Part shown: positions 1 through 64,000 of the stretch, piece by piece
How positions within the stretch are numbered: position 1 is the first letter of the stretch
Layout of the letters: every line of letters starts with the position of its first letter
The notes under the pieces: generated by a model
What the model was told of the DNA's origin: nothing
The model's input: only the letters and a program-made list of their open reading frames with translations
Database searches by the model: none
Assembly (NCBI RefSeq): GCF_000378145.1
Contig: NZ_KB899282.1
Span: forward strand, 62,001-126,000
Reading direction: 5' to 3'
DNA length: 64,000 nucleotides
DNA from: Saccharibacillus kuerlensis DSM 22868
GTDB lineage: Bacteria; Bacillota; Bacilli; Paenibacillales; Paenibacillaceae
Translations under genes and position numbers: made by a program

Positions 1-1270
1 CGTGTGCGTTGCCGCTGAACAGGCACGCGCCGTTGGCGAACTCCGATTTGTTGGCGATCTCGATCGCTTCTTTTAAGTTTTTGACCCGAATAACCGACAA
101 TACCGGTGCGAAAATCTCATCTTTCCAGATCGTCATCTCCGGCGTGACTTCTTCGAAGATCGTCGGACCGATAAAGTAGCCGTCGTCGGACATTCTCTCG
201 CGGCCGTCAGTAAGCAGCTTTGCTCCTTCTTCGATTCCCTTTTCGATATAGGAAAGGGTGCGCTGCTTGTTCTCCTCACGAATGACCGGACCAAGGAACA
301 CGCCGTCATCCAGCCCGTTACCCATCTTCACGCCGAGAGTCTTCTCTTTCAGCTTAGCGATAAACTCGTCCGCAATGCCTTCTTCAACCGTCACGACCGC
401 ACACGCCATGCAGCGCTCGCCCGCCGAACCGAATGCTGCCGATACGACATTGGTGATTGTGTCTTCGAGATTTGCATCGTTCAGTACGATTGTATGGTTT
501 TTCGCACCTGTCAGTGCCTGGACTCTTTTGAGGTTTTCGCTGCCTTTTTTGTATACGTATTCGCCGACCGGCTTGGAGCCGACAAACGAGATCGCTTTGA
601 TTTCCGGATGTTCCAGAACGCCGTTCACGACATCATGCGCACCGTATACGATATTGAATACACCATCCGGCAGGCCTGCTTCCGTGAACAGTTCCGCCAG
701 TTTTTCAGTCAGCAGCGGTGTCCGTTCGGATGGCTTCAGGATAAACGAGTTGCCAAGAGAAATGGCCATCGGGAACATCCAGCACGGCACCATCATCGGG
801 AAGTTGAATGGAGCGATACCGCCTACGACACCGATCGGGTAGCGATAATTTGCCGCTTCGACGTCTGTTGCGATGGAAGCGAGCGAGTCGCCCATCATCA
901 GGGAAGGCGTACCGGCCGCAAACTCGACGTTTTCAATACCGCGCTGTACTTCGCCGGAAGCTTCACTGAGACTCTTGCCGTTCTCGATCGTAATCAGGCG
1001 GGCCAGCTCATCTTTGTGTTTGGTGAGCAGCTGCTGATAGTTGAACAAAATGCGGGCGCGCCGCGGAACGGCAACCTTCTTCCACTTCTCATATGCCGCC
1101 TGTGCCACTTCGGCCGCATACTCAACGTCTTCACGGGTCGACAGCGGCACTTGGCAGATCAACTCTTTTGTAGCCGGATTGTAAACGTCTTCATATTGAG
1201 TTGTATGGCTTTCTACCCATTTACCGCCGATATAGTTTTTCAACTTTCTTACAGTGGTCATAGTGGACAT
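1..1270 (-). CDS. iolA: Methylmalonate-semialdehyde dehydrogenase (partial, 3' end outside window)
   Basis: NAD-dependent, CoA-acylating aldehyde dehydrogenase that turns malonate semialdehyde into acetyl-CoA in the last step of inositol breakdown (family knowledge). The visible ~423 residues follow the ALDH fold: [18 protein letters not shown] cofactor loop, [16 protein letters not shown], and the catalytic cysteine in [11 protein letters not shown]. The C-terminus runs off the left edge. The start at 1270 lies just after a GAGAGGAG site; a second ATG at 1261 is possible. A promoter and tandem IolR boxes lie upstream and iolR is divergent, as in Bacillus subtilis. Further iol genes (B, C, D) may continue beyond the window on this strand. 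Confidence 0.95.
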
Positions 1271-1326
1271 ATTCGGTCTCCTCTCACAGTCGCTCCCGAC
1301 GCAGCCTGCTCGCCGAAGTCGCTGTC

Positions 1327-1348
1327 ACGTTTGATCATATTTTGGTTA
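1327..1348 (+). promoter_or_regulatory. Tandem IolR-type operator at iolA
   Basis: Two adjacent 11-bp boxes, ACGTTTGATCA then TATTTTGGTTA, each match 10 of 11 positions of the reverse complement of the published IolR consensus WRAYCAADARD. They lie just downstream of the predicted iolA -10 element, where a repressor would block transcription. The same head-to-tail, one-helical-turn arrangement recurs at 1591, 8255 and 8391. Confidence 0.65.
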
Positions 1349-1355
1349 TGTTTTT

Positions 1356-1384
1356 ATGATATATAAACAAAACATACTCGTCAA
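1356..1384 (-). promoter_or_regulatory. iolA promoter
   Basis: On the minus strand TTGACG (1379-1384) is followed after exactly 17 bp by TATCAT (1356-1361), a good sigma-A promoter pointing into iolA. The IolR-type boxes at 1327-1348 overlie the expected start of transcription. The rest of the 1271-1653 gap is AT-rich divergent promoter DNA with no open frame of note. Confidence 0.65.
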
Positions 1385-1590
1385 CCCCAAATGAACAGAT
1401 AAAATGATCATTTTTATTAAATTTGACTGAAAATAACTTGTGAAAGGGCTAAGAATTAATCATAACTTTTTCAGATAAAGCTTTTTATTTCTTTTCTCAA
1501 CCAATTTGAATCCGTTGTTATTTTATACAAACTCCCTTTTCTTCTTTTATGAAATCTAAAAAATGATCGTGTTCTGGTTATTTTTAATTA

Positions 1591-1612
1591 ACTATTGATT
1601 AACTTTTGGATA
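1591..1612 (+). promoter_or_regulatory. Tandem IolR-type operator at iolR
   Basis: ACTATTGATTA (11 of 11 to the reversed IolR consensus) is followed directly by ACTTTTGGATA (10 of 11). The pair ends about 40 bp before the iolR start codon, so it is well placed for autorepression. I could not identify a convincing -35/-10 pair for iolR. Confidence 0.65.
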
Positions 1613-1653
1613 TCAATTATAATTTTGCGTATCAAACCTACAGGAGAATGCCT

Positions 1654-2403
1654 ATGAAAGCCAGACGACTCCAGGATATTGAAGAATATATTCACACCCG
1701 TAAAAATGTGACGCTGGATGAGCTGTGTTTGACATTCGACGTTTCTAAAAACACGATCCGCCGCGATATTAACCAGATCCTGCAGAAAGGCTCGATCGAA
1801 AAGGTATACGGAGGCGTTGTGTCTGCCACGGAACTGGTTCCTTTTGAAAATCGCAATATCAAACACCAAGATGAGAAGGCGGAAATTGGGCGCTTGGCTG
1901 CCGGGTACGTCGAAGAAAACGATTTGATTTTTATCGATTCCGGAACGACAACCTGCAATATGATTGATTTTCTCGACCCGGATAAACATCTGACTATTTT
2001 GACGAACAGTCTTGATGTCATCAACGGGGCGGCCGGTATGCCAAATGTGGATCTGCTGGTTCTGGGCAGCACGTACAAACGCAAGACGCGCTCATTCGTC
2101 GGTGTCGATGACGTGCGAGCGCTGGAGAAATACAATGTGAACAAAGCTTTTATGTCCGCAACCGGTGTCAGTCTTGTGCATGGTCTAACCAATTCTGACC
2201 TGCTGGAATACGAGATTAAGAAATCAATCGCCGGACGGGCGGAGAAGCTGTTTCTGCTGGCAGACGCTAGTAAGTTCGGCCGCTCGACACTGCTGACCTA
2301 TGCTTCTTTCCCCGATATTAATGTGCTGGTCACGTCTCGGGAGCTGCCGGAAGAGTATCTGCAAGCCTGCCGGACAAATGGGATTTTGCTGCGGCAGGTA
2401 TAG
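1654..2403 (+). CDS. iolR: DeoR-family repressor of inositol catabolism
   Basis: 249-residue DeoR-type transcription factor. Residues ~4-55 form the winged helix-turn-helix (SKNTIRRDINQI recognition helix, then the KVYGGV wing); residues ~75-235 are the DeoR sensor domain with the FIDSGTTT sugar-phosphate loop. In Bacillus IolR is released by 2-deoxy-5-keto-gluconate-6-phosphate. Start chosen at 1654 because AGGAG at 1642-1646 gives 7-nt spacing; an upstream in-frame ATG has no ribosome site. Length equals B. subtilis IolR, the gene is divergent from iolA, and matching boxes occur at every iol promoter here. Confidence 0.9.
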   Translation: MKARRLQDIEEYIHTRKNVTLDELCLTFDVSKNTIRRDINQILQKGSIEKVYGGVVSATELVPFENRNIKHQDEKAEIGRLAAGYVEENDLIFIDSGTTTCNMIDFLDPDKHLTILTNSLDVINGAAGMPNVDLLVLGSTYKRKTRSFVGVDDVRALEKYNVNKAFMSATGVSLVHGLTNSDLLEYEIKKSIAGRAEKLFLLADASKFGRSTLLTYASFPDINVLVTSRELPEEYLQACRTNGILLRQV

Positions 2404-2566
2404 GCAGGAAACGGTCTGCATCCGCTGGTGCAGATGTAAGCAGGAGAACGATCTGTATTTACTGCGAGCTGACACGAGATGATACGATCCGCTTCGATCC
2501 TGTTGACCGCGATTGATTGCTATTCAATTTATTTCAGCCTACATCTAAAATCAGGAGGAAACTGCC

Positions 2567-2956
2567 ATGCCATTATTGCGTTTTGACGTTCGTGAGGGAC
2601 GCAGTCCCGAAGAGTTGAAGAAGCTGCTGGACGCTGCCCATGAAGCGATGGTAGAAGCCTTCGATGTTCCCGCTTCCGACCGCTATCAGATTGTGCATCA
2701 GCATCCGGCTCATGAGCTGATCATCGAAGACACCGGTCTCGGCTACCCGCGAACCCGGGACATCGTGATCATCAGTGTCGTCAGCAAGACCCGCACTCCA
2801 GAGCAAAAAAAGCGTCTGTATGCGCTTCTCGCCCAGCGGCTCGAACAGGACTGCGGCATCGCCCCGACCGACCTGATGGTCTCGATTGTTGAGAACGGCG
2901 AGGCGGATTGGAGCTTCGGATTAGGGAAAGCTCAGTTTCTTGAGGGATTGCTGTAA
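2567..2956 (+). CDS. Tautomerase superfamily protein
   Basis: 129 residues beginning Met-Pro-Leu-Leu-Arg-Phe, so after Met removal it exposes the N-terminal proline that is the catalytic base of the 4-oxalocrotonate tautomerase superfamily. The length (two beta-alpha-beta units) fits the tautomerase_2 type rather than the ~62-residue 4-OT monomer. AGGAGG at 2553-2558 gives 8-nt spacing. It follows iolR by 163 bp and may be co-transcribed, sitting where B. subtilis has iolS. A role in keto-enol chemistry of inositol intermediates is only a guess; the substrate is unknown. Confidence 0.75.
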
Positions 2957-2964
2957 GGAAAAAA

Positions 2965-3051
2965 AGTAAGAAGTGATACCGTAATGAGAATAGTTGCTGT
3001 AGTTGGAAGAGTGTCTGTAGTAAGAAGTGATACTTCAGTCAGAAGTGCTAC
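2965..3051 (+). repeat. Short dispersed repeats after the tautomerase gene
   Basis: The 15-mer AGTAAGAAGTGATAC occurs at 2965-2979 and 3019-3033, with a variant AGTCAGAAGTGCTAC at 3037-3051. Together with the terminator, hexamer array, hairpin cluster and degenerate 15-mers further on, it shows that the 776-bp gap 2957-3732 is almost entirely repeat-derived. Confidence 0.6.
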
Positions 3052-3070
3052 TATATTAATAAGTAACTTA

Positions 3071-3113
3071 AAAGAGATGTCGTCTGCTTATCAAGCAAGC
3101 GGCATCTCTTTTT
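3071..3113 (+). terminator. Rho-independent terminator (iolR-tautomerase)
   Basis: An imperfect stem of AAAGAGATGTCG-TCTGCTT against AAGCA-AGCGGCATCTCTTT with an ATC loop, ending in a T-run at 3109-3113. Confidence 0.8.
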
Positions 3114-3194
3114 GATGAGGGAAGGCATGCAGAGAAGACGTGCAGTGAGAGTGCAGCGGGAAACCGCTAACGGATCGCCTAAAGCGAAAGTATC

Positions 3195-3246
3195 GGTTCA
3201 GGTTCAGGCTCAGGTTCAGGTTCAGGTTCAGGTTCAGGTTCAGGTT
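3195..3246 (+). repeat. GGTTCA hexanucleotide tandem repeat
   Basis: Eight consecutive hexamers from 3195 (seven GGTTCA and one GGCTCA at 3207-3212), then a partial GGTT. It lies directly before the hairpin cluster and in no convincing gene. Such a perfect short repeat is prone to length change by slippage. Confidence 0.9.
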
Positions 3247-3434
3247 GAAATAAGTGCACCCATACACCTATTTTGAATCAAAAAGCGTTTTTCAAACAAA
3301 TAAGTGCTCAGATACACTTAAATGAAAGGTTTGAACGTGTTTTCTCTTTAGTTGCTCAAAATAGATGTACTCCTGCACTTATTTGCTCATTTACGTACGA
3401 GTTGCCGCAAATAGCTGCAGCAGCGCACTTATTT
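3247..3434 (+). repeat. Array of four related palindromic hairpin repeats (cluster A)
   Basis: Four imperfect palindromes of the form AAATAAGTG-n8-CACTTATTT begin near 3248, 3298, 3358 and 3409, i.e. at spacings of 50, 60 and 51 bp. The first two open with AAATAAGTGC, the last two with AAATAG.TG and close with GCACTTATTT. A matching four-unit array with spacings 51, 60 and 50 is at 25043-25230. A 61-codon frame here (3273-3458) is probably a by-product of the repeats. Confidence 0.8.
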
Positions 3435-3491
3435 TTCAAAGCTCAAGTCGATCCGTAATTTGCGTATACCCTACCCTGTAACCTGACATAC

Positions 3492-3535
3492 ACAAAAACA
3501 GCCCGCTAACGAATACAAGATCCGTCAGCGGGCTG
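3492..3535 (-). terminator. Terminator of the iolE-T-G-I operon
   Basis: CAGCCCGCTAACG pairs with CGTCAGCGGGCTG (13-bp stem, one mismatch) around an 11-nt loop. On the minus strand the stem is followed by TTTTTG, so it ends transcription after iolI. Confidence 0.85.
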
Positions 3536-3598
3536 AAACTTTTAAAATACTTTTACGAAAACAACACAGGGATCAAATACCGGATTACGCAAAACCAT

Positions 3599-3674
3599 CT
3601 CAGTCCGAGCAGCCTCATTCTAGGAAGTCTTATTCTAAGAAGCTTCATTCTAAAAAGCCTCAGTCCGAGTAATC
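3599..3674 (+). repeat. Degenerate ~15-bp tandem units
   Basis: Five units of 14-16 bp in a row: CTCAGTCCGAGCAGC, CTCATTCTAGGAAGTC, TTATTCTAAGAAGCT, TCATTCTAAAAAGC, CTCAGTCCGAGTAATC. First and last are near-identical and the inner three resemble each other. It lies between the iol terminator and the iolI stop codon; no function is evident. Confidence 0.6.
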
Positions 3675-3732
3675 TTAGTCAGCACAAACTCCGCAGAGCA
3701 GCTTCAGTTCGTACTGTCCCAGATTATCCTGT

Positions 3733-4581
3733 TCAGGTAAGTGCCTTCGCCGGGTAATGCTTCGACACCACTTCGAGCGTCGTTTCCTTGGATTTGCGGA
3801 TTACTTCTTCTGCTTCCAGCTCGTAATATTCCGGACGGAACAGTTCAACGGAGACGGCATCGTCATAACCTTTGCCATGCAGCGTAGATAGGAGGTAATC
3901 CAGATCGATCGCTCCTTGTCCCGGCCATACGCGGTCTTCGTCGGTCAGCAGGCCAATCTGGAAGTCTTCCGTATCGTCGATATGCAGGATGAAGATTTTG
4001 GACCCGTCTGCGCGTTCCAGATCCTCTCTCTTCGATCCCATCGCATGGAAATGGAAGCAGTCCAGCACCAGACCGACGTTGTCCCGGTTTACTTCTTCGA
4101 CAATGTCATAAGCTTCGCCAAACGTATTGATCGTACACTGAGGATGACCGACAAACTCAACCGCAATCCCGATTCCGTAAGGCTTTGCAATATCCGACAA
4201 TTCGCGCAGTACACGGACGCTGCTGGAACGGATCTCCGAGCGCGTAATTTTCTCTTCGGTTACAAGCGGTACGGCGACGACATAGCGGACGCCGAGTTTC
4301 GATCCCCACTCCATCATCTGCTTAAATTCTTCAATAATTTTCGTATATTCTTCTTCACTGCGATTGTTGAAAAAGACCAGCGCATTGAATGCCAGCGGCT
4401 TGATATGATGCGATTCAAAATAGGACGCCAGATCTTCGATCGAATGGTTCTCCAAATATTCCGGCAGCTTGTCCATCGTCCGAATCTCGATATAGTCATA
4501 GCCGTGTTTTTCGCACAACTCCAGATCTTTGACCAGATTCGAGTTGTTCAGTGTCGTCGCCTGGTTGAAGCATAATTTCAT
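3733..4581 (-). CDS. iolI: Inosose isomerase (2-keto-myo-inositol isomerase)
   Basis: 282-residue TIM-barrel sugar isomerase of the AP-endonuclease-2/IolI family, interconverting 2-keto-myo-inositol and 1-keto-D-chiro-inositol so that other inositol stereoisomers can enter the pathway (family knowledge). It opens MKLCFNQATTLNNSNL and carries the metal-site stretches AVEFVGHPQCT, LVLDCFHFHAMGS, HIDDTEDF and VSVELFRPEYY; I recognise it as close to B. subtilis IolI. Start taken at 4581, with a GGCGGG site 7 nt upstream; ATG 4587 is the alternative. Last gene of the leftward iolE-T-G-I operon. Confidence 0.93.
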   Translation of the reverse strand: MKLCFNQATTLNNSNLVKDLELCEKHGYDYIEIRTMDKLPEYLENHSIEDLASYFESHHIKPLAFNALVFFNNRSEEEYTKIIEEFKQMMEWGSKLGVRYVVAVPLVTEEKITRSEIRSSSVRVLRELSDIAKPYGIGIAVEFVGHPQCTINTFGEAYDIVEEVNRDNVGLVLDCFHFHAMGSKREDLERADGSKIFILHIDDTEDFQIGLLTDEDRVWPGQGAIDLDYLLSTLHGKGYDDAVSVELFRPEYYELEAEEVIRKSKETTLEVVSKHYPAKALT

Positions 4582-4719
4582 CGTCATTCCCGCCTTTTCG
4601 TTAAAGTAGGATCGCTCACTTGAAAACACTTCTTCAAAAGCTCTTCGTATGCCGGATTTAGGTTTTGCATTTAATCGGGCTTGTACTGGTTAGGTCTACC
4701 GCCAAAGCGGAAGCCAGGC

Positions 4720-5826
<1,107 letters not shown>

Positions 5827-7284
5827 TTACTTCAGCGTTTGATTAGGTGCGGCAGCCGGTTTGGCGGTATACGGCTTTTCCTGTACCGCTTCTTCAACCG
5901 GGCCGCGGCCGTGATTGCGAAAGTTTTCTTCCAGCTGTTCCAAAGTTAAATCTTTCGTTTCCGGCAGACACAATTTGACGAAAGTGATAGCACCGAGTCC
6001 GAGAGCCGCGAAAATATAGAAGGTTGCCGACAAACCCATTCCTGCAAGCAGCACCGGGAACAGCAGACCGACCATAAAGTTGACCATCCAGAGGAAAAAT
6101 ACGGTCGTTCCCATGCCTATGCCGCGCAGGCGGAGAGGGAAGATCTCAGACAGCATCAGCCAGGTCACCGGCGAGATCGCCCCCTGTTGGAAAGCCAGGA
6201 AAGTAACAGTCAGCGACAAGACGATATAAGGCAGAATTTCTGTACCCTGAAGCATGGAAGACATGAAGCCGATCAGCAGCAGCGAACACGTTGTACCGAT
6301 CAGTCCGGTAATCAGCATCGGACGACGTCCGACACGACCGAGCAGCCAGATGCCGACAAAGGTTGCAAGTACCGAAATGACACCGTTTGCAATGTTACCG
6401 ATCAAAGCTGCTTGAGTCGCAAATCCGGCGTCTTTCAAAATTTCCGTACCATAATACATGATGGAGTTTACGCCGGTAATCTGCTGTACGATCGCGATCC
6501 CGATACCGATCAGTACAATCCGGCGGATCCATGGAGTCGAAAGGTCTTTGAAGCTGGCTTTCTTCAGTCCACGCTCTTTCAATACGGTTGTCTCAATCTG
6601 CATCAATTCTTCCTGCGCTTCGCCTTCGCTGCGCATCTTGCGAAGTACGCCGAGCGCGTCGTTCGTCCGGTCTTTCGAAACCAGCCAACGCGGACTTTCC
6701 GGTACGCGGAACATTCCGATAAAGAGGCAGATCGCCGGCAGTGCCGCGATAACGAGCATATAACGCCAAACATGCGGATAATCACCCATAAACGAACCCA
6801 GAATCGCATTGATTACAAAAGCCGCCAATTGGCCGCTGACGATCATCAGCTCGTTACGAGTTACGATACCGCCCCGCTGGTTGGCCGGTGATACTTCAGC
6901 CAGGTAAGACGGCACGGTTACAGAAGCGCCGCCGACTGCAATGCCCAACATGAAGCGTGCAGCAATCATGATCTCCATACTCGGAGCCAAAGTACAGCCC
7001 AGCGTTGCGAAGAAGAAGAGAATCGACAGATACATAATATTCGTGCGGCGGCCGTGACGATCGGACAAGCGCCCGCCGAATACCGCGCCGAGTGCGGCAC
7101 CCAGCAGCAATGAAGCGGAGACCATGCCCTGCCCCAGTGCCGTCAGATTCAACTGGCTGGGATCGGACATATAAGGAAGCGCGCCGTTGATGACCCCGGT
7201 ATCATAACCGAATAACAGACCTCCCAGAGTCGAAATCATGATCACTTTGGTCAGAAAAGACTTTTGAGCCGTGCCGTTTTGCAT
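5827..7284 (-). CDS. iolT: Myo-inositol:H+ symporter, MFS sugar porter
   Basis: About 485-residue, 12-helix major-facilitator sugar porter. Visible family signatures: [16 protein letters not shown] in helix 1, [11 protein letters not shown] in loop 2-3, [10 protein letters not shown] before the central loop, [13 protein letters not shown] in helix 7, GRVGRR in loop 8-9 and [13 protein letters not shown] after helix 12. The match to the IolT type and the place between iolE and iolG point to inositol uptake. The SD GAGAGG fits ATG 7284 (8 nt) better than ATG 7290 (2 nt). Confidence 0.92.
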
Positions 7285-7300
7285 ATCCATCGCCTCTCTT

Positions 7301-8206
7301 TCAAGTCTGTATTGGAGTTTGCGTCAGCAGTGTTTCATTAATATAGCGGCGTGCCATCAAAGCATATTCAAGCGGATGCGCCACATCGGGGTCCTGCTCG
7401 GCCTCAACGACAATCCAACCTGTGTAACCGCTATCAGTAAGGAAATTGTAGACTTCTTTAAAATTGATGCAGCCGTCGCCGGGTACTGTGAACATGCCGC
7501 TTAGGAAAGACTGCATGAAAGACTTTCCGCCGCTTCGGCAGTCATCAAGTACAGTACGGCGTGCATCCTTGAAGTGAACATGGCCGATGCGCTCGATATG
7601 TTTGCGTAAAATGGTCATATAGTCGCCGTCCGATACGAAGATATGTCCCGTATCATATAGCAGCTGTACATTAGACGGGTCGGTTCCGGCCATCAGTCGA
7701 TCCACCTCTTCGGCGGTCTGTATGCCTGTTCCCATATGATGATGGTAGACCAAGCGAAGGCCATACTCCTGTGCAATGCTGCCCAATTCGTTTAATCCCC
7801 GGCACAGAACGTCCCACTCCGAATCGCTGAAATGCGGTTTCTCCGTAAAGACGCTGCAGTCCAAACCTTGAACGCTTCCCGTTTGTTCGGAAACGACGAT
7901 AACATCGGCCTTCACTTCCTGCAAATATCGACATTGTGCCCGGAACGGGCCGATTGAGCGATCAAGTCCGTCGCGTATGATGAAGCTGCTGAACCACTGA
8001 CCGGCTATACGCAGCTTACGCAGCTCCAACTCTTTGTTCAAGATATGAGCTTCCGGAAAAAAACCGCCTACTTCGGTTCCTTCGAAACCGGCTACGACAA
8101 TATCGCTAAGCAGATGCTGCAGCGTATTGCCTGCTCCAATCTCGGGTATGTCATCGTTACGCCACCCGATTGGCGCAATGCCCCAGGCAATGTGTTGTTC
8201 GCTCAT
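7301..8206 (-). CDS. iolE: Inosose dehydratase (2-keto-myo-inositol dehydratase)
   Basis: 301-residue TIM-barrel enzyme that dehydrates 2-keto-myo-inositol to 3D-trihydroxycyclohexane-1,2-dione, the second catabolic step. It is strongly IolE-like: [19 protein letters not shown] near the N-terminus, then [42 protein letters not shown] and IVVEAEQDP, which include the metal-binding Glu, Asp, His and Glu. First gene of the leftward operon, behind a promoter with cre and IolR-type sites at 8255-8317. Only 16 bp separate it from iolT, so the two are surely co-transcribed. Confidence 0.95.
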
Positions 8207-8254
8207 GACCTTTCCCCTTTACATTAAATTAAGTACGAATTGTTCTTTCGATGA

Positions 8255-8276
8255 TGTATTGATTAACTTTTGATCA
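8255..8276 (+). promoter_or_regulatory. Tandem IolR-type operator at iolE
   Basis: TGTATTGATTA (10 of 11) followed directly by ACTTTTGATCA (11 of 11 to the reversed IolR consensus). It sits immediately downstream of the iolE operon -10 element, over the probable start region. Confidence 0.7.
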
Positions 8277-8288
8277 CTATGTGATTAT

Positions 8289-8317
8289 ATAGTAATTCTA
8301 AAAGCGCTTACAGTCAA
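8289..8317 (-). promoter_or_regulatory. iolE operon promoter with internal cre site
   Basis: On the minus strand TTGACT (8312-8317) and TACTAT (8289-8294) are 17 bp apart; TATAAT just beyond (8284-8289) is an alternative -10. The spacer holds TAAAAGCGCTTACA (plus strand 8299-8312), which matches 13 of 14 positions of the CcpA cre consensus TGWAANCGNTNWCA. Glucose repression by CcpA and inducer control by IolR would therefore meet at this promoter. Confidence 0.7.
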
Positions 8318-8390
8318 CTTATTTCTCAAAAATTTAATATCCTTCTATGAAAAAGGAAAAAACATCGTGTGACGATTCATTAATGATTAT

Positions 8391-8412
8391 ATTATTGGTT
8401 AACTTTTGGTTA
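8391..8412 (+). promoter_or_regulatory. Upstream tandem IolR-type operator
   Basis: ATTATTGGTTA then ACTTTTGGTTA, both 11 of 11 to the reversed IolR consensus: the best pair in the window. It lies 136 bp from the iolE pair and about 135 bp before the protease start at 8547. It may serve DNA looping at iolE or control the protease gene. Confidence 0.65.
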
Positions 8413-8546
8413 ATTTATAAGAGTTAAAATGTTTCGCAAAATCTTTTTGTGCATCTTCAAAAAAACCCTAATTTCTCTTCCGTTCCTGCCGATATATTAA
8501 ATTAATCCGTGTTGTCGGATTTAAGACTAGGGAGGTTATGCACACC

Positions 8547-10856
8547 ATGAATAAAAAACATCTGTCCATTGTATTGTCTTCCCTGATCGCCCTGCCCCTG
8601 CTGTCTCCAGCAGGAACAGCGCCCGTCTATGCGGCGCCTACAGCAGAAGGGCCTGACCAGGAAGTCGTAATTGTATATAAAAACGAAGACGGCAAGGATG
8701 CAGCGCTCGAACAGAGCGTCGAAGTGCAACATGAATTTGAAACAGTGCCTGCCGTATCGGCTACTGTAAGCGCCGAAGGTCTGCAGGATCTTGTGCAGAA
8801 TCCGGATATCGCTTATGTCGAACGCAATGTCACATTCCAATTGACCAATACGGATGTTCAAGGATACAGTGTTACACCTCCTGCGAGTGCTTCTGAACAG
8901 CAGAACTGGAATTACCAGCAGGTATCGCCAGAAACTATGTGGAGCCAGGGATTTACGGGAGAAGGCGTTAAAGTCGCAGTAGTCGATTCGGGCATTGCCT
9001 CGCATCCTGAACTGAAAATTGCCGGAGGCATCTCTACTGTCGGCCTTGAAACGAATGCGAATTACGACGACGATAACGGACATGGTACGCACGTTGCCGG
9101 AATCATCGCTGCAGACAGCGGAGTTGGTGAGGTAACCGGCGTAGCCCCTAACGTATCGCTTTACGCTGTCAAAGTACTGGCTGCCGATGGCAAAGGTTCT
9201 CTGATCGATGTGCTGGAAGGCTTAGATTGGGCAATCCAAAACAACATGGACATCATTAACCTGTCGCTTGGCGGAGATCAAGACTCTCAAGCTCTCCACG
9301 ATATGGTAGACAAAGCTTACAATCAGAATATTCTTGTCGTTGCTTCCGCCGGCAACAGCGGAACAGTAGAAAATGTGGATCAAGATACCGTCAATTATCC
9401 GGCCAAATACGACAGCGTCATTTCTGTGGCTGCTGTTGATCAAAACCTGAATCATGCAGTCTTCTCTTCTTCTGGTCCAACAGTTGAATTCTCCGCTCCG
9501 GGTGTAATGATCCACTCAACATACCCGATCAGCAAGGGGCACTCGCATGTTTGGATGGACGGCACTTCCCAAGCCGCTCCGCATATAGCGGGCGAACTGG
9601 CTCTGCTGAAAGAGAAAAATCCATCGGCTTCCGCCGCTACTCTGCGGACACTGCTGAAAAACTATGCTGTGGATCTCGGTGCTGAAGGCCGTGATCAGCT
9701 GTACGGAGAAGGCTTCATAACGTTTAAGTCGAAGACCGACACTACTGCACCGGCGGAAGTCAGTGGCGCAGCCGTTACCTCAAGCACGACGGACAGCCTC
9801 ACGCTGGGCTGGACACTGCCGGCCGATTATGACTTCAAAACAGTCAACGTATATGCCGGATCTTCTTCCGAGCCGACAACGGTAACAGAAGTCACTTACC
9901 AGGCCGCTGGCCTGACGCCAGATACAGCTTACGATTTCCGTCTGACTACAGTCGATACGGCTGGTAATGAGTCGGCAGGCATCACCGTTTCCGGCAGAAC
10001 ACAGCCGGCACCGCAACCCGCAGCGCCTTCTACTGAAGAGAGAGTGACTTCGGAACCTGCTCCTCAGCCGGCTCCGGTTCAGTCAGCTCCGGCAGAAAGC
10101 ACTCCGGCTCCATCTGCACCTGCAGAAGCCATTCAGATGCCGGTTGTCACAACACCTGCTCCTTCGGGCGGCAGTGCACAGATTCCTGCTGGCGGTGGTG
10201 GTGGCGCAGCTCCTGCACCGGCTCCAGCTCCTGCTCCTGCCCCTGCCCCTGCACCAGCCAAGCCGGCTCCAGTAGCAGCGAAACCGGCTCCGGTAGCAGC
10301 AAAGCCGGTCGTACAGGCACCAGCTCCGGCTCCATCCGTGCCGACCAAAACTCCGGCCGCACTGCCTTTCTCGGACATCCCTTCGACATTCTGGGGCCGC
10401 ACTACAGTCTCATGGGCCTTTGAACGGGGACTGATCAAAGGTTATGGAAACGGACAGTTCAAACCGAGCGCTACAGTCACAGAATCCGAATTCCTGGCTA
10501 TGCTCATCCGTGCCTTCGAACCGGAAGTGAAGAACTCCACTTCGGGAACATGGTCGAACACGTACTACGCTCGCGCGAAACAGCTGAATCTGCCGGTTAA
10601 AGGTTCTTCTTCCAAGGCAGCACGCAGCCAGAACCTGACACGCATTCAGGTCGCCGAGATGATAGCTTCCGCCAACGGCATGAATCTTAAAGGAAACGAT
10701 GCAATCCGCTACCTGCTTTCCACAGGCATTGCCCAGGGCAGCAGCAAAACCGAAAAAACAATCACTTCGTTCAAAGGAAGCAGCACGCTTACTCGAGCTG
10801 AAGCCCTTCAATTCATCAAGAACCTGACGGAAAAAGGCAAAGGCAGCCTGCAGTAA
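8547..10856 (+). CDS. Secreted subtilisin-like serine protease with FnIII and SLH domains
   Basis: 769-residue surface protease. Order: signal peptide (~1-29), inhibitor-I9-type propeptide (~38-97), S8 domain with Asp147 (VVDSGIASHPEL), His179 (NGHGTHVAG) and Ser341 (GTSQAAPH), a fibronectin-III module (~400-490), an Ala/Pro/Lys-rich wall-spanning linker (~493-608), then S-layer-homology repeats starting at LPFSDIPSTFWGR. SLH domains bind pyruvylated cell-wall polymer, so the enzyme should be tethered. The active-site motif has Gln where most subtilases have Met (GTSMAAPH). Start 8547 is preferred (GGGAGG 11 nt upstream); ATG 8538 is only 2 nt from it. Confidence 0.92.
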   Translation: MNKKHLSIVLSSLIALPLLSPAGTAPVYAAPTAEGPDQEVVIVYKNEDGKDAALEQSVEVQHEFETVPAVSATVSAEGLQDLVQNPDIAYVERNVTFQLTNTDVQGYSVTPPASASEQQNWNYQQVSPETMWSQGFTGEGVKVAVVDSGIASHPELKIAGGISTVGLETNANYDDDNGHGTHVAGIIAADSGVGEVTGVAPNVSLYAVKVLAADGKGSLIDVLEGLDWAIQNNMDIINLSLGGDQDSQALHDMVDKAYNQNILVVASAGNSGTVENVDQDTVNYPAKYDSVISVAAVDQNLNHAVFSSSGPTVEFSAPGVMIHSTYPISKGHSHVWMDGTSQAAPHIAGELALLKEKNPSASAATLRTLLKNYAVDLGAEGRDQLYGEGFITFKSKTDTTAPAEVSGAAVTSSTTDSLTLGWTLPADYDFKTVNVYAGSSSEPTTVTEVTYQAAGLTPDTAYDFRLTTVDTAGNESAGITVSGRTQPAPQPAAPSTEERVTSEPAPQPAPVQSAPAESTPAPSAPAEAIQMPVVTTPAPSGGSAQIPAGGGGGAAPAPAPAPAPAPAPAPAKPAPVAAKPAPVAAKPVVQAPAPAPSVPTKTPAALPFSDIPSTFWGRTTVSWAFERGLIKGYGNGQFKPSATVTESEFLAMLIRAFEPEVKNSTSGTWSNTYYARAKQLNLPVKGSSSKAARSQNLTRIQVAEMIASANGMNLKGNDAIRYLLSTGIAQGSSKTEKTITSFKGSSTLTRAEALQFIKNLTEKGKGSLQ

Positions 10857-10893
10857 CACCCGCCTCTAAATCCGCACAAAAGAAATGTACAGC

Positions 10894-10936
10894 AAGAAGG
10901 GCGAACCGATTCCAATCGGCTCGCCCTTCTTTTTTG
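10894..10936 (+). terminator. Terminator of the SLH protease gene
   Basis: AAGAAGGGCGAACCGATT pairs with AATCGGCTCGCCCTTCTT (one mismatch) around CC, followed by a T-run. The 3' neighbour is convergent, but its T-run on the other strand is weak. Confidence 0.9.
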
Positions 10937-10955
10937 TTATAGACAAGGATGTCGC

Positions 10956-11762
10956 TTAATGCTTCTCTTGAGCTTCTTGGTCCTCTTGATCAAGGTATGG
11001 CTTGTTGACGATATAATACATAAAGCCCATCAGCCCTACACCGCCAACCAGATTGCCCAGCGTAACCGGAACCAGGTTGTGCACAACACCGGCCATAGAA
11101 ATCTCGGCAGGATGATCGACGACAAACGCAATCGCAAACGTACACATATTGGCGATGCTATGTTCGTAACCCGAGATAAAGAAGCAGAACACGAACAGCA
11201 TCATGGCAAACATCTTCGCTCCGTTCTCCTTCATGAACATCGGCACGAAGAAGGCCATACAAACGAGCCAGTTACACAAAATGGCGCGGAAAAATAATTG
11301 ACTCGTCGGCGCTTCCATTTTGTGCTGAACGACATTGAGCAGAAAGCCGTTAATATCAGGTGAAGCGAACAGGCCGGTCAGGAAAATGAAGCCTGCGAAC
11401 AGCGAAGCCCCTATCAAATTTCCGGTATAGCTGGTCACCCACAACTTGACGACTTCCGTCCATTTCATCTTTCTGCGCAGCGCCGCGTACGTATAATAGA
11501 ACGTATTCCCCGTAAACAGGTCGCCGCCGCCGTACGAGATTAGAATGATTGCAGCCCCAAATGTGATTGCCGCAATCGGATAGGTCATCGGAGAATCTAC
11601 GAGGTAGAAAAAGCTGCCTGCGCGAAATGCTACGATAACGCCGAAGCCGATAAACATACTTGCCAGAACCGAGCGCAGTATGTAGCGGATGATACTTTGC
11701 TTGTAAACCTTATGCTTTTTAAGGGCCAATAACTCTACGTTTCGTAATGCCTCTGTTTCCAT
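10956..11762 (-). CDS. Formate/nitrite transporter (FNT) family channel
   Basis: 268-residue integral membrane protein with about six helices. It shows the FNT signatures GGGDLFTGNTFYY (Omega-loop region after helix 2) and ISGYEHSIANM (helix 5 region, with the conserved His of FNT channels). FNT pentamers move formate, nitrite, hydrosulfide or lactate. The C-terminal tail is acidic (DQEDQEAQEKH). A GGAGGT site precedes the ATG by 5 nt. No formate or nitrite enzyme gene is nearby, so the substrate is open. Confidence 0.85.
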   Translation of the reverse strand: METEALRNVELLALKKHKVYKQSIIRYILRSVLASMFIGFGVIVAFRAGSFFYLVDSPMTYPIAAITFGAAIILISYGGGDLFTGNTFYYTYAALRRKMKWTEVVKLWVTSYTGNLIGASLFAGFIFLTGLFASPDINGFLLNVVQHKMEAPTSQLFFRAILCNWLVCMAFFVPMFMKENGAKMFAMMLFVFCFFISGYEHSIANMCTFAIAFVVDHPAEISMAGVVHNLVPVTLGNLVGGVGLMGFMYYIVNKPYLDQEDQEAQEKH

Positions 11763-12051
11763 GTCGACCTCCGCTATCCTCTGAATTTTGTAGGTACAGA
11801 CCAGGCAAATTCCACTGATGCAATTGATTTATGCTTAACACTCCCGTTTGCCTTTGAATCATTTCCTTGTTTTAGCGAAGACTACCATCCAGAGATATGA
11901 GGAAATGAACGATTTGGAAGCTTAGAGACAAAAAGCATAAACGGCAAACGTTCCAAAAAGCCGCTGCGTCCTATTACGCAGCGGCTTTCCTCCATTACGA
12001 AACCTATTCTTCTTCAAATCCGCTGCTCCAAGTCCAGATGGACCGACAGGC
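11763..12051. other. Intergenic region before the FNT gene
   Basis: 289 bp between the FNT start and the MFS stop. Apart from the terminator at 11952-11990 I see no open frame or clear promoter. The words TTTATGCTT and AAGCATAAA, and GTTTGCC and GGCAAAC, occur as inverted pairs but in an order that cannot form one continuous stem. Confidence 0.5.
11952..11990 (-). terminator. Terminator of the MFS gene
   Basis: Perfect 13-bp stem AAAGCCGCTGCGT / ACGCAGCGGCTTT with a 6-nt loop; on the minus strand it is followed by TTTTTGG. Confidence 0.9.
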
Positions 12052-13320
12052 TCAAGCTTGTGCCAGCTCCGCACTCGTCTCCGCCTGACGTTCCTTGGCG
12101 TAGAGGATATACGTTAGCAGACTCAGCAGAGCGATCCCTGCCATCATCCACTGTACGTAAGATGGCGGCATGGCATCGAGCATTCGTCCGGCGGTAACAG
12201 AGAACAATCCGCCGCCGACGGCACAGCCCGCCATCAGAATACTGGTGTTGCGCGCGATATTGCGCGGCATCAGCTTCTTGGCATAGACGAGCGTTACGAC
12301 GTACAAACCGGACAGTGTCAGACCAAGCAGCACGATCAGTGCATAGCCGATCATCGCATTACGATTAACGGCGAACAGCGACAGCAGAATGATCATGCCG
12401 CTCCAATGAATAAACAGGTATCTGCGGTAGCCCAGCTTCTCCGCTTCGTAGCCTGCAAACATACGGCCCGCAATCATAGCCGCCCAGAATACAGTTACGC
12501 TGATCGGTGCCGTAGCGGCGTCGGCCATTCCCGTCTCCAACATTAACGACGGCAGATAGTTGACCAGTCCGATATCTGTTGCTCCATAGAAGAAGAACAG
12601 CAGAATGAATGCCGGCAGCATCAAGGCTCCAGGAGCGCTCAGCACGCGCTTCCTGCGGGCAGAAGGGTGATTTGTAGCTGCGGCAGCCACGACGGCTCCC
12701 ACTGGACCCGACGAAGCCGCTCCCGCCGGTACAGCGTTAGGCACCTGAGCTTTGTAGGCGGGCCGGAACAGTGGTTCCGCGTCGCCAAAGCGGGTGAATC
12801 GAACGAACAGCGACAAGAATATGCAGTAAGCCGCAATGCCGAACAAAGCATAATTCCACATTCCACTGACGATCAGCATGCCAATCGCAAGCGGCAGCAT
12901 CAATGATCCAACGCCAAAAGCGACTTCGAGACGGCTCATGGCAATGGCCGCATTGGACTGCAATCCTTCCAGAATAACAGCCGCTATAACCGACTCGATA
13001 ATGCCGCCGAGGAACCCGGCAAGAGCGAATCCGGCCAGCAGCAGCGGCCATGACGGCAGAAAAGCGATCAGCAGATACGAGGCTGCCACACCCCATGCAC
13101 TGATATGAAGCATCGTTTTTTTGGACATGCGGTTCGCCAGCCAAGGCTGAATAAGCATGCCGAAGATCGAAGCGCCAAATTCGATAAAGATCAGCGCTCC
13201 CGCATCCGTATAGACCCGGTCGTACAGAGGAAGCAGTACAGTAATGATTGAGGCAACGGTAACTTTAACGAATCCCATGAGGAGGTAGAACAGACTCCCC
13301 ATCCAGACTAACTTTTTCAA
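12052..13320 (-). CDS. MFS transporter, function unknown
   Basis: 422-residue, about 12-helix major-facilitator permease with a charged Ala-rich central loop (~195-225) between the two six-helix halves. Loop 2-3 reads LANRMSKKTMLH, loop 8-9 AGYEAEKLGYRR. It resembles the FucP/YfkF-like branch but no substrate can be named. The start is TTG at 13320, with AGGAGG at 13332-13337 (11-nt spacing). It stands alone between two terminators. Confidence 0.8.
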   Translation of the reverse strand: MKKLVWMGSLFYLLMGFVKVTVASIITVLLPLYDRVYTDAGALIFIEFGASIFGMLIQPWLANRMSKKTMLHISAWGVAASYLLIAFLPSWPLLLAGFALAGFLGGIIESVIAAVILEGLQSNAAIAMSRLEVAFGVGSLMLPLAIGMLIVSGMWNYALFGIAAYCIFLSLFVRFTRFGDAEPLFRPAYKAQVPNAVPAGAASSGPVGAVVAAAATNHPSARRKRVLSAPGALMLPAFILLFFFYGATDIGLVNYLPSLMLETGMADAATAPISVTVFWAAMIAGRMFAGYEAEKLGYRRYLFIHWSGMIILLSLFAVNRNAMIGYALIVLLGLTLSGLYVVTLVYAKKLMPRNIARNTSILMAGCAVGGGLFSVTAGRMLDAMPPSYVQWMMAGIALLSLLTYILYAKERQAETSAELAQA

Positions 13321-13541
13321 ACGTTATTCAATCCTCCTTCAATTATGGGGTGACCTTTACGACTACCGAAAACGATTTATATTCAAAGTAAAAAGCAGCC
13401 CATATTCAGGTTCAATAGAATCCCTGTTTTAGACAGTAAGGAAGGCCGATTCGGGATCTCCGGATCGACCTCTTCTCATGAAAGATTATACTCAAAATTC
13501 CTGCAAGGTACAGCTATTTTTCAAGAAATTTTCATAAAATT

Positions 13542-14252
13542 TTATGCGTTCTCAACTATTCTCATAGATGCGAAGCGATTCAAAATATTCTGCAGCATGG
13601 CGAACGATTCCACCGTTCTCCCACTTTCCCGAACAATTTCTTCAGCGGGCTGAACCGAAGCGTCTTCACGCTGCAAATCATGTGCCCATACGTCCATCAT
13701 TGTATTCAGACACGCCTGCGACGTTTCCAGATGAAACTGCACGGCCAACACATGCTCTCCCCAGGCATACGCCTGATGGGTGCAATGTTCCGATTCAGCC
13801 AGCAGCAGCGCTCCTGGCGGCAGATCGAACGTATCGCCGTGCCACTGCAGCGAGCGGAAGCTTTCCGGCAGTCCGGCCAGAGCCGGATGCGGCTCGGCAC
13901 TGCGCCGAATGGTCTGCCAACCGATCTCTTTCAGCGAATGCGGATAGACACGGCCTCCGAGCAGCTCGGCCAGCATTTGCGCACCGAAGCAGATGCCGAA
14001 CACTTTGATTTTCCGGTCAACCGCCTTTTTTACGAAAATTTTCTCCGGAAGCAGCCAATCGTACCGTTCTTCCTCGTAGACGCCCATAGGTGCGCCGCCC
14101 ACAATAAGCAGATCTGTTGTATCCAGCAGCGACAGATCAAGCGATTCGCATGTCGGATTCACTACCGTCAGGCAGTGCCCTTCCCGTCCGGCCCAATCGG
14201 TGAAGACAGTCGGATCGTCAAAGTCGAAATGTTTGAGCAAAATAACATTCAT
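13542..14252 (-). CDS. Class I glutamine amidotransferase-like protein (GATase1)
   Basis: 236-residue GATase1-fold protein of the stand-alone GMP-synthase-like type. The nucleophile elbow GICFGAQ places Cys88, and VQFHLETS supplies the His-Glu pair, so the glutaminase triad looks complete. Such stand-alone proteins act as amidotransferases on small molecules or as gamma-glutamyl hydrolases; the partner is unknown. The start at 14252 has AGGG about 9 nt upstream; a 10-codon extension to 14282 is possible but has no site. Confidence 0.8.
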   Translation of the reverse strand: MNVILLKHFDFDDPTVFTDWAGREGHCLTVVNPTCESLDLSLLDTTDLLIVGGAPMGVYEEERYDWLLPEKIFVKKAVDRKIKVFGICFGAQMLAELLGGRVYPHSLKEIGWQTIRRSAEPHPALAGLPESFRSLQWHGDTFDLPPGALLLAESEHCTHQAYAWGEHVLAVQFHLETSQACLNTMMDVWAHDLQREDASVQPAEEIVRESGRTVESFAMLQNILNRFASMRIVENA

Positions 14253-14395
14253 GCGCAATCGCCCTTTCTTTTTTCTGCCCATTATAAAGATTAAGACCTG
14301 ACACCGACAAGCGTTTTGTTGATCGACTATCTTTTGATCGCACTGTCATATTCATAGTGATCGTGTATCCGTTCCTAGCTATTGGCACGTTAAAC

Positions 14396-14425
14396 AGCCG
14401 TATCCGAATCGGATACGGCTTGTAA
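14396..14425 (-). terminator. Hairpin terminator of the lipoprotein gene
   Basis: 12-bp stem AGCCGTATCCGA / TCGGATACGGCT. The T-run is short on both strands, so termination may be partial. It lies between the amidotransferase start and the lipoprotein stop. Confidence 0.6.
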
Positions 14426-14466
14426 ACTGAAAACTGAAATCTAACAACTTCCGGTCAAACGCAATC

Positions 14467-14910
14467 TTACTGCCCAAACTGTTGGAACTGATCCATCATT
14501 CCGCGGATATTTTCCAGCGTCTGCATCACTTCGGAATTCTTCAACATTTCCGGCGTGAATTCGCCCGCTTCAATCCGCTGCTGGAGCCCGTCCACTTGGG
14601 TATTCAGGCTGCTGCTGTATCCGGCGAGCTGTTCGTGCAGTCCCTGAGCGAATTCCGGCGGTTTCCCTTGGCTGAATTCGGTGATACGCTGCTGGATACT
14701 GTCCAACTGCTGCGACAGCTTCTCCTGAGCCTGCGGATCATTAGCAGCTTCCTGCGCCATCTGCGGCAGGTCTTCTGCCCACCTCGAAGCATCATTAATA
14801 TATGCGACCACATCGCTTGAGTAGTCTACCGAGCGATTGACTTCTTCGACGGCCGAGCATCCGGTAAGTGCGACGGCAAACAGCGTTAGTGCCAGAACGA
14901 TTTTCTTCAT
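14467..14910 (-). CDS. DUF6376-like lipoprotein
   Basis: 147-residue predicted lipoprotein: a short hydrophobic signal ending in the lipobox LTGC puts the lipidated Cys at about residue 18. The rest is helical and Gln-rich (KLSQQLDSIQQRITEF, LQQRIEAGEF, MMDQFQQFGQ), likely a coiled-coil bundle on the outer membrane face. It resembles the small Bacillus/Paenibacillus lipoproteins grouped as DUF6376; the role is unknown. Start 14910 has AAGGAGAG at suitable spacing; a longer frame to 14961 lacks one. Confidence 0.7.
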   Translation of the reverse strand: MKKIVLALTLFAVALTGCSAVEEVNRSVDYSSDVVAYINDASRWAEDLPQMAQEAANDPQAQEKLSQQLDSIQQRITEFSQGKPPEFAQGLHEQLAGYSSSLNTQVDGLQQRIEAGEFTPEMLKNSEVMQTLENIRGMMDQFQQFGQ

Positions 14911-15060
14911 GATGTATGCACTCTCCTTGTGACGCGCATAGTCCCGGCAGCGGTTGAGCACAGGCGGGACGACGCATCTATTTGTGTTATATACTTCGCT
15001 GCAGCGTTCAGGGTTTCAATTTGACTCTTAGAAATAAAGGCAAGAAGGTCAGATCCCTAT

Positions 15061-15777
15061 TCAAATGTCCCGAATTGGCAGATACAAATCCGCTTCGCAG
15101 TAATCCTGCCGTGCCAGCGAAGCGTCAATGTACTCAAAATGATGGCCGTGCGCCTGCTCGTACGGCGAGCGCGTAATCCATTCGTCCATGTAATTCCAAA
15201 TATCGTTCAGCTGATGAATAGTTAGATGTTCAGGGTGAAAACGCCCGATATACTTAAATACCGCATATTTGCCTGCCGGAATCTCGGCCGTGTCCCAATC
15301 GTGCTTCAAACCTTCCAATGAAGACACTTCGGCGGAAGGCAAATAGTCGGTCGCATTCGGTCCGTGTTCCGGCGGATACAGCGTAAGACCGATATATACA
15401 TTTGGCTTCAGCTTATTGGGAATCTTGGCGTATTCTCCATAGAAAAAAGAAACGCCGTGCGCGTTGGCTGTATGATGCTCAAAATTATCCGCAATGGCAA
15501 TTGTAGCTTTTCGACCGGCATACAAACTTCGCGGCTTCATAACAAACGTCGGTTCAAACACCACACCGCGCCGGATCTCTGTAAATCTCGATGGATCGCA
15601 GCGTTCGACAAGTTGAATCTCCGCAGTGCCCCGGCGAAACTGTGCGGGCGTCACTCCGAACTGCCGCTTGAATGCACGGATATACGACTGCTCGTGGTCG
15701 AATCCGTAACAGAGCGCCGTATCCAGAACCGTGCTTCCATTCCTTCCGCTTAACAGATCATGCGCGCTTGCCGACAA
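15061..15777 (-). pseudogene. 5'-truncated AraC-family regulator with GyrI-like effector domain
   Basis: The open frame begins with TTG in the middle of the AraC DNA-binding domain. It keeps the second helix-turn-helix (TALCYGFDHEQSYIRAFKRQFG, split here as TALCYGFDHEQS and YIRAFKRQFG) and the GyrI-like ligand-binding domain (~85-238), but the first HTH of about 50 residues is missing, cut by an in-frame TGA just upstream. Only 51 bp separate it from the stop of the next gene, leaving no room for the lost part. I therefore call it a decayed gene; an expressed effector-binding fragment cannot be excluded. Confidence 0.7.
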
Positions 15778-15828
15778 TTTACGGAATCAAAAGATCTATT
15801 CCAAGCGAACACAAACTTTACAGCACAG

Positions 15829-17145
15829 CTATTCCTTCGCTGCTGCGGAACCCGCTTCAACTGCCGCGAAGGAATCGTTTACGACACGAAGAGCCTCCGT
15901 ATGAAGATAAACATTGTTGGCAGCCGTGACCAACACCGCGATCAGCAGCAGTCCGGTAATGATTTTCTTAAACAAGCCCTGTCTCAATCCGATCGTCCAG
16001 ACCCCGCCAAGCAGGAAGAACGCGAACAGGTAATGACCCGCGTACAAATACAGATCATATTGATAAACAGCAAGTCCGAACCCGATCACCAAATGCAGCA
16101 GCGCTGCAAATCCGATATAGGAAGCTGCTATCCACACTTCCCGGCTGCGGATTCCGCGTACGAATCCTGCCGCCGCAAGCAGCAGAATAAACAGGCCGGT
16201 CAGATGAACGTGCAGGGGGTAACCGCGTGCAATATCGGTGACGAACGCTCCCGAATCCGGATTCAGCAGATGAATGTAAGGAGTCAGAATCGGATTGATT
16301 CCCAACATATAGAATACGGGACCATGCACATTCGGATTAAACAGCGTCGCATATCTCATGCCCCCGCCATGCAGCCCGTCCATCCAGCCGCTGATCCACA
16401 TTTTGCCGAAGCAGAGATACTGCAGCCCTGTCGCTGCAGCCGCAATCAATATGGCGAGCAGAACAATCCGGATGAAGCGGTTCAGCGATTTCTTGCTTCG
16501 CCAAGCCTTCATGTTTCCCAGCAGCGCCACTCCAAACGGAATGGCATTGGTCGAAGTTAATCCGAACTGAAGGGCCGCGAATCCCGCATTCGGCCAGATC
16601 CGTACCTCTTCCCCTTCCGCTTCCCGTGCTCTGCCATACTGCAAATACACTACGGACAGAAGAATCCCAAACTGCACATATGGATAAGAGTCGGGGATCA
16701 GCGAAGAGAAGATCAGGTAGGAGCTCAATCCGAACAAAGCCGAGAACAGCAGAGGATGGAGCAGCCGATCGTCCTTTTTACTCAAATAGATCAGCAGCAG
16801 CGCAGCGGAAGCCCCGTTCAGCAGCGACTGCAGGATCAAGAAGAACAAATTGCCTCCCCAAGCGTCTGCTGCCATACCGAGCGGAACCGCCAAAAGGGAC
16901 ATCAGCGGATGAATAACCGAGGAGCTGTTGGTGCCATAGTACATAGAAGGATCAAAATTAAACAGATTCAACGGAAACTGTGCCACGAAAAAAGGATTAT
17001 AGCTCTGCAGCATCTCCGTATGATCACTCATATAGCTTATGTAAGGCAAATTCAGCAGCACATAAAAAAGCGCGAGGGCCGCGCATAATCCCGCCGCCAC
17101 CGCGTTCGTCCGCCGCTGTGCAAACAAGTATCGAACAAAATTCAT
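15829..17145 (-). CDS. Multi-spanning GT-C-like membrane glycosyltransferase candidate
   Basis: 438-residue protein with roughly 10-11 hydrophobic segments. After the first helix an extracytoplasmic loop reads ISYMSDHTEMLQSYNPFF; acidic residues in that place are typical of GT-C enzymes, which use polyprenyl-phosphate sugars outside the membrane. I cannot name a defined family. The start at 17145 has GGAGGT 5 nt upstream; a longer frame to 17205 is less likely. It is last in the UbiA-HAD-SMR-SMR cassette, 53 bp after the second SMR gene, so a pentosyltransferase using that lipid-linked sugar is inferred. Confidence 0.65.
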   Translation of the reverse strand: MNFVRYLFAQRRTNAVAAGLCAALALFYVLLNLPYISYMSDHTEMLQSYNPFFVAQFPLNLFNFDPSMYYGTNSSSVIHPLMSLLAVPLGMAADAWGGNLFFLILQSLLNGASAALLLIYLSKKDDRLLHPLLFSALFGLSSYLIFSSLIPDSYPYVQFGILLSVVYLQYGRAREAEGEEVRIWPNAGFAALQFGLTSTNAIPFGVALLGNMKAWRSKKSLNRFIRIVLLAILIAAAATGLQYLCFGKMWISGWMDGLHGGGMRYATLFNPNVHGPVFYMLGINPILTPYIHLLNPDSGAFVTDIARGYPLHVHLTGLFILLLAAAGFVRGIRSREVWIAASYIGFAALLHLVIGFGLAVYQYDLYLYAGHYLFAFFLLGGVWTIGLRQGLFKKIITGLLLIAVLVTAANNVYLHTEALRVVNDSFAAVEAGSAAAKE

Positions 17146-17198
17146 AACCAACCTCCACAGCCTATTCTTTTTACCGATACCACTTACTCTTTCAACAA

Positions 17199-17522
17199 TT
17201 ACCAAACGAGCAAAAGCAATCCTCCCAAAATAAACAAAATGCCCAGCCAGCGCAGCCTATTTACCTGTTCACCAAACCGGAAGCGGGCGATCAGAAGCGT
17301 CCATACGTAAGTCAGCGCATTGGCAGGCAGCACAACCGTAAACGGCAGAAACTGCAGCAGCACAATGTTCAAGATCGCTCCCGTCCCGTAAAAGCCCAGG
17401 CCCAGCAGCAGATGAAGACGATTTTTCCCGTCTGCATACAGCTTCAATCCGGCTCCTCCCATCGCTCCGCACAGCGTCATAGGAAGCAGCAGCACAGCGA
17501 TCCAGCTATCGACGTTCCACAC
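17199..17522 (-). CDS. SMR/EmrE-like four-helix membrane protein, subunit 2
   Basis: 107 residues, four hydrophobic helices, no soluble domain: the size of small-multidrug-resistance/DMT subunits. The start is GTG at 17522, lying 17 bp inside the previous SMR gene and lacking a clear ribosome site, so translation is probably coupled. A co-encoded pair of four-helix proteins suggests a heterodimer like ArnE/ArnF, which flips a lipid-linked aminosugar. Next to a UbiA-type phosphoribosyltransferase the likely cargo is polyprenyl-phosphate-pentose; this is inferred. Confidence 0.7.
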   Translation of the reverse strand: MWNVDSWIAVLLLPMTLCGAMGGAGLKLYADGKNRLHLLLGLGFYGTGAILNIVLLQFLPFTVVLPANALTYVWTLLIARFRFGEQVNRLRWLGILFILGGLLLLVW

Positions 17523-17844
17523 TTGTGAGTGTCACCCCGATTCCAAGCAGCAGGACCGCGGCCATCTTCTGCAGCGTAATGTCTTCACCGAGCAGGAAAT
17601 GTCCGTAGACAAGCGCGAAAATATAACTGACACACATTAGCGGATAAGCGACGGACAGCTTCTCGATCGCAAATGCCCGGATCATCAGAATTGCGCCAAG
17701 TCCATAGCAGGTAAAACCGATGCCCAGATAGATCCAATTCTCTAATCCCCATTTCCAGAACAGCTGCCCGGTCGCGGTTAGAAAAGCGGAGATCAGCATC
17801 AGCCATTTTCCGGTATGTCGGGCCTTTTCGTTCACAGATTCCAT
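17506..17844 (-). CDS. SMR/EmrE-like four-helix membrane protein, subunit 1
   Basis: 112 residues, four hydrophobic helices, with an EamA/SMR-like helix 3 (EKLSVAYPLMCVSYIFALV) and the acidic GEDITLQK turn before helix 4. It overlaps the HAD gene upstream by 13 bp and the second SMR gene downstream by 17 bp, so the three are translated as one unit. Likely half of a heterodimeric flippase for the lipid-linked sugar made by the neighbouring UbiA enzyme; a drug-export role is the alternative. Confidence 0.7.
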   Translation of the reverse strand: MESVNEKARHTGKWLMLISAFLTATGQLFWKWGLENWIYLGIGFTCYGLGAILMIRAFAIEKLSVAYPLMCVSYIFALVYGHFLLGEDITLQKMAAVLLLGIGVTLTSVERR

Positions 17845-18470
17845 CGCAGCTCCTCCGCTCCCGGTACCCGCCGATTGACGAAGTACCGGTGCCGCACCAG
17901 CTCCATGACCGGCATATCGGACAGCGAATCCGAATAAGCACAGGATTGATCGGCGTCGATCTCAAGCCCTTTTTCCTCCAAATACTGCTGAATGCGCCGC
18001 ACTTTCTCTTCGCCTTTGCAGTTGGGACCGTCGATCCGGCTTGTGTAACCGTGTCCGTCCGCTCCCGGTTTCAGCCGTGTGCCGATCACATCGTCCACCC
18101 AAGGGAGCCGTCCGAAATACTGAGCGTATGCATGAGGTGAAGCCGTTACGAGCAGCACATGATAGCCCTCTTCTTTGCGTCGGCGCATCTCTTCTTTTGC
18201 CTGCGGGTAGATCGTCTGGGACAGATGGGATTCGTAAAAATGTTCCAGATCGGACTCCGTCATACGGTTAATCGCATAGAAATAACTTTGCTTGGCCGTC
18301 TCGGCGCGCATCAATCCCAGTTTGAATAACACACTGTGACCTGCAATCAGCGGCAGCCGTAACAGACCCGACGGCGAACGGCGGATTCCGTAACGGACAA
18401 ATTCGAACATGGAATCGCGGCCGATCACTGTCTTGTCGAGATCGAAAATGGCCATTTTCACTTTTGTCAC
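17832..18470 (-). CDS. HAD-superfamily subfamily IB phosphatase
   Basis: 212-residue HAD hydrolase. Motif I is FDLDKT with nucleophile Asp10 and acid/base Asp12, motif II lies in VLLVTASPHAYAQ, and motif IV is YSDSLSDMPV. Start taken as GTG at 18470 (AAGGAAGG 7 nt upstream); the ATG at 18503 has no site. Encoded between the UbiA phosphoribosyltransferase and the SMR pair, it probably removes the 5-phosphate from polyprenyl-phosphoryl-5-phosphoribose, the step done in mycobacteria by an unrelated phosphatase. That assignment rests on context. Confidence 0.8.
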   Translation of the reverse strand: MTKVKMAIFDLDKTVIGRDSMFEFVRYGIRRSPSGLLRLPLIAGHSVLFKLGLMRAETAKQSYFYAINRMTESDLEHFYESHLSQTIYPQAKEEMRRRKEEGYHVLLVTASPHAYAQYFGRLPWVDDVIGTRLKPGADGHGYTSRIDGPNCKGEEKVRRIQQYLEEKGLEIDADQSCAYSDSLSDMPVMELVRHRYFVNRRVPGAEELRWNL

Positions 18471-18527
18471 TGATTTTCCTTCCTTTCCAAACGTCTTTCT
18501 CACAGCACTGCCTGCACTCAGCTGCGA

Positions 18528-19442
18528 TTACTCCAGAAAAGTAAAAATACATACGACACTGATCAGGTACAGCAGCACCGTAATCAGGATGGGCTTGTCC
18601 TCGAACAGAACTTTATCCGGTGACCCGCCCTTGTTCTTCATATGAATCAGGTACAGATAGCGGAACATGCCGTAAATGACAAGCGGGATGGTCCACATTA
18701 GATGAATGCTGCGGTCGGCCGTGAACGTGAACAGCGAATAGCTAATAATGGCCGCTGTTGTTACGATTGTGTTCATCTGATCCAGCAGCACAATGGAATA
18801 ACTGTCCAATACTTTGCGATGCGAACCGGTGTCGTTCTGCAGCAGCACCAGCTCATGCCGGCGCTTGCCGATCGCCAGGAACAGCGAGAGCAGCAGCGTA
18901 CACAGCAGAAACCACGGTGTAAACGGTACCTTGATCAGGACACCCCCGGCAATCGCTCGCAGCACAAAGCCAGCCGCTACTGTCATGACATCGAGAATGA
19001 CCACATGCTTCAATTTAAAAGAGTAAGCGACATTCAGTCCAAAGTAAATGACACACAATCCGCCGAAGAGCGGATTCAACAGAAAAGCTGCGGTCAGCGA
19101 TACAGCCAGCAGCAGACCGCCGAAACCGAGCGCTTGGGCGGGGCTTACTCTGCCGGAAGCAATCGGTCGATTCCGCTTGACCGGATGACTGCGATCGCGC
19201 TCCCGATCCGCCGTATCGTTCAATATGTACACACAGCCGGCAACCAGGCTAAAGAGCAGGAAGCCGAGTATCGTTTCTCCTACGGTATACAGGCTAATTT
19301 TCTCGTAGGAGAAGAGCAGCGCCGCAAACAGCAGCAGGTTCTTGGTCCACTGCTTGGGACGCAGCAGCAGAAGCAGACCTCCGATTGCATGGCTTGTCTC
19401 GGCAGAATCGGAAGATTTCAAATCTCGATCGAACGTAGGCAC
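18528..19442 (-). CDS. UbiA-family polyprenyl-phosphate phosphoribosyltransferase (DPPR synthase-like)
   Basis: 304-residue membrane protein with about eight to nine helices. Motifs match the mycobacterial decaprenyl-phosphate phosphoribosyltransferase (Rv3806c/UbiA) branch rather than quinone enzymes: RPKQWTKN at 28-35, the Asp-rich motif NDTADRERD at 75-83 followed by HPVKRNRPIASG, YSFKLKH, VLRAIAGG, and GKRRHEL. This branch couples PRPP to a polyprenyl phosphate. The start is GTG at 19442 with AAGGAG 8 nt upstream. First gene of the leftward cassette. No DprE1/DprE2 epimerase gene is seen here, so the final sugar may remain ribose. Confidence 0.87.
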   Translation of the reverse strand: MPTFDRDLKSSDSAETSHAIGGLLLLLRPKQWTKNLLLFAALLFSYEKISLYTVGETILGFLLFSLVAGCVYILNDTADRERDRSHPVKRNRPIASGRVSPAQALGFGGLLLAVSLTAAFLLNPLFGGLCVIYFGLNVAYSFKLKHVVILDVMTVAAGFVLRAIAGGVLIKVPFTPWFLLCTLLLSLFLAIGKRRHELVLLQNDTGSHRKVLDSYSIVLLDQMNTIVTTAAIISYSLFTFTADRSIHLMWTIPLVIYGMFRYLYLIHMKNKGGSPDKVLFEDKPILITVLLYLISVVCIFTFLE

Positions 19443-19764
19443 TCTTACAACTCCTTTTTGAATAATGGAACCTCATTTTGAAAGGGATCGAAACTTTTAA
19501 CAAAGGACGCACGTTAAGAACGCGTAAAAATGATAAAAAGTTCGTTTTTTATTCAAAAAGATTTCATTCCTTTTCAAGGAAGTTTTTGTACCTAATCATT
19601 CTCCAAATGCACAGCTTAAATCAGGATTGCAATCCGCCAGCGGAATTTGTAATTGAAGTCCGTGTCTTCCCGGCCCAAACCTTTACGCAAGATCGTTCAT
19701 TTCTCTGCCCTTTTCCGGTGCATACTGGAAGAAGACGGATCGTTTCTCAAAAGGAGGTTTTCCT
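19443..19764. other. Divergent intergenic region, UbiA cassette / acetyltransferase
   Basis: 322 bp with promoters for both directions. On the minus strand TTGTTA and CAAAAT, 17 bp apart, form a weak candidate promoter about 30 bp before the UbiA ribosome site. I see no open frame, repeat or strong hairpin. Confidence 0.45.
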
Positions 19765-20721
19765 ATGAACACCAATATGAGCATGCCCTCTTCCGATCAG
19801 ACTTCCGATTTCGAAATTCGGCCATTTTATGAAAGTGACTTTCCGGCCCTCGGCGCTTTTTACAAACAAACAGCGGAAGAACGCCGCGTCATCTTCTGGT
19901 GGGTCGGAGATTGCAGCAATTGGCCGAATGTCATCTGCGCTTTCGAACATGGAAAGATGATTGCCAAAGGACAGGTCGATATCTTCAGCGTTATGCCTTC
20001 TTCAGCCGATCGGAATAACAAGCACCGCATTTTCTTCAATTTAAAAACACTGCCGGAACGCAGCAGCGATACTGTACTGCTCGGAGCCGTATACCATACA
20101 CTATATGAGCGAGCCTTGGAGCTTAAACGGCAGCTGCCGGACACGCACGGTGCATTGCTCTGCTTTGGCAACTATGCCGAGGAGACCGAGAATACTGGAT
20201 ACTTTACCGACCTGCATGGATTTTTCCCACTGAATAAACAGTTCCGTATGCATCGAGATCTGTCGGCAGCAGAACCGATTGGAGCGATTCCCCTGCCCGA
20301 AGAATACACATGGCGGATCTTCGATACTTTGACGGAGAAACAGACGGAGGAGTATCTGGCGCTTGATCTGGAGATTTGGCCGGAAACGCCGATCGGTGTG
20401 AAGCGTCTGCTGGAGCTCTCGTCCCAACCGAATTGGCGCCTGCTGCGGATCGAAGCGGACGGCGAAACAGCAGCGGGTCTGATGTATTGGATCGAAGACG
20501 GAAACGTCGGCGCGATCGAGGAAGTATTCACGCGCGAGCCGTACCGCCGCCGCGGCTTAGCTTCCGCTCTGCTCACCCGAGCACTTGAGGAACTCCGCGA
20601 AGCAGGCTGCGAAGAAGTCGAGCTGGATGTCGAGACACTGAACGATTCGGCGCTGCACTTGTATACTTCGGCCGGATTTTCCATCGTCACGGAAGAACGC
20701 CGCTACGGGATAGAACTTTAA
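19765..20721 (+). CDS. GNAT-family acetyltransferase
   Basis: 318 residues. The C-terminal part (~220-315) is a GNAT fold with the acetyl-CoA loop REPYRRRGLASALLTRALEEL and the closing LHLYTSAGF strand-helix. The N-terminal ~170 residues, which include EERRVIFWWVGDCSNWPN, look like a second, degenerate GNAT-type half. AAAAGGAGG precedes the ATG by 7 nt. It is followed after 17 bp by the phosphotransferase gene, so the two form an operon, perhaps for small-molecule or antibiotic modification. Substrate unknown. Confidence 0.8.
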   Translation: MNTNMSMPSSDQTSDFEIRPFYESDFPALGAFYKQTAEERRVIFWWVGDCSNWPNVICAFEHGKMIAKGQVDIFSVMPSSADRNNKHRIFFNLKTLPERSSDTVLLGAVYHTLYERALELKRQLPDTHGALLCFGNYAEETENTGYFTDLHGFFPLNKQFRMHRDLSAAEPIGAIPLPEEYTWRIFDTLTEKQTEEYLALDLEIWPETPIGVKRLLELSSQPNWRLLRIEADGETAAGLMYWIEDGNVGAIEEVFTREPYRRRGLASALLTRALEELREAGCEEVELDVETLNDSALHLYTSAGFSIVTEERRYGIEL

Positions 20722-20738
20722 AAAGGAGTTTAAAAACG

Positions 20739-21536
20739 ATGTTTGAACCTACTCTGCCTCACATGAATGATCTATTCCTACGACACGGCGTTCACGAAGA
20801 AATCGTAGGCATCCAAAAATTATCCGGTACGACGACAGGGCTTGTGCTGAAATTGGAGTCCCGGCAAGAAAATGCCTACATTTTAAAATTCGATCATCCT
20901 GAAAGCATCCAATCCGCCAATCGCCTGCTCCGGACATACGAAAACTCTAAGCTGCTCCCCAAAGTTTTGCTAACGGCTGCCGACCATTCCTACTTTGCAT
21001 ACACGTTTATGGAAGGCATCACCCATTTCAATCGCGGCGCCAAAAAAGACTGGATGAAACTTCTGACCTGCGAACTGCTCAATCGATACGAGGAATGCGA
21101 AAATATCGAACATTGGGGCAGGATGGAATATCCGAGACGGACATGGAAGGAGTTTAACGAGATCAGCATTGAAGAGGCCCGGATCAATCTGGGGAGTGTG
21201 CTGACAGAAAACGATTACCGGTATGTCAGACAAACCGCTGATCGCTTGTTTGATTCCCAAACTGAGCAGGCGAAAAAATACCTGCTGCACGGCGATACAG
21301 GGGTTCATAACTTTGTGTATCGGGATTCGGCGCTGATTGGGATCATCGACCCGTCTCCTATGGCGGGACCGATTCTTTACGACTTTCTGTATGCGTTCTG
21401 CTCGTCGCCTGACGATCTGAATATGGAGACTCTGCTTAACGCGTTCGATGATCTTGAACAAGTCCGGATCGAACGCTATTCATATGGTACGCCCGCTGAA
21501 GGAGTACACCCGATAAGCAAAGGAGACTTGTCATGA
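20739..21536 (+). CDS. Aminoglycoside phosphotransferase (APH)-family kinase
   Basis: 265 residues with the APH/choline-kinase fold: LSGTTTGLVLKLE nucleotide loop, ILKFD (ATP-binding Lys), LLHGDTGVHNFVY catalytic loop (Asp of HGD) and IGIIDPSPMAGP (metal-binding Asp). Activity on an antibiotic is not proven; many family members phosphorylate other alcohols. It lacks the usual C-terminal helix bundle, its last ~18 residues look irregular, and it ends 77 bp before the terminator, so a recent 3' frameshift is possible. AAAGGAG lies 12 nt before the ATG. Confidence 0.75.
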   Translation: MFEPTLPHMNDLFLRHGVHEEIVGIQKLSGTTTGLVLKLESRQENAYILKFDHPESIQSANRLLRTYENSKLLPKVLLTAADHSYFAYTFMEGITHFNRGAKKDWMKLLTCELLNRYEECENIEHWGRMEYPRRTWKEFNEISIEEARINLGSVLTENDYRYVRQTADRLFDSQTEQAKKYLLHGDTGVHNFVYRDSALIGIIDPSPMAGPILYDFLYAFCSSPDDLNMETLLNAFDDLEQVRIERYSYGTPAEGVHPISKGDLS

Positions 21537-21607
21537 ACCGTAGAGGAGAGGAATCACTTTATCCGCTGCCGATCTGGACTTCACCGGAATTTATACAGCG
21601 GCGTCAA

Positions 21608-21655
21608 AAAGGACGGGAAATGCGGCTCTTCGCCGCCTCCCGTCCTTTCTTTTTC
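21608..21655 (+). terminator. Terminator of the GNAT-APH operon
   Basis: Outer stem AAAGGACGGGA / TCCCGTCCTTT enclosing an inner GCGGC/GCCGC hairpin, followed by CTTTTTCCC. Confidence 0.9.
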
Positions 21656-21700
21656 CCGGCAAACTGCCTGGTTGATCATAATTCCCATCGTCTGGACCGA

Positions 21701-22468
21701 TTACAACAATCCTTCCGCCGCATAAATATCCAATGCCGTCTGCACGATCCCCTTGTCGATACCGGAACGCCGCGAAATACGTGCCGCCCATGTCTCGTCT
21801 CCCATTGGTTCGCTCTCGTGGAACAGTCCCCGATCACTGCTGATCTGAGAGGCGCCGTTCTCATATTCCCAGTGCACAATTCGGCTGCCGTTGTCGATCA
21901 GCAGCCTCTTCTCCACCAGCGGCAGCGACAGCAGGCTCTGCGAATAGGCTGCGGCTTCCTTGAATTCGGCTTCGTCTACAGGCTCCAGATCGAACTCGGC
22001 CCGACTTTCTTTGCCTCCCGGACGCATATAACGAATATTCGCTTTGTATCCGTCCGAAGAGACGGCAATACGCGCACCCGGAAAAAAGCCGGACAGCGGC
22101 GCTTCCGTATAGCCTTTCGCGCCCGGATCGAGCAAAATCGGTTGAATCCATTGATCGCCAAGGTCGCACAAATACCGCTCTCCCTCGTTCCCACGCGCAA
22201 TAACGGCCGCATGCGCATCGTAGGTTCCCAATTTATCGCCAACCGGGTAGCAGGAAATGCCTTCGCCGCGCAGTTCGTCCAGCAGCCAAAGTGCCAAGTC
22301 GAAACAGTTGCCGGATGTGCCGTATTTCTTCCGATCCTCGCGCATCCGTTCAACGGTTCTTAGATTGAGCGAGTCTCCGTTCGCATGCAGCCAAGCTTTG
22401 GTAAGGGTCTCCATCGGAAAATCGTCAAACCGTCTCCATACCCGCAAAATCTCTTGAGTCGCGTTCAT
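21701..22468 (-). CDS. Arylamine N-acetyltransferase-like (NAT/transglutaminase-fold) protein
   Basis: 255 residues. A cysteine-protease-like triad is readable: Cys in TSGNCFDLALWLLDELR, His in TYDAHAAVIAR and Asp in YLCDLGDQWIQP, in the spacing of arylamine N-acetyltransferases. NAT enzymes acetylate aromatic amines or act in amide and macrolactam formation. Similarity to classical NATs is visible only around the triad, so the substrate is open. The gene is monocistronic and converges on the APH terminator. Confidence 0.65.
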   Translation of the reverse strand: MNATQEILRVWRRFDDFPMETLTKAWLHANGDSLNLRTVERMREDRKKYGTSGNCFDLALWLLDELRGEGISCYPVGDKLGTYDAHAAVIARGNEGERYLCDLGDQWIQPILLDPGAKGYTEAPLSGFFPGARIAVSSDGYKANIRYMRPGGKESRAEFDLEPVDEAEFKEAAAYSQSLLSLPLVEKRLLIDNGSRIVHWEYENGASQISSDRGLFHESEPMGDETWAARISRRSGIDKGIVQTALDIYAAEGLL

Positions 22469-22740
22469 TTCCGTATTGATTCACCTTTCTCTTTTCGGCA
22501 AGACGACCTGCAGTGCTCTTGAAATTTGCCGTGTGCGGTCGAGTTCCTTGAAAGTATACCATTCGTACTTTCAATCGCTTATTAACATGAATTTTACGGT
22601 ATTTCTACCCGCCCGCCAATGAATCGCTGGTCGCATAAAACCGGTTCTCGGAAAAAAACGACAGCGTTCGCCCGTATATCCCCGATTCTTCTCCCTTTTG
22701 CTTCCTATTCCGAAGTCAATCCTCCCTCGTCATGTACGGT
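22469..22740. other. Intergenic region before the S9 peptidase gene
   Basis: Part of a 357-bp divergent gap. Nothing recognisable was found here beyond AT-rich stretches; the promoter of the peptidase gene follows at 22741. Confidence 0.4.
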
Positions 22741-22769
22741 TTGCCGATTTTTCCCACATCTCGTATCAT
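22741..22769 (+). promoter_or_regulatory. Promoter of the S9 peptidase gene
   Basis: TTGCCG (22741-22746), 17-bp spacer, TATCAT (22764-22769), 57 bp before the ATG. Confidence 0.5.
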
Positions 22770-22825
22770 AAAAGGTAGCATACTAGCAGCATCTATACAG
22801 AATATATACATAGGAGGCGTGAGCA

Positions 22826-24856
22826 ATGAGTGAAAAACGCGGACTGACTGCGGAAGATCTGTACCGCTTCGTCTGGGTGGGCGCACCCGACGTATCGAAA
22901 GCGGACGGACGCATCGTATATACCGAACGTACGGTTAATGAGGCTCGCGACGGCTATCTTACAAAAATTCGTGCGATGAACAGCAGCGGCGAAAACGATG
23001 TTGTGTTTACGTCGGGTGAAGAAGATGCCTCTCCGATCTGGTCGCCGGACGGCTCCTTCATGGCCTTTGCACGCAAGCATCATGACAAGCGCCAAATTTG
23101 GCTGCTTCCGGCGAACGGCGGCGAAGCCCGCGTACTGACAGATCTCCCAAATGGGGTCGGCTCGTTCAAATGGTCGCCGGACGGCATGCAGCTGCTGGTC
23201 TCCTCGCAGGTTGATCCGGAAGCGAGCGCAGAGGAGCAAGAAGACGGAACATCGGCGGACAACAGCGGGAGCAAAGATAAGGCGCTGAAAGAAACGGTGA
23301 TCGACCGCATCCGCTATAAAGGCGACGGTTCGGGTCTATGGAACGGCAAACGGAATCACCTATTTGTCGTCGATGCATCCAGCGGCGAAGCGGCTGCCGT
23401 CACCTCCGGAGATTTCGATGCCGGAAGCTTTGCCTGGTCGCCGGACGGTTCAAAACTCGCTTTTACCGCCTATATCCCAGAAGAAGGCGATGATACCGAT
23501 CCGGACTTCCTGCTGGTGAGCGACCTGTACGTCGCGGATGCAGACGGCGGAAATCTTCGTAAGCTGTCCCGCTCCGACTGGGGAATCGGACAAATGGCCT
23601 GGTCGCCGGACGGTTCGAAGATCGCTTTCTTCGCAAGCGACCGTTCGTATCACAATGCCACGCTGACCCGCTTGTATATCATTCCGGCGGACGGTGGAGA
23701 GATTACTTCTCTCGTAACTGACCCCGATCTGTTGGTCGGCAATCTGGTCGTCGGCGATATGCGCGCCGGGCTGGGTTCGCCGGACCCGCTGTTCTCCGAA
23801 GACGGAAGCTCCGTCTACGCGCTGTTCACGCATCATGGCAGCGCAGGTGTGGCCCGCTTCGCAGCCGACGGATCGGGACATGAAGTGCTGCTGGACGGTG
23901 ACCGCGATGTGTATCAGTTGGCACCGGATCATGACGGCGGCTTCATCGTAGCCGTATCCGATCCGCTCAATCCAGGTGACCTGTACCGCTTCGTCCCAGG
24001 CACGAAGGAAGAGACGCGCTTAACAGATGCCAACGGCGCTTGGCTCAGTGAGCATGAACTGAGCGAGCCGGAAGCGTTTTGGGTAGAGACGAAGGATGGC
24101 TGGAAAGTGCATGGCTGGATCATGAAGCCGGTAGGCTTCCATACAGCTGCTTCAGACGAATCGTCGAAAGTTCCGACAATTCTCGAAATCCACGGCGGTC
24201 CGCATATGATGTACGGGCATACATTCATGCATGAGTTCCAACTGCTGGCTTCCAAAGGCTATGCGGTTATCTTCTCCAATCCGCGCGGCGGCCACGGCTA
24301 CGGCCAAGAGTTCGTCAACGCCTGCCGGGGCGACTACGGCGGCGGCGATTATCGCGATCTGATGGAGACGGTCGACTATGCGCTGGAACATTATGACTTC
24401 ATCGACGAATCGCGTCTCGGCGTAACAGGCGGCAGCTACGGCGGCTTTATGACAAACTGGATCGTCGGCCATACCGACCGTTTCAAGGCAGCCGTAACGC
24501 AGCGCTCGATCTCGAACTGGGTGTCGTTCTACGGGGTCAGCGATATCGGCTTCTTCTTCACCGAAGACCAGATTGGCGGAGATGCTTGGCAGGATACGGA
24601 TCTGCTCTGGAAACACTCGCCAATCGCTTACGTACAGCAGATGCGCACACCTCTGCTGATTCTGCACGGCGAACAGGATCTGCGCTGCCCAATTGAGCAG
24701 GCCGAGCAGCTGTTCACCGCACTCAAGCGCCTTGGCCGCAAGACGCGGCTGGTCCGCTTCCCAGGTGCCAGCCACGACCTGTCTCGCGGCGGTCATCCGT
24801 CGCTGCGGGTGGCGCGGCTGTCGCATATTGCGGGATGGATGGACGAATATTTGTAA
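22826..24856 (+). CDS. S9-family (prolyl oligopeptidase/acylaminoacyl) peptidase
   Basis: 676 residues, cytoplasmic. The N-terminal ~400 residues form a beta-propeller with repeated WSPDGS-type blades; the C-terminal alpha/beta hydrolase carries Ser537 (TGGSYGGFM), Asp618 (HGEQDLRCP) and His650 (PGASHDLSRGG). It resembles B. subtilis YuxL and cleaves short, often N-blocked peptides (family knowledge). An acidic insert (EEQEDGTSADNSGSKDK) interrupts the propeller near residue 135. AGGAGG lies 9 nt before the ATG. It forms a single-gene unit. Confidence 0.9.
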   Translation: MSEKRGLTAEDLYRFVWVGAPDVSKADGRIVYTERTVNEARDGYLTKIRAMNSSGENDVVFTSGEEDASPIWSPDGSFMAFARKHHDKRQIWLLPANGGEARVLTDLPNGVGSFKWSPDGMQLLVSSQVDPEASAEEQEDGTSADNSGSKDKALKETVIDRIRYKGDGSGLWNGKRNHLFVVDASSGEAAAVTSGDFDAGSFAWSPDGSKLAFTAYIPEEGDDTDPDFLLVSDLYVADADGGNLRKLSRSDWGIGQMAWSPDGSKIAFFASDRSYHNATLTRLYIIPADGGEITSLVTDPDLLVGNLVVGDMRAGLGSPDPLFSEDGSSVYALFTHHGSAGVARFAADGSGHEVLLDGDRDVYQLAPDHDGGFIVAVSDPLNPGDLYRFVPGTKEETRLTDANGAWLSEHELSEPEAFWVETKDGWKVHGWIMKPVGFHTAASDESSKVPTILEIHGGPHMMYGHTFMHEFQLLASKGYAVIFSNPRGGHGYGQEFVNACRGDYGGGDYRDLMETVDYALEHYDFIDESRLGVTGGSYGGFMTNWIVGHTDRFKAAVTQRSISNWVSFYGVSDIGFFFTEDQIGGDAWQDTDLLWKHSPIAYVQQMRTPLLILHGEQDLRCPIEQAEQLFTALKRLGRKTRLVRFPGASHDLSRGGHPSLRVARLSHIAGWMDEYL

Positions 24857-24886
24857 AAAAAGAAATTTCTAAAGAATTCAAATCAG

Positions 24887-24930
24887 AAAAAAGCAAGGAG
24901 CTGCTAGTTCAGCAGCTCCTTGCTTTTTTA
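24887..24930 (+). terminator. Terminator of the S9 peptidase gene
   Basis: Perfect 19-bp stem from AAAAAAGCAAGGAGCTGCT to its complement around a 5-nt loop, with T-runs usable in either direction. Confidence 0.93.
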
Positions 24931-24952
24931 ATCCTTCCTCGCCTTATTTAGT

Positions 24953-25410
24953 TAGGGCTTGTATGCAAACCTGTTTCCGCAAAACTTAAAAGAGATTATT
25001 GAAGGTGTAATAGAAGAAATTGAAGGTTTAACGGGGAAATAGAAAATAAGTGCGTCTGTACACTTATTTTTCTCGAATTTCTAACTTTCGCTGAAATAAG
25101 TGCTCCCATACACTTATTTCAGCGTTTTCGCGTTTCTAACTGTACTTTTATGAAAAATAGCTGCACCTGCGCACTTATTGTACGATTTGGCGAGCTTTTG
25201 CGGAAAATAGTTGCATCTGGGCACTTATTGGGCTTTACGCTGAATCTTATGGGTGAAATCTTATTAGACACGTCCAATTCCGGCATACACGCAAACCAAT
25301 AATAGGCTTCGTATTTACGTTCAAAGGCTTCATTTAAACTTGGAAATCGGATCTGGGCGTTGAAAATATCTTCTATGCGAAAAAGTTGATGAGTTTGCGT
25401 ACACGCCCTA
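24953..25410. mobile_element. Putative MITE-like element enclosing hairpin cluster B
   Basis: GGGCTTGTATGCAAAC (24955-24970) and GTTTGCGTACACGCCC (25393-25408) are inverted repeats matching at 14 of 16 positions. Each is flanked outside by TA, which could be a TA target duplication. The 454-bp interior encodes no transposase but holds the four hairpins of cluster B. This fits a non-autonomous element moved by a TA-targeting transposase, but with a single copy in view this is inference. Confidence 0.5.
25043..25230 (+). repeat. Array of four related palindromic hairpin repeats (cluster B)
   Basis: Four units begin near 25043, 25094, 25154 and 25204 (spacing 51, 60, 50). Units 1 and 2 open AAATAAGTGC and close ACACTTATTT; units 3 and 4 open AAAATAG.TGCA and close GCACTTATTG. 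Order, orientation and spacing correspond to cluster A at 3247-3434, although the spacers have diverged. Each unit can form a stem of about 9 bp with an 8-10-nt loop. Confidence 0.85.
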
Positions 25411-25503
25411 GTAAAGTGCTCTAGTAGTGATAAACTTCATATTCAAGTTTTCTAATTACCGATAAGATTAAAAGTTTCAATACCATACCTACACCCGGCA
25501 AAC

Positions 25504-25539
25504 AATAGCTCGAACGAACTATTGTGACATTTTTCACAA
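25504..25539 (+). promoter_or_regulatory. Rex operator and adjoining palindrome upstream of cydA
   Basis: TTGTGACATTTTTCACAA (25522-25539) matches 17 of 18 positions of the Rex site TTGTGAAWWWWTTCACAA. Rex represses cyd genes while NADH is low (established in B. subtilis and relatives). Directly before it, and sharing two bases, is the near-palindrome AATAGCTCGAACGAACTATT (25504-25523), possibly a second regulator's site. Confidence 0.8.
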
Positions 25540-25608
25540 AACTGCCGTAAAGCTTTGACCCTTTCTTGAATCCGTTCGCCGATTGCCCGATTTTGCAGAG
25601 GATCTCGA

Positions 25609-25614
25609 TATAAT
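25609..25614 (+). promoter_or_regulatory. Probable -10 element of the cyd operon
   Basis: A consensus TATAAT lies 60 bp before the cydA ATG. No good -35 is found at 17 bp; TTGCCC lies 20 bp upstream, so an activator may be needed. Confidence 0.5.
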
Positions 25615-25673
25615 GGACTTAATTCATTTGTACAAAACCGAAAGAAGCAGAATTGGAAAAGGGGATTTGCCAC

Positions 25674-27056
25674 ATGATGATCGATACTGTGATGTGGAGC
25701 CGGCTCGTTACCGGGTTAACGCTGTCGTTCCACGTTATTTTCGCTACAATCGGAGTCGCGATTCCGTTGATGATCTCCATCGCCGAATTCGTGGGCATCC
25801 GCAAAAAAGACTCTCACTATACACTTATGGCCAAACGATGGACCCGGGGCTTCGTTATCTCCGTTGCGGTCGGAGTCGTCACCGGCACCGCTATCGCGCT
25901 GCAGCTGGCACTCGTCTGGCCGAACTTCATGCAGATGGCGGGTAATGTTATTGCGCTGCCGCTGTTTATGGAAGTGTTCGCGTTCTTTTTTGAAGCGATC
26001 TTCCTCGGCATTTACTTGTACACCTGGGATCGCTTCCGCAATCCGTACCTGCACTGGCTGCTGACTGTACCTGTCGTGCTGGGAGCGGCCATGTCCGCGT
26101 TCTTCATCACTTCGGTCAACGGCTTCATGAACCAACCGGCAGGCTTCCTGTTCGAAGCAGGCCAGTTTACGGCGGTAAATCCGCTGCAGGCAATGTTCAA
26201 TGAAGCAACGCCGTCCAAAGTGTTCCACGTACTGGCTTCCGCGTACATGACCGGAGCCGCACTGCTGGCCGCTATCGCTGCGTTTTCGATCCTTAAAAAA
26301 GGCGTAACGGACTATGCCAAAAAAGGACTCAAGCTGATGATGGGCGTCCTGCTGCTGTTCAGCTTCCTGACCGCACTTGCGGGCGACGTATCGGCCAAGT
26401 TCCTCGCGGAGCACCAGCCGGAGAAGCTCGCCGCCGCCGAATGGCATTTCAAAACGGAACAAGGCGCCGACCTGATCTTCCTCGGCTGGCTGAACGCCGA
26501 ACGCGAGATCATGGGCGCGCTGCATATTCCGAATGCGCTCAGCTTCCTGGCCTTCAGCGACTTTAACGCGGAAGTGACGGGACTGGACGAGTTCCCGCTC
26601 GACGAACAGCCTCCGCTGCTCGTGCATTATCTGTTCGATGCCATGGTCGGCGTTGGATTCACCCTGCTGGCTGTCTCGGCCTTATTCTTCCTGCTTCTAC
26701 TGCTCAAAAAAAGGGTCGAGCTCAACCGCTGGATGCTGCGTGTGATCGTGTTCGGCGCGCCGCTCGCATTCCTCGGCGTCGAACTAGGCTGGTTCTACGC
26801 GGAAATCGGGCGGCAGCCATGGATGATCCGGGGCTATATGCGGGTCGAGGAAGCCGCCACGACTTCGCCGAGCATTGTGATTCTGTTCTTCGTGTTCCTC
26901 ACGCTGTATATTCTGCTCGGTACGATGTGCGCCGTCGTTCTGCGCCGGCTGTTCCGCGACAATCCAGCCGAAGTTGAACTGGAGAAAGCCGCTCAGGCTC
27001 AACAAGACGCGCTGCAGGATGAACAGACGAAGAAAGAAGGTGATCCGGTATCATGA
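25674..27056 (+). CDS. cydA: Cytochrome bd-type quinol oxidase subunit I
   Basis: 460 residues, about nine helices. It contains the N-terminal SFHVIFATIG segment (haem-ligand His), GNVIALPLFMEVFAFFFEAIFLG and the family signature GWFYAEIGRQPW; the quinol loop is short. It resembles the YthA/CIO-like branch. The enzyme oxidises menaquinol and reduces O2 with high affinity. The chosen ATG 25674 has AAGGGG 9 nt upstream; an in-frame TTG at 25653 is disfavoured. It overlaps cydB by 4 bp, the first of four coupled genes behind a Rex site. Confidence 0.92.
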   Translation: MMIDTVMWSRLVTGLTLSFHVIFATIGVAIPLMISIAEFVGIRKKDSHYTLMAKRWTRGFVISVAVGVVTGTAIALQLALVWPNFMQMAGNVIALPLFMEVFAFFFEAIFLGIYLYTWDRFRNPYLHWLLTVPVVLGAAMSAFFITSVNGFMNQPAGFLFEAGQFTAVNPLQAMFNEATPSKVFHVLASAYMTGAALLAAIAAFSILKKGVTDYAKKGLKLMMGVLLLFSFLTALAGDVSAKFLAEHQPEKLAAAEWHFKTEQGADLIFLGWLNAEREIMGALHIPNALSFLAFSDFNAEVTGLDEFPLDEQPPLLVHYLFDAMVGVGFTLLAVSALFFLLLLLKKRVELNRWMLRVIVFGAPLAFLGVELGWFYAEIGRQPWMIRGYMRVEEAATTSPSIVILFFVFLTLYILLGTMCAVVLRRLFRDNPAEVELEKAAQAQQDALQDEQTKKEGDPVS

Positions 27057-28066
27057 GCTACGAAATTCTCGGCATCTCAGTCCTATGGATTTTCTTGTAT
27101 GGCTATCTAATTGTTGCTTCGATTGATTTCGGCGCCGGCTTCTTCGCCTTTTATGCGCGCCTTACGGGCAAAGATCATCTGATCAATCGGCTGATCTCCC
27201 GCTATCTGTCGCCGGTCTGGGAAATTACGAATGTCTTTTTCGTCTTCTTTTTCGTCGGTCTGATCGGATTTTTCCCAGATGCAGCGCATTATTACGGTTC
27301 GGCACTGCTCGTTCCGGGCAGCATCGCCATTATTCTGCTCGCGATCCGCGGTTCGTTCTATGCGTTCGAGAACTACGGGTCCAAGAAAAATATCGTCTTC
27401 CTGTTCCTCTACGGCGCGACCGGCCTGCTCATTCCGGCCTCACTGTCCGTGGCGCTCGTGCTGTCTGAAGGCGGCTTTATTACAGAAAATAACGGCATCG
27501 TCACGCTCGATTATTTGGAGCTGTTCACGAGCCCACTCGCCTGGAGCATCGTCGGTCTTGCGCTCACGTCGATCCTGTTTATCAGTGCGTCGTTCCTGGC
27601 CTTCTATGCATCGCGGGCAGACGACAAGCCGGCGCTGGAACTGATGCGCGGCTACGCCCTGTTCTGGAGCACGCCGACCATCATCGCCGCGTTTACGTCC
27701 GTTTTGTATCTGAGTCAGCATAACAACCGGCATTTCCAGAACATGATGGATCTGTGGTGGCTGCTCGGGCTGTCGGTCGTCTTTTTCCTAATCGTGCTGT
27801 GGCTGCTGTTCAAAGGCCGTGCTTACGGCTGGGCGTTTATCGGTCTGATGCTGCAGTTCCTGTGCGCCTTTTTCGCTTACGGGATCGGACATTATCCGTA
27901 TATCCTTGATCCGTACATCACGATCCAGGGAGGAGCGACACAGGAAGCGATGGGTATCGCGCTCGTCGTCGTCTTTATAGCCGGACTGCTGCTGCTCATT
28001 CCGTCGCTTGCTCTGGTGTTCCGGTTGTTCCTGTTCGATGCGGATTACGTTAAAGGCAAAAAATAA
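27053..28066 (+). CDS. cydB: Cytochrome bd-type quinol oxidase subunit II
   Basis: 337 residues, about eight to nine helices, with CydB signatures IVASIDFGAGFFAFYAR in the first helix region and SPVWEITNVFFVFFFVG. It pairs with CydA and has no haem ligands of its own. The ATG overlaps the cydA stop (ATGA), and cydD follows after 14 bp. Length and sequence fit the YthB-like type. Confidence 0.92.
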   Translation: MSYEILGISVLWIFLYGYLIVASIDFGAGFFAFYARLTGKDHLINRLISRYLSPVWEITNVFFVFFFVGLIGFFPDAAHYYGSALLVPGSIAIILLAIRGSFYAFENYGSKKNIVFLFLYGATGLLIPASLSVALVLSEGGFITENNGIVTLDYLELFTSPLAWSIVGLALTSILFISASFLAFYASRADDKPALELMRGYALFWSTPTIIAAFTSVLYLSQHNNRHFQNMMDLWWLLGLSVVFFLIVLWLLFKGRAYGWAFIGLMLQFLCAFFAYGIGHYPYILDPYITIQGGATQEAMGIALVVVFIAGLLLLIPSLALVFRLFLFDADYVKGKK

Positions 28067-28080
28067 GGAGGAGATCGGGT

Positions 28081-29997
28081 ATGAAAAAAAGCAAAACCGG
28101 ACGCGGCCGTCAAAAAAGCGGACTTCTGCCCGAACTGATGGCCGCGCATCAAAAACGGACACTTCTGATTCGGCTGTTGTCGCTGGCACTCGGAGCTGCA
28201 ACGATCGGACAAGCTGTGCTGTTGGCTCAAGCGGTGCAGCGTATTTTCGTGGAGAAAGCGGCCCCGGCTTCGCTGATCGCCGTGTTCGCGCTGCTGCTTG
28301 GCGTCATGGCGGTGCGCACGCTGCTGGCTCACGCCAACGGACGGATCGGACTGCGGATCGCGGCGGACGCCAAAAAAGAACTGCGTGCGCGGCTGCTCCG
28401 CACCCTTGCCGCCAATCCGCTGATCACTGCACGGCAGGGACAGACGGGCGGCAAAGTCAGTCTCGCGCTCGATACGGTGGACGAAGCGGACGGTTACTTT
28501 AGCCAGTACACGCCGAAAATGATCGAAGCTTCGATCATTCCGCTGCTGATCCTGATCGCCGTCTTTATTTTGCATGTGCCGTCGGGCTTGATTTTACTGT
28601 TTACAGCTCCCTTCATTCCGCTGTTCATGGCGCTCATCGGCATCCAGACCAAACACAAATCGGAAGAGAAATTCGAACAGCTCGCCCGCTTCTCGGGCAC
28701 GTTTCTCGACTCGCTCCAAGGGCTGGTGACACTGAAGCTGTTCGGGCGGGCCAAGCGGCAGGAGCGGGAGATCGAACGCAGCAGCCTGTCTTACCGCGAC
28801 GCGACGATGGACATTTTACGGGTCGCATTCACCAATACGTTCGCGCTGGAGACGATTGTGATGCTGGGTATCGGAATCGTGGCGCTTGAACTTGCCCTTC
28901 AGCTCGTCGTGTTCAAGAACATGCAGTTCCATACTGCTTTTCTGATTCTGCTGCTCGTGCCTGAATTTTATAACCTGCTCAAAAATATGGGTACAGCCTT
29001 TCACGGCGGACGCACCAGTCTCGGCGCGATCCGCAACATCGAACTCACTTTGGCGGAAAACGGCATCAGAGAGACGCAAACCGCTGGACAGAGCGACAAC
29101 CAATCGGTGAGGGGTAACACGGTGACAGGCAGCACAATGATGGGCAGCACGGTGACGAGCGACGTAGACGCGGCTTCGGACCTTGGGGCAAGCCGCGGGG
29201 ACCAGACGCCGGCCTTCGCTGCAAGCCAAGAGGATTCGGTTCCGGAGAAATCGTTCCCCCCTGCGATCGAACTGAGTGAGCTCTCTTTCCATTACGGGTC
29301 GGACGCCTTCACGCTGAATGCTGGTTCTCTGCTTATCGAGCCCGGGCAGCAGATTGCAATCGTAGGTAAAAGCGGTTCCGGCAAGACAACGCTGCTGCAT
29401 CTGATCGCCGGACTGCTGCCTCCTTCGTCCGGCGAAGTTCGGATTGCGGGCCGCGCATTGACGCAGGCAAGCGAAGACGACTGGTTCAAGCACGTCACTT
29501 ATATTACGCAGCATCCGTACATCTTTGCCGGAACGGTTGCGGAAAATATCGCGATCGGCACCGACCGCGACGTCTCGCGGACGGAGATCGTTCAAGCGGC
29601 CGAAGCGGCAGGATTGTCTGCGCTCGCGGCCGAGCTTGAACATGGCTACGATACGATCGTCGGCGACGGCGGACGTGGACTGTCAGGAGGCGAGAAGCAG
29701 CGTCTAGCACTGGCCCGAGCTTTTCTAAAGCGCCCGTCCGTACTGCTGTTCGACGAACCGACGGTCGGACTCGACCTACACACGGAACGGATTCTAATGC
29801 AGGCGATTGCCGAACTGTCGCAGCAGGCGACCGTCATCACGATTGCCCATCGCCTCCACACGATCCGGCAGGCGGACCGCATTTTATTTATGGAACAAGG
29901 CCGACTGATCGGCAGCGGCAGTCATGAAGAACTGCTGGATACGCTGCCGCCTTATGCACAGATGGTCGAGATTCAGCGAAAGGGGATCACAACATGA
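28081..29997 (+). CDS. cydD: ABC exporter subunit for cytochrome bd assembly
   Basis: 638 residues: a six-helix ABC exporter domain (~20-325), a low-complexity Ser/Thr/Asp-rich insert (~338-390) and a nucleotide-binding domain with Walker A GKSGSGKTT, signature LSGGEKQRLALARA and Walker B VLLFDEPT. CydDC exports thiols/haem-related cargo needed to assemble cytochrome bd (family knowledge). GGAGGAG lies 8 nt before the ATG. It overlaps cydC by 4 bp. The interdomain insert is longer than usual and its DNA is visibly repetitive (GGTAACACGGTGACAGG-like runs). Confidence 0.9.
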   Translation: MKKSKTGRGRQKSGLLPELMAAHQKRTLLIRLLSLALGAATIGQAVLLAQAVQRIFVEKAAPASLIAVFALLLGVMAVRTLLAHANGRIGLRIAADAKKELRARLLRTLAANPLITARQGQTGGKVSLALDTVDEADGYFSQYTPKMIEASIIPLLILIAVFILHVPSGLILLFTAPFIPLFMALIGIQTKHKSEEKFEQLARFSGTFLDSLQGLVTLKLFGRAKRQEREIERSSLSYRDATMDILRVAFTNTFALETIVMLGIGIVALELALQLVVFKNMQFHTAFLILLLVPEFYNLLKNMGTAFHGGRTSLGAIRNIELTLAENGIRETQTAGQSDNQSVRGNTVTGSTMMGSTVTSDVDAASDLGASRGDQTPAFAASQEDSVPEKSFPPAIELSELSFHYGSDAFTLNAGSLLIEPGQQIAIVGKSGSGKTTLLHLIAGLLPPSSGEVRIAGRALTQASEDDWFKHVTYITQHPYIFAGTVAENIAIGTDRDVSRTEIVQAAEAAGLSALAAELEHGYDTIVGDGGRGLSGGEKQRLALARAFLKRPSVLLFDEPTVGLDLHTERILMQAIAELSQQATVITIAHRLHTIRQADRILFMEQGRLIGSGSHEELLDTLPPYAQMVEIQRKGITT

Positions 29998-31745
29998 GCG
30001 AATTTTCCCTCTTTTTCAGAGCGATGCTCAAAGAGCGAAAAGACATTTTATTGTCGATTCTCGGCGGCTTTCTGGCCGGTATCGCCGGAGTCGTGCTGTT
30101 CTCGGCCAGCGGCTATCTGATCGCGAAGACGGTCTTCGTGCCGCCGCTGTATACGCTGATTCTGCTTACCTCGCTGGTCAAAATACTCGGCCTGGTACGC
30201 GCCGCAAGCCGCTACGGGGAACGGCTGTTTTCACACCGGGCCACCTTTTCCCTGCTGAGCCGTCTGCGGACCGACTTTTTCGCCAGACTGGTCCCGCTTG
30301 CGCCCGGCATTCTGAACCGCAAGCGCAGCGGCGATCTACTCGCGCGAATCGTCGGCGATATCGAGAGCCTGCAGTTCTACTTCCTGCGCGTCGCATACCC
30401 GCCGATCATCGTTGTGTCGGTCTTTCTCGCTACAGTTCTGTTTGCTTCCTTCTTCTCGATCTGGATTGCGCTGCTGCTTATGCTCGGCATGCTGATCACG
30501 GCATTCGCCGTTCCCGCCTTTGTGCGGATCGGGCAGCACAAAACAGACGGCCGGGTACGCCGGCAGCGCGCCGCCCTGTCCTCGGAAACGACGGAACTGC
30601 TGTACGGCTTCATCGATCTCAAAGTGTATGGCCGGCTGCAGCAGTGTGAACAAGCTCTGCTCGCCGCTTCCGGCGAACTGACGGAAGCCCAGCAGTCGGA
30701 TGCGCTGCATCTGCTGCGCGGGCAGTCGCTGCACAGCTTCGTTACGTTCTTCGTTTCCTGGGGTGTGCTTGTGCTCGGCGCCTTCCTTATCGCAAATGGC
30801 TCGATGGCCGGCGTATTTCTCGCCATGCTCATCATGGCTTCAATGACCGTGTTTGACGAGTCGGCAGCCTTGGCAACCTTACCCGCCTACAAGCGGGACA
30901 GCGCCTTCGCCGCCAATCGGCTGGGCGAAACGTTCGCCGCTGCGGAATCAAACACCGACGGCAAAGCGGATTCGAAGCCCGCGGCGAAGCTTGAGCGGGA
31001 CGCAGCCGTATCCGTCGAACTGGACAATGTCCATTTCCGGTACGCCGAAGACTGGCGGCCTGTGCTGAGCGGCGTGTCGCTTCAATTCGAAGCCGGGTCC
31101 AAGACGGCGATCGTCGGCCCGAGCGGTTCGGGCAAGACGAGCATTTTGGAGCTGATCCTCAAGCTGCACGCGCCGACGGAAGGCCGGATTGTCTTGAACG
31201 GCACGCCGATCGGCGAGCTGGATGCGGAAGATCTGTGGAGCCGAACAAACGTAGTGCTTCAAGCCGGTCATTTTTTCCGCGGTACGGTTCGGGACAATCT
31301 GCTGCTTGAAGACGATAGCCGAAGTGAGCAAGAACTTCTGAACGTGCTGGAACAGGTCAATTTACCGGGTAAACGGCTGGACGATCTCATACTGGAAAAA
31401 GGCGAGAATTTGTCGGACGGTGAAAAGCAGCGGCTGGCAATCGCCCGCGCGCTGCTCAAAAGCGGCAGATTGTGGCTGCTTGACGAGCCGACTTCCTCGC
31501 TGGACTACGTGACCGAACGCCGTGTGCTTGAAGCGATGCTGGAGCGGGCGAAGGACGACACACTTGTCATGGTCTGCCACCGCCTCGCCGGACTTGAGCG
31601 GATGGACCAGATCGTCGTTGTAGACCGGGGGGTCATCGTGGAGACTGGCACATACGATCAGCTGATGCAGATCCGGGGTTATTTCTACGAAATGAAGCAG
31701 ATCGAACGACAAATGATCGGATCGTTCGACGATGCCGAAGCCTGA
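29994..31745 (+). CDS. cydC: ABC exporter subunit for cytochrome bd assembly
   Basis: 583 residues: a six-helix exporter domain then a nucleotide-binding domain with Walker A GPSGSGKTS, Walker B LWLLDEPTS and signature LSDGEKQRLAIARA. The signature has Asp where the consensus has Gly (LSGGE), while the CydD partner keeps LSGGE, so the two ATP sites may be unequal. Last gene of cydABDC, joined to cydD by an ATGA overlap and followed by a terminator at 31845. Confidence 0.9.
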   Translation: MSEFSLFFRAMLKERKDILLSILGGFLAGIAGVVLFSASGYLIAKTVFVPPLYTLILLTSLVKILGLVRAASRYGERLFSHRATFSLLSRLRTDFFARLVPLAPGILNRKRSGDLLARIVGDIESLQFYFLRVAYPPIIVVSVFLATVLFASFFSIWIALLLMLGMLITAFAVPAFVRIGQHKTDGRVRRQRAALSSETTELLYGFIDLKVYGRLQQCEQALLAASGELTEAQQSDALHLLRGQSLHSFVTFFVSWGVLVLGAFLIANGSMAGVFLAMLIMASMTVFDESAALATLPAYKRDSAFAANRLGETFAAAESNTDGKADSKPAAKLERDAAVSVELDNVHFRYAEDWRPVLSGVSLQFEAGSKTAIVGPSGSGKTSILELILKLHAPTEGRIVLNGTPIGELDAEDLWSRTNVVLQAGHFFRGTVRDNLLLEDDSRSEQELLNVLEQVNLPGKRLDDLILEKGENLSDGEKQRLAIARALLKSGRLWLLDEPTSSLDYVTERRVLEAMLERAKDDTLVMVCHRLAGLERMDQIVVVDRGVIVETGTYDQLMQIRGYFYEMKQIERQMIGSFDDAEA

Positions 31746-31762
31746 ACGTATGCAGAGAAACC

Positions 31763-31801
31763 AAAAACTCCTGCGGCGAATCGGCGATTCGCTGCAGGAG
31801 T
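31763..31801 (-). terminator. Terminator of the Na+/H+ antiporter gene
   Basis: ACTCCTGCGGCGAATCG pairs with CGATTCGCTGCAGGAGT (one mismatch). The T-run (TTTTTGG) is on the minus strand, so it stops leftward transcripts before they enter cydC. Confidence 0.85.
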
Positions 31802-31844
31802 ATGCGTGAAGGTAAGGGGCATTCACCGGGCATCCGGCTCACCG

Positions 31845-31878
31845 AACGTACCGTCCATAAAGGGCGGTACGTTTTTTT
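31845..31878 (+). terminator. Terminator of the cydABDC operon
   Basis: AACGTACCGTCC pairs with GGGCGGTACGTT around a 5-nt loop, followed by a run of T. It forms a convergent pair with the hairpin at 31763. Confidence 0.88.
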
Positions 31879-31932
31879 GTCTTTCCTGTTGTGTCTTCTT
31901 GTTGTATCTTCCTTTTTGTCTTTCCCTTTAAC

Positions 31933-33972
31933 TCAATGCCCAAAATTCTCTTCCTCCGGCACATCCGTCTCCAGATACCGGATAAACTGCCGCAGGCGGC
32001 CGGCGAGGTCACGGGAGATCTCGCCCTTTTCAAACAGCCGCTGCACATGGTCGCGCTGTTCCTGAATGGCGGCGAGACGCTCCTGCATCCGGTGCTCACG
32101 CTCTTCCCGTTCCTCTTCGGTCTCCTCATCCGGCAGGCCGAAGCTTGCTTTGCCCAAGCGACCGATCAATTGATTGTAACCGTCGATCAACCGCTTGGCT
32201 TCCGCCCGGTTTTCATCGCTTGTCCGCTTCTCGATCGCTTCGATGGCGGATTGGGCCATGCGGGTCTTCGCAGTCTGCAGTGAGCAGAATGCCTGCTTGT
32301 TCTTCAGCTCGCCGCGACGGTTGCGAGCGAACAGTGCGGCGGCGAATCGGCCGATATCCGCAGCTGGCGTAGCGACTCTCGCTTCCAGGCGGCCCGGAAT
32401 ATTTTCCTCGATCCGGCTCAGATGCTCGAACAGCGGCGTTGCTTCTTCTTGATCGACCTCGCCGTTCTGTACCATCTTGCTCAATTCGCGGCGCTGTGCA
32501 CGGATACCCGCGTACATGAGATCCGCTTCGCGGCGGGGCGCTTCGGGATCGGCGGCATAGGCATTGGTCGCCTCCTCCATCCGCTGCAAATACTTCGTAA
32601 AATCCTGAATTTCCGAAGCTGCAACAGAACGGCCTTCGTCCAAGTCCTCCTGCCCAAGGCGCTGAGCGATCGCACTCAAAATCCGGCGTTTGAGCGGCTG
32701 CTCACTTTTTGGTGATTCTGCCTGTTCATTGCCGGAGATCATTGGCAGCAGGATGCTGCCGGCCAGCAGTGTGAACAGGATAACCCCTGCGGCTAGGAAC
32801 AGGATTAGATTGCGTTCAGGAAACGCTGTTCCGCCGGCAAGCATCAGCGGAATCGAGAAAGCACCGGCCAGTGTAACGGCTCCGCGGACACCGGACAGCG
32901 CAGTCTGCACTGCAGCTTTGAACAATGGAATGCCTGTCCGTCCTGCTCCGCTGCCGTGATTGGTCGACAGCCAATAGACATAGATCCAGACAAAGCGCAG
33001 TACGATCAGCCCGACGGAGATCCAGGTCACATGCCAAAGCGCGCCCCAGCTGCTGACAGCTGGATCTGCGAAAATAGCGCCTAGTACTTCCGGCAGCTGC
33101 AGACCGAGCAGAACAAAGACAAGACCGTTCAATACGTACAGAAAGACCGACCAGGTACTGCTGGACACTACCTGCAGCTTAACTCGTACCGATTCGGCAC
33201 GATCACGCTCGATTGCGTGTACAACCCCGCCCGATACGGCTGCCAGAATGCCTGACAAGCCAAGATGCTCGGCGACCAGATACAGTACAAACGGAGTCAC
33301 CAGCTGGATCAGCACGTGCAGCGTCTCGTCTTCCATTCCGAATCGGCGCAGGAAGACCCGAATCCGGATAATGACGAAGGCAAGTGCAGCACCGACCAGC
33401 AGGCCGCCGACCGCGATGAGCACAAAGCTGAGCGAAGCTTGATAAATTGAAAAAGTTCCCGTAACCGCGGCCGCAACCGCGAATTTGAACGCAACCAAGC
33501 CGGATGCATCATTGACGAGCGCTTCGCCTTCCAATAGACGCATAATATCTTTCGGCAGCTTGATCCGCCCGGCCAGCGAGCCGACGGCAACCGCGTCTGT
33601 CGGCGACAGGATAGCCGCCAATGCAAAGGCAGCAGCCAGCGGAATGGACGGAATGACCCAGTGGATCAAATAGCCGAACATAATAACGGTAACGAACACG
33701 AGTCCAAGCGCCAGCAGCAGAATCGGCGCTCGCAGATTCCACAGTTCTTGACGGGGCGTCATCCGTCCGTCATTGAACAGCAGCGGAGCGATAAACAAGA
33801 CCAGGAACAGCTCCGGTTCCAGCGGCACATGAAGATGCGGCGGGAGAATTTGGGCCATGACGCCGAGACCGATCTGAACTAATGGTACGGGGATAAAAGG
33901 CAGAAATCGGTTGATCACGTTTGAGAGTCCGATGATCGCAAGCATGACCAGGATACTGATAAAAAGCTCCAT
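31933..33972 (-). CDS. CPA1-family Na+(K+)/H+ antiporter
   Basis: 679 residues. About 12 helices up to residue ~420 carry the CPA1 core: LFIAPLLFNDG, AAILSPTDAVAVGSLAG and the ion-binding LEGEALVNDASGLVAFK. A cytoplasmic tail of ~250 residues is charged and helical (coiled-coil-like, e.g. EETEEEREEREHRMQERL). The architecture fits NhaP/YvgP (NhaK) exchangers for Na+/K+ and pH homeostasis. An AAGGAG site lies about 10 nt before the ATG. Single gene with its own terminator. Confidence 0.88.
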   Translation of the reverse strand: MELFISILVMLAIIGLSNVINRFLPFIPVPLVQIGLGVMAQILPPHLHVPLEPELFLVLFIAPLLFNDGRMTPRQELWNLRAPILLLALGLVFVTVIMFGYLIHWVIPSIPLAAAFALAAILSPTDAVAVGSLAGRIKLPKDIMRLLEGEALVNDASGLVAFKFAVAAAVTGTFSIYQASLSFVLIAVGGLLVGAALAFVIIRIRVFLRRFGMEDETLHVLIQLVTPFVLYLVAEHLGLSGILAAVSGGVVHAIERDRAESVRVKLQVVSSSTWSVFLYVLNGLVFVLLGLQLPEVLGAIFADPAVSSWGALWHVTWISVGLIVLRFVWIYVYWLSTNHGSGAGRTGIPLFKAAVQTALSGVRGAVTLAGAFSIPLMLAGGTAFPERNLILFLAAGVILFTLLAGSILLPMISGNEQAESPKSEQPLKRRILSAIAQRLGQEDLDEGRSVAASEIQDFTKYLQRMEEATNAYAADPEAPRREADLMYAGIRAQRRELSKMVQNGEVDQEEATPLFEHLSRIEENIPGRLEARVATPAADIGRFAAALFARNRRGELKNKQAFCSLQTAKTRMAQSAIEAIEKRTSDENRAEAKRLIDGYNQLIGRLGKASFGLPDEETEEEREEREHRMQERLAAIQEQRDHVQRLFEKGEISRDLAGRLRQFIRYLETDVPEEENFGH

Positions 33973-34013
33973 TCAGCATTTGCTCCTTTTCAAGTAGAGT
34001 AGATTGCTTATTG

Positions 34014-35369
34014 TTAAGGCAAACGGCCGGCAGACTCCCGCGCAATTTCTTCGGCAACGGCCGCGACACCGCCGGGAATATCTTCTTCGCGCACGCCAGA
34101 GACGTTCAGCTTAATCATTGCTTTCGCCTGAAATCCGGTCAAGTAATGGCTGTTGGCACTTTCTACGCGTACAGAGCGGCTGTGCAGCCGCCTGATTACG
34201 CGCGGCAGCACAGCCGGGACCTGCGGCAGCAGATGCGTCAGGATACCGCCGGGCGAAGGCAGCGGTCCGCTGAAGACGCCGGGGTGAGCTGCACTAGCCT
34301 CACGGATCGCTTCGCTCAGCAGGTTTGAGCGCCGCAAATAGCAGCCGCGTATTTTGTCCCGATGCCGATCGAACATGCCGCTCTTCAAATACAGCTCCAG
34401 CGCAGCCTGAGACAGCATCGAGCTGTCGATATCAAGCAGCTGCTTATAGCGCCTGAATGAGTCAGCCAGCTCGCGAGGCAGTACGGCGGCACCGACCCGA
34501 AGACCTGGGAACAGAATTTTCGAGTAACTTTTTAAATAAATCGTCCGCTCTTCTCTATCGTAAGCATACAGAGGATCGGCTTTGGCGTCCTGTTCGAGAT
34601 CCGCCATATAATCGTCTTCCACTACATACACACCGTATCGAATCGCAAGTTCCGCTATGGCTTCCTTCTGTTTCCGGGTAAACGAGCCGCCCAGCGGATT
34701 ATGGTAACGGGGAATGGTGTAGAAAAATTTGATCGCTCCGCTTCGAAACAGATGTTCCAGCTCGTTCAGATCGATTCCGTTCGCATCGCGCCGGATACCC
34801 ATCGCCGGGATACCATGCGCTTCCAGATAAGCCTTGAACAGCGGATAGCTTGGCTGCTCGATCAGGATCGTACGCTTGCCATCCGGAAAAGGCATGGCAG
34901 CGAGCAGCGTCAGCGCCTGCTGCACACCGGAAGTAATAAAAATTCGCTCGGTTTCCGCAAACACCTGATAGCCGGCCAAGTGACGCTGCATTTCCTTGAT
35001 CAGCGTCGGCAGGCCCTGCGGCGTTCCATAGATGAACAGATCGTTCCGGTAAGTGTCGATCGCCTTGTTCAGACAGTGCTGAAAATCCAGATACGGAAAA
35101 ATATCGGGATCCGGGGCTGAATGAACGAAGTCGATCATTTGTCGAGGCTGCTCCTCCTGCTCCTTACGTCCAAGCACATAATAGCCGCTCTTTGCCGAAG
35201 CATAAATCAGATGCATTCGTTCCAGCTCGGAGAGCGCACGGATCACGGTGCTTTTGCTGCAGGCATAACGTTCCGACAAGATCCGGATTGAAGGAATTCG
35301 GTCCCCTTCCTTGAACGACCTCGCAATCATGCGCTCCAATTCATTCAGCAGTCCCATGTACTTGTACAT
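34014..35369 (-). CDS. MocR/PdxR-type GntR regulator with aminotransferase domain
   Basis: 451 residues: an N-terminal GntR winged helix (~1-70, with RIPSIRILSERYACSKSTV) fused to a fold-type-I aminotransferase-like domain binding PLP; the Schiff-base Lys is in YLKSYSKILFPGLRVG. Such MocR proteins sense PLP with an amino acid or amine and control a divergent gene. Here the divergent target is the EamA exporter at 35497. GAGGAGG lies 7 nt before ATG 35369, which is preferred over the longer frame to 35435. A perfect 18-bp palindrome lies just upstream. Confidence 0.88.
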   Translation of the reverse strand: MYKYMGLLNELERMIARSFKEGDRIPSIRILSERYACSKSTVIRALSELERMHLIYASAKSGYYVLGRKEQEEQPRQMIDFVHSAPDPDIFPYLDFQHCLNKAIDTYRNDLFIYGTPQGLPTLIKEMQRHLAGYQVFAETERIFITSGVQQALTLLAAMPFPDGKRTILIEQPSYPLFKAYLEAHGIPAMGIRRDANGIDLNELEHLFRSGAIKFFYTIPRYHNPLGGSFTRKQKEAIAELAIRYGVYVVEDDYMADLEQDAKADPLYAYDREERTIYLKSYSKILFPGLRVGAAVLPRELADSFRRYKQLLDIDSSMLSQAALELYLKSGMFDRHRDKIRGCYLRRSNLLSEAIREASAAHPGVFSGPLPSPGGILTHLLPQVPAVLPRVIRRLHSRSVRVESANSHYLTGFQAKAMIKLNVSGVREEDIPGGVAAVAEEIARESAGRLP

Positions 35370-35387
35370 TCGTACGCCTCCTCGCTC

Positions 35388-35405
35388 ATCTGTACCGGTA
35401 CAGAT
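35388..35405. promoter_or_regulatory. Perfect 18-bp palindromic operator between MocR and EamA genes
   Basis: ATCTGTACCGGTACAGAT is a perfect palindrome 19 bp before the MocR start. Its right half continues as TACAGATCAC (35399-35408), which is repeated exactly at 35477-35486 just before the EamA start. A palindrome plus a distant direct half-site fits the usual two-site binding of MocR dimers. Confidence 0.7.
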
Positions 35406-35496
35406 CACAATTATAGATATTGTAACACTATACATGCCCCTTTAGAATAAAGAGGCAGCTGCGGCCGCGTCGCTCATTACAGATCACGAAGGTGGA

Positions 35497-36558
35497 ATGC
35501 TTGTGCGTACCCGTTCGACTAATGGAGCCTATATGGCCGCTTTATTAAACGCGCTTATTATCGGATTCTCTTTTCTGTTTGTCAAAATCGCGCTGCAGAG
35601 CGCCGATCCGCTCGATATTCTGGCTTACCGTTTTCTGTTCGCTTTTGCCGCCGCTTCCCTATTCGCGTTTCCAGGACGCAGCGGCATCCAAAAAATCCGG
35701 TCCGGAGCTGTCCGGATACTGCCGCTCACTGTTCTCTATCCTCTTGCATTTTTCAGCTTTCAGACTTTTGGTCTGCTCTACGCCTCCTCGGCCGAAGCCG
35801 GCATGATTCAGGGAGCAGTCCCGGTATTCACCCTGATCTTGGCCGCCCTTCTGCTTGGAGAACGAACGGGAACGCCGCAGAAGCTCTTTACACTGCTGTC
35901 TGTGGCCGGCGTGGCCTGCCTGTTCGCAGGGCGTGAAGGTGCCGTCTTCGCCGCCAGTCTCGCAGGTATCCTGCTCATCTTGTGCTCGGCGTTCTCACAG
36001 GCCGGCTATAATGTGCTGGCACGCCGGCTGAGCCGTACTTACAGTCCCAAGGAACTGACTTACTTCATGAATATGCTGGGCTTCTTCTGCTTCAGTCTGC
36101 TCGCGTTGATCCGCCATGCCGCACGGGGCACCCTGCCGGAACTGCTGACTCCGCTGCACTCGCCGTCATTCCTGCTTGCCGTTCTGTATCTCGGTGTGCT
36201 GTCGTCGCTGGCGACTTCCTACCTATCAAATTACGCTTTGTCCCGAATCGAAGCTTCCCGTATGAGCGTATTTGGAAGTTTGTCCGCTGTCGTCGCGCTT
36301 TCGGCCGGTGCCTTGTTCCTTCACGAGCCGCTCCGGCCTGCCGCGCTGCTGGGTGCAGCAGCGATTATGACCGGCGTTATCGGTGCAGCTTTGTCCGGAA
36401 GGCGGGCTGACAAAAAAGAAGCTGCGAAAGAAGACATGATAGAAGCAGCGACTGAAGACGCAATAAAAGTCAGGGTAGAAGACACGACGGAGGTCACGAC
36501 ACCGGCTTCGTATGATGAGAATCGATCCGGTTCCTTATCCCCTCCCCGCAGCGGCTGA
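35497..36558 (+). CDS. EamA-family (DMT) transporter
   Basis: 353 residues, ten hydrophobic helices in two EamA repeats, as in RhaT/YdcZ-type metabolite exporters, then a hydrophilic, Glu/Lys/Thr-rich C-terminal tail of ~50 residues that is unusual. Divergent from the MocR regulator and likely its target; amino-acid or amine export is a common role of such pairs. AAGGTGG sits 2 nt from ATG 35497 and 8 nt from GTG 35503, so the true start may be 35503. Confidence 0.82.
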   Translation: MLVRTRSTNGAYMAALLNALIIGFSFLFVKIALQSADPLDILAYRFLFAFAAASLFAFPGRSGIQKIRSGAVRILPLTVLYPLAFFSFQTFGLLYASSAEAGMIQGAVPVFTLILAALLLGERTGTPQKLFTLLSVAGVACLFAGREGAVFAASLAGILLILCSAFSQAGYNVLARRLSRTYSPKELTYFMNMLGFFCFSLLALIRHAARGTLPELLTPLHSPSFLLAVLYLGVLSSLATSYLSNYALSRIEASRMSVFGSLSAVVALSAGALFLHEPLRPAALLGAAAIMTGVIGAALSGRRADKKEAAKEDMIEAATEDAIKVRVEDTTEVTTPASYDENRSGSLSPPRSG

Positions 36559-36656
36559 CTTCGATCAAGAACATACGCCGCTGCACGAATCAGCCGAGCA
36601 TTTTTTCCATATCAAGCTTAAAATCATGATCCAAAGCGCTTAATATCATGATCTCC

Positions 36657-36703
36657 AAAAAAAGCTGCACGGTTTCTCAAACGAGAAACCGTGCAGCTTT
36701 TTC
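36657..36703. terminator. Bidirectional terminator, EamA / CDF
   Basis: Perfect 20-bp stem AAAAAGCTGCACGGTTTCTC and its complement around a 4-nt loop, with A-run before and T-run after. It separates two convergent genes. Confidence 0.93.
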
Positions 36704-36790
36704 CAACCCTTTTCATGCGCTGTATATGCTCATCGCATGCCTTTTTCTTTCTTTTACCGTCTATCTTCTCTGCCCATCCATAATAGGTTG

Positions 36791-37768
36791 TCAATCCTCC
36801 AGCATTGTTCCGCCGGAACCGCCGATACTTACCGGTTCTTCATCTTTGTCTGCAGCGTCAGCGCCCGGATACCATGGATTCAAGTGAATCATCACTTCGC
36901 TTACGTTCGGATGGGAAGACAGAATCGATTTCTTGATCTTGCGAATAACGTCGTGCCCCTGCTGAATCGTCATCTGTCCGTCGACTCCCACACGCAGATC
37001 AATGATGATGTACTGTCCATGTTCGCGTGCCCGAATTCGGTCGATCCGTTTGACTTCTTCGACGCTGCGAACAATCTGCTCAAGCGCCTCCAGTTCCTGC
37101 GACCCGATCGCTTTTTCCATCAAGATATCGATCGATTCGCGCGCCATGTCCCAAGCCAGCTTGAGCACCAGCATCGCTACGATGATTCCCGCTACCGGGT
37201 CTCCGTAAGCCAGAACCGGCATACCGATCATTTCGCCAATCAGGCCGAGTCCGATACCGATTACCGCCGCGCCGGATGCATAGACGTCGGCCAGATGGTC
37301 CTGCGCGGTCGCAATCAGCCCCTTGCTGTTTGCACGGCGGCCGATCCGGATTGTATAAACGTACAGCACGAACTTCCAGATCAGCGACAGTGCCGCCGCA
37401 ATCAGAGCAATAACATGTGCTTCCGGAATCGGGGCGAACAGCGCCGTCAACGAATGATAACCGATATACAGAGCCGCCAGCAGTAGGATGGTCGCCACGA
37501 CGCTTGCCCCGATCACTTCCGCTTTGCCGTGCCCGTAAGGATGATCTTCGTCCGGCGGAAGGCTCGAGATACGCATAGAGCCGAGCGCCGCTGCCGAAGC
37601 AATCACATCGCCCGCATTGTGAATTCCGTCCGCGATCAGTACTTGACTGTTAAACAGCACGCCGACCGTAATCTTCAAAATGGTAAGCAGTACGTTGCTG
37701 ATCAAGCTGATCCAGGCTGCGAAAATCGACTGTTTTTTCACTTTTTCCATTTGTTTGTCCATAATCAT
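36791..37768 (-). CDS. Cation diffusion facilitator (CDF) metal exporter
   Basis: 325 residues: six helices (~15-210), a cytoplasmic ferredoxin-like domain (~215-300) and a Gly/Asp-rich tail. Metal-site motifs are LIADGIHNAGD in helix 2 and AQDHLADVYAS in helix 5, plus the DEDHPYGHGKAE loop. The Asn-x-x-Asp / Asp-x-x-x-Asp pattern resembles Mn2+-type exporters (B. subtilis MneP/MneS) rather than the His-Asp Zn2+ type. A GGAGA site precedes ATG 37768. Confidence 0.85.
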   Translation of the reverse strand: MIMDKQMEKVKKQSIFAAWISLISNVLLTILKITVGVLFNSQVLIADGIHNAGDVIASAAALGSMRISSLPPDEDHPYGHGKAEVIGASVVATILLLAALYIGYHSLTALFAPIPEAHVIALIAAALSLIWKFVLYVYTIRIGRRANSKGLIATAQDHLADVYASGAAVIGIGLGLIGEMIGMPVLAYGDPVAGIIVAMLVLKLAWDMARESIDILMEKAIGSQELEALEQIVRSVEEVKRIDRIRAREHGQYIIIDLRVGVDGQMTIQQGHDVIRKIKKSILSSHPNVSEVMIHLNPWYPGADAADKDEEPVSIGGSGGTMLED

Positions 37769-37946
37769 AAATATCGTCTCCGAACCGCTTGGATAGTAGA
37801 TGAACCGAAAAATCCGTCAAGAGTTTCGATTATACCTTACCACTCCCTTTTTGAACATAAAAGGTTTCAGCTTGTCGCAAGCGGGTAAATCTCAAGCATA
37901 GCACGACATCAACATTCACAACTTAGAATTCGAGGAGGAATTAATC

Positions 37947-38072
37947 ATGAAAAGATCTTCTTTGATGACCGCTGCAGTCGGGCTCGGAGCTGCTTATCTG
38001 CTCAGAAACAAGAACTCCCGCACAAAATTGATGTCACAGCTGCAATCGATGGGCAAACGCAGCGCGAAGTAG
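37947..38072 (+). CDS. Small 41-residue protein, possibly DUF3918-like
   Basis: A short frame with GAGGAGG at 37932-37938, 8 nt before the ATG, and a terminator 65 bp after the stop. The product has a weakly hydrophobic N-terminal half (TAAVGLGAAYLL) and a basic C-terminus (KLMSQLQSMGKRSAK). It resembles small Bacillales membrane-associated proteins of the DUF3918 type; the family call is tentative but the gene itself looks real. Confidence 0.65.
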   Translation: MKRSSLMTAAVGLGAAYLLRNKNSRTKLMSQLQSMGKRSAK

Positions 38073-38136
38073 AATCTGATCCGGATTGAACTTTTCATAC
38101 TATGGCCGAAGCTTATGCGCACCGTAAGCGACAGCC

Positions 38137-38174
38137 CCAAAAAGGAAGCCTTCTCCAGAAGGCTTCCTTTTTGG
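38137..38174 (+). terminator. Terminator after the 41-residue protein gene
   Basis: Perfect 18-bp stem CCAAAAAGGAAGCCTTCT and its complement around CC; T-run inside the 3' arm. Usable from both sides. Confidence 0.9.
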
Positions 38175-38313
38175 TATCCCATTTTTCGCATTCAGCCTAC
38201 CTTAAAAATAATGTAAGATTCCATTAAGACAGATCCATAGAGCCCAACCTTCTCTCCTCGTACAATAAGGATATTCAGAGGCGTCACAGGCCCATACAGA
38301 GGAGAGATTTTTC

Positions 38314-38922
38314 ATGAAAAAGATGACAATCGTGGTCCTATCCGGTTTATTCGCATTCGTCGTTATTCCCGCCGCTTACTTTTTTGTAGTCGTTCCGGTA
38401 CTCAATCAGCGAGCCAATGCAATTATGCTGACCGGCAGCGGAGAAGACATTGAGGCCCAAGTCAAACAAGCAAATGCCAAAGCCAACAAACGTATCAATT
38501 ATCCGGTCAAATGGGACGAGAAAACATTGATCGTCAGTGAGACGACTGCCCGAGCCTTCACGGAACACCGATTGATTCTGCGCAAAGATCCTGCAAATTC
38601 GAACAAGCGCGAACCGTTGACAGAACTTCCGATCCGGCCGGCGAATGCAGCGGGACTGCTGTTTACCGGGTTTGAAAACGAAGCAAAAGCATCCGCTTTC
38701 CCGCTGAATGACAGTCGGGAGAATCTCGACTACGGCGGCAATTACTTTCTTGGCAATCTGCGATTAACGGAATCCGCCATTGTCGTCCTGCCCGATGAAA
38801 GATACCGGGACATTACACTGCCCGAACAACAGCTGAGCCTGCTTAAATTCAGTGCACTTGACGACGTCAGCGAAAAAGTCGGCAATTTCTCACCAGGAGC
38901 TCGCCTGCTGAAGATCAATTAA
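38314..38922 (+). CDS. Membrane-anchored hypothetical protein
   Basis: 202 residues: one N-terminal helix (~5-28, VVLSGLFAFVVIPAAYFFVV) without an obvious signal-peptidase site, then a soluble extracytoplasmic domain rich in charged residues. I recognise no family. GAGGAGAG lies 8 nt before the ATG and a terminator follows at 38983, so it is transcribed alone. Confidence 0.7.
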   Translation: MKKMTIVVLSGLFAFVVIPAAYFFVVVPVLNQRANAIMLTGSGEDIEAQVKQANAKANKRINYPVKWDEKTLIVSETTARAFTEHRLILRKDPANSNKREPLTELPIRPANAAGLLFTGFENEAKASAFPLNDSRENLDYGGNYFLGNLRLTESAIVVLPDERYRDITLPEQQLSLLKFSALDDVSEKVGNFSPGARLLKIN

Positions 38923-38982
38923 GCCCAAAGCCAATCTCTCATTTTATCCAAAAAGACTCCAAACCAAGCATGCTTCGCTGGC

Positions 38983-39020
38983 CAGCCCTTTTCCTTCATG
39001 CGAAAAGGGCTGTTTGCCCG
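38983..39020 (+). terminator. Terminator after the hypothetical gene
   Basis: CAGCCCTTTTC and GAAAAGGGCTG form an 11-bp stem with an 8-nt loop, followed by TTTGCCCGTTT. The next ~45 bp repeat GTTTGCCC/TATTTGTC-like octamers. Confidence 0.75.
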
Positions 39021-39189
39021 TTTGCCTATTTGTCTATTTGCCCGTTCGCTTGTTCGGGTCTAGAGTCTGCCGATACGAACACGGAATGTCCTTCTTCTTT
39101 TTTACGCCCCTTTACAACTTTCTACATACCTCTTATACTGATTCGAGCAAAAGAACCAATCATCCTACCTTTAAAATGAAGGAGTATCC

Positions 39190-39888
39190 ATGTTTGAAAA
39201 ATTAGAAAAACAGACGTTGTCCGGACGAGTGTATGCTCAAATCGAGGCACTGATTACCGGCGGCGAATGGGAGATCGGCAGCCGGATACCGCGTGAAGCC
39301 GATTTGATGGAACAACTCGGCGTCAGCCGTAATACGCTGCGCGAAGCTATTCGCGGACTAGTGCAGGTCGGTCTGCTGGAGACACGCCAAGGCGACGGAA
39401 CATTCGTGACGGCGAGCAGCGAATTGAGTGCTATTCTGCATAAGAGAATCAGCCGCTCTTCCATCCTGGAAGCGCTGGAAGTTCAGCACGCATTGGACCG
39501 TGAAGCGGCAGCACTTGCCTGTGAACGGCGCACGGACGACGATCTGACACAGATGGAAAGGTACGCAGCAGCATGCCGCCAGGCGATGAGCGGCAGCGAA
39601 GATCATGAAGCATTCAAGGATGCCGACTGGAACCTCCATCGCACCGTTGTTGCCGCATCCCGCAATCGCCTATTGGCCGATCTTTATGAAAGCTTGTTCG
39701 AAAAGCTGCAAGTATCGATTCTCGCTAACCGCAGTATTTCCGGCACCCGCTATGAGATTGGGCATCCGACGTTGATCGCCGCGATTCGGGATCGCGATGC
39801 GGAGCGTGCTATCCGTTCCGTCGACGATTACATCGCGCATTTCAAAGCACCGCATGAGCGGCCGGACGACAATTGGACAGATGTCTAA
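39190..39888 (+). CDS. GntR regulator, FadR/FCD subfamily
   Basis: 232 residues: winged helix (~5-75, with SRIPREADLMEQLGVSRNTLREA) and an all-helical FCD ligand domain (~95-215) carrying the metal-site Asp/His residues (DADWNLHRTVV, EIGHPTLIAAI). FCD regulators sense organic acids or sugar acids. AAGGAG is 6 nt before the ATG. The MFS permease gene starts 75 bp downstream, so the pair is probably an operon in which the regulator controls the permease. Confidence 0.85.
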   Translation: MFEKLEKQTLSGRVYAQIEALITGGEWEIGSRIPREADLMEQLGVSRNTLREAIRGLVQVGLLETRQGDGTFVTASSELSAILHKRISRSSILEALEVQHALDREAAALACERRTDDDLTQMERYAAACRQAMSGSEDHEAFKDADWNLHRTVVAASRNRLLADLYESLFEKLQVSILANRSISGTRYEIGHPTLIAAIRDRDAERAIRSVDDYIAHFKAPHERPDDNWTDV

Positions 39889-39892
39889 ATTC

Positions 39893-39954
39893 GCTCCGTC
39901 CGATTATCCAAAATTTATTCAAAGCCGTCCGAACGGACGGTAGGAACGGAGCGT
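39893..39954 (+). promoter_or_regulatory. Palindromic hairpin between FadR-type and MFS genes
   Basis: CCGTCC-GAAC-GGACGG (39925-39940) forms a tight hairpin, and the flanks CGCTCCGT (39893-39900) and ACGGAGCG (39946-39953) can pair outside it. The outer 3' arm overlaps the probable ribosome site of the MFS gene, so it could act as an operator or limit translation. Confidence 0.5.
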
Positions 39955-39963
39955 ATTTTTATT

Positions 39964-41175
39964 ATGAAAAGAACCGATCTTCCACGTACGGAAGATGCCT
40001 CAAATGCCGTCTATTACATGCTGCTCGCCGGCATCCTGCTCGTAGCGGCCAACCTGCGTACTCATATCACTTCACTCAGTCCCATCATTGATACGATTCG
40101 GGAAGCTTTGTCGCTGTCGAATACGACAGCCGGCTTCCTGACAACACTGCCGCTGCTGGCTTTCGCCCTGCTGTCGCCATTTGTATCCAAATGGGCCAGA
40201 ACTTACGGTGCGGAACGAATGATCTTCATTTCGCTCGTATTGATCGTTGTCGGCAGCCTGTTCCGCCCTTTCGGTGGCATTGTCCCGCTGATGGCCGGCA
40301 CATTCCTGATCGGTCTGGCTGTCGCCGTATTCAACGTATTGCTTCCCAGCATTATCAAACGCGAATTCCCGCAGAAAATCGGCGTCATGACCGGCTTGTA
40401 TTCGATCATGATGGGTATTTTCGCTTCCGCAGCTGCCGCAGTCAGCGTACCGATCTCCGGTACCGGCATCGGCTGGCGCGGTGCGCTGCTGATCTGGACA
40501 ATCCTGTCCGCGATCGGCCTGATCGTCTGGCTGCCTCAGCTTCGTCGCAATACGCGTGGTGCCAGCGCCAATGCTCCCGATGTACCAAAGCGCAGTATCT
40601 GGCGTTCGCCGCTTGCCTGGTTTATTACAGTCAATATGGGCATGCAGTCATCGATCTATTACATCATGGTCGCCTGGCTGCCCAATATGATGCAGGCTCA
40701 GCATCTTGATCCCGTAGTCGCCGGTTATATGCTGTCGCTGTTTCAGATGCTGATGATTCCGGTCAATTTTATCGCTCCAATTCTCGCGGCACGAATGCGA
40801 GATCAGCGATCTTTGATCGTTATGACCTCTATCAGCTACGTACTCGGTATCTTCGGATTCCTATTTGCCGGCGGTTCGCTGATCATTATCGTACTGGCCA
40901 TCGTATTCTTCAGCCTTGGAGGCGGCTTCTCGTTCAGTCTGATCATGATGTTCTTTTCGCTTCGAACGAAGAATGCCTCCGAAGCAGCCGACATCTCGGG
41001 TATGGCCCAGTCTGTCGGTTATCTGCTGGCCGGCTGCGGACCGCTGCTCTTCGGCGCACTTCATGATGCTACCGGCGGCTGGGAAATCCCTTATTATGTC
41101 ATGTTCGGCATTACTGCGGCGTATCTGCTGACCGGACTCTATGCAGGTCGCGGCGGACGGTATGTACATGATTGA
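39964..41175 (+). CDS. MFS transporter of the CynX/NimT type
   Basis: 403 residues, about 12 helices. The N-terminal LLVAANLRTHITSLSPI is characteristic of CynX/NimT (YycB-like) permeases, which move cyanate, nitroimidazoles or organic anions. The ribosome site (GGAGCG) is modest and lies in a hairpin. Its regulator is probably the FadR-type gene upstream. A terminator follows at 41203. Confidence 0.82.
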   Translation: MKRTDLPRTEDASNAVYYMLLAGILLVAANLRTHITSLSPIIDTIREALSLSNTTAGFLTTLPLLAFALLSPFVSKWARTYGAERMIFISLVLIVVGSLFRPFGGIVPLMAGTFLIGLAVAVFNVLLPSIIKREFPQKIGVMTGLYSIMMGIFASAAAAVSVPISGTGIGWRGALLIWTILSAIGLIVWLPQLRRNTRGASANAPDVPKRSIWRSPLAWFITVNMGMQSSIYYIMVAWLPNMMQAQHLDPVVAGYMLSLFQMLMIPVNFIAPILAARMRDQRSLIVMTSISYVLGIFGFLFAGGSLIIIVLAIVFFSLGGGFSFSLIMMFFSLRTKNASEAADISGMAQSVGYLLAGCGPLLFGALHDATGGWEIPYYVMFGITAAYLLTGLYAGRGGRYVHD

Positions 41176-41202
41176 TGATGGATTCAAAAAAGAAGCACAA
41201 GA

Positions 41203-41233
41203 AAAAAGGCTCTCCGGATGGAGAGCCCTTTTA
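41203..41233. terminator. Bidirectional terminator, MFS / GNAT
   Basis: AAAAGGCTCTCC / GGAGAGCCCTTTT with a 4-nt loop; A-run upstream and T-run downstream serve both converging genes. Confidence 0.88.
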
Positions 41234-41324
41234 ATATGTTCAGCGGAATATGCGAACAGCACGGTCAAGTGAATCTCTTTCCCGTACAGTTCCTGCCGAT
41301 TCGTCGTTTCAATTTTCGCAGTTT

Positions 41325-41741
41325 TCACGAAATACCTTTTTGATTCTTATAATTGCGCCGCATCATACCATTCGAAGGACGCATGCCTTGGCGGGCATAG
41401 AAACTTTCCAGCTCCGGATCGCACATCAAATCAACCATGTAATAATTCCCCAGCTGCTCCAGCATCCGCTGTGCGAGTTCCCGTCCAATGCCTCGTCCTT
41501 TATACGAAGGAACAACTTCTAGCAGCGGAATGTATGCGCTCAAGACGCCGTCAGACAGCGCATTCACAAATCCAATGATCTTCCCCGTCTCTTCATCCTG
41601 TGCAAGCACAACGTAAGCTGAGCCCTGCAAAATCCGAAGAAAAGTTTCCGGACTCGGGTGATTTGACCAACCATCAAAAAAGCCGTCGGCAAACGAATCC
41701 GCCTGAATAGATTCGAGACTGTTAAGATATTGAATCGTCAT
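41325..41741 (-). CDS. GNAT-family acetyltransferase
   Basis: 138-residue single GNAT domain: IIGFVNALSDGVLSAYIP core strands, the acetyl-CoA loop VVPSYKGRGIGRELAQRML, and LESFYARQGMRPSNGM near the end. GGGAGG lies 7 nt before the ATG. Monocistronic; substrate unknown. Confidence 0.85.
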   Translation of the reverse strand: MTIQYLNSLESIQADSFADGFFDGWSNHPSPETFLRILQGSAYVVLAQDEETGKIIGFVNALSDGVLSAYIPLLEVVPSYKGRGIGRELAQRMLEQLGNYYMVDLMCDPELESFYARQGMRPSNGMMRRNYKNQKGIS

Positions 41742-41951
41742 AAAATCGCCTCCCGTTTTTAGTTTGCCAAGATTATATCACTACGTACTTTGATTACCTA
41801 GTCCAACATTTTGAACAGTTTTGCACGGTGAAGAAGATTGACGGGGAATCCAAGGATTGCGACAATAGAAAAAGAGCGATTCTGCAGGAACGTTGTGCCA
41901 AACCGAAGCCGCAAAGCCGGCATTCCAATCCATAACTGAGGATGATAAACG

Positions 41952-42371
41952 ATGAACTATTCCAAAGGTACGAATTACGCGCTGCATACCATGCTTGATC
42001 TTGCAGCACGCCCGGCGGGACTCAAGATCGGTGTTCAGGATCTTGCCGTGAAACAGCGTGTCTCCCCCACTTACCTGTCCAAGATTTTGACCAAGCTTGC
42101 CAAAGCAGGGCTGGTCGACTCTTACTCCGGCGCGCAGGGCGGCTACTGCCTGCGGCGCAACAAATACGAAATTTCGTTCCTAGATATTATTCAAGCTGTC
42201 GAGGGCAATACCCCGCTGTTCAAAGGCTGCGACTCCAATGGTCCGGGCTGTCTGATCGAAGCGGTCATGCGCGAATCCGAACGCAAGATGGACGAACATC
42301 TGCGAACCACGACAATCGGCCAGGTCGCGGATGAGATGCAGGCCCACCATGCCGTGGAACACGCCGACTAA
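41952..42371 (+). CDS. Rrf2-family transcriptional regulator
   Basis: 139 residues with the Rrf2 winged helix (SPTYLSKILTKLAKAGLVDSY split across the recognition helix and wing start, GAQGGYCLRR wing). Cysteines occur at GGYCLRR, KGCDSNG and GPGCLIE. The last two resemble the cluster-binding region of IscR/NsrR but the third Cys is not in the usual place, so redox sensing is possible, not certain. The site GAGG is ~10 nt before the ATG. No obvious target is adjacent. Confidence 0.82.
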   Translation: MNYSKGTNYALHTMLDLAARPAGLKIGVQDLAVKQRVSPTYLSKILTKLAKAGLVDSYSGAQGGYCLRRNKYEISFLDIIQAVEGNTPLFKGCDSNGPGCLIEAVMRESERKMDEHLRTTTIGQVADEMQAHHAVEHAD

Positions 42372-42478
42372 CCTCGTTTCAACAAGCGAAACACGTACAG
42401 CCGGGAAAGGGAAGAAACGGCTGCCAGAAGAACAACCGTTATGACCTGTATGACAGGCTTACCGAAGTTTGCGAACCG

Positions 42479-42526
42479 AAAAAGATCCGGCTTTTCGCAT
42501 TGATGCGAAAAGCCGGATCTTTTTTC
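42479..42526. terminator. Bidirectional terminator, Rrf2 / GNAT-kinase
   Basis: Perfect ~22-bp stem (AAAAAGATCCGGCTTTTCGC and on, with its complement) around a 2-nt turn, flanked by A-run and T-run; between two convergent genes. Confidence 0.93.
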
Positions 42527-42560
42527 GTATTCTGGTTAAATTCAAGTCTCTTGCTGACGG

Positions 42561-44537
42561 TTATAGAGCCTGCCTCCAAGCTTCTAGCATCTGAGCGACC
42601 GATTCCCAGCGCTCTTCCCGATCCGGAGAAGCGGCCAGAAGAGCAATCCGGTATAACTCATCCCCGGCATCCCAAAGCTCGCGCGAACGGTCCAGCTCGC
42701 CGCCAAGCAGACAGAACGCCATGGCGCCCATATTGTATACATTGGTCCGCGAATCGATCGGCGCACCAAGTTTATACTCCTCAGGCGACATGAAGCGCGA
42801 TGATCCCCACATTCGGCCTCTCTCGTTCGTATACGGCTTCGGTCGATACAGGTCAATATCGCAGATTGTGATTTTGCCGGCGTCAAAGTCGTAAATCAGG
42901 CTGCCGTCGTAAAAGTCGATCGCTGCGTAACCAAGCGCTTCCGCATGAGCATGGAAATCAAGAATATCTTCCATTGCCGCAACCCGATCCTCTACAGGCA
43001 GTTTGCGGAAGCGATAGATCGCCGAATCGGGATGTTCCGGCGGCAAGTCGGCGCTTGGGCGGAGAAGCTCTCCTTCCGCCCATCCGAACAGAATCGCATA
43101 ACCGTCCGGCGTATCAAAGTGATCGAGCATCTGTACGAGTACAGGATGACGCAGCGCTTCGTACACCTGTGCCGCTCCCTGCAGCAGCCGGATTGCTTCT
43201 GCAGGATGGCCTTCGTAATCCGCCGTTGCGGCGCCGGCATACTTGATGAAGACTTTTTGGTCTTCGATCTCGAGGCCAAAAGACAAATTCCCGGAATCCT
43301 GCCGATCCCAGACGCGAAATACTCGACCGAACGGAGCCAGCCAGTTCAGATCATGAGGCTCCCGCAGCAGGAACGGCACGCCGTCGATCCGCTGCTCAAT
43401 CAGACCGCCGAGCGGATCCGGTTCCGTCGCAGATGAGCGCTGAACACCGACTACCGTACCGGCAATCACAACCGGACCGGACTGCGCTGGCGGCATAGCC
43501 GGAGCCGGAATAATAGGTGCGAAAGGCGCTAGACTGCCCTCTTCGCCTATTGCAAGCGTAACCTGCGGAATACCGGGTTCATCAAGTTCACCAGGTTCCA
43601 TATATGGCTCCGGCATCTCTTCGTTCAAAGCCGCGATTTCTTCCGGAGAAAGATGATCCTGCAGCGAATACTCCGCATCGCTGTCCTCTTCGTACAAATC
43701 TGACTCCAGCCTATGGAGCGTTTCCTCGTCAGGTTCGTCAATTTTTTTAGTCTCGACAGCCAGATCTCCCGACTCTCCATCGCCTGCCAAAGTTTGGGCT
43801 CTGCTATGATCGGCCTGCATGTCGAGCAGAAAGGCCGCTGCCTCCTCGGCAGTTATTGTCGTGTCCTGCGGCTCTTCCTGCAATCCGGAAGAGATCGTAT
43901 CAGCGAACCCTTCCTCTTGCGCAGCCACCTCATATCCACCACCTTCATGCCCGCTTCCGGCACGCTCTCTCCGTTCAATGAGCTGCTCCCGAACCAGCCA
44001 CTCTTCTTCAAGCATCGCATAGATGCACTCGTCTCTCCAATCGCCGTCAATTGTCGGCAGATTCTGTCGGAAGAAAGCTTCCATGCGCATGCCCAGCTTT
44101 TCCAACGTTGCACGTAAAGCCAGATTCTCCGGTGGACAGGACACCGTCACCCGATGTAGATCGAGTCTGCCGAATGCATAGCGAAGCAGCGCCTGTGCCG
44201 CTTCGTCGGCGTAACCGTAGCTGCGGCTGGACTCCCGTATTCCCAACTCGAACTCGGCCGATCCCGGCTGGAGACCGGATCGGAAGAAGACATGGCCGAT
44301 CACTTCACCGTTCTCATGCAGTATAAGGGCATAGAGCTCCGGGTTCGCCGTCATGCTGCGCAGCCGCTGCTCCGTGTAGACGCCTTCCGGAAAATCGTCG
44401 GCGACACCTTCTTCCTGCAGATATGTTAGCAGCAGCCCCCACTCCTCGCTGCCGAACCGGCGGATCAGCAGACGAGGCGTCCCCGTCAACAACGCCGGTG
44501 TTTCCTCGTGTGCAGCGCTTCCTTTTTCTCTCTCCAT
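42561..44537 (-). CDS. Fusion of GNAT acetyltransferase and protein-kinase-like domain
   Basis: 658 residues in three parts. Residues ~20-180 are a RimJ/RimL-type GNAT (LGIRESSRSYGYADEAAQ, RATLEKLGMRME). Residues ~180-390 are an acidic, Pro-rich linker. Residues ~390-658 are a protein-kinase fold: Lys432 in KVFIKYAG (ATP-site Lys), an alphaC-like VYEALRHPVLVQM, a catalytic-loop-like AIDFYDGSLIYD and CDIDLYRP in place of DFG, then GSSRFMSPEE and a Thr/Asn-rich alphaF segment. The HRD His-Arg is absent but the Asp and metal-site Asp remain. GGAGGGG precedes the ATG. No close neighbour explains its target. Confidence 0.8.
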   Translation of the reverse strand: MEREKGSAAHEETPALLTGTPRLLIRRFGSEEWGLLLTYLQEEGVADDFPEGVYTEQRLRSMTANPELYALILHENGEVIGHVFFRSGLQPGSAEFELGIRESSRSYGYADEAAQALLRYAFGRLDLHRVTVSCPPENLALRATLEKLGMRMEAFFRQNLPTIDGDWRDECIYAMLEEEWLVREQLIERRERAGSGHEGGGYEVAAQEEGFADTISSGLQEEPQDTTITAEEAAAFLLDMQADHSRAQTLAGDGESGDLAVETKKIDEPDEETLHRLESDLYEEDSDAEYSLQDHLSPEEIAALNEEMPEPYMEPGELDEPGIPQVTLAIGEEGSLAPFAPIIPAPAMPPAQSGPVVIAGTVVGVQRSSATEPDPLGGLIEQRIDGVPFLLREPHDLNWLAPFGRVFRVWDRQDSGNLSFGLEIEDQKVFIKYAGAATADYEGHPAEAIRLLQGAAQVYEALRHPVLVQMLDHFDTPDGYAILFGWAEGELLRPSADLPPEHPDSAIYRFRKLPVEDRVAAMEDILDFHAHAEALGYAAIDFYDGSLIYDFDAGKITICDIDLYRPKPYTNERGRMWGSSRFMSPEEYKLGAPIDSRTNVYNMGAMAFCLLGGELDRSRELWDAGDELYRIALLAASPDREERWESVAQMLEAWRQAL

Positions 44538-44659
44538 CTTGTTCCCCTCCCCTGTGGAATCCGGCTTTCCGTTTACACCACAATTTTCAATTTTCGCCGT
44601 GAATAGAGCTTTTCCTGCTTATTCGTCACTCACAGCAAGCCGGAATGGAACAATCGACG

Positions 44660-46522
44660 TTATAAGGACCCTTGTTCTTTCGGCGGCTTCCGGCGCTTCG
44701 CCATCCGCTCATAACGATAGGCAATCTCAATCAGCAGCGAATCCGACATAGCCGTACCCGACAGCATCAGACCAACCGGGCATCCCGATTCCGTATAGCC
44801 GGCCGGTACGGACACCAGCGGGTAGCCGGCACGCGCCGCAAGATCCGAGCCTTCATGTCCGGTGAAGACGAGCGCGTGGACTCCGTATTTATTCAACGTC
44901 TCGTCAATGCCTTGTTTTCCCCCGCGGCGAACACCGCGCTCTTTGCTCTTTAGGTAAATATCGTCTTCCAGGCTGCCGCCGTCGGCTTCCGCCTCTTCCA
45001 GCAGATTTTGTCCGTAACGCAGACTTTCGCCCGGATTGGCCTTGTGAAAAGCGATCAGTTCCGCCAAACTTGCAGGACCTGTTCCTTCCGGTTGTGATGC
45101 CAAGAAAGCATCGATCGCCGTTTTGAACTCGCGGCGAAGGACGGTTCCGTCCCATTCGTCTTCGTAAGACGGCATGTCGAGTCCGCGTTTCACTTCGATT
45201 CCGGCATTCTCCAGCTCACCGAGCGCCCGCTCGAATACGGCGGATGTCTCCGCATCCAACTTGTCTGCAAAGGCTCCCACGACGCCGACCTTCAATCGGA
45301 CCGGAGGAAGCCCCGAGCGTCCCGGCAGAAACGATATCGGCCGCTGCGGCAGGAGTGTACAAGCGTCCGCCTCGTCGCCGAAAGCCATCGCTTCCAGAAT
45401 CAGCGCAGCATCCAGCACTGTGCGTGCAATCGGTCCGAGTGTGTCCTGCGTCAGCGACAGAGGAATAACGCCGCTTCGGCTGATCAATCCGACAGTCGGC
45501 TTGATTCCGACTACGGAATGAGCGGCGGCCGGGCTAACAATCGAGCCTGAAGTCTCCGAGCCGACCGCTCCGAGCGCAAAATTCGCCGATATCGCAGCAG
45601 CGGATCCCGTACTGGACCCTCCGACTTCGTACTTTCCGTACGGATTATTTGTCTGTCCGCCGCGCGAGCTGTATCCTGACGGCATATGTTCCGACATATA
45701 ATTTGCCCACTCCGTCATATTGACCTTGCCGAGCAGGATGGCTCCCGCTTCGCGCAGCTTCGTTACCGCAAAAGCATCCCGTTCCGCACGGCGATCCTTC
45801 AGTGCAATCGATCCGGCAGATGTGACCATCCGATCGCCGGTGTCGACATTGTCCTTCAAAAGGATCGGCACTCCGTACAGCGGCAGCGCACCCAGTTCAT
45901 CGAAGTTATCGTCGAGCTGCTTGGCCAGAGCAACAGCATCCGGATTGATCTCCAATACAGCGTTCAGCTCTCCGTCGAATCGGTTGATCCGATCGATGTA
46001 GGCTTCAGTCAGCTGCTGGCACGTCCAGTTTCCGCTTTGCAGCTTGTCTTTGAATCGCTCAATGGTCAGTTCGATCAGATCTTCGTCCGTGATTTCTTCG
46101 CGATCATGCGCAGTGTTCGAGCTGAGCTTGTCGAGATTGGCGTTAGGCGAAGAGGCCGGCACCTCTTGGCTATCCCATATCGGCCGCCGCAGCTCCGTTT
46201 GACTTGGATGGGAGCGGGACTCGTCGGGAGCGGGTTCTGACGGACCGGACGCTCTTCCTTTTGCCGGGCGCTTGAAGTCGTCGGTCTGCCGAGGATTATC
46301 TCCATTCGGCCCAGCTTCTTTCCGTCCATTTCTCCGTACCTGCCCTTTTTCCGTTACAAATGCTTCAACGGATGCCTCCAAAATTCCGGCAATATCCAGA
46401 CTTTTCGGAGCGCCGGAATTGGGCGGCGGCGCAGCGATCTCGTTTTCCACAGGAATGCCGCGCGGATCGGGCTGCCTGCGTTTTTCCGGGCGACCGGCTT
46501 CGCGAGTTTCTTTTTCTTTCAT
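44660..46522 (-). CDS. Amidase signature-family hydrolase with long N-terminal extension
   Basis: 620 residues. From ~150 on it is an amidase (GatA-like): Lys223 in ILLKDNVD, the cis-Ser stretch GGSSTGSAAA and nucleophile Ser327 in GSETSGSIVSPA form the Ser-cisSer-Lys triad. The first ~145 residues are hydrophilic, low-complexity and charged (ETREAGRPEKRRQPDPRG), with no signal peptide; family members are usually ~470-500 residues. Start 46522 has GGAGG 8 nt upstream; the longer frame to 46579 is less likely. With no gatB/gatC nearby it is not the tRNA amidotransferase. Confidence 0.85.
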   Translation of the reverse strand: MKEKETREAGRPEKRRQPDPRGIPVENEIAAPPPNSGAPKSLDIAGILEASVEAFVTEKGQVRRNGRKEAGPNGDNPRQTDDFKRPAKGRASGPSEPAPDESRSHPSQTELRRPIWDSQEVPASSPNANLDKLSSNTAHDREEITDEDLIELTIERFKDKLQSGNWTCQQLTEAYIDRINRFDGELNAVLEINPDAVALAKQLDDNFDELGALPLYGVPILLKDNVDTGDRMVTSAGSIALKDRRAERDAFAVTKLREAGAILLGKVNMTEWANYMSEHMPSGYSSRGGQTNNPYGKYEVGGSSTGSAAAISANFALGAVGSETSGSIVSPAAAHSVVGIKPTVGLISRSGVIPLSLTQDTLGPIARTVLDAALILEAMAFGDEADACTLLPQRPISFLPGRSGLPPVRLKVGVVGAFADKLDAETSAVFERALGELENAGIEVKRGLDMPSYEDEWDGTVLRREFKTAIDAFLASQPEGTGPASLAELIAFHKANPGESLRYGQNLLEEAEADGGSLEDDIYLKSKERGVRRGGKQGIDETLNKYGVHALVFTGHEGSDLAARAGYPLVSVPAGYTESGCPVGLMLSGTAMSDSLLIEIAYRYERMAKRRKPPKEQGSL

Positions 46523-46642
46523 AGCACAGCCTCCTCTTTTATCCGTCTTCTCATGTTTTATCGTGCCGTATTTGGTCATCGCACGCTTGTTCTTTTAAAG
46601 GTTAACACGACAGACACACAAAAAGTTTGGAATACGCGTTTT

Positions 46643-46726
46643 TCATCCGTTTTTCTTCATTCGATACTGTCCGGGCGTTATGCCTTCCTGCTTGCGGAAT
46701 AGCCGGATAAAGTACGACGGATGAGG
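46643..46726 (-). pseudogene. AraC-family C-terminal remnant
   Basis: On the minus strand the frame ending at 46643 reads PSYFIRLFRKQEGITPGQYR, the typical last helix of an AraC DNA-binding domain, then a stop. Upstream the frame runs into the terminator hairpin (46736-46772) and has no regulator sequence, so only the last ~27 codons survive. Confidence 0.7.
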
Positions 46727-46735
46727 AAAGAAAAA

Positions 46736-46782
46736 GCCCGAAAATTCGCTGTTATCCTGCGAATTTCCGGGCATTGACTTTT
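46736..46782. terminator. Hairpin terminator next to the AraC remnant
   Basis: GCCCGAAAATTCGC (46736-46749) pairs with GCGAATTTCCGGGC (46759-46772) with one mismatch. The plus strand continues with a 7-T run and the minus strand with TTTTTC, so it can stop leftward transcription from 46864-47163 and rightward read-through. Confidence 0.8.
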
Positions 46783-46863
46783 TTTCAAGCTTGATTAAAC
46801 TGCATAATCGCGCGGATTCGGGCACCGTAGCACCTCTAAAGTCCATAAAATTCTACTATGCGC

Positions 46864-47163
46864 TTAATTGGACTGTACGAGCTCCTTCAGCGTTACCGCG
46901 TACAGCTTCGTATCCTCCATCATCAGCAGCCTTGTCCCCCGTGCATCCTGCCGATTGCTTTCTAAAGGTCGGCTTTCCGTATTTACCAGCTGAATTTCTC
47001 CGCTGCGCATCGCTTTGCAATTATGCCGAATTTCATTTCGGAAAAAGCGCTTTTGTTCCACCGCTTCATTGCCGCTTGCCGGCCTGTCGATTGTCCACCT
47101 ATATTTTGCTCGGTCATTTCTTGCCCAATCGTTGTCTGTTCCGTCGTCATTCTCATTCTTCAT
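46864..47163 (-). CDS. Small hypothetical protein
   Basis: 99 codons whose codon use looks coding. The product is hydrophilic and Asn/Arg-rich (NDWARNDRAKYRW, QDARGTRLLMMED) with a short hydrophobic ending. GGAGG is only 1 nt from the ATG at 47163, so the true start may differ. No family recognised. It lies downstream of BceB on the same strand and could be the end of that unit. Confidence 0.45.
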   Translation of the reverse strand: MKNENDDGTDNDWARNDRAKYRWTIDRPASGNEAVEQKRFFRNEIRHNCKAMRSGEIQLVNTESRPLESNRQDARGTRLLMMEDTKLYAVTLKELVQSN

Positions 47164-47243
47164 TCCTCCACAGCTTGAATTCAGTTCCCGTCTTCAAGCT
47201 TAAGAAACAATTCTAAAGAAACGCTAAAGATTCGGCATGAAGC

Positions 47244-49196
47244 TTATACCATAACTTTTTTCAAGCGGTTCAGGTAGCGGTTCCGCACAATGAAGAAGTA
47301 GAACGCCTGTGCCGCCAGGAATGCCGCTGTCGTTGTCAGCACCGGAACTGTCACATTGCTGATGCTCATGAGTTTCAGAATCGGATTCAACACGACAAAC
47401 GTCTGAATCGCAGAGACAGCGATCGGGATGAAGAACAGCAGCGCGATCTGCAGGGTAGCAGATTTCTTCATTTCGCCGATGCTGAGTCCCGTCTTCGACA
47501 GAGAATGATACATCTGGCTGTCCCGAGTCAGCTCGGAATGCAGCTTGAAGTACAGGAAACTGGCCGATGACAGCGAAAACATGAGAGCTACAAACACGCC
47601 GATAAACCCGAGAACGGATACCTGCTGTTTGAAGTTCATATAGCTGGCGCTTCGAACACTCATAGAGCCCGAGATCGGACGATCTCCACTGCCTTGATCG
47701 CTGGTCCACCAGCTTTGCATTTCAGAACCGATTAAGGCCTCCTTGCTGCTTGAATCGAGCGTATCCGATTCTCCCCATCCCGGAACGGTATAGTAGACAT
47801 GAGTGCTTGCATGCGTTTCTTCACCAAGTTGTTTCTTGACGGCTTCGAACGCTTCGTCGGTTACAACGAGAACAGGGGCGTAAGAAACTGCCGTAAATGT
47901 CTTTCCTCCTGCCGTATCGCTCACCGTAAATGAAGATTCAGTACCTAGCAGCGCAGCCTTGCCGCCTGCCGAAGGCCGATCCCTCCAAGTCGATCCATCG
48001 GGTACGAGCAGCAGCGTTTCCGCATTTCCTCCCCCTGCTTCAAAGGCCGGCGTCTCCCAAGTGGAAAATACTTTGGTATAATCCGAGGCCGGAATCAGGA
48101 TTCCGATCTGTTCGGCGCCGTCTCCCTGCAGATAAACGTACATTTCCCGGACTTCTTCCGCCTTGTAATTGTCGAAGCCTCTCTCGGAAACGAAATTGTC
48201 TACTGCCTGTTTGTCTGCTTCCAGATCATCTTTTTCACTTACGCTCAGTTCAAAAGCATACGGATTGTCGGCATACAATGCCCGGGTCTCTTGATTGATC
48301 GACAGTACAAATCCTACACTCATCGATGCAATCGACGTCACGACGGTAATCAGAAATAGAATTCTGGCATTGTCCTTGATCTTGTATGCCAGCTCCGAGA
48401 CCCACAGCAGATTTGTCCGCCGCCAGACGAATGCCCGATTGCGCTTAATGATTCGCATAAACAATACCGACAGCTGCGAGTAGAAAAAATAAGTGCCGGC
48501 GATGCCCGCTCCCGCCGCAACGAAGAGAGCAAGCGGATCAATGCTCTCTCTTTGCAGAGCCATCCAGCCAACCGTAAGCAGCGCAATGCCAAAGAGCGCC
48601 AGCAGAATCGATGCTTTTGGTTCCTTTTTCGGCTTCGCGCTGCCCTGAATCAGTTCAAGAATATTGCGTTTGCGAACAAACAGCAGCGTCAGTACTGAGA
48701 TGCTCAGGAAGAGCAGCGCGAATGCACCGGTTGTCAGCAGCGCTGCTCGAACCGGCCAATAGAACGGCAGCTCTTCGGTATCGGTCACACGGGAAGCGAG
48801 CAGCAGGAACAGCTTGGACAGCAGCAGCCCAACGCCGATGCCGCCGAAGATCGCTCCTGCACCGATAATCATGTTTTCCAGAAAAACCAGGCGGTTCAGC
48901 TGACTCGGCTTCGCGCCAAGCATCAACAGCAGCCCGAATTCCTTGTTACGCGATTTCAGGAAGACACTGATCGAATACAGCACGAAGAAGAAAGCGAAGA
49001 CGAAAATAACGTATTCCGCCGCTTTCATGCCTGCCCGGGTCATGGCGTGCATCTCCGTGTCCTGGATCGCAGGATGGAAAATAAACACTGCGAACGAGAA
49101 GAAGATCATGACCATGAACGCGCTGCTGAGGAAATAAGCAAAATAAGCCCGCGCGTTCCGTTTGACGTTGTTATACGCGAATCGAGGAAAGTTCAT
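47244..49196 (-). CDS. BceB-type ABC transporter permease
   Basis: 650 residues with ten predicted helices and a large extracytoplasmic domain (~300-510) between helices 7 and 8, the hallmark of BceB/FtsX-like permeases. These recognise undecaprenyl-pyrophosphate-bound peptide antibiotics such as bacitracin and also act as the sensor for the BceS-type kinase (family knowledge). ATG 49196 has GGAGGG ~7 nt upstream and lies 26 bp inside the ATPase gene, so translation is coupled. Confidence 0.9.
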   Translation of the reverse strand: MNFPRFAYNNVKRNARAYFAYFLSSAFMVMIFFSFAVFIFHPAIQDTEMHAMTRAGMKAAEYVIFVFAFFFVLYSISVFLKSRNKEFGLLLMLGAKPSQLNRLVFLENMIIGAGAIFGGIGVGLLLSKLFLLLASRVTDTEELPFYWPVRAALLTTGAFALLFLSISVLTLLFVRKRNILELIQGSAKPKKEPKASILLALFGIALLTVGWMALQRESIDPLALFVAAGAGIAGTYFFYSQLSVLFMRIIKRNRAFVWRRTNLLWVSELAYKIKDNARILFLITVVTSIASMSVGFVLSINQETRALYADNPYAFELSVSEKDDLEADKQAVDNFVSERGFDNYKAEEVREMYVYLQGDGAEQIGILIPASDYTKVFSTWETPAFEAGGGNAETLLLVPDGSTWRDRPSAGGKAALLGTESSFTVSDTAGGKTFTAVSYAPVLVVTDEAFEAVKKQLGEETHASTHVYYTVPGWGESDTLDSSSKEALIGSEMQSWWTSDQGSGDRPISGSMSVRSASYMNFKQQVSVLGFIGVFVALMFSLSSASFLYFKLHSELTRDSQMYHSLSKTGLSIGEMKKSATLQIALLFFIPIAVSAIQTFVVLNPILKLMSISNVTVPVLTTTAAFLAAQAFYFFIVRNRYLNRLKKVMV

Positions 49197-49941
49197 GTGC
49201 GTTCCCTCCCCAAAATGAAAGAGTATCGATAATTTTCTGGAAAAAGGTCTGTCGGCTCTCGCCCCGATGAATCTCGGCGGCCAGACGTCCGTCCTTGATA
49301 AACACGATACGGTGGCAGTAGCTCGCCGCCTGAGGGTCATGCGTCACCAGCATGATCGTCGTCCGTTCGTGCTCGTTGAGGCTCTCCAGCGACTCCATCA
49401 CGATGCGCGAAGAATTCGAATCCAGCGCGCCTGTCGGCTCGTCCGCAAGCAGAATCGACGGATGAGTGATTACCGCCCGGGCAATTGCCGTTCGCTGCCG
49501 CTGTCCGCCGGAGATTTCATACGTTCGGCTTTTCAAAATTTCCGAAATGCCCAGCCGATCCGCGATTTGCTTCAGCCGCTCGTCCATTTCCTTGAGCTTC
49601 ACGCCGTCCAGCGTCAACGGCAGCACAATATTCTCCGCTACCGTCAGCGTATCGAGCAGATTGAAGTCTTGAAATACGAAGCCCAGCTCGCGGCGGCGGA
49701 ATTTGGCCAATTCGTCTCTTTTCATGGTATAGGGATTGTTGCCCCCGATCTTGACTATGCCGGAGCTCGGCGTGTCGATCGTCGAGACCATATTGAGCAG
49801 AGTCGTCTTGCCGCTGCCTGACGGGCCCATAATGCCGACAAATTCTCCCTCCGCGATGGTCAGATGAATATCGGTCAGCGCCTGAGTGGACACCTTTCCG
49901 GGATATACTTTGTTCAGATTGCTCGCTTCCAGTATGTTCAT
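49171..49941 (-). CDS. BceA-type ABC transporter ATPase
   Basis: 256-residue nucleotide-binding protein: Walker A GPSGSGKTT, Q-loop FVFQDFNLLD, signature ISGGQRQRTAIARA, Walker B ILLADEPTGALD and H-loop VTHD. It belongs to the MacB/BceA group that pairs with the permease overlapping its 3' end. Start 49941 with GAGAGGAG upstream; the longer frame is unsupported. It begins a unit separated from the two-component genes by 249 bp holding a palindromic site. Confidence 0.92.
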   Translation of the reverse strand: MNILEASNLNKVYPGKVSTQALTDIHLTIAEGEFVGIMGPSGSGKTTLLNMVSTIDTPSSGIVKIGGNNPYTMKRDELAKFRRRELGFVFQDFNLLDTLTVAENIVLPLTLDGVKLKEMDERLKQIADRLGISEILKSRTYEISGGQRQRTAIARAVITHPSILLADEPTGALDSNSSRIVMESLESLNEHERTTIMLVTHDPQAASYCHRIVFIKDGRLAAEIHRGESRQTFFQKIIDTLSFWGGNAHELSSIRV

Positions 49942-49990
49942 TTTTATCGCTCCTCTCTTCTTCTGACTCCAGTGTAGGCGCAAAACAAAG

Positions 49991-50036
49991 AGACAGCCAT
50001 GGACTTTCCTTAAAGCTGTCTTACATCTCCGTTAAG
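49991..50036 (-). promoter_or_regulatory. Candidate BceR-type operator upstream of the ABC genes
   Basis: CTTACATCTCCGTTAAG (50020-50036) is an imperfect palindrome like the target sites of BceR regulators in Bacillales (from memory). Next to it AGACAGC (49991-49997) and GCTGTCT (50015-50021) form an inverted repeat. The location, ~60-95 bp before the ATPase ATG, suits activation by the neighbouring response regulator. Confidence 0.5.
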
Positions 50037-50190
50037 GTTATAAATAAAGGACGATCCCGATCAGCTTCGGTATCGCCCCCTTCAATAGAAAACAAGTCAA
50101 TTATGCGGATTCCTATACTCTCTCCTTTGAATTCCTCATCGTTATAGACGAAGTTTCACTGAAGAAGGTTGGTTTAAGTCGTCCATTCGT

Positions 50191-51192
50191 CTACTCAATC
50201 TGTTCCGGCGCTTCACGGAATACGATCCGCACCGTTGTGCCGACTCCCGGCTCGGATTCCAGTTCCACTTCATGATCCAGATGACGGCAGACTTCACTAA
50301 CCAGATACAAGCCCATTCCAGTCGATTCCTTGTACTGTCTGCCGCGCTGTCCAGTGAAATACGGATTGAATACCCGTTTAATATCTTCGCGGACAATGCC
50401 AATCCCTTCATCGCGAATATCGAGCACCAACTGCAGCCCGCGTTGATAGGCACGGATAAAGACCTTCTTGCCTTCACCCTCGGTATAATTGACAGCATTG
50501 GTCAGAATTTGTCCCAGAATAAACCGCAGCCATTTGGCATCCGTATAGACTTCGGTCTCTTCATCTACCTCGATGACCGGAGTGATCCGCCGCTTGATAA
50601 ACAGACGCCGCTGCTCGGCCAGCGCCTCGCGGATCGGCTGCACCAGCTGCAGTCGATCGACAGAGAAATCCTGCTCGAAACTCTCCAGTCTCGACGTATA
50701 AATGACCATATCCAGTCCCCGCCGAAGCCTGTCGAGTTCTTCGTTCACACTGTCGGCAAGATCTTCATCTTCAATCTCACGTGCGGACAGCTGCAGCACG
50801 GACAGCGGCGTCTTCATCTGATGAACCCAGCGCCCAATGAAGGTGACATGACGCTCCATCGCACTTCGCCGCCCGGCAAGCTCCTCCTCGTATTCGCGGT
50901 CATATACGCGAATCAGATCATGGAGCGCTTCGGCAAGCGGCGCTTCGCCAAGCGGCTCCAATCTGTCTCCCCGCGGTACGCCGGGTTCGGACAGCCGCAG
51001 ATAGGTCCGTCGCAGCACGACATACCGGTAGCCCAGATAACCGGCCAACACAGCTGTACTCAGCAGAAATCCGTACAGGACAATAGTTGGTGGACGCTCT
51101 TCACCGCTGAGCCAGTAGAGCAGCGGAACGAGCAGCGCCTGCAGCATGAAGAAGAGGATTAGTGGCAGTTGATCGCGCCAAAACAGCTTCAA
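50191..51192 (-). CDS. BceS-type intramembrane-sensing histidine kinase
   Basis: 333 residues: two N-terminal helices (~10-28, 38-60) with only a few residues between them, so almost no extracellular sensor; a DHp domain with His124 in GRWVHQMKTPLSV; and an HATPase domain (N box ILTNAVNYT, G boxes DEGIGI and GMGLYL). Such kinases get their signal from the BceAB transporter. It overlaps the response regulator by 4 bp. Confidence 0.92.
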   Translation of the reverse strand: MKLFWRDQLPLILFFMLQALLVPLLYWLSGEERPPTIVLYGFLLSTAVLAGYLGYRYVVLRRTYLRLSEPGVPRGDRLEPLGEAPLAEALHDLIRVYDREYEEELAGRRSAMERHVTFIGRWVHQMKTPLSVLQLSAREIEDEDLADSVNEELDRLRRGLDMVIYTSRLESFEQDFSVDRLQLVQPIREALAEQRRLFIKRRITPVIEVDEETEVYTDAKWLRFILGQILTNAVNYTEGEGKKVFIRAYQRGLQLVLDIRDEGIGIVREDIKRVFNPYFTGQRGRQYKESTGMGLYLVSEVCRHLDHEVELESEPGVGTTVRIVFREAPEQIE

Positions 51193-51929
51193 GCTCGGCC
51201 TCCGCGCTGTGTCGGAAGTATGCTGCCCGATCCTTCATTTTCCTGGGCAGCGTTCAAGAGGTACCCTGCCCCGCGAACGACTTCTATACCGGCTTCCGCT
51301 TGGAGTTCTTTCAGCTTTTTGCGTACGCGGGTAATATAAACATTCAGCGTATTGTCATCAATAAAATGATGATCTTCCCACATCAGCCCGAGCAGTCGAT
51401 CCCGGCTGACCACTCTTCCTTCGCGGCGCATCAGCGCTTCGATCAGCAGTGATTCCTTCTGACTGAGTTCGGTCGAGCGTTCTCCGTGCGATAAGACAAA
51501 GCGTTCAGGATACAGTGTCAGCCCGCAGGCTTCAATCGTCTTCTCTTCGGGTCCCGCCGCATATTCGCCGTATGCCCGGCGCAGATAGCTGCGAATCTTC
51601 GCCAGTACCACTTCATAATGAAAAGGCTTCGTAATATAATCGTCGGCGCCGTTTTCCAATGCCATGATCTGGTCCATCTGTCCGTCGCGTGCGGAGATGA
51701 ACAGAATGGGACAAACGGATTCTGCCCGGATCTGCCTGCACCAGTAGAATCCGTCATACTTCGGCAGATTGACGTCAAGCAGCACCAGATGCGCACCTGA
51801 CTCTCGGAACTCTTCTGTAATCTTTTCGAAATTCGCTGCGACTTTGGCATGGTAGCCGTATTTCTCAATATGGCTTCGGAGCAGCTCCGCAATCTTGGGA
51901 TCGTCTTCCACAATCAGAATGGTGTACAT
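51189..51929 (-). CDS. BceR-type OmpR-family response regulator
   Basis: 246 residues: receiver domain with Asp52 (LLDVNLPKYDGF) and the conserved IVEDD, then an OmpR-type winged helix (DDNTLNVYITRVRKKL). The C-terminus has a short Gly-rich tail. AGAGGAG lies 8 nt before ATG 51929. It is translated with the kinase (ATGA overlap) and probably activates the ABC genes 49171-49941 through the palindrome at 50020. Confidence 0.93.
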   Translation of the reverse strand: MYTILIVEDDPKIAELLRSHIEKYGYHAKVAANFEKITEEFRESGAHLVLLDVNLPKYDGFYWCRQIRAESVCPILFISARDGQMDQIMALENGADDYITKPFHYEVVLAKIRSYLRRAYGEYAAGPEEKTIEACGLTLYPERFVLSHGERSTELSQKESLLIEALMRREGRVVSRDRLLGLMWEDHHFIDDNTLNVYITRVRKKLKELQAEAGIEVVRGAGYLLNAAQENEGSGSILPTQRGGRA

Positions 51930-52055
51930 CGAATGTTCTCCTCTTTTCAACCGTAATCAATGAATAGACGAAGCCAAACAGGCGTACCACTCGGAATATC
52001 GAAAACCTTTTTAAAAGGCCCGATCCATAGATCTATCCTGTGCTGCATCCGGACT

Positions 52056-53576
52056 TCAGTCCTTCAGCCCCACTGTCCGGCACACTTCGATAAATGCCTC
52101 GTGATCCGCATACCTCTTCTCGCCCGTCCAGCATTTTTCTGCCATCGCGCGCAGCGGCCGCTTCAGACCTGCCGCCACTTCCTCCACCGTCTGCGCTTCC
52201 GGATGATCGCACCAGACCGAGAACGATGCGCCGAGCAATCCTTCCGGATAAGGCACCTGCCATTCCTGCGGCTCGCGCTCCTCGACCTGTGGCAGCAGGC
52301 CGGGATGCCAATCGTTATAAATCTCCAGGCCGCTCGGATAGTAATAACCCGCGTTCTCTCCCAGCACATAGTAGAAATAGCGGTCGTTGAAGTTCACGAT
52401 CTTGTGCCCTTTGTCCAGAAAAGTCTGCGCCGCCGCCATATTCCGGTCCCATTTGGTCCAGTAGGTGACTTGAACGGACGTCTTCAGTTCCACGCGCTGC
52501 TCCAAGTCATCCCGGTACAATCCGTCGTTCCATACTCGCACGGTAAATCCTTTGTTTTCCAGCATAACTGCAATTTTGTTAAGGTAATCGACGTAAGCGT
52601 CGACTTCCGTTCCCGCTTCAATGCCCAACGTTTCACGCGCATATTCACCGAGCTGCGGATAAGTATCGAATTTGCTAAAATCGATAAACTCGTCGCCTCC
52701 GATATGGAAGTACGGACTGCCTTGAAACAGTTCCGCATACTCGTCGATCAAGTCCGATATGAACGCGACGGCTTCTGAATTCGTAATATCCAGTGCTCCT
52801 TTCGCCGGCTCTCCATCCTTGTTGGTCAGCAGCCATTCCGGACGACTGCGCAGCGCCCACCCCAGATGTCCCGGCGAATCGAGCGAAGGAATCAATGTAA
52901 TCCGGCAGCGGCGCGCTTCCTCGATAATTTCTCGAATCTGCGATTTCGTCAAATAGTTTGCCGACATGACTTCGGGATAACGCTCACTCTCGAAAGTAAA
53001 TCCTTCATTTTCGGAAAAATGCAGCTGCAGCGTGTTCAGCTTAAGTTCCGACATTTCCTGAATGCGTTCAAGAATCCATGCCTGCGAATAGAATTTCCGG
53101 CCAATATCAAGATGCAGAGCGCGTTCGCTCACGATCGGCTCGTCTTCGATGAATCCGTATGCAAGCTCTCCGTTTCCATAGAACAGCAGCTGCCGAAGAC
53201 TCTGCAGCCCATACAGTACCGAACGCGCATCGGACGCAATGATCCGGGTATGATCGCCAATTTCGATCCGATACGCTTCGGGATGGCTTGTTCCCGGTAC
53301 GGACCCCAGCTCGATCAGCAGATCTCCAGTTTCCGCTTCACGGACTGATCCCAAACGGGCAGGAGCAGCGAAAGCACCGAACTCGGCGAACGTCTTGTGA
53401 ACCTCGCCCACCGTCTCCAGCGTATCAAGCAGCCGCGGAGCATTCTCGGAAGCCGCCGGCTCCTGCAGAACGACAAGCAGCGAAGACGACGCTTCCGGCC
53501 GCCAAACCCCTTCTTCCGTTCTCAAATATCGTCTTGTTCCGGGAACCGTTCCGCTGGCATGGATCTGTGTATTCAT
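52056..53576 (-). CDS. GH20 beta-N-acetylhexosaminidase
   Basis: 506 residues, no signal peptide, so probably cytoplasmic. An N-terminal alpha/beta domain (~1-135) precedes a TIM barrel; the GH20 catalytic pair Asp295-Glu296 is in YFHIGGDEFIDF. The fold releases terminal GlcNAc/GalNAc by substrate-assisted catalysis. AGAGGTGA precedes ATG 53576; a longer frame to 53675 has no site. Probably acts on imported chitobiose or wall-derived oligosaccharides. No transporter is adjacent. Confidence 0.88.
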   Translation of the reverse strand: MNTQIHASGTVPGTRRYLRTEEGVWRPEASSSLLVVLQEPAASENAPRLLDTLETVGEVHKTFAEFGAFAAPARLGSVREAETGDLLIELGSVPGTSHPEAYRIEIGDHTRIIASDARSVLYGLQSLRQLLFYGNGELAYGFIEDEPIVSERALHLDIGRKFYSQAWILERIQEMSELKLNTLQLHFSENEGFTFESERYPEVMSANYLTKSQIREIIEEARRCRITLIPSLDSPGHLGWALRSRPEWLLTNKDGEPAKGALDITNSEAVAFISDLIDEYAELFQGSPYFHIGGDEFIDFSKFDTYPQLGEYARETLGIEAGTEVDAYVDYLNKIAVMLENKGFTVRVWNDGLYRDDLEQRVELKTSVQVTYWTKWDRNMAAAQTFLDKGHKIVNFNDRYFYYVLGENAGYYYPSGLEIYNDWHPGLLPQVEEREPQEWQVPYPEGLLGASFSVWCDHPEAQTVEEVAAGLKRPLRAMAEKCWTGEKRYADHEAFIEVCRTVGLKD

Positions 53577-53796
53577 TTCTTTCACCTCTTTTACTGGAGT
53601 GGGTGGGGATTTTTTATGCTCTTTTCCGTTAGTATAGCGCGTGGAACGAAAGATGCAAAAACTAAAGTGATGCACCCTTCTTTCCTTTTAAAGAATCCTG
53701 ATATCTCTATTGTTCCAACACATTCATATGGAGGAATGATGAGAGAGAATAAGAGCGTGCTGAATCTGGTCACTTTCCATTAATTAAATGAAGTCA

Positions 53797-53844
53797 TAAA
53801 AAAAGAGCTGCCCTGCATAGTCCCTTATGCAGACGGCAGCTCTT
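53797..53844 (-). terminator. Terminator of the GH13 gene
   Basis: AAGAGCTGCC-CTGCATA against TATGCAG-ACGGCAGCTCTT (small bulge) with a 6-nt loop; a 7-T run follows on the minus strand. Confidence 0.9.
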
Positions 53845-53857
53845 CAATCGCACCGAA

Positions 53858-55597
53858 TCAATACAGCCGGAACACGAAATAAGCATACGGATCGAGCGTC
53901 GTCTCTCCGCCTTCCAGTGCTTCCGCTGCCGCATCATCCGAGCAGACGATGCATTCGGCACGAATCAGATCTTCCCGCAGATTGTCCGGCAGCGTAACTT
54001 GAGTGGTCGTTCTCGAGAAGTTCAGCACGACCAACCAGCGCTCGTCTTCTCTTTCGCGCAGGTAGGCGTAAATATGCTTATCTTCTTCCAGTACCGGCTC
54101 ATATGTCCCCAGCGACAGGACCGGATTGTCCCGGCGAAGACGGATCATGCGGCGGTACAGATTCAGTACAGATTCGGGATCTTCTTCCTGCTGGCGGACA
54201 TTGATCTGCGCTTTGTTCGGATTGATCCGCTGCCACGGCTTGCCTGTCGTAAACCCGGCGCCTTCTTCGTCATTCCACTGCATCGGCGTACGGCTGTGAT
54301 CGCGGGCTTTGGCCAGGACACGACGCAAAATTTCTTCCGATTCCATCCCCCGCTGATTGACCATCAAATCGTAATAAGCCAGCGCCTGCTGCTCCTTAAT
54401 GTCGTCTATACTGCTGAAGAAGTGTGCATTTGTCATGCCGAGTTCTTCGCCCTGCAGCAGATTCGGCGTGCCGCGCAGCGTCATGAGAAAGACGGACAGC
54501 ATTTTCGCCGACTGTTCCCGATACTCCGTATCGTCACCCAGATAAGAAACCATCCGCACATGGTCATGGTTGCTGAGATACATACCAATCCAGGCATCGT
54601 TATGAAGCTCCTTGAGCCATCTGTGCATAACGGATTTCATGTGCCCAAGTTCCCAAGGTTCCGACGTCCACATATCGTCCGATGCATCGCAAATCTTGGA
54701 AGCCTCGATCATCAGAATAAGGTCCAGTTCCCTACGCTCCGGCAGCGTATAATCCTCGACCTCCTCGATCGTAACCTCGGACGATTCGCCCATTGTGAAG
54801 ATACCGGGATACTTGTCGAATACTTTTTCCCGCATTTCACGGAGATATTCATGAATATGTGGACCGTTTTTGTAAAATTCCTCGCCGCTGCCCTGAATAC
54901 GCTGCGTCTCTTCGGTATCGGGAAAGCTCATGTCCTTGGATAAGATATTTGCCGTATCGATCCGGAAGCCATCCACGCCTCTTTCCAACCAGAAAAGCAT
55001 CGCATTGTGGATCTCTTCGCGAACCTTCGGATTTTCCCAGTTCAGATCGGCTTGATGATCGGCATACGTGTGGAGGTAATATTCGCCTGTCTCTTCATCG
55101 AGTTTCCAGGAAGGATCCCCGAGGAAAGACGTCCAATTATTCGGCGGTCCGCCGTCTTCGCGGGCAGGCCTCCAGATATAATAATCGCGGTACGGATTAT
55201 CTTTGCCTTGAAGTGCCGCTTGAAACCACGGGTGGTCAATCGACGTGTGATTCGGCACGATTTCCATGACCAGTCGGATACCTCGTTCGTGAAAAGCTTC
55301 CAGCAGTTCATCAAAATCGTCCAAAGTTCCGTACTCGGGATCGATGTCCATATAATCGGTCACGTCATAGCCGTAATCTCGGTTAGGCGACTTGAAGATC
55401 GGAGACAGCCAGACGGCCGTTACTCCAAGATCGCGGATGTAATCGGCTTTCTCGATTACGCCGCGCAGGTCGCCGACTCCATCTCCATTCGTATCATTGA
55501 AGCTCCGTACGTAAACTTCGTATACAATATTTTCTTTCCAATGTATATCCGATTGAAGCTGCTTCGGTGTCTGGGCTGTTGGCAGTTGTCTCGACAT
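53858..55597 (-). CDS. GH13 alpha-glucosidase
   Basis: 579 residues with the GH13_31-like barrel: Asp214 (GFRIDTANI, nucleophile), Glu271 (TMGESSEV, acid/base) and Asp345 (LSNHDHVRM). The residue after the nucleophile is Thr; in this subfamily Thr is associated with alpha-1,4 (maltose) and Val with alpha-1,6 hydrolysis, which favours maltase-type activity. No signal peptide, so it acts inside the cell. GAGGAGGAG precedes ATG 55597. Confidence 0.9.
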   Translation of the reverse strand: MSRQLPTAQTPKQLQSDIHWKENIVYEVYVRSFNDTNGDGVGDLRGVIEKADYIRDLGVTAVWLSPIFKSPNRDYGYDVTDYMDIDPEYGTLDDFDELLEAFHERGIRLVMEIVPNHTSIDHPWFQAALQGKDNPYRDYYIWRPAREDGGPPNNWTSFLGDPSWKLDEETGEYYLHTYADHQADLNWENPKVREEIHNAMLFWLERGVDGFRIDTANILSKDMSFPDTEETQRIQGSGEEFYKNGPHIHEYLREMREKVFDKYPGIFTMGESSEVTIEEVEDYTLPERRELDLILMIEASKICDASDDMWTSEPWELGHMKSVMHRWLKELHNDAWIGMYLSNHDHVRMVSYLGDDTEYREQSAKMLSVFLMTLRGTPNLLQGEELGMTNAHFFSSIDDIKEQQALAYYDLMVNQRGMESEEILRRVLAKARDHSRTPMQWNDEEGAGFTTGKPWQRINPNKAQINVRQQEEDPESVLNLYRRMIRLRRDNPVLSLGTYEPVLEEDKHIYAYLREREDERWLVVLNFSRTTTQVTLPDNLREDLIRAECIVCSDDAAAEALEGGETTLDPYAYFVFRLY

Positions 55598-55724
55598 CTT
55601 ACTCCTCCTCATTAAAAAGCCGCTGATTCGGCCAATTGACAGGGTTGCGAAAAGTCCGCCCTGCCGGCTGTGTATGTCCTATTACCCAAAAATCGTAAGC
55701 AGCTATAAATAGGAGGGACTTATA

Positions 55725-55793
55725 ATGAAAAATAACGAGTTCTTCGGTACTTGTAAAACAAAAGACTTCTTCCCGGAGGGAAAAAGTCTTTAA
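55725..55793 (+). CDS. 22-codon ORF with strong ribosome site
   Basis: A tiny frame beginning MKNNEFFGTCKTKDFF and ending PEGKSL, preceded by AGGAGGG at 7-nt spacing, one of the best sites in the window. Its 3' half doubles as a stem-loop (55761-55791). No larger gene lies downstream on this strand before 58200. It may be a small peptide gene or a leader; the sequence alone does not decide. Confidence 0.4.
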   Translation: MKNNEFFGTCKTKDFFPEGKSL

Positions 55794-55797
55794 TTTA
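55760..55797. terminator. Terminator between the 22-codon ORF and the SDR gene
   Basis: AAAGACTTCTTCCC pairs with GGGAAAAAGTCTTT (one mismatch) around GGA. The minus strand continues TTTTGTTTT, ending the SDR transcript; the plus strand has a weaker TTTAATTTATTTT tract. Confidence 0.75.
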
Positions 55798-55840
55798 TTT
55801 TGTACTTTACAACTTTCTGTATTGCAGCGTTCTGTTTTTT

Positions 55841-56812
55841 TTACAGCTTCACTCCGTACAGAATGCCTTTCTTCTTCGCCGCTTCGCTCGCCGCGCTGAA
55901 GTCGTAGCTTACGCCCGTCAGCTTCTCAGATACACGCCAGAGCTTCGCCATCGTCTCTTCATTCATCTTGTGATCGACCGAACGGTCGATTGTAGGATAG
56001 CCCCTGCGGCCGCCTTTGCCGTCCGGTCCAATATATTCGCCGCCGTGCAGCGAAGGATAGGTCGCCGCATACAGGGTTGGCAGTGCTCCCATTGCTGCTG
56101 GCTGGCTCATCAGCCCCCAGAGCAGAGCTACGGCTTTTCCCGCCTGCTTGCCCGAACCGCGCGAAATCAAGTTGGTATTCGAGACGCCCGGATGGCAGCC
56201 GATACTGAGCGTATCCGCTCCGACCGCGGACAGCCGCTTCTGCAGTTCGCGGGCGAACAGCAGGTTGGCGAGTTTGCTCTGACCGTAGAATTTCATTGCA
56301 CTGTAGCCGATCTGACCGTGCAGATTATTGAAGTAAATGAAGCCCTTTTTGGCCGCGATACTGCTCAGCGTTACAATGCGCGAACCCGGTGTCTTCAGAA
56401 TCAGCGGCAGCAGACGTCCCGTCAGCGCGAAATGTCCAAGGTGATTGCTGCCGAACTGAAGCTCGAAGCCGTCTTTTGTTTTGCTGTACGGAGGAATCAT
56501 GACGCCTGCATTGTTCACCAGGACATGCAGATCCTCGTACTTGCCGATCACGCCTGCCGCGAACGCTTCAATGCTGGCCAGGTCGGCCAGATCCATGCGC
56601 ATGACTTCCACACTCGCCTGTGGAAACTTCTTCAGCAGACCGTCGGCCGCCTGATAGCCTTTTTGCATATTGCGTACGGCCATAATGATTTTAGCTCCCT
56701 TGGCCGCAAATCCGTAAGCCGTTTCCAGCCCCAAGCCTCCGCTTCCTCCCGTAATAATCACGCGTTTGCCACTCATATCCGGCATCGAATCGATCGTCCA
56801 TTGTCCATTCAT
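55841..56812 (-). CDS. Short-chain dehydrogenase/reductase
   Basis: 323 residues with the classical SDR layout: GGSGGLGLE cofactor loop near residue 21, NNAGVM, Ser in VTLSSIAA and YGQSKLAN (Tyr-x3-Lys). The long C-terminus and overall sequence resemble the retinol-dehydrogenase/protochlorophyllide-reductase-like SDR group common in Bacillales. GGAGG fits ATG 56812 (8 nt) better than ATG 56818. Substrate unknown. Confidence 0.88.
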   Translation of the reverse strand: MNGQWTIDSMPDMSGKRVIITGGSGGLGLETAYGFAAKGAKIIMAVRNMQKGYQAADGLLKKFPQASVEVMRMDLADLASIEAFAAGVIGKYEDLHVLVNNAGVMIPPYSKTKDGFELQFGSNHLGHFALTGRLLPLILKTPGSRIVTLSSIAAKKGFIYFNNLHGQIGYSAMKFYGQSKLANLLFARELQKRLSAVGADTLSIGCHPGVSNTNLISRGSGKQAGKAVALLWGLMSQPAAMGALPTLYAATYPSLHGGEYIGPDGKGGRRGYPTIDRSVDHKMNEETMAKLWRVSEKLTGVSYDFSAASEAAKKKGILYGVKL

Positions 56813-56995
56813 TCGCATATCCTCCTCGACTGTGGCGCAGTCTCCATCGTTCGGAGACGACGCGCGATTTGAGTCTCCCCGTCCTACCGACAGTGTGACG
56901 CAGCAAAACACTTTTTTCAAACTTCCGATTGGCCGTTTCGTCCGCTCGCCGCAAAAAGGCTTTTCCAAACGGAAAAGCCTTAACAGGCTTATTCT

Positions 56996-57202
56996 TCAAG
57001 CGCCGGTCAGCATCAGCATAACACCCAACGAAAGCGACACGAACAGCAGCAGAAAACCAAGTGCACGGAAAGCTTCCGACTGAAAACGCACCGGCTCGGA
57101 CAACTCGTCTCCAGCGCGATCACGCAGCGGATGTAAAATACGATCCGGACGGGCGATCACCAGTGGACACAGCAGCAGAAAGACTCCGATCAGCATAAAC
57201 AA
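56996..57202 (-). CDS. Small two-helix membrane protein
   Basis: 68 residues: hydrophobic N-terminus (MLIGVFLLLCPLVI), a charged middle (RPDRILHPLRDRAGDELSEP) and a second helix (LGFLLLFVSLSLGVMLML). GAGGAGGAG gives 8-nt spacing to TTG 57202; ATG 57196 is the alternative. Family unknown; possibly co-transcribed with the coiled-coil proteins upstream. Confidence 0.6.
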   Translation of the reverse strand: MFMLIGVFLLLCPLVIARPDRILHPLRDRAGDELSEPVRFQSEAFRALGFLLLFVSLSLGVMLMLTGA

Positions 57203-57341
57203 GTGCGTCTCCTCCTCGAAGTTCCGGATTCGGACGGTCTGTAAGCATGCTTTTAATCGCCACAGAAGCGTCCGGTTACTTTGTATGTACCCGGAACGCT
57301 CACGGCGCTATCAGTTTCAAGCAAATGGATATTGCACAGGC

Positions 57342-57635
57342 TTAATCCTTCTTCACCTGTACAGAGCCCGGCGCGCCTTCGTTTGGCTGTTCCAATGAAG
57401 CTTCCACCCTCTTTAGTCTTTGACCCTGTTCAGCCACAACAGTGTTCAACTCCTGCAAATGCCGGTCGAGGACTTGGAACCGGTCATTCTGCTTACGATC
57501 CATATGATCCAACTCGACGCGAACAAGACGATTGATTCGGCTTTCCACTACCGAAGAAACGATCGCATAAATAACTCCGGCCAGTACGCCAAGCTTGACT
57601 AATTCGATGACAATCACCCAAAATAATTCGTTCAT
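57342..57635 (-). CDS. Small membrane protein with coiled coil (1)
   Basis: 97 residues: one N-terminal helix (~5-28, VIVIELVKLGVLAGVIYAIV) then a charged helical region with heptad-like spacing (DHMDRKQNDRFQVLDRHLQ) and a basic end. It has the same build as the next gene upstream, 58 bp away, which suggests paired or paralogous proteins. A GGATGAGAG site precedes the ATG. No named family. Confidence 0.6.
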   Translation of the reverse strand: MNELFWVIVIELVKLGVLAGVIYAIVSSVVESRINRLVRVELDHMDRKQNDRFQVLDRHLQELNTVVAEQGQRLKRVEASLEQPNEGAPGSVQVKKD

Positions 57636-57693
57636 AGGCTCTCATCCTTTCTGTCCGGATTTCTGCTTCATCTTGTCGTCTGTCGTCTGTCTT

Positions 57694-57951
57694 CTACTCT
57701 GTACGCCGGTTCTGACGCAGCAGAATCTCGTTCTGTTCGCGCAGCAGCGTATTCTGTGCTTCGTAATGAGCATCCATACGCTCGAAACGCTCGGCCTGCC
57801 GGCGCTCCAGTTCATTCAGATCCATACGCAGCGAATAAATCTCTCGAGTCATGTTGGAATGGTTAATCGCCAACTTAATAACGAAGTAATAGATCACATA
57901 GGTAATGACCGCGATCACGACTGGATACAGCAAACCCATTAGATTCATCAT
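57694..57951 (-). CDS. Small membrane protein with coiled coil (2)
   Basis: 85 residues: one helix (~6-28) then a strong coiled-coil segment (LRMDLNELERRQAERFERM, LREQNEILLRQNRR). Same order of parts as the gene downstream. GAGGAGGAAGGG precedes two adjacent ATGs (57951, 57948). No named family. Confidence 0.6.
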   Translation of the reverse strand: MMNLMGLLYPVVIAVITYVIYYFVIKLAINHSNMTREIYSLRMDLNELERRQAERFERMDAHYEAQNTLLREQNEILLRQNRRTE

Positions 57952-58199
57952 CCCTTCCTCCTCATGGATAAACTCTTTTTGTTCTAGTCTATAAACAACG
58001 CTGCGGAACGATAAGAAGTTTTCCTTTTCCGTAAATCCGTTCGAATAGATCCTCAGCCCGCCTATCCTTAGGTCCAGGTTATCCGCTGCCCCGGGACTGA
58101 GTTCAATTTCGGGCCGCTGGCCGATTTCGATACGCTATACGGCCGCTACAATTAAGACTAAAGTGCCGAACGATCACAGAAACGAAAGGAAGTTTGATC

Positions 58200-59798
58200 A
58201 TGAATACAATCAAAAAACTGAAATTAGTGCTGGCCGGACTGCTGCTATGTGCATCCGCCCCTGTTACGGGCACTGAAGTTTACGCTGCTGACGTCGCTCT
58301 CGCAGCTTCGAATCCGATTCGGGAAACCGCTGCACCTGATGCATCTTCCTCAGCCTGGACGCCGGAGCAGATCGATACTTACGCAAAAGCCGCTATGGAG
58401 CGTCTGCATATCCCCGGCCTGGCTGTCGGAATTGTCCGGGAAGGCCAAATTGTCTATACGCAGGGCTACGGAAGTGCAGGGCCGGGAGCCGGTCCAATGA
58501 CACCGCAAACTCCGCTTGCGATCGGATCGACGTCCAAATCGTTCACCGCGCTTGCTGTTATGCAGCTTGTGGAAGACGGACGAGTCGATCTCGAAGCTCA
58601 GGTTACCGACTATCTGCCGGAATTCCGGCTGGCTGATCCGACCCTTTCCTCCAAAATTACCGTAGCGGATCTGTTGCATCAGACGAGCGGGCTGTCCACC
58701 TACGACGGCATCGCTTTTCTAAGCCAGGGAGAAGGAACGCTGATTCAGCATATTGCTCGTCTCAAGACGGTCAAACAGACGGGGCCTGCCGGAAGCGGTT
58801 ATCAGTACTCCAACCTGAATTACAATATCCTCGGCGCGATCGTCCAGCAGGTATCGGGTCAGTCCTATGAGGATTACATAACAGAGCGAATCTTCCTACC
58901 GCTTGGCATGAAGAGCAGCTTCTCCACGCCGGAACGGGCAAAGACTGCAGCGGCCGAAAATTCTCATCTGCGCCAGGCTTCCGGCCATCAACTGCTCTTC
59001 GGAATTACCGTTCCTACAAGATCGATGAACCATTCCGGCACCATCCCTTCCGGTTATCTCGTCTCTACCGCAGAAGATATGTCAAAGTACCTGATTATGC
59101 AGATGAACGGAGGAACCTATGAGAACAACCACCTGCTGTCTGCCGAAAACTTGGAAATCATGCATAAACCGAGCGCGGATATGGGAGACGGTTCATTTTA
59201 CGGTATGGGATGGGTGAACACCGGCGATTATGTCTGGCACAACGGTACAACGGAAAATACGTACTCGGAAATGCGAATTCATGACGGTTACGGCATCTTT
59301 GTTCTTGCCAACTCTTCCGATCCGCTGGTCGTCAGCTACTCCGGCATTCTGCCGGGCATCGATAACATTCTGCATGGACAAGTTCCTTCACTAGAAAGCT
59401 TGCCGGACTTTGTAAAACTGTATGCAATCGTTGACGGTATTTCACTGGTTATCGCCCTGCTGTTCCTGTGGTCGGTGTCCAGTCTGTTCCGCTGGAGAAA
59501 GGCTTTTCGTCCCGTTCCATGGAAGATTACAGTAAATGTAATTCTTCTGTTGGCCTGCAATGTCGCCTTCCCTCTTCTTATTCTGCATTTCCTGGCCGGA
59601 CTTGCTCCATGGAGTATTGCCGTTACCTGGGCACCGGGCATCGGTTGGGGAATGGTTATCCTGCCTTGGCTGCTGTTCTTCACCGGAACGTTAAAGCTTC
59701 TGCTTATGCTTCGAGCTATGTTGGGAAGAAAATCGACGTCCTCACCGCAATCCCACAGCAGAAGCGCCGCGACGCAGCTCAAGCCGTTGAGCGATTAA
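58200..59798 (+). CDS. Membrane-tethered serine hydrolase, class C beta-lactamase fold
   Basis: 532 residues: signal peptide (~1-30), a beta-lactamase/DD-peptidase-like domain (~50-395) with Ser110-Thr-Ser-Lys113, Tyr203-Ser-Asn and His347-Asn-Gly, then three C-terminal helices (~410-515) and a Ser-rich tail. The His-x-Gly box instead of Lys-x-Gly is common in esterase and D-aminopeptidase-like members, so antibiotic hydrolysis should not be assumed. ATG 58200 has AGGAAG 7 nt upstream. The C-terminal helices anchor the catalytic domain outside the cell. Confidence 0.85.
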   Translation: MNTIKKLKLVLAGLLLCASAPVTGTEVYAADVALAASNPIRETAAPDASSSAWTPEQIDTYAKAAMERLHIPGLAVGIVREGQIVYTQGYGSAGPGAGPMTPQTPLAIGSTSKSFTALAVMQLVEDGRVDLEAQVTDYLPEFRLADPTLSSKITVADLLHQTSGLSTYDGIAFLSQGEGTLIQHIARLKTVKQTGPAGSGYQYSNLNYNILGAIVQQVSGQSYEDYITERIFLPLGMKSSFSTPERAKTAAAENSHLRQASGHQLLFGITVPTRSMNHSGTIPSGYLVSTAEDMSKYLIMQMNGGTYENNHLLSAENLEIMHKPSADMGDGSFYGMGWVNTGDYVWHNGTTENTYSEMRIHDGYGIFVLANSSDPLVVSYSGILPGIDNILHGQVPSLESLPDFVKLYAIVDGISLVIALLFLWSVSSLFRWRKAFRPVPWKITVNVILLLACNVAFPLLILHFLAGLAPWSIAVTWAPGIGWGMVILPWLLFFTGTLKLLLMLRAMLGRKSTSSPQSHSRSAATQLKPLSD

Positions 59799-59920
59799 TT
59801 TATGAATCGAAACTTCTTCCTGCACTAGCGACCGTGACAATCTAGGAAAGCGGTGATCTCCCAGCTGCCTTCCTTCATTTTCGCGGCATAATGTTTTTTT
59901 GAAAGCGCACGCTTTTTTCC

Positions 59921-59949
59921 TTGCCAACTGTTGAAAACGGTGTTATTCT
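59921..59949 (+). promoter_or_regulatory. Promoter of the licT-bglP locus
   Basis: TTGCCA (59921-59926), 17-bp spacer, TATTCT (59944-59949). The transcript would begin at or just before the first RAT. A poor cre-like word, TGAAAGCGCACGCT, lies just upstream (near 59900). Confidence 0.55.
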
Positions 59950-59955
59950 GATTAT

Positions 59956-59982
59956 GGGATTGTTACTGAAAAGGCAAAACCC
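59956..59982 (+). promoter_or_regulatory. Ribonucleic antiterminator (RAT) site 1
   Basis: 27-nt RAT starting GGGATTGTTACTGAAAAGG and ending CAAAACCC, of the LicT/SacT class. Its 3' part is also the 5' arm of the terminator at 59970-60022, so protein binding to the RAT prevents the terminator from forming. Confidence 0.93.
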
Positions 59983-60022
59983 AAAACATGTGCCTAACGT
60001 GTTTTGGGTTTTGCCTTTTTTT
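59970..60022 (+). terminator. RAT-controlled leader terminator before licT
   Basis: A long stem of AAGGCAAAACCCAAAACA with TGTTTTGGGTTTTGCCTT, followed by a 7-T run. Confidence 0.95.
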
Positions 60023-60085
60023 ATCCGCCGTGCACGGCGATGCAATCCTGTACGAAGCAGCTTCGATGAACAAGAGGTGAACGCA

Positions 60086-60916
60086 ATGCAAATCTTGAGG
60101 GTTCTCAACAATAACGTCATCACATCGCTGGACGACAGCGAGACTGAAATTGTGGTGATGGGCCGAGGACTCGCCTTTCAAAAAAAACCGGGAGATGCAA
60201 TCGACGAAGACAAGATCGAGAAGATCTTCCGTCCGGAAAGCAACGATTCTTCCCGTAAACTGAAGGAACTGTTGGAACAAATTCCAATGGAATATGTACA
60301 GCTGACCGAGGAGATCCGTAAACTGGCCGTCCTCATGCTGGATAAGGAATTTGGAGATTCGATCTACCTTTCGCTGACCGACCACATTCACTTCGCAGTG
60401 GAGCGTCATCAGCGGGGACTCGATATCAAAAATGGACTGCTGCTTGAAGTTAAAAGCTTGTACAAATCCGAATACCAGGTCGGCAGGTCCGCGCTCAAGC
60501 TGATCGAAGACCGGATCGGAGTAAAGCTGCCTGACGATGAAGCTGCGTTCATCGCAATGCACCTCGTCAATGCACAGCTTGGCGAAGAAATGCCTGTCTT
60601 GATGAACATCACGAAAATCATTCAGGACATTCTCAATATTGTACGCAAGCATTTCGAATTGGAATATAACGAAGATTCCATCAGTTACTACCGCTTCGTG
60701 ACGCATCTGAAATTTTTTGCGCAGCGGCTGATCAGCGGTGATCACTCCGGCAATAACTACGACAGTCTGTACGAGATTGTCAAAGAAAACTGTCCGGAAG
60801 CGTATCCCTGCACGGAATCAATCGAAGCCTACATTGCCGAGCATCACGATTATCGGTTGAACAAGGAAGAAATGCTGTACTTGACCATTCATATCGACCG
60901 CATCGCCAAAACTTAA
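60086..60916 (+). CDS. licT: BglG/LicT-family transcription antiterminator
   Basis: 276 residues: RNA-binding CAT domain (~1-55, MQILRVLNNNVI and MGRGLAFQKKPGD) and two PTS-regulation domains with histidines phosphorylated by HPr and the PTS (DHIHFAVERHQRG in PRD1, IAMHLVNAQ; EAYIAEHHDYRL and TIHIDRI in PRD2). It binds RAT hairpins when sugar is being imported. AGAGGTGA precedes ATG 60086. RATs before its own gene and before the PTS gene show autoregulation and control of bglP. Confidence 0.95.
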   Translation: MQILRVLNNNVITSLDDSETEIVVMGRGLAFQKKPGDAIDEDKIEKIFRPESNDSSRKLKELLEQIPMEYVQLTEEIRKLAVLMLDKEFGDSIYLSLTDHIHFAVERHQRGLDIKNGLLLEVKSLYKSEYQVGRSALKLIEDRIGVKLPDDEAAFIAMHLVNAQLGEEMPVLMNITKIIQDILNIVRKHFELEYNEDSISYYRFVTHLKFFAQRLISGDHSGNNYDSLYEIVKENCPEAYPCTESIEAYIAEHHDYRLNKEEMLYLTIHIDRIAKT

Positions 60917-60923
60917 TAGCACC

Positions 60924-60950
60924 GGGATTGTTACTGAAAAGGCAAAACCC
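60924..60950 (+). promoter_or_regulatory. Ribonucleic antiterminator (RAT) site 2
   Basis: 27 nt identical to RAT 1, starting 8 bp after the licT stop codon and overlapping the terminator before the PTS gene. Confidence 0.93.
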
Positions 60951-61010
60951 GGGCCGTTACCGATCGACAGCCGGATTTTCCGTTCCTGTTCTTCGAACGC
61001 CCGGGTTTTT
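60944..61010 (+). terminator. RAT-controlled terminator between licT and bglP
   Basis: AAAACCCGGGC pairs with GCCCGGGTTTT across a ~44-nt loop and ends in a T-run. The loop, far longer than in the first terminator, can itself fold. Confidence 0.85.
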
Positions 61011-61030
61011 CGTTTTGTCCGGGGTAACGC

Positions 61031-61044
61031 TGACAGCGCTTACC
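61031..61044 (+). promoter_or_regulatory. Candidate cre site before bglP
   Basis: TGACAGCGCTTACC matches 12 of 14 positions of TGWAANCGNTNWCA. Downstream of the terminator, bound CcpA could act as a roadblock. Confidence 0.45.
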
Positions 61045-61087
61045 CTGCCCTACCATTCATTTTGCATATCAGAAAGGAAGGCTGACT

Positions 61088-63031
61088 ATGAGCAAGCATG
61101 AACAAACAGCCAAGTCCGTTATTGAAAAGATCGGCGGCGAATCCAACGTCAAAACGATGACCCACTGCATGACTCGTCTGCGCTTCGAACTGCGGGACAA
61201 CAACAAAGCCGACCGCGCCGCGCTGGAAAACACGCCGGGCGTTATGGGCACCAATATCGCGGGTACCCAGTTCCAGGTCATTATTGGCAACGACGTGCCG
61301 AAAGTATATGAAGAAATCAATAAGGCTGCGTCATTCGGCGGCGGCTCCGCGCAGACGGACGACGCTCCGAAGCAGAAAAAAAATCCGTTCTCAGCACTGC
61401 TCGACATCATCTCCGGAATCTTCACTCCGCTGCTTCCGGCACTCGCCGGCGCAGGTATGATCAAAGCGCTGCTGTCCGTATCCGACGTATTCGGATGGAT
61501 GGCAACCGACGGCAGCACGTACCAGATTCTCAAAGCCATCGGCGACGGTACGTTCTTCTTCCTGCCGATTCTGATTGCGTTCAGTGCGGCCCGCAAGTTC
61601 GGCAGCAGCATGTTCCTGGCCGCAGCCATTGCCGCGGCAGTCATGCACCCGGACTTGACCGCGCTGCTAGGCAGCGGCGGAAATCTGAATTTCCTTGGGC
61701 TTCCGGTAACACCGGTCACCTATTCGTCATCCGTAATTCCGATGCTGCTGGCAATCTGGATCTCGTCTTATGTCGAAAAGTTCTTTAATCGCTTCATTCC
61801 AAGTGCGCTTAAAGTTCTGTTCGTTCCGATGCTTACTCTGCTCGTCATTGTACCAGCAACCCTGATCGCATTTGGCCCGCTCGGCAGCATCATCGGTCAA
61901 GGTCTGGCCGGAGGCATTACCTGGCTTCTCGACAATACCGGCATCTTCGGCGGCCTGCTGCTCGGCGGTACCATGTCGCTCATCATTATGACAGGCATGC
62001 ACTGGGCACTCGTTCCAATCGCTATCCTGTCTCTGGCTGAACAAGGCTTCGATTACATTCTGCCTATCATGTTCGCCGCCAACTTGGGTCAGGCAGGCGC
62101 TACATTCGGCGTATTCCTTCGCTCCCGCAATCCGCAGTTCAAGGCTCTGTCGCTGTCGACCAGCTTCTCGGCCATGATGGGTATCACTGAACCTGCAATG
62201 TACGGCGTTAACATGCGCTTGAAAAAACCGTTCGTTTCCGGTCTGATCGGCGGTGCTGTGGGTGGCGCTGTCTACGGATTGTTCCACGTCAAGATCTATG
62301 TAATGGCAGGCGGCGCAGGTCTTCCAGGTATTCCGGCTATGATCGGCCCGACATTCGTGTACGGCTTGATCGGTATGGCCGTGGCTTTTGCAGTCGGTGC
62401 CGTTGTTACTTTCATCATGGGCTTCCAAGACGTTCCCGTGCCGGCTTCCGAAACAACAGCTGCTGCTGATGCGACTGCTCCAGCTGCATCCAATGAAACT
62501 CCAGCGGCCGCATCGGCTGTCGTTGTCCCTGAAGTTGTTCAAATCCGCGACACTGCGCTGTCCAGTCCGCTGACCGGTACAGTTAAAGCTCTCTCCGACG
62601 TCGACGACGTTACGTTCGCCGGCGAGTATATGGGCAAAGGCATCGCGGTCGTTCCGAGCGCCGGCGTCGTTACCGCTCCGGCGGATGGCATCGTCAACTC
62701 GCTCGCTGTGACCAAACACGCCATCGGCATGCAGACAACAGACGGCGCAGAACTGCTGATCCATGTTGGATTGAATACCGTTCGCCTCAAAGGTCAGCAC
62801 TTCAACGTCCTCGTCGAAGAAGGCCAGGCTGTAACGGCCGGCCAACCGCTGCTCACGTTCAACATGAGTGCAATCCGTGCGGCGGGTTACGACCTGACCA
62901 CACCGATGATCGTAACCAATACCAAAGAATTCGATGGATTCACCACACTTCACGGCGGTGCCATCGAAGCCGGACAACCGCTGCTGAAGCTTGACGTCGC
63001 GGCTCCGCTGCTCGAAGCTTCAGGCGACTGA
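61088..63031 (+). CDS. bglP: PTS beta-glucoside-type EIIBCA permease
   Basis: 647 residues with the order IIB-IIC-IIA: phosphorylated Cys27 in MTHCMTRLRF, a ten-helix IIC domain (~105-450) with MGITEPAMYGVN, an Ala/Pro/Thr linker (~455-490) and IIA with His559 in LLIHVGLNTVRLKG. It imports and phosphorylates beta-glucosides or a related sugar. GAAAGGAAGG precedes the ATG. Controlled by LicT through RAT 2. No phospho-glycosidase gene follows, unlike bglPH. A trehalose- or sucrose-type substrate is less likely given the LicT pairing. Confidence 0.9.
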   Translation: MSKHEQTAKSVIEKIGGESNVKTMTHCMTRLRFELRDNNKADRAALENTPGVMGTNIAGTQFQVIIGNDVPKVYEEINKAASFGGGSAQTDDAPKQKKNPFSALLDIISGIFTPLLPALAGAGMIKALLSVSDVFGWMATDGSTYQILKAIGDGTFFFLPILIAFSAARKFGSSMFLAAAIAAAVMHPDLTALLGSGGNLNFLGLPVTPVTYSSSVIPMLLAIWISSYVEKFFNRFIPSALKVLFVPMLTLLVIVPATLIAFGPLGSIIGQGLAGGITWLLDNTGIFGGLLLGGTMSLIIMTGMHWALVPIAILSLAEQGFDYILPIMFAANLGQAGATFGVFLRSRNPQFKALSLSTSFSAMMGITEPAMYGVNMRLKKPFVSGLIGGAVGGAVYGLFHVKIYVMAGGAGLPGIPAMIGPTFVYGLIGMAVAFAVGAVVTFIMGFQDVPVPASETTAAADATAPAASNETPAAASAVVVPEVVQIRDTALSSPLTGTVKALSDVDDVTFAGEYMGKGIAVVPSAGVVTAPADGIVNSLAVTKHAIGMQTTDGAELLIHVGLNTVRLKGQHFNVLVEEGQAVTAGQPLLTFNMSAIRAAGYDLTTPMIVTNTKEFDGFTTLHGGAIEAGQPLLKLDVAAPLLEASGD

Positions 63032-63108
63032 TTATTCGAATTCGGTTCGCCGGAATCTGCTGATTCGGATCACCGTTTCGGCGCAGACTTCAAATATCTT
63101 CTATAACG

Positions 63109-63165
63109 AAAGCAGCCGATTTTCCAATCCGCTCCGGCGGAAAGAAAATCGGCTGCTTTTTGTTT
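63109..63165. terminator. Terminator after bglP (also faces the secreted-protein gene)
   Basis: AAAGCAGCCGATTTTC pairs with GAAAATCGGCTGCTTT around a ~19-nt loop; T-run on the plus strand, TTTCG on the minus. Confidence 0.88.
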
Positions 63166-63266
63166 ATTGATGATTTGTCTACTTCATGGAGAAACGATCT
63201 TTCGTCGATACCGGATACCTCGATACGATCAATGTAAGTCAGGCCGCTCTCACTGGCGCTGCCATC

Positions 63267-63767
63267 TTACTTAATCGACTCGCCGACCCACAGTGTTTCG
63301 GTCGCTTTGTCCCATTTGATCGACTCGTCCAAGCCTCTTACGATCACACCGACCGGTACACGCAGTACGCCGCGCTTGAACGTCGGCGATCCCTGCAGCT
63401 TCACTTCTTTGCCATCAACCCAAGCGATTTCGCTGTCGGCAGTCACTTTTACCATATGATCCCCGCGCGTGTACGTATAAGATTTCGTTTTGTTATCCCA
63501 CGAAATTTTCAAGCCTTCAATGTCCAGCTGCTTGATAACATCAGCTGTAGTGTACAGGGTGCTCTTAATGAAGAACGGATACGCGCTCGGCGTTACCAGA
63601 CCATCATTACCGTAGATTTTGGCAGCAGGCTGGGACGATGCCGCTGCTGCAGGAGCAGCTGTAGGAGCGGGAGCAGCTGTCGCTGCAGGCGCAGTCGGAG
63701 CCGCTTGTGCTGCGGAAGCCCCCAATACAGCGGAACCGAGCAGAGATGCGATAAGTATTTTTTTCAT
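63267..63767 (-). CDS. Secreted protein with copper-amine-oxidase-N-like domain
   Basis: 166 residues: signal peptide (MKKILIASLLGSAVLGASA, cleavage near AQA-AP), an Ala/Pro-rich low-complexity stretch (~23-48), then a domain of the type called copper amine oxidase N-terminal (stalk-like) in Bacillales extracellular proteins (YTYTRGDHMVKVTADS, PTFKRGVLRVPVGVI, ETLWVGESI). No oxidase domain is present. GAGGAGG precedes the ATG. Probably a cell-surface or matrix protein. Confidence 0.75.
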   Translation of the reverse strand: MKKILIASLLGSAVLGASAAQAAPTAPAATAAPAPTAAPAAAASSQPAAKIYGNDGLVTPSAYPFFIKSTLYTTADVIKQLDIEGLKISWDNKTKSYTYTRGDHMVKVTADSEIAWVDGKEVKLQGSPTFKRGVLRVPVGVIVRGLDESIKWDKATETLWVGESIK

Positions 63768-64000
63768 GGAAAAGTCCTCCTCTATAATAGGTGCGGTTAT
63801 AAGATGCGTTTGAAAAACGCCCCACCTCTATATATAAACCTTCCCAAGCATCATTTAGTTGCAGTTCTGATACTCGCCGGGAAAAGTTTTGTAAGCAGGC
63901 TTGTCCAAAGAATCTTTCCCAGAGGCAAATCCGCTTAATCAGGCTTGTTTCCAGCAGAAAGATCATCCACCACCCGAAGTTCTCCCGTGACCGCCGCTCT
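63768..64000. other. Right-edge region
   Basis: 233 bp upstream of the secreted-protein gene. It should hold that gene's promoter; AT-rich words such as TATATA are present, but I cannot define one promoter. No convincing gene reaches the edge. Confidence 0.4.

Follow-up and report, generated by a model that had tools for sequence, protein, structure and literature searches.

Three-component pentofuranose systems are a known kind of pathway, described by Kelly et al. 2024 (PMC11127046) for Citrobacter youngae O1/O2, with Gram-positive examples and a Bacillus being mentioned; the residues studied there in ORF15 form the patterns N-D-x2-D-x3-D and R-x2-E, and flippase activity was, as the authors state, not directly shown. 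The mycobacterial decaprenyl-phosphoryl-arabinose pathway, summarised in the same paper, comprises Rv3806c, Rv3807c, DprE1/DprE2, Rv3789 and the Emb/Aft proteins. The original statement that no description of the five-gene set was known in Paenibacillaceae holds in part: the kind of pathway was already known; new are a phosphatase encoded on its own, an SMR pair where Citrobacter has a MATE flippase, and a GT-C protein of the DUF6080 family.

The five genes lie in the window, i.e. the whole analysed stretch of 64,000 nucleotides, and probably constitute an operon whose products attach a pentofuranose, with ribofuranose as the likeliest, to a surface molecule outside the cytoplasm. This reading is supported by the protein families and their motifs, the predicted folds of the UbiA and GT-C proteins, the charge bias of the small protein pair, the linkage of the genes and their fusions. 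The presumably co-transcribed proteins would act in succession: the UbiA-type polyprenyl-phosphate phosphoribosyltransferase (PPPRS) would load ribose onto a membrane lipid (candidate transfer of ribose-5-phosphate from PRPP), the HAD-IB protein would strip the 5-phosphate, an antiparallel SMR1/SMR2 heterodimer would carry polyprenyl-phosphate-ribofuranose to the outer face, and the DUF6080 GT-C protein would pass the sugar to an acceptor outside.

The five-gene locus and its distribution

As predicted, five leftward open reading frames occupy the locus (Table 1), with overlaps of 13 nt (HAD/SMR1) and 17 nt (SMR1/SMR2); the better-placed starts of the HAD and GT-C genes, deduced from the sequence, are each preceded by a Shine-Dalgarno-like stretch. 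The G+C content of the cassette (0.51-0.53) lies inside the surrounding range (0.48-0.59), and promoter-like (3 observed, 4.2 expected) and terminator-like sites (8 observed, 6.3 expected) were counted.

Table 1. Features of the cassette and its two neighbours (positions in the window)
Feature	Position	Strand	Basis or remark
UbiA-superfamily PPPRS (Rv3806c type), 304 aa	18528..19442	-	NF008977, PDB matches, residues, fold
HAD-IB phosphatase, candidate phosphoribose phosphatase	17832..18503	-	TIGR01490, motif residues; likely true start GTG 18470
SMR/EamA-like subunit 1 (SMR1), candidate flippase half	17506..17844	-	EamA, N-in charge bias, HAD fusion in P. kobensis
SMR/EamA-like subunit 2 (SMR2), candidate flippase half	17199..17522	-	EamA, weak ArnE score, N-out charge bias
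DUF6080 protein, predicted GT-C fold, candidate pentofuranosyltransferase	15829..17205	-	PF19558, fold; likely true start ATG 17145
AraC/GyrI-like regulator, left neighbour, outside the system	15061..15777	-	N-terminally shorter than in congeners
GNAT acetyltransferase, right neighbour, outside the system	19765..20721	+	match in 16/16 genus genomes

The GNAT match of the other 15 genus genomes amounts to 42-65%. In five congeners AraC is located near GNAT, no cassette gene being found there, and in four the AraC frame continues upstream beyond the beginning of the open reading frame in the window; only short imperfect repeats were found flanking the cassette ends. Most simply, the cassette was inserted within this genus and thereby shortened the AraC gene.

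Among 60 named loci collected by GT-C match, 44 revealed the same five-gene order (46 including a split HAD gene, L105, and a HAD-SMR1 fusion, L138), so that the cassette is no chance arrangement. In the family sample of 148 genomes (41 with PPPRS, 107 without strong PPPRS), PPPRS was positioned at most 4.3 kb from the full-length GT-C gene in all 33 genomes carrying the latter, which was present in none of the 107 (G107 among them has a GT-C fragment) and missing in 8 of the 41 PPPRS genomes. Co-occurrence, the failure of which had been named as refuting the original prediction, is thus retained in both samples; the five genes form a unit in most relatives, but a minority occurs without the phosphatase or the SMR pair. 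The Brevibacillus loci contained GT-C and no PPPRS within the 15-17 kb examined around it, with decayed copies in related genomes. Distance correlations ranged from r 0.89 to 0.98 (45 sets, calculated without housekeeping control); three loci (L282, L284 and L285) were dropped from a scan of 42 as no UbiA open reading frame was detected.

The predicted assignment of the set to a Firmicute is correct but too narrow, as related sets are also present outside this group: in Prevotella, the genes are arranged in the order PPPRS-HAD-GtrA-DUF6080. A phylum-wide scan yielded DUF6080 in 8 of 398 genomes, four representing Paenibacillaceae cassettes and two being near PPPRS; the matches of G751 (one of the latter two), G546 and G173 were below the Pfam cut-off. 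PPPRS was detected in 16 plasmid records, all below 60% identity, and the surroundings of two of them were inspected. No GT-C copies were found on phages and no viral contigs with Prevotella DUF6080, while the plasmid search with Prevotella DUF6080 retrieved its own record alone.

DUF6080 protein, acceptor and sugar

The membrane protein had been predicted to be GT-C-like, and GT-C enzymes indeed head both fold searches of its predicted model (pLDDT 83, pTM 0.88). Foldseek placed PglB (E 4e-4, TMq 0.44) and OST/Pmt4 relatives (Pmt4: TMq 0.55) at the top; VIA-align yielded ALG12 (Z 23.3, rmsd 3.5, 319 aligned), donor-analogue-bound AftB (Z 19.3, rmsd 5.3, 352 aligned), ArnT with undecaprenyl phosphate (Z 18.4, rmsd 4.2, 332 aligned) and AftD (Z 18.2, rmsd 4.2, 315 aligned), the structural comparison with AftB having been proposed as a check. 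At the sequence level, the protein matched PF19558 (DUF6080; 56.4 bits, E 3e-15, gathering cut-off 27), and its profile had no match among PDB sequences up to E 10; no paper on DUF6080 was found in the open-access literature search. DUF6080 would hence gain a candidate function. On balance, we lean slightly towards the view that it is an unrecognised GT-C pentofuranosyltransferase family common to Bacillota and Bacteroidota, which travels in a compact PPPRS-phosphatase-flippase-DUF6080 unit with GtrA and the SMR heterodimer as interchangeable flippases, and that its Paenibacillaceae carriers put ribofuranose on a surface glycan or protein not yet described.

Next to the cassette, no gene for an acceptor was evident. 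Instead of a wall polymer, the sugar might modify an S-layer protein, a pilin or a flagellin, in the manner of the arabinosylation proposed for Pseudomonas type IV pilin (PMC11127046). Consistent with this are the protein-glycosylating PglB and PMT among the fold relatives and an SLH-domain subtilase 5 kb away (8538-10856), which indicates that S-layer-type proteins are present here. However, the 14 largest flanking-gene clusters included no conserved target-like neighbour, and on a Lactococcus plasmid PPPRS-HAD-GtrA is located inside a polysaccharide cluster; a protein acceptor is regarded as rather unlikely.

With respect to the sugar, ribofuranose would be the likeliest candidate, since the cassette contains no epimerase gene and the window genome gave no ortholog-level match to DprE1 (best: 22% over 173 residues, E 1e-6). 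It is improbable that the same lipid-linked route delivers an epimer (D-arabinofuranose or xylofuranose) by means of unlinked epimerase genes. Consistent with an epimer are the weak DprE1 matches in 16 of 19 genomes (best outside the query's own: 24% over 398 residues, G516), the DprE1/DprE2-like genes at PPPRS loci of related bacteria (L086, L265, L266 and L267; L086 with 499.5 bits for the DprE1 model, cut-off 500, and 197 for the DprE2 model, cut-off 250) and the GT-C of Kelly et al., reported to take ribose and xylose donors (PMC11127046); against it stand the poor match of the window genome, the missing cassette epimerase and the judgement that, with the query's own genome set aside, none of the other 18 holds a DprE1 ortholog. 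Arabinose via DprE1 was rejected on account of the window genome, though other Bacillota PPPRS loci carry the gene. For many Paenibacillus species, a surface-exposed furanosyl pentose is predicted; literature searches for ribofuranose in Paenibacillus and for wall ribose in Saccharibacillus gave no report that looked relevant.

Candidate flippase, phosphatase and first enzyme

The two small proteins each matched EamA (DMT/SMR superfamily; 31.5 bits, 2.5e-7, cut-off 28.2), whereas SMR1 remained below the cut-off of the ArnF model (24.8 versus 99 bits) and SMR2 below that of ArnE (39.8 versus 92 bits). Their predicted nature as an SMR-type pair gained independent support from a charge bias that is N-in for 52 of the 53 SMR1 sequences (the remaining one being a tie) and N-out for all 54 of SMR2, as expected for an antiparallel heterodimer. 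Adjacent genes and opposite Arg/Lys bias, which characterise fixed antiparallel SMR pairs according to PMC9574504, are both found here; in the genome survey of that paper, lipid-type SMRs were singletons, though functional pairs are known. That the pair has another role and the ribolipid is moved by a GtrA, MATE or LPG_synthase_TM transporter appears decidedly improbable: the pair is missing from four loci with UbiA and GT-C alone, and GtrA or LPG_synthase_TM proteins occur at other PPPRS loci, but the genes sit inside the set with overlapping frames, the opposite bias is fixed, and HAD is fused to SMR1 in P. kobensis and to GtrA in L247 (another family of the phylum, beside PPPRS and DUF6080), so that SMR1 and GtrA occupy the same slot.

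The HAD protein (Pfam HAD, 2e-35) exceeded the cut-off of TIGR01490 (HAD-IB; 125.5 versus 98.3 bits), and matched the HAD end of NF006088 weakly (17 bits). The catalytic motif residues are kept in all 46 sequences compared (motif II: T in 43, S in 3), and the protein is a candidate phosphoribose phosphatase. Its gene was missing in six of the 60 loci, and four further loci consisted of UbiA and GT-C alone. As a search of these 10 genomes detected no HAD of the cassette type at any site, the phosphatase and the SMR pair are dispensable or otherwise replaced. Replacement by an Rv3807c-like PAP2 protein (DUF212) in HAD-less loci was judged uninformative: among 21 genomes searched, nine matched, including the query's own (G057), the HAD-positive G525 (weak), the four genomes with UbiA and GT-C alone (weak, 32-41%), as well as G036 and G510, the latter from Brevibacillus (both strong, 57-58%); of the HAD-less genomes, G520 matched strongly (57%) and the other five, with SMR pair present, did not.

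The UbiA protein (Pfam UbiA, 5e-29) contains the predicted motifs RPKQWTKN, NDTADRERD and GKRRHEL. Its curated-model scores, its active-site residues and the fold predicted for it assign it to the PPPRS of Rv3806c type: it scored 280.2 bits for NF008977 (decaprenyl-phosphate phosphoribosyltransferase; cut-off 234), 227.1 for NF008978 (cut-off 207) and 187.1 for NF008976 (below the cut-off of 474); solely the phosphoribosyltransferase entries 8j8j and 8j8k were retrieved from the PDB under E 0.001; and the best fold match was 8j8j_A (E 4e-12, TMq 0.80), the next best non-DPPRS UbiA protein following at 3e-6. N75-D76-x2-D79-x3-D83 (loop II) and K193-R194-x2-E197 (loop IV), equated by spacing with the catalytic residues in PMC11127046, were invariant in 15 sequences. 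Grouping with quinone or haem prenyltransferases, which was to overturn the prediction, did not occur, and an ordinary enzyme of that kind amid unrelated neighbours has a negligible likelihood: membership of the UbiA superfamily agrees with it, but the best haem or 4-hydroxybenzoate model reached just 44 bits, and the PDB and fold matches as well as the gene linkage across genomes contradict it.

Comparison with described systems

Like the Citrobacter system (PMC11127046), the cassette combines a PPPRS with the same catalytic residues, a HAD phosphatase, a flippase and a GT-C protein, and would use ribofuranose without an epimerase. In Citrobacter, however, PPPRS and HAD form one fusion protein, a MATE-family protein serves as the flippase and the GT-C is the founding member of GT136, whereas the Gram-positive cassette has a separate HAD, an EamA/SMR-like candidate pair in the MATE position and DUF6080. 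With the mycobacterial pathway it shares a homologous first enzyme, a proposed SMR-type flippase and GT-C transferases; it differs in that HAD replaces the phosphatase Rv3807c, by a single GT-C in the cassette and by the lack of an ortholog-level DprE1 match. The ArnE/ArnF flippase of undecaprenyl-phosphate-aminoarabinose likewise consists of paired four-helix small proteins tied to a GT-C pathway for lipid-to-acceptor transfer, with weak sequence similarity to the present pair; SMR1 and SMR2 fall below the curated cut-offs, however, and the lipid-linked sugar is another. The CsbB-GtcA-YfhO teichoic acid glycosylation of Bacillus/Listeria (PMC7389260) follows the same Gram-positive logic of lipid-phosphate-sugar synthase, small flippase and extracellular transferase; unlike the cassette, it takes hexose or GlcNAc from UDP-sugars and relies on another synthase and a YfhO-type transferase. 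The cassette would thus represent a small gene set with each step of lipid-linked ribose transfer on its own protein, so that the phosphatase and flippase steps become separately testable, the phosphatase being fused in Citrobacter.

Identity of the cassette proteins

All five leftward genes of the original prediction were present in the window sequence at the proposed coordinates, the frames overlapping by 13 nt between HAD and SMR1 and by 17 nt between SMR1 and SMR2.

Coordinates of features in the window and in compared loci
Sequence	Feature	Position	Remark
Window	Five-gene cassette	15829-19442	
Window	UbiA protein (PPPRS)	18528-19442	
Window	HAD start	18470	GTG, judged the better-placed start
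Window	GT-C gene start	17145	ATG, judged the better-placed start
Window	GT-C residue numbering	17205	TTG from which residues are counted
Window	AraC/GyrI-like regulator	15061-15777	
Window	GNAT gene	19765	
Window	Subtilase	8538-10856	fibronectin III and SLH domains
L086	Stretch with DprE1 match	9059-11163	499.5 vs cut-off 500
L247	HAD-GtrA fusion	5422-6411	genome G881
L319	Four-gene set	7016-10553	Prevotella sp. oral taxon 299

The UbiA protein was expected to group with polyprenyl-phosphate phosphoribosyltransferases (PPPRS) and not with quinone or haem prenyltransferases, and it did so: It reached 280 bits with NCBIfam NF008977 (decaprenyl-phosphate phosphoribosyltransferase; cut-off 234) versus 44 bits with the best haem or 4-hydroxybenzoate models; NF006088, a profile with a HAD portion ahead of a UbiA portion, gave 176 bits (cut-off 351), and all remaining models gave at most 56. 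The phosphoribosyltransferase entries 8j8j and 8j8k were the sole PDB sequence matches at E <0.001, and the predicted structure (pLDDT 81, pTM 0.75) had 8j8j_A as top fold match (E 4e-12, TMq 0.80), with other UbiA enzymes behind. Paired by spacing, N75, D76, D79, D83, R194 and E197 correspond to N247, D248, D251, D255, R366 and E369 of the Citrobacter PPPRS, residues discussed by Kelly et al. (PMC11127046); they were invariant in 15/15 family sequences including that of the window.

The second protein belongs to the HAD-IB family (TIGR01490 above cut-off), and its catalytic motif residues were kept in 46/46 sequences (motif II residue: T in 43, S in 3). SMR1 and SMR2 are members of the EamA superfamily with weak similarity to ArnE/ArnF, below the cut-offs of those models. 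Charge bias (Arg and Lys in termini and loop 2 versus loops 1 and 3, loops assigned on the window sequence) oriented SMR1 N-in in 52/53 sequences, with one tie, and SMR2 N-out in 54/54. The published criterion for SMR heterodimers is that neighbouring genes show opposite bias (PMC9574504); lipid-type SMRs were all singletons in the genome survey of that paper, functional pairs being known nonetheless. By its sequences, the pair looks like an antiparallel heterodimer.

The last protein matched DUF6080 (56.4 bits vs cut-off 27). Its structure model, built on a 20-sequence alignment (pLDDT 83, pTM 0.88), resembles GT-C enzymes: The top Foldseek match was PglB (E 4e-4, TMq 0.44), Pmt4 gave a TMq of 0.55, and VIA-align superimposed the model on ALG12 (Z 23.3, rmsd 3.5, 319 aligned), AftB with bound donor analogue (Z 19.3, rmsd 5.3, 352 aligned), ArnT with undecaprenyl phosphate (Z 18.4, rmsd 4.2, 332 aligned) and AftD (Z 18.2, rmsd 4.2, 315 aligned). 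HHalign of the Paenibacillaceae and Prevotella DUF6080 profiles (probability 42%, E 2.6e-4) matched FDP (D85), HP (H99), PD (D172) and the AGHY/TAHW histidine (H391) across both; these four residues, invariant in 20/20 Paenibacillaceae sequences, are catalytic candidates.

Linkage in Paenibacillaceae and site of the window copy

A strong PPPRS (E <1e-60) was found in 41/148 sampled family genomes; the GT-C gene was absent in 8 of the 41 and lay 26-4303 nt from PPPRS in 33, while the 107 genomes devoid of strong PPPRS contained no full-length GT-C (G107: fragment). Named genomes scanned with the GT-C alignment yielded 60 loci (57 Paenibacillus, one 'Paenibacillaceae bacterium', one Saccharibacillus, one Brevibacillus). 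Conditional on a GT-C match, all five genes stood in order in 44/60, intact frames having been checked in part of these 44; together with the short PPPRS to GT-C distances, this upheld the expectation that the genes travel together in relatives. Pairwise distances among the five proteins correlated with r 0.89-0.98 (45 sets, all full-length; no housekeeping control).

A minority of relatives had lost HAD or the SMR pair. HAD was missing in 6/60 loci (L128, L131, L140, L141, L144, L151), split into two ORFs in L105 and fused to SMR1 in L138 (P. kobensis); UbiA and GT-C stood alone in four (L125, L126, L132, L134). L137 retained UbiA, an SMR2 remnant and GT-C, L152 a broken GT-C beside UbiA, L115 only the UbiA start joined to the HAD end, and the Brevibacillus locus L121 GT-C without other cassette genes. 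The damaged cassettes of L115 and L082 adjoin transposase (DDE_Tnp_1) genes. The cassette-type HAD was seen in cassettes only (full-length in 6/19 genomes, fragment in 1, absent in 12). PPPRS with one SMR-like gene occurred in another Paenibacillaceae genus (L074, L075, L081, L093), followed in L074 by two large membrane proteins that matched DUF6080 below threshold.

The GNAT gene beside the cassette had a match in 16/16 genomes of the genus. Within 1.5-kb flanks of these loci, UbiA/HAD occurred in the window and G910 only, AraC without cassette gene in 5/16 and neither in 9/16; no strong UbiA match was found in the 13 congeners tested directly (G909 outside that set). The AraC regulator is shorter N-terminally, the frame of four congeners running upstream beyond its beginning; the simplest reading is insertion of the cassette and loss of the regulator's N-terminal part. 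L094, a Saccharibacillus locus sharing the GNAT side, gave no AraC homolog. The closest named relative was Saccharibacillus sp. CPCC 101409 (UbiA 83%, GT-C 62%), pointing to Saccharibacillus as the probable genus of the window. Twenty-four Paenibacillus loci from the P. amylolyticus/pabuli group (L095-L114, L116, L118, L120, L124) have lspA-region genes on one side of the cassette and a pyrimidine operon on the other (names from sequence); cassette sites thus differ between groups. That operon represents a PRPP-consuming pathway. The lone fragment of G107 (L089) occupies a similar place.

Occurrence beyond the family

GT-C was detected in 24 genomes of a 398-genome class sample, most in Paenibacillaceae; six were in the genus including the Brevibacillus locus, several copies being decayed. 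Brevibacillus-type loci (L121, L190, L191, L193; G328, G432, G465) had GT-C without PPPRS in the examined stretch, several as fragments. Since the B. formosus GT-C and a Paenibacillus copy formed a fully supported sister pair, horizontal transfer and decay are suggested. G305, of another family, carried UbiA-SMR1-SMR2-GT-C without HAD on a 5.9-kb contig.

PPPRS is common in Bacillota, as 43 genomes of a 398-genome phylum sample scored above cut-off; controls gave sub-threshold matches in 10/14 genomes and none above cut-off (0/14). Its neighbours varied (SMR-like, GtrA or LPG_synthase_TM proteins; PMT_2 or DUF6080 GT-C candidates). DprE1/DprE2-like genes adjoined PPPRS in L265, L266, L267 and L086 (Paenibacillaceae and other Bacillota), which suggests lipid-linked arabinofuranose in those bacteria. 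DUF6080 matches occurred in eight phylum genomes: four Paenibacillaceae cassettes, G881 (28.8 bits, cut-off 27) and G751 (17.3) near PPPRS, and G546 and G173 below threshold. In G881, a HAD fused to a GtrA domain adjoins PPPRS and DUF6080. Prevotella sp. oral taxon 299 has PPPRS (225.9 bits, cut-off 207), HAD, GtrA and DUF6080 (7e-179), the same functional order as in the window. Lactococcus plasmid pLLF27D (L320) carries PPPRS-HAD-GtrA within a polysaccharide cluster with an LCP protein; a Pfam search of the adjacent 533-aa protein gave no match.

Proposed pathway and known systems

According to the gene content, PPPRS would convert PRPP to polyprenyl-P-ribose-5-P, HAD would dephosphorylate it, SMR1/SMR2 would flip the lipid-linked ribose, and DUF6080 would transfer the sugar outside the cell membrane. 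The two separate fusions (HAD-SMR1, HAD-GtrA) support the assignment of HAD as phosphatase and of SMR1 or GtrA as flippase. The epimerase search covered DprE1, for which the genome's top match was 22% over 173 residues; ribofuranose would thus be the simplest product. The SLH domains of the window subtilase indicate that S-layer-type anchoring is probably present in this organism.

Neither the Paenibacillaceae set nor a mention of DUF6080 was found in the open-access literature searched. The kind, three-component pentofuranose systems, is already known: For Citrobacter youngae, Kelly et al. demonstrated three of the steps (synthase, phosphatase, transferase), the enzymes being a HAD-PPPRS fusion and a GT136 protein, assigned the MATE flippase from bioinformatics and context, and mention Gram-positive examples as well as a Bacillus carrying additional epimerase or GT-C genes (PMC11127046). 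Species reported there for the Citrobacter enzyme are farnesyl-P-ribose-5-P (m/z 513) and farnesyl-P-ribose (m/z 435). In contrast to the fused HAD-PPPRS and MATE protein of Citrobacter, the window cassette includes a separate HAD and an SMR pair; its GT-C candidate is assigned to DUF6080, the Citrobacter enzyme to GT136.
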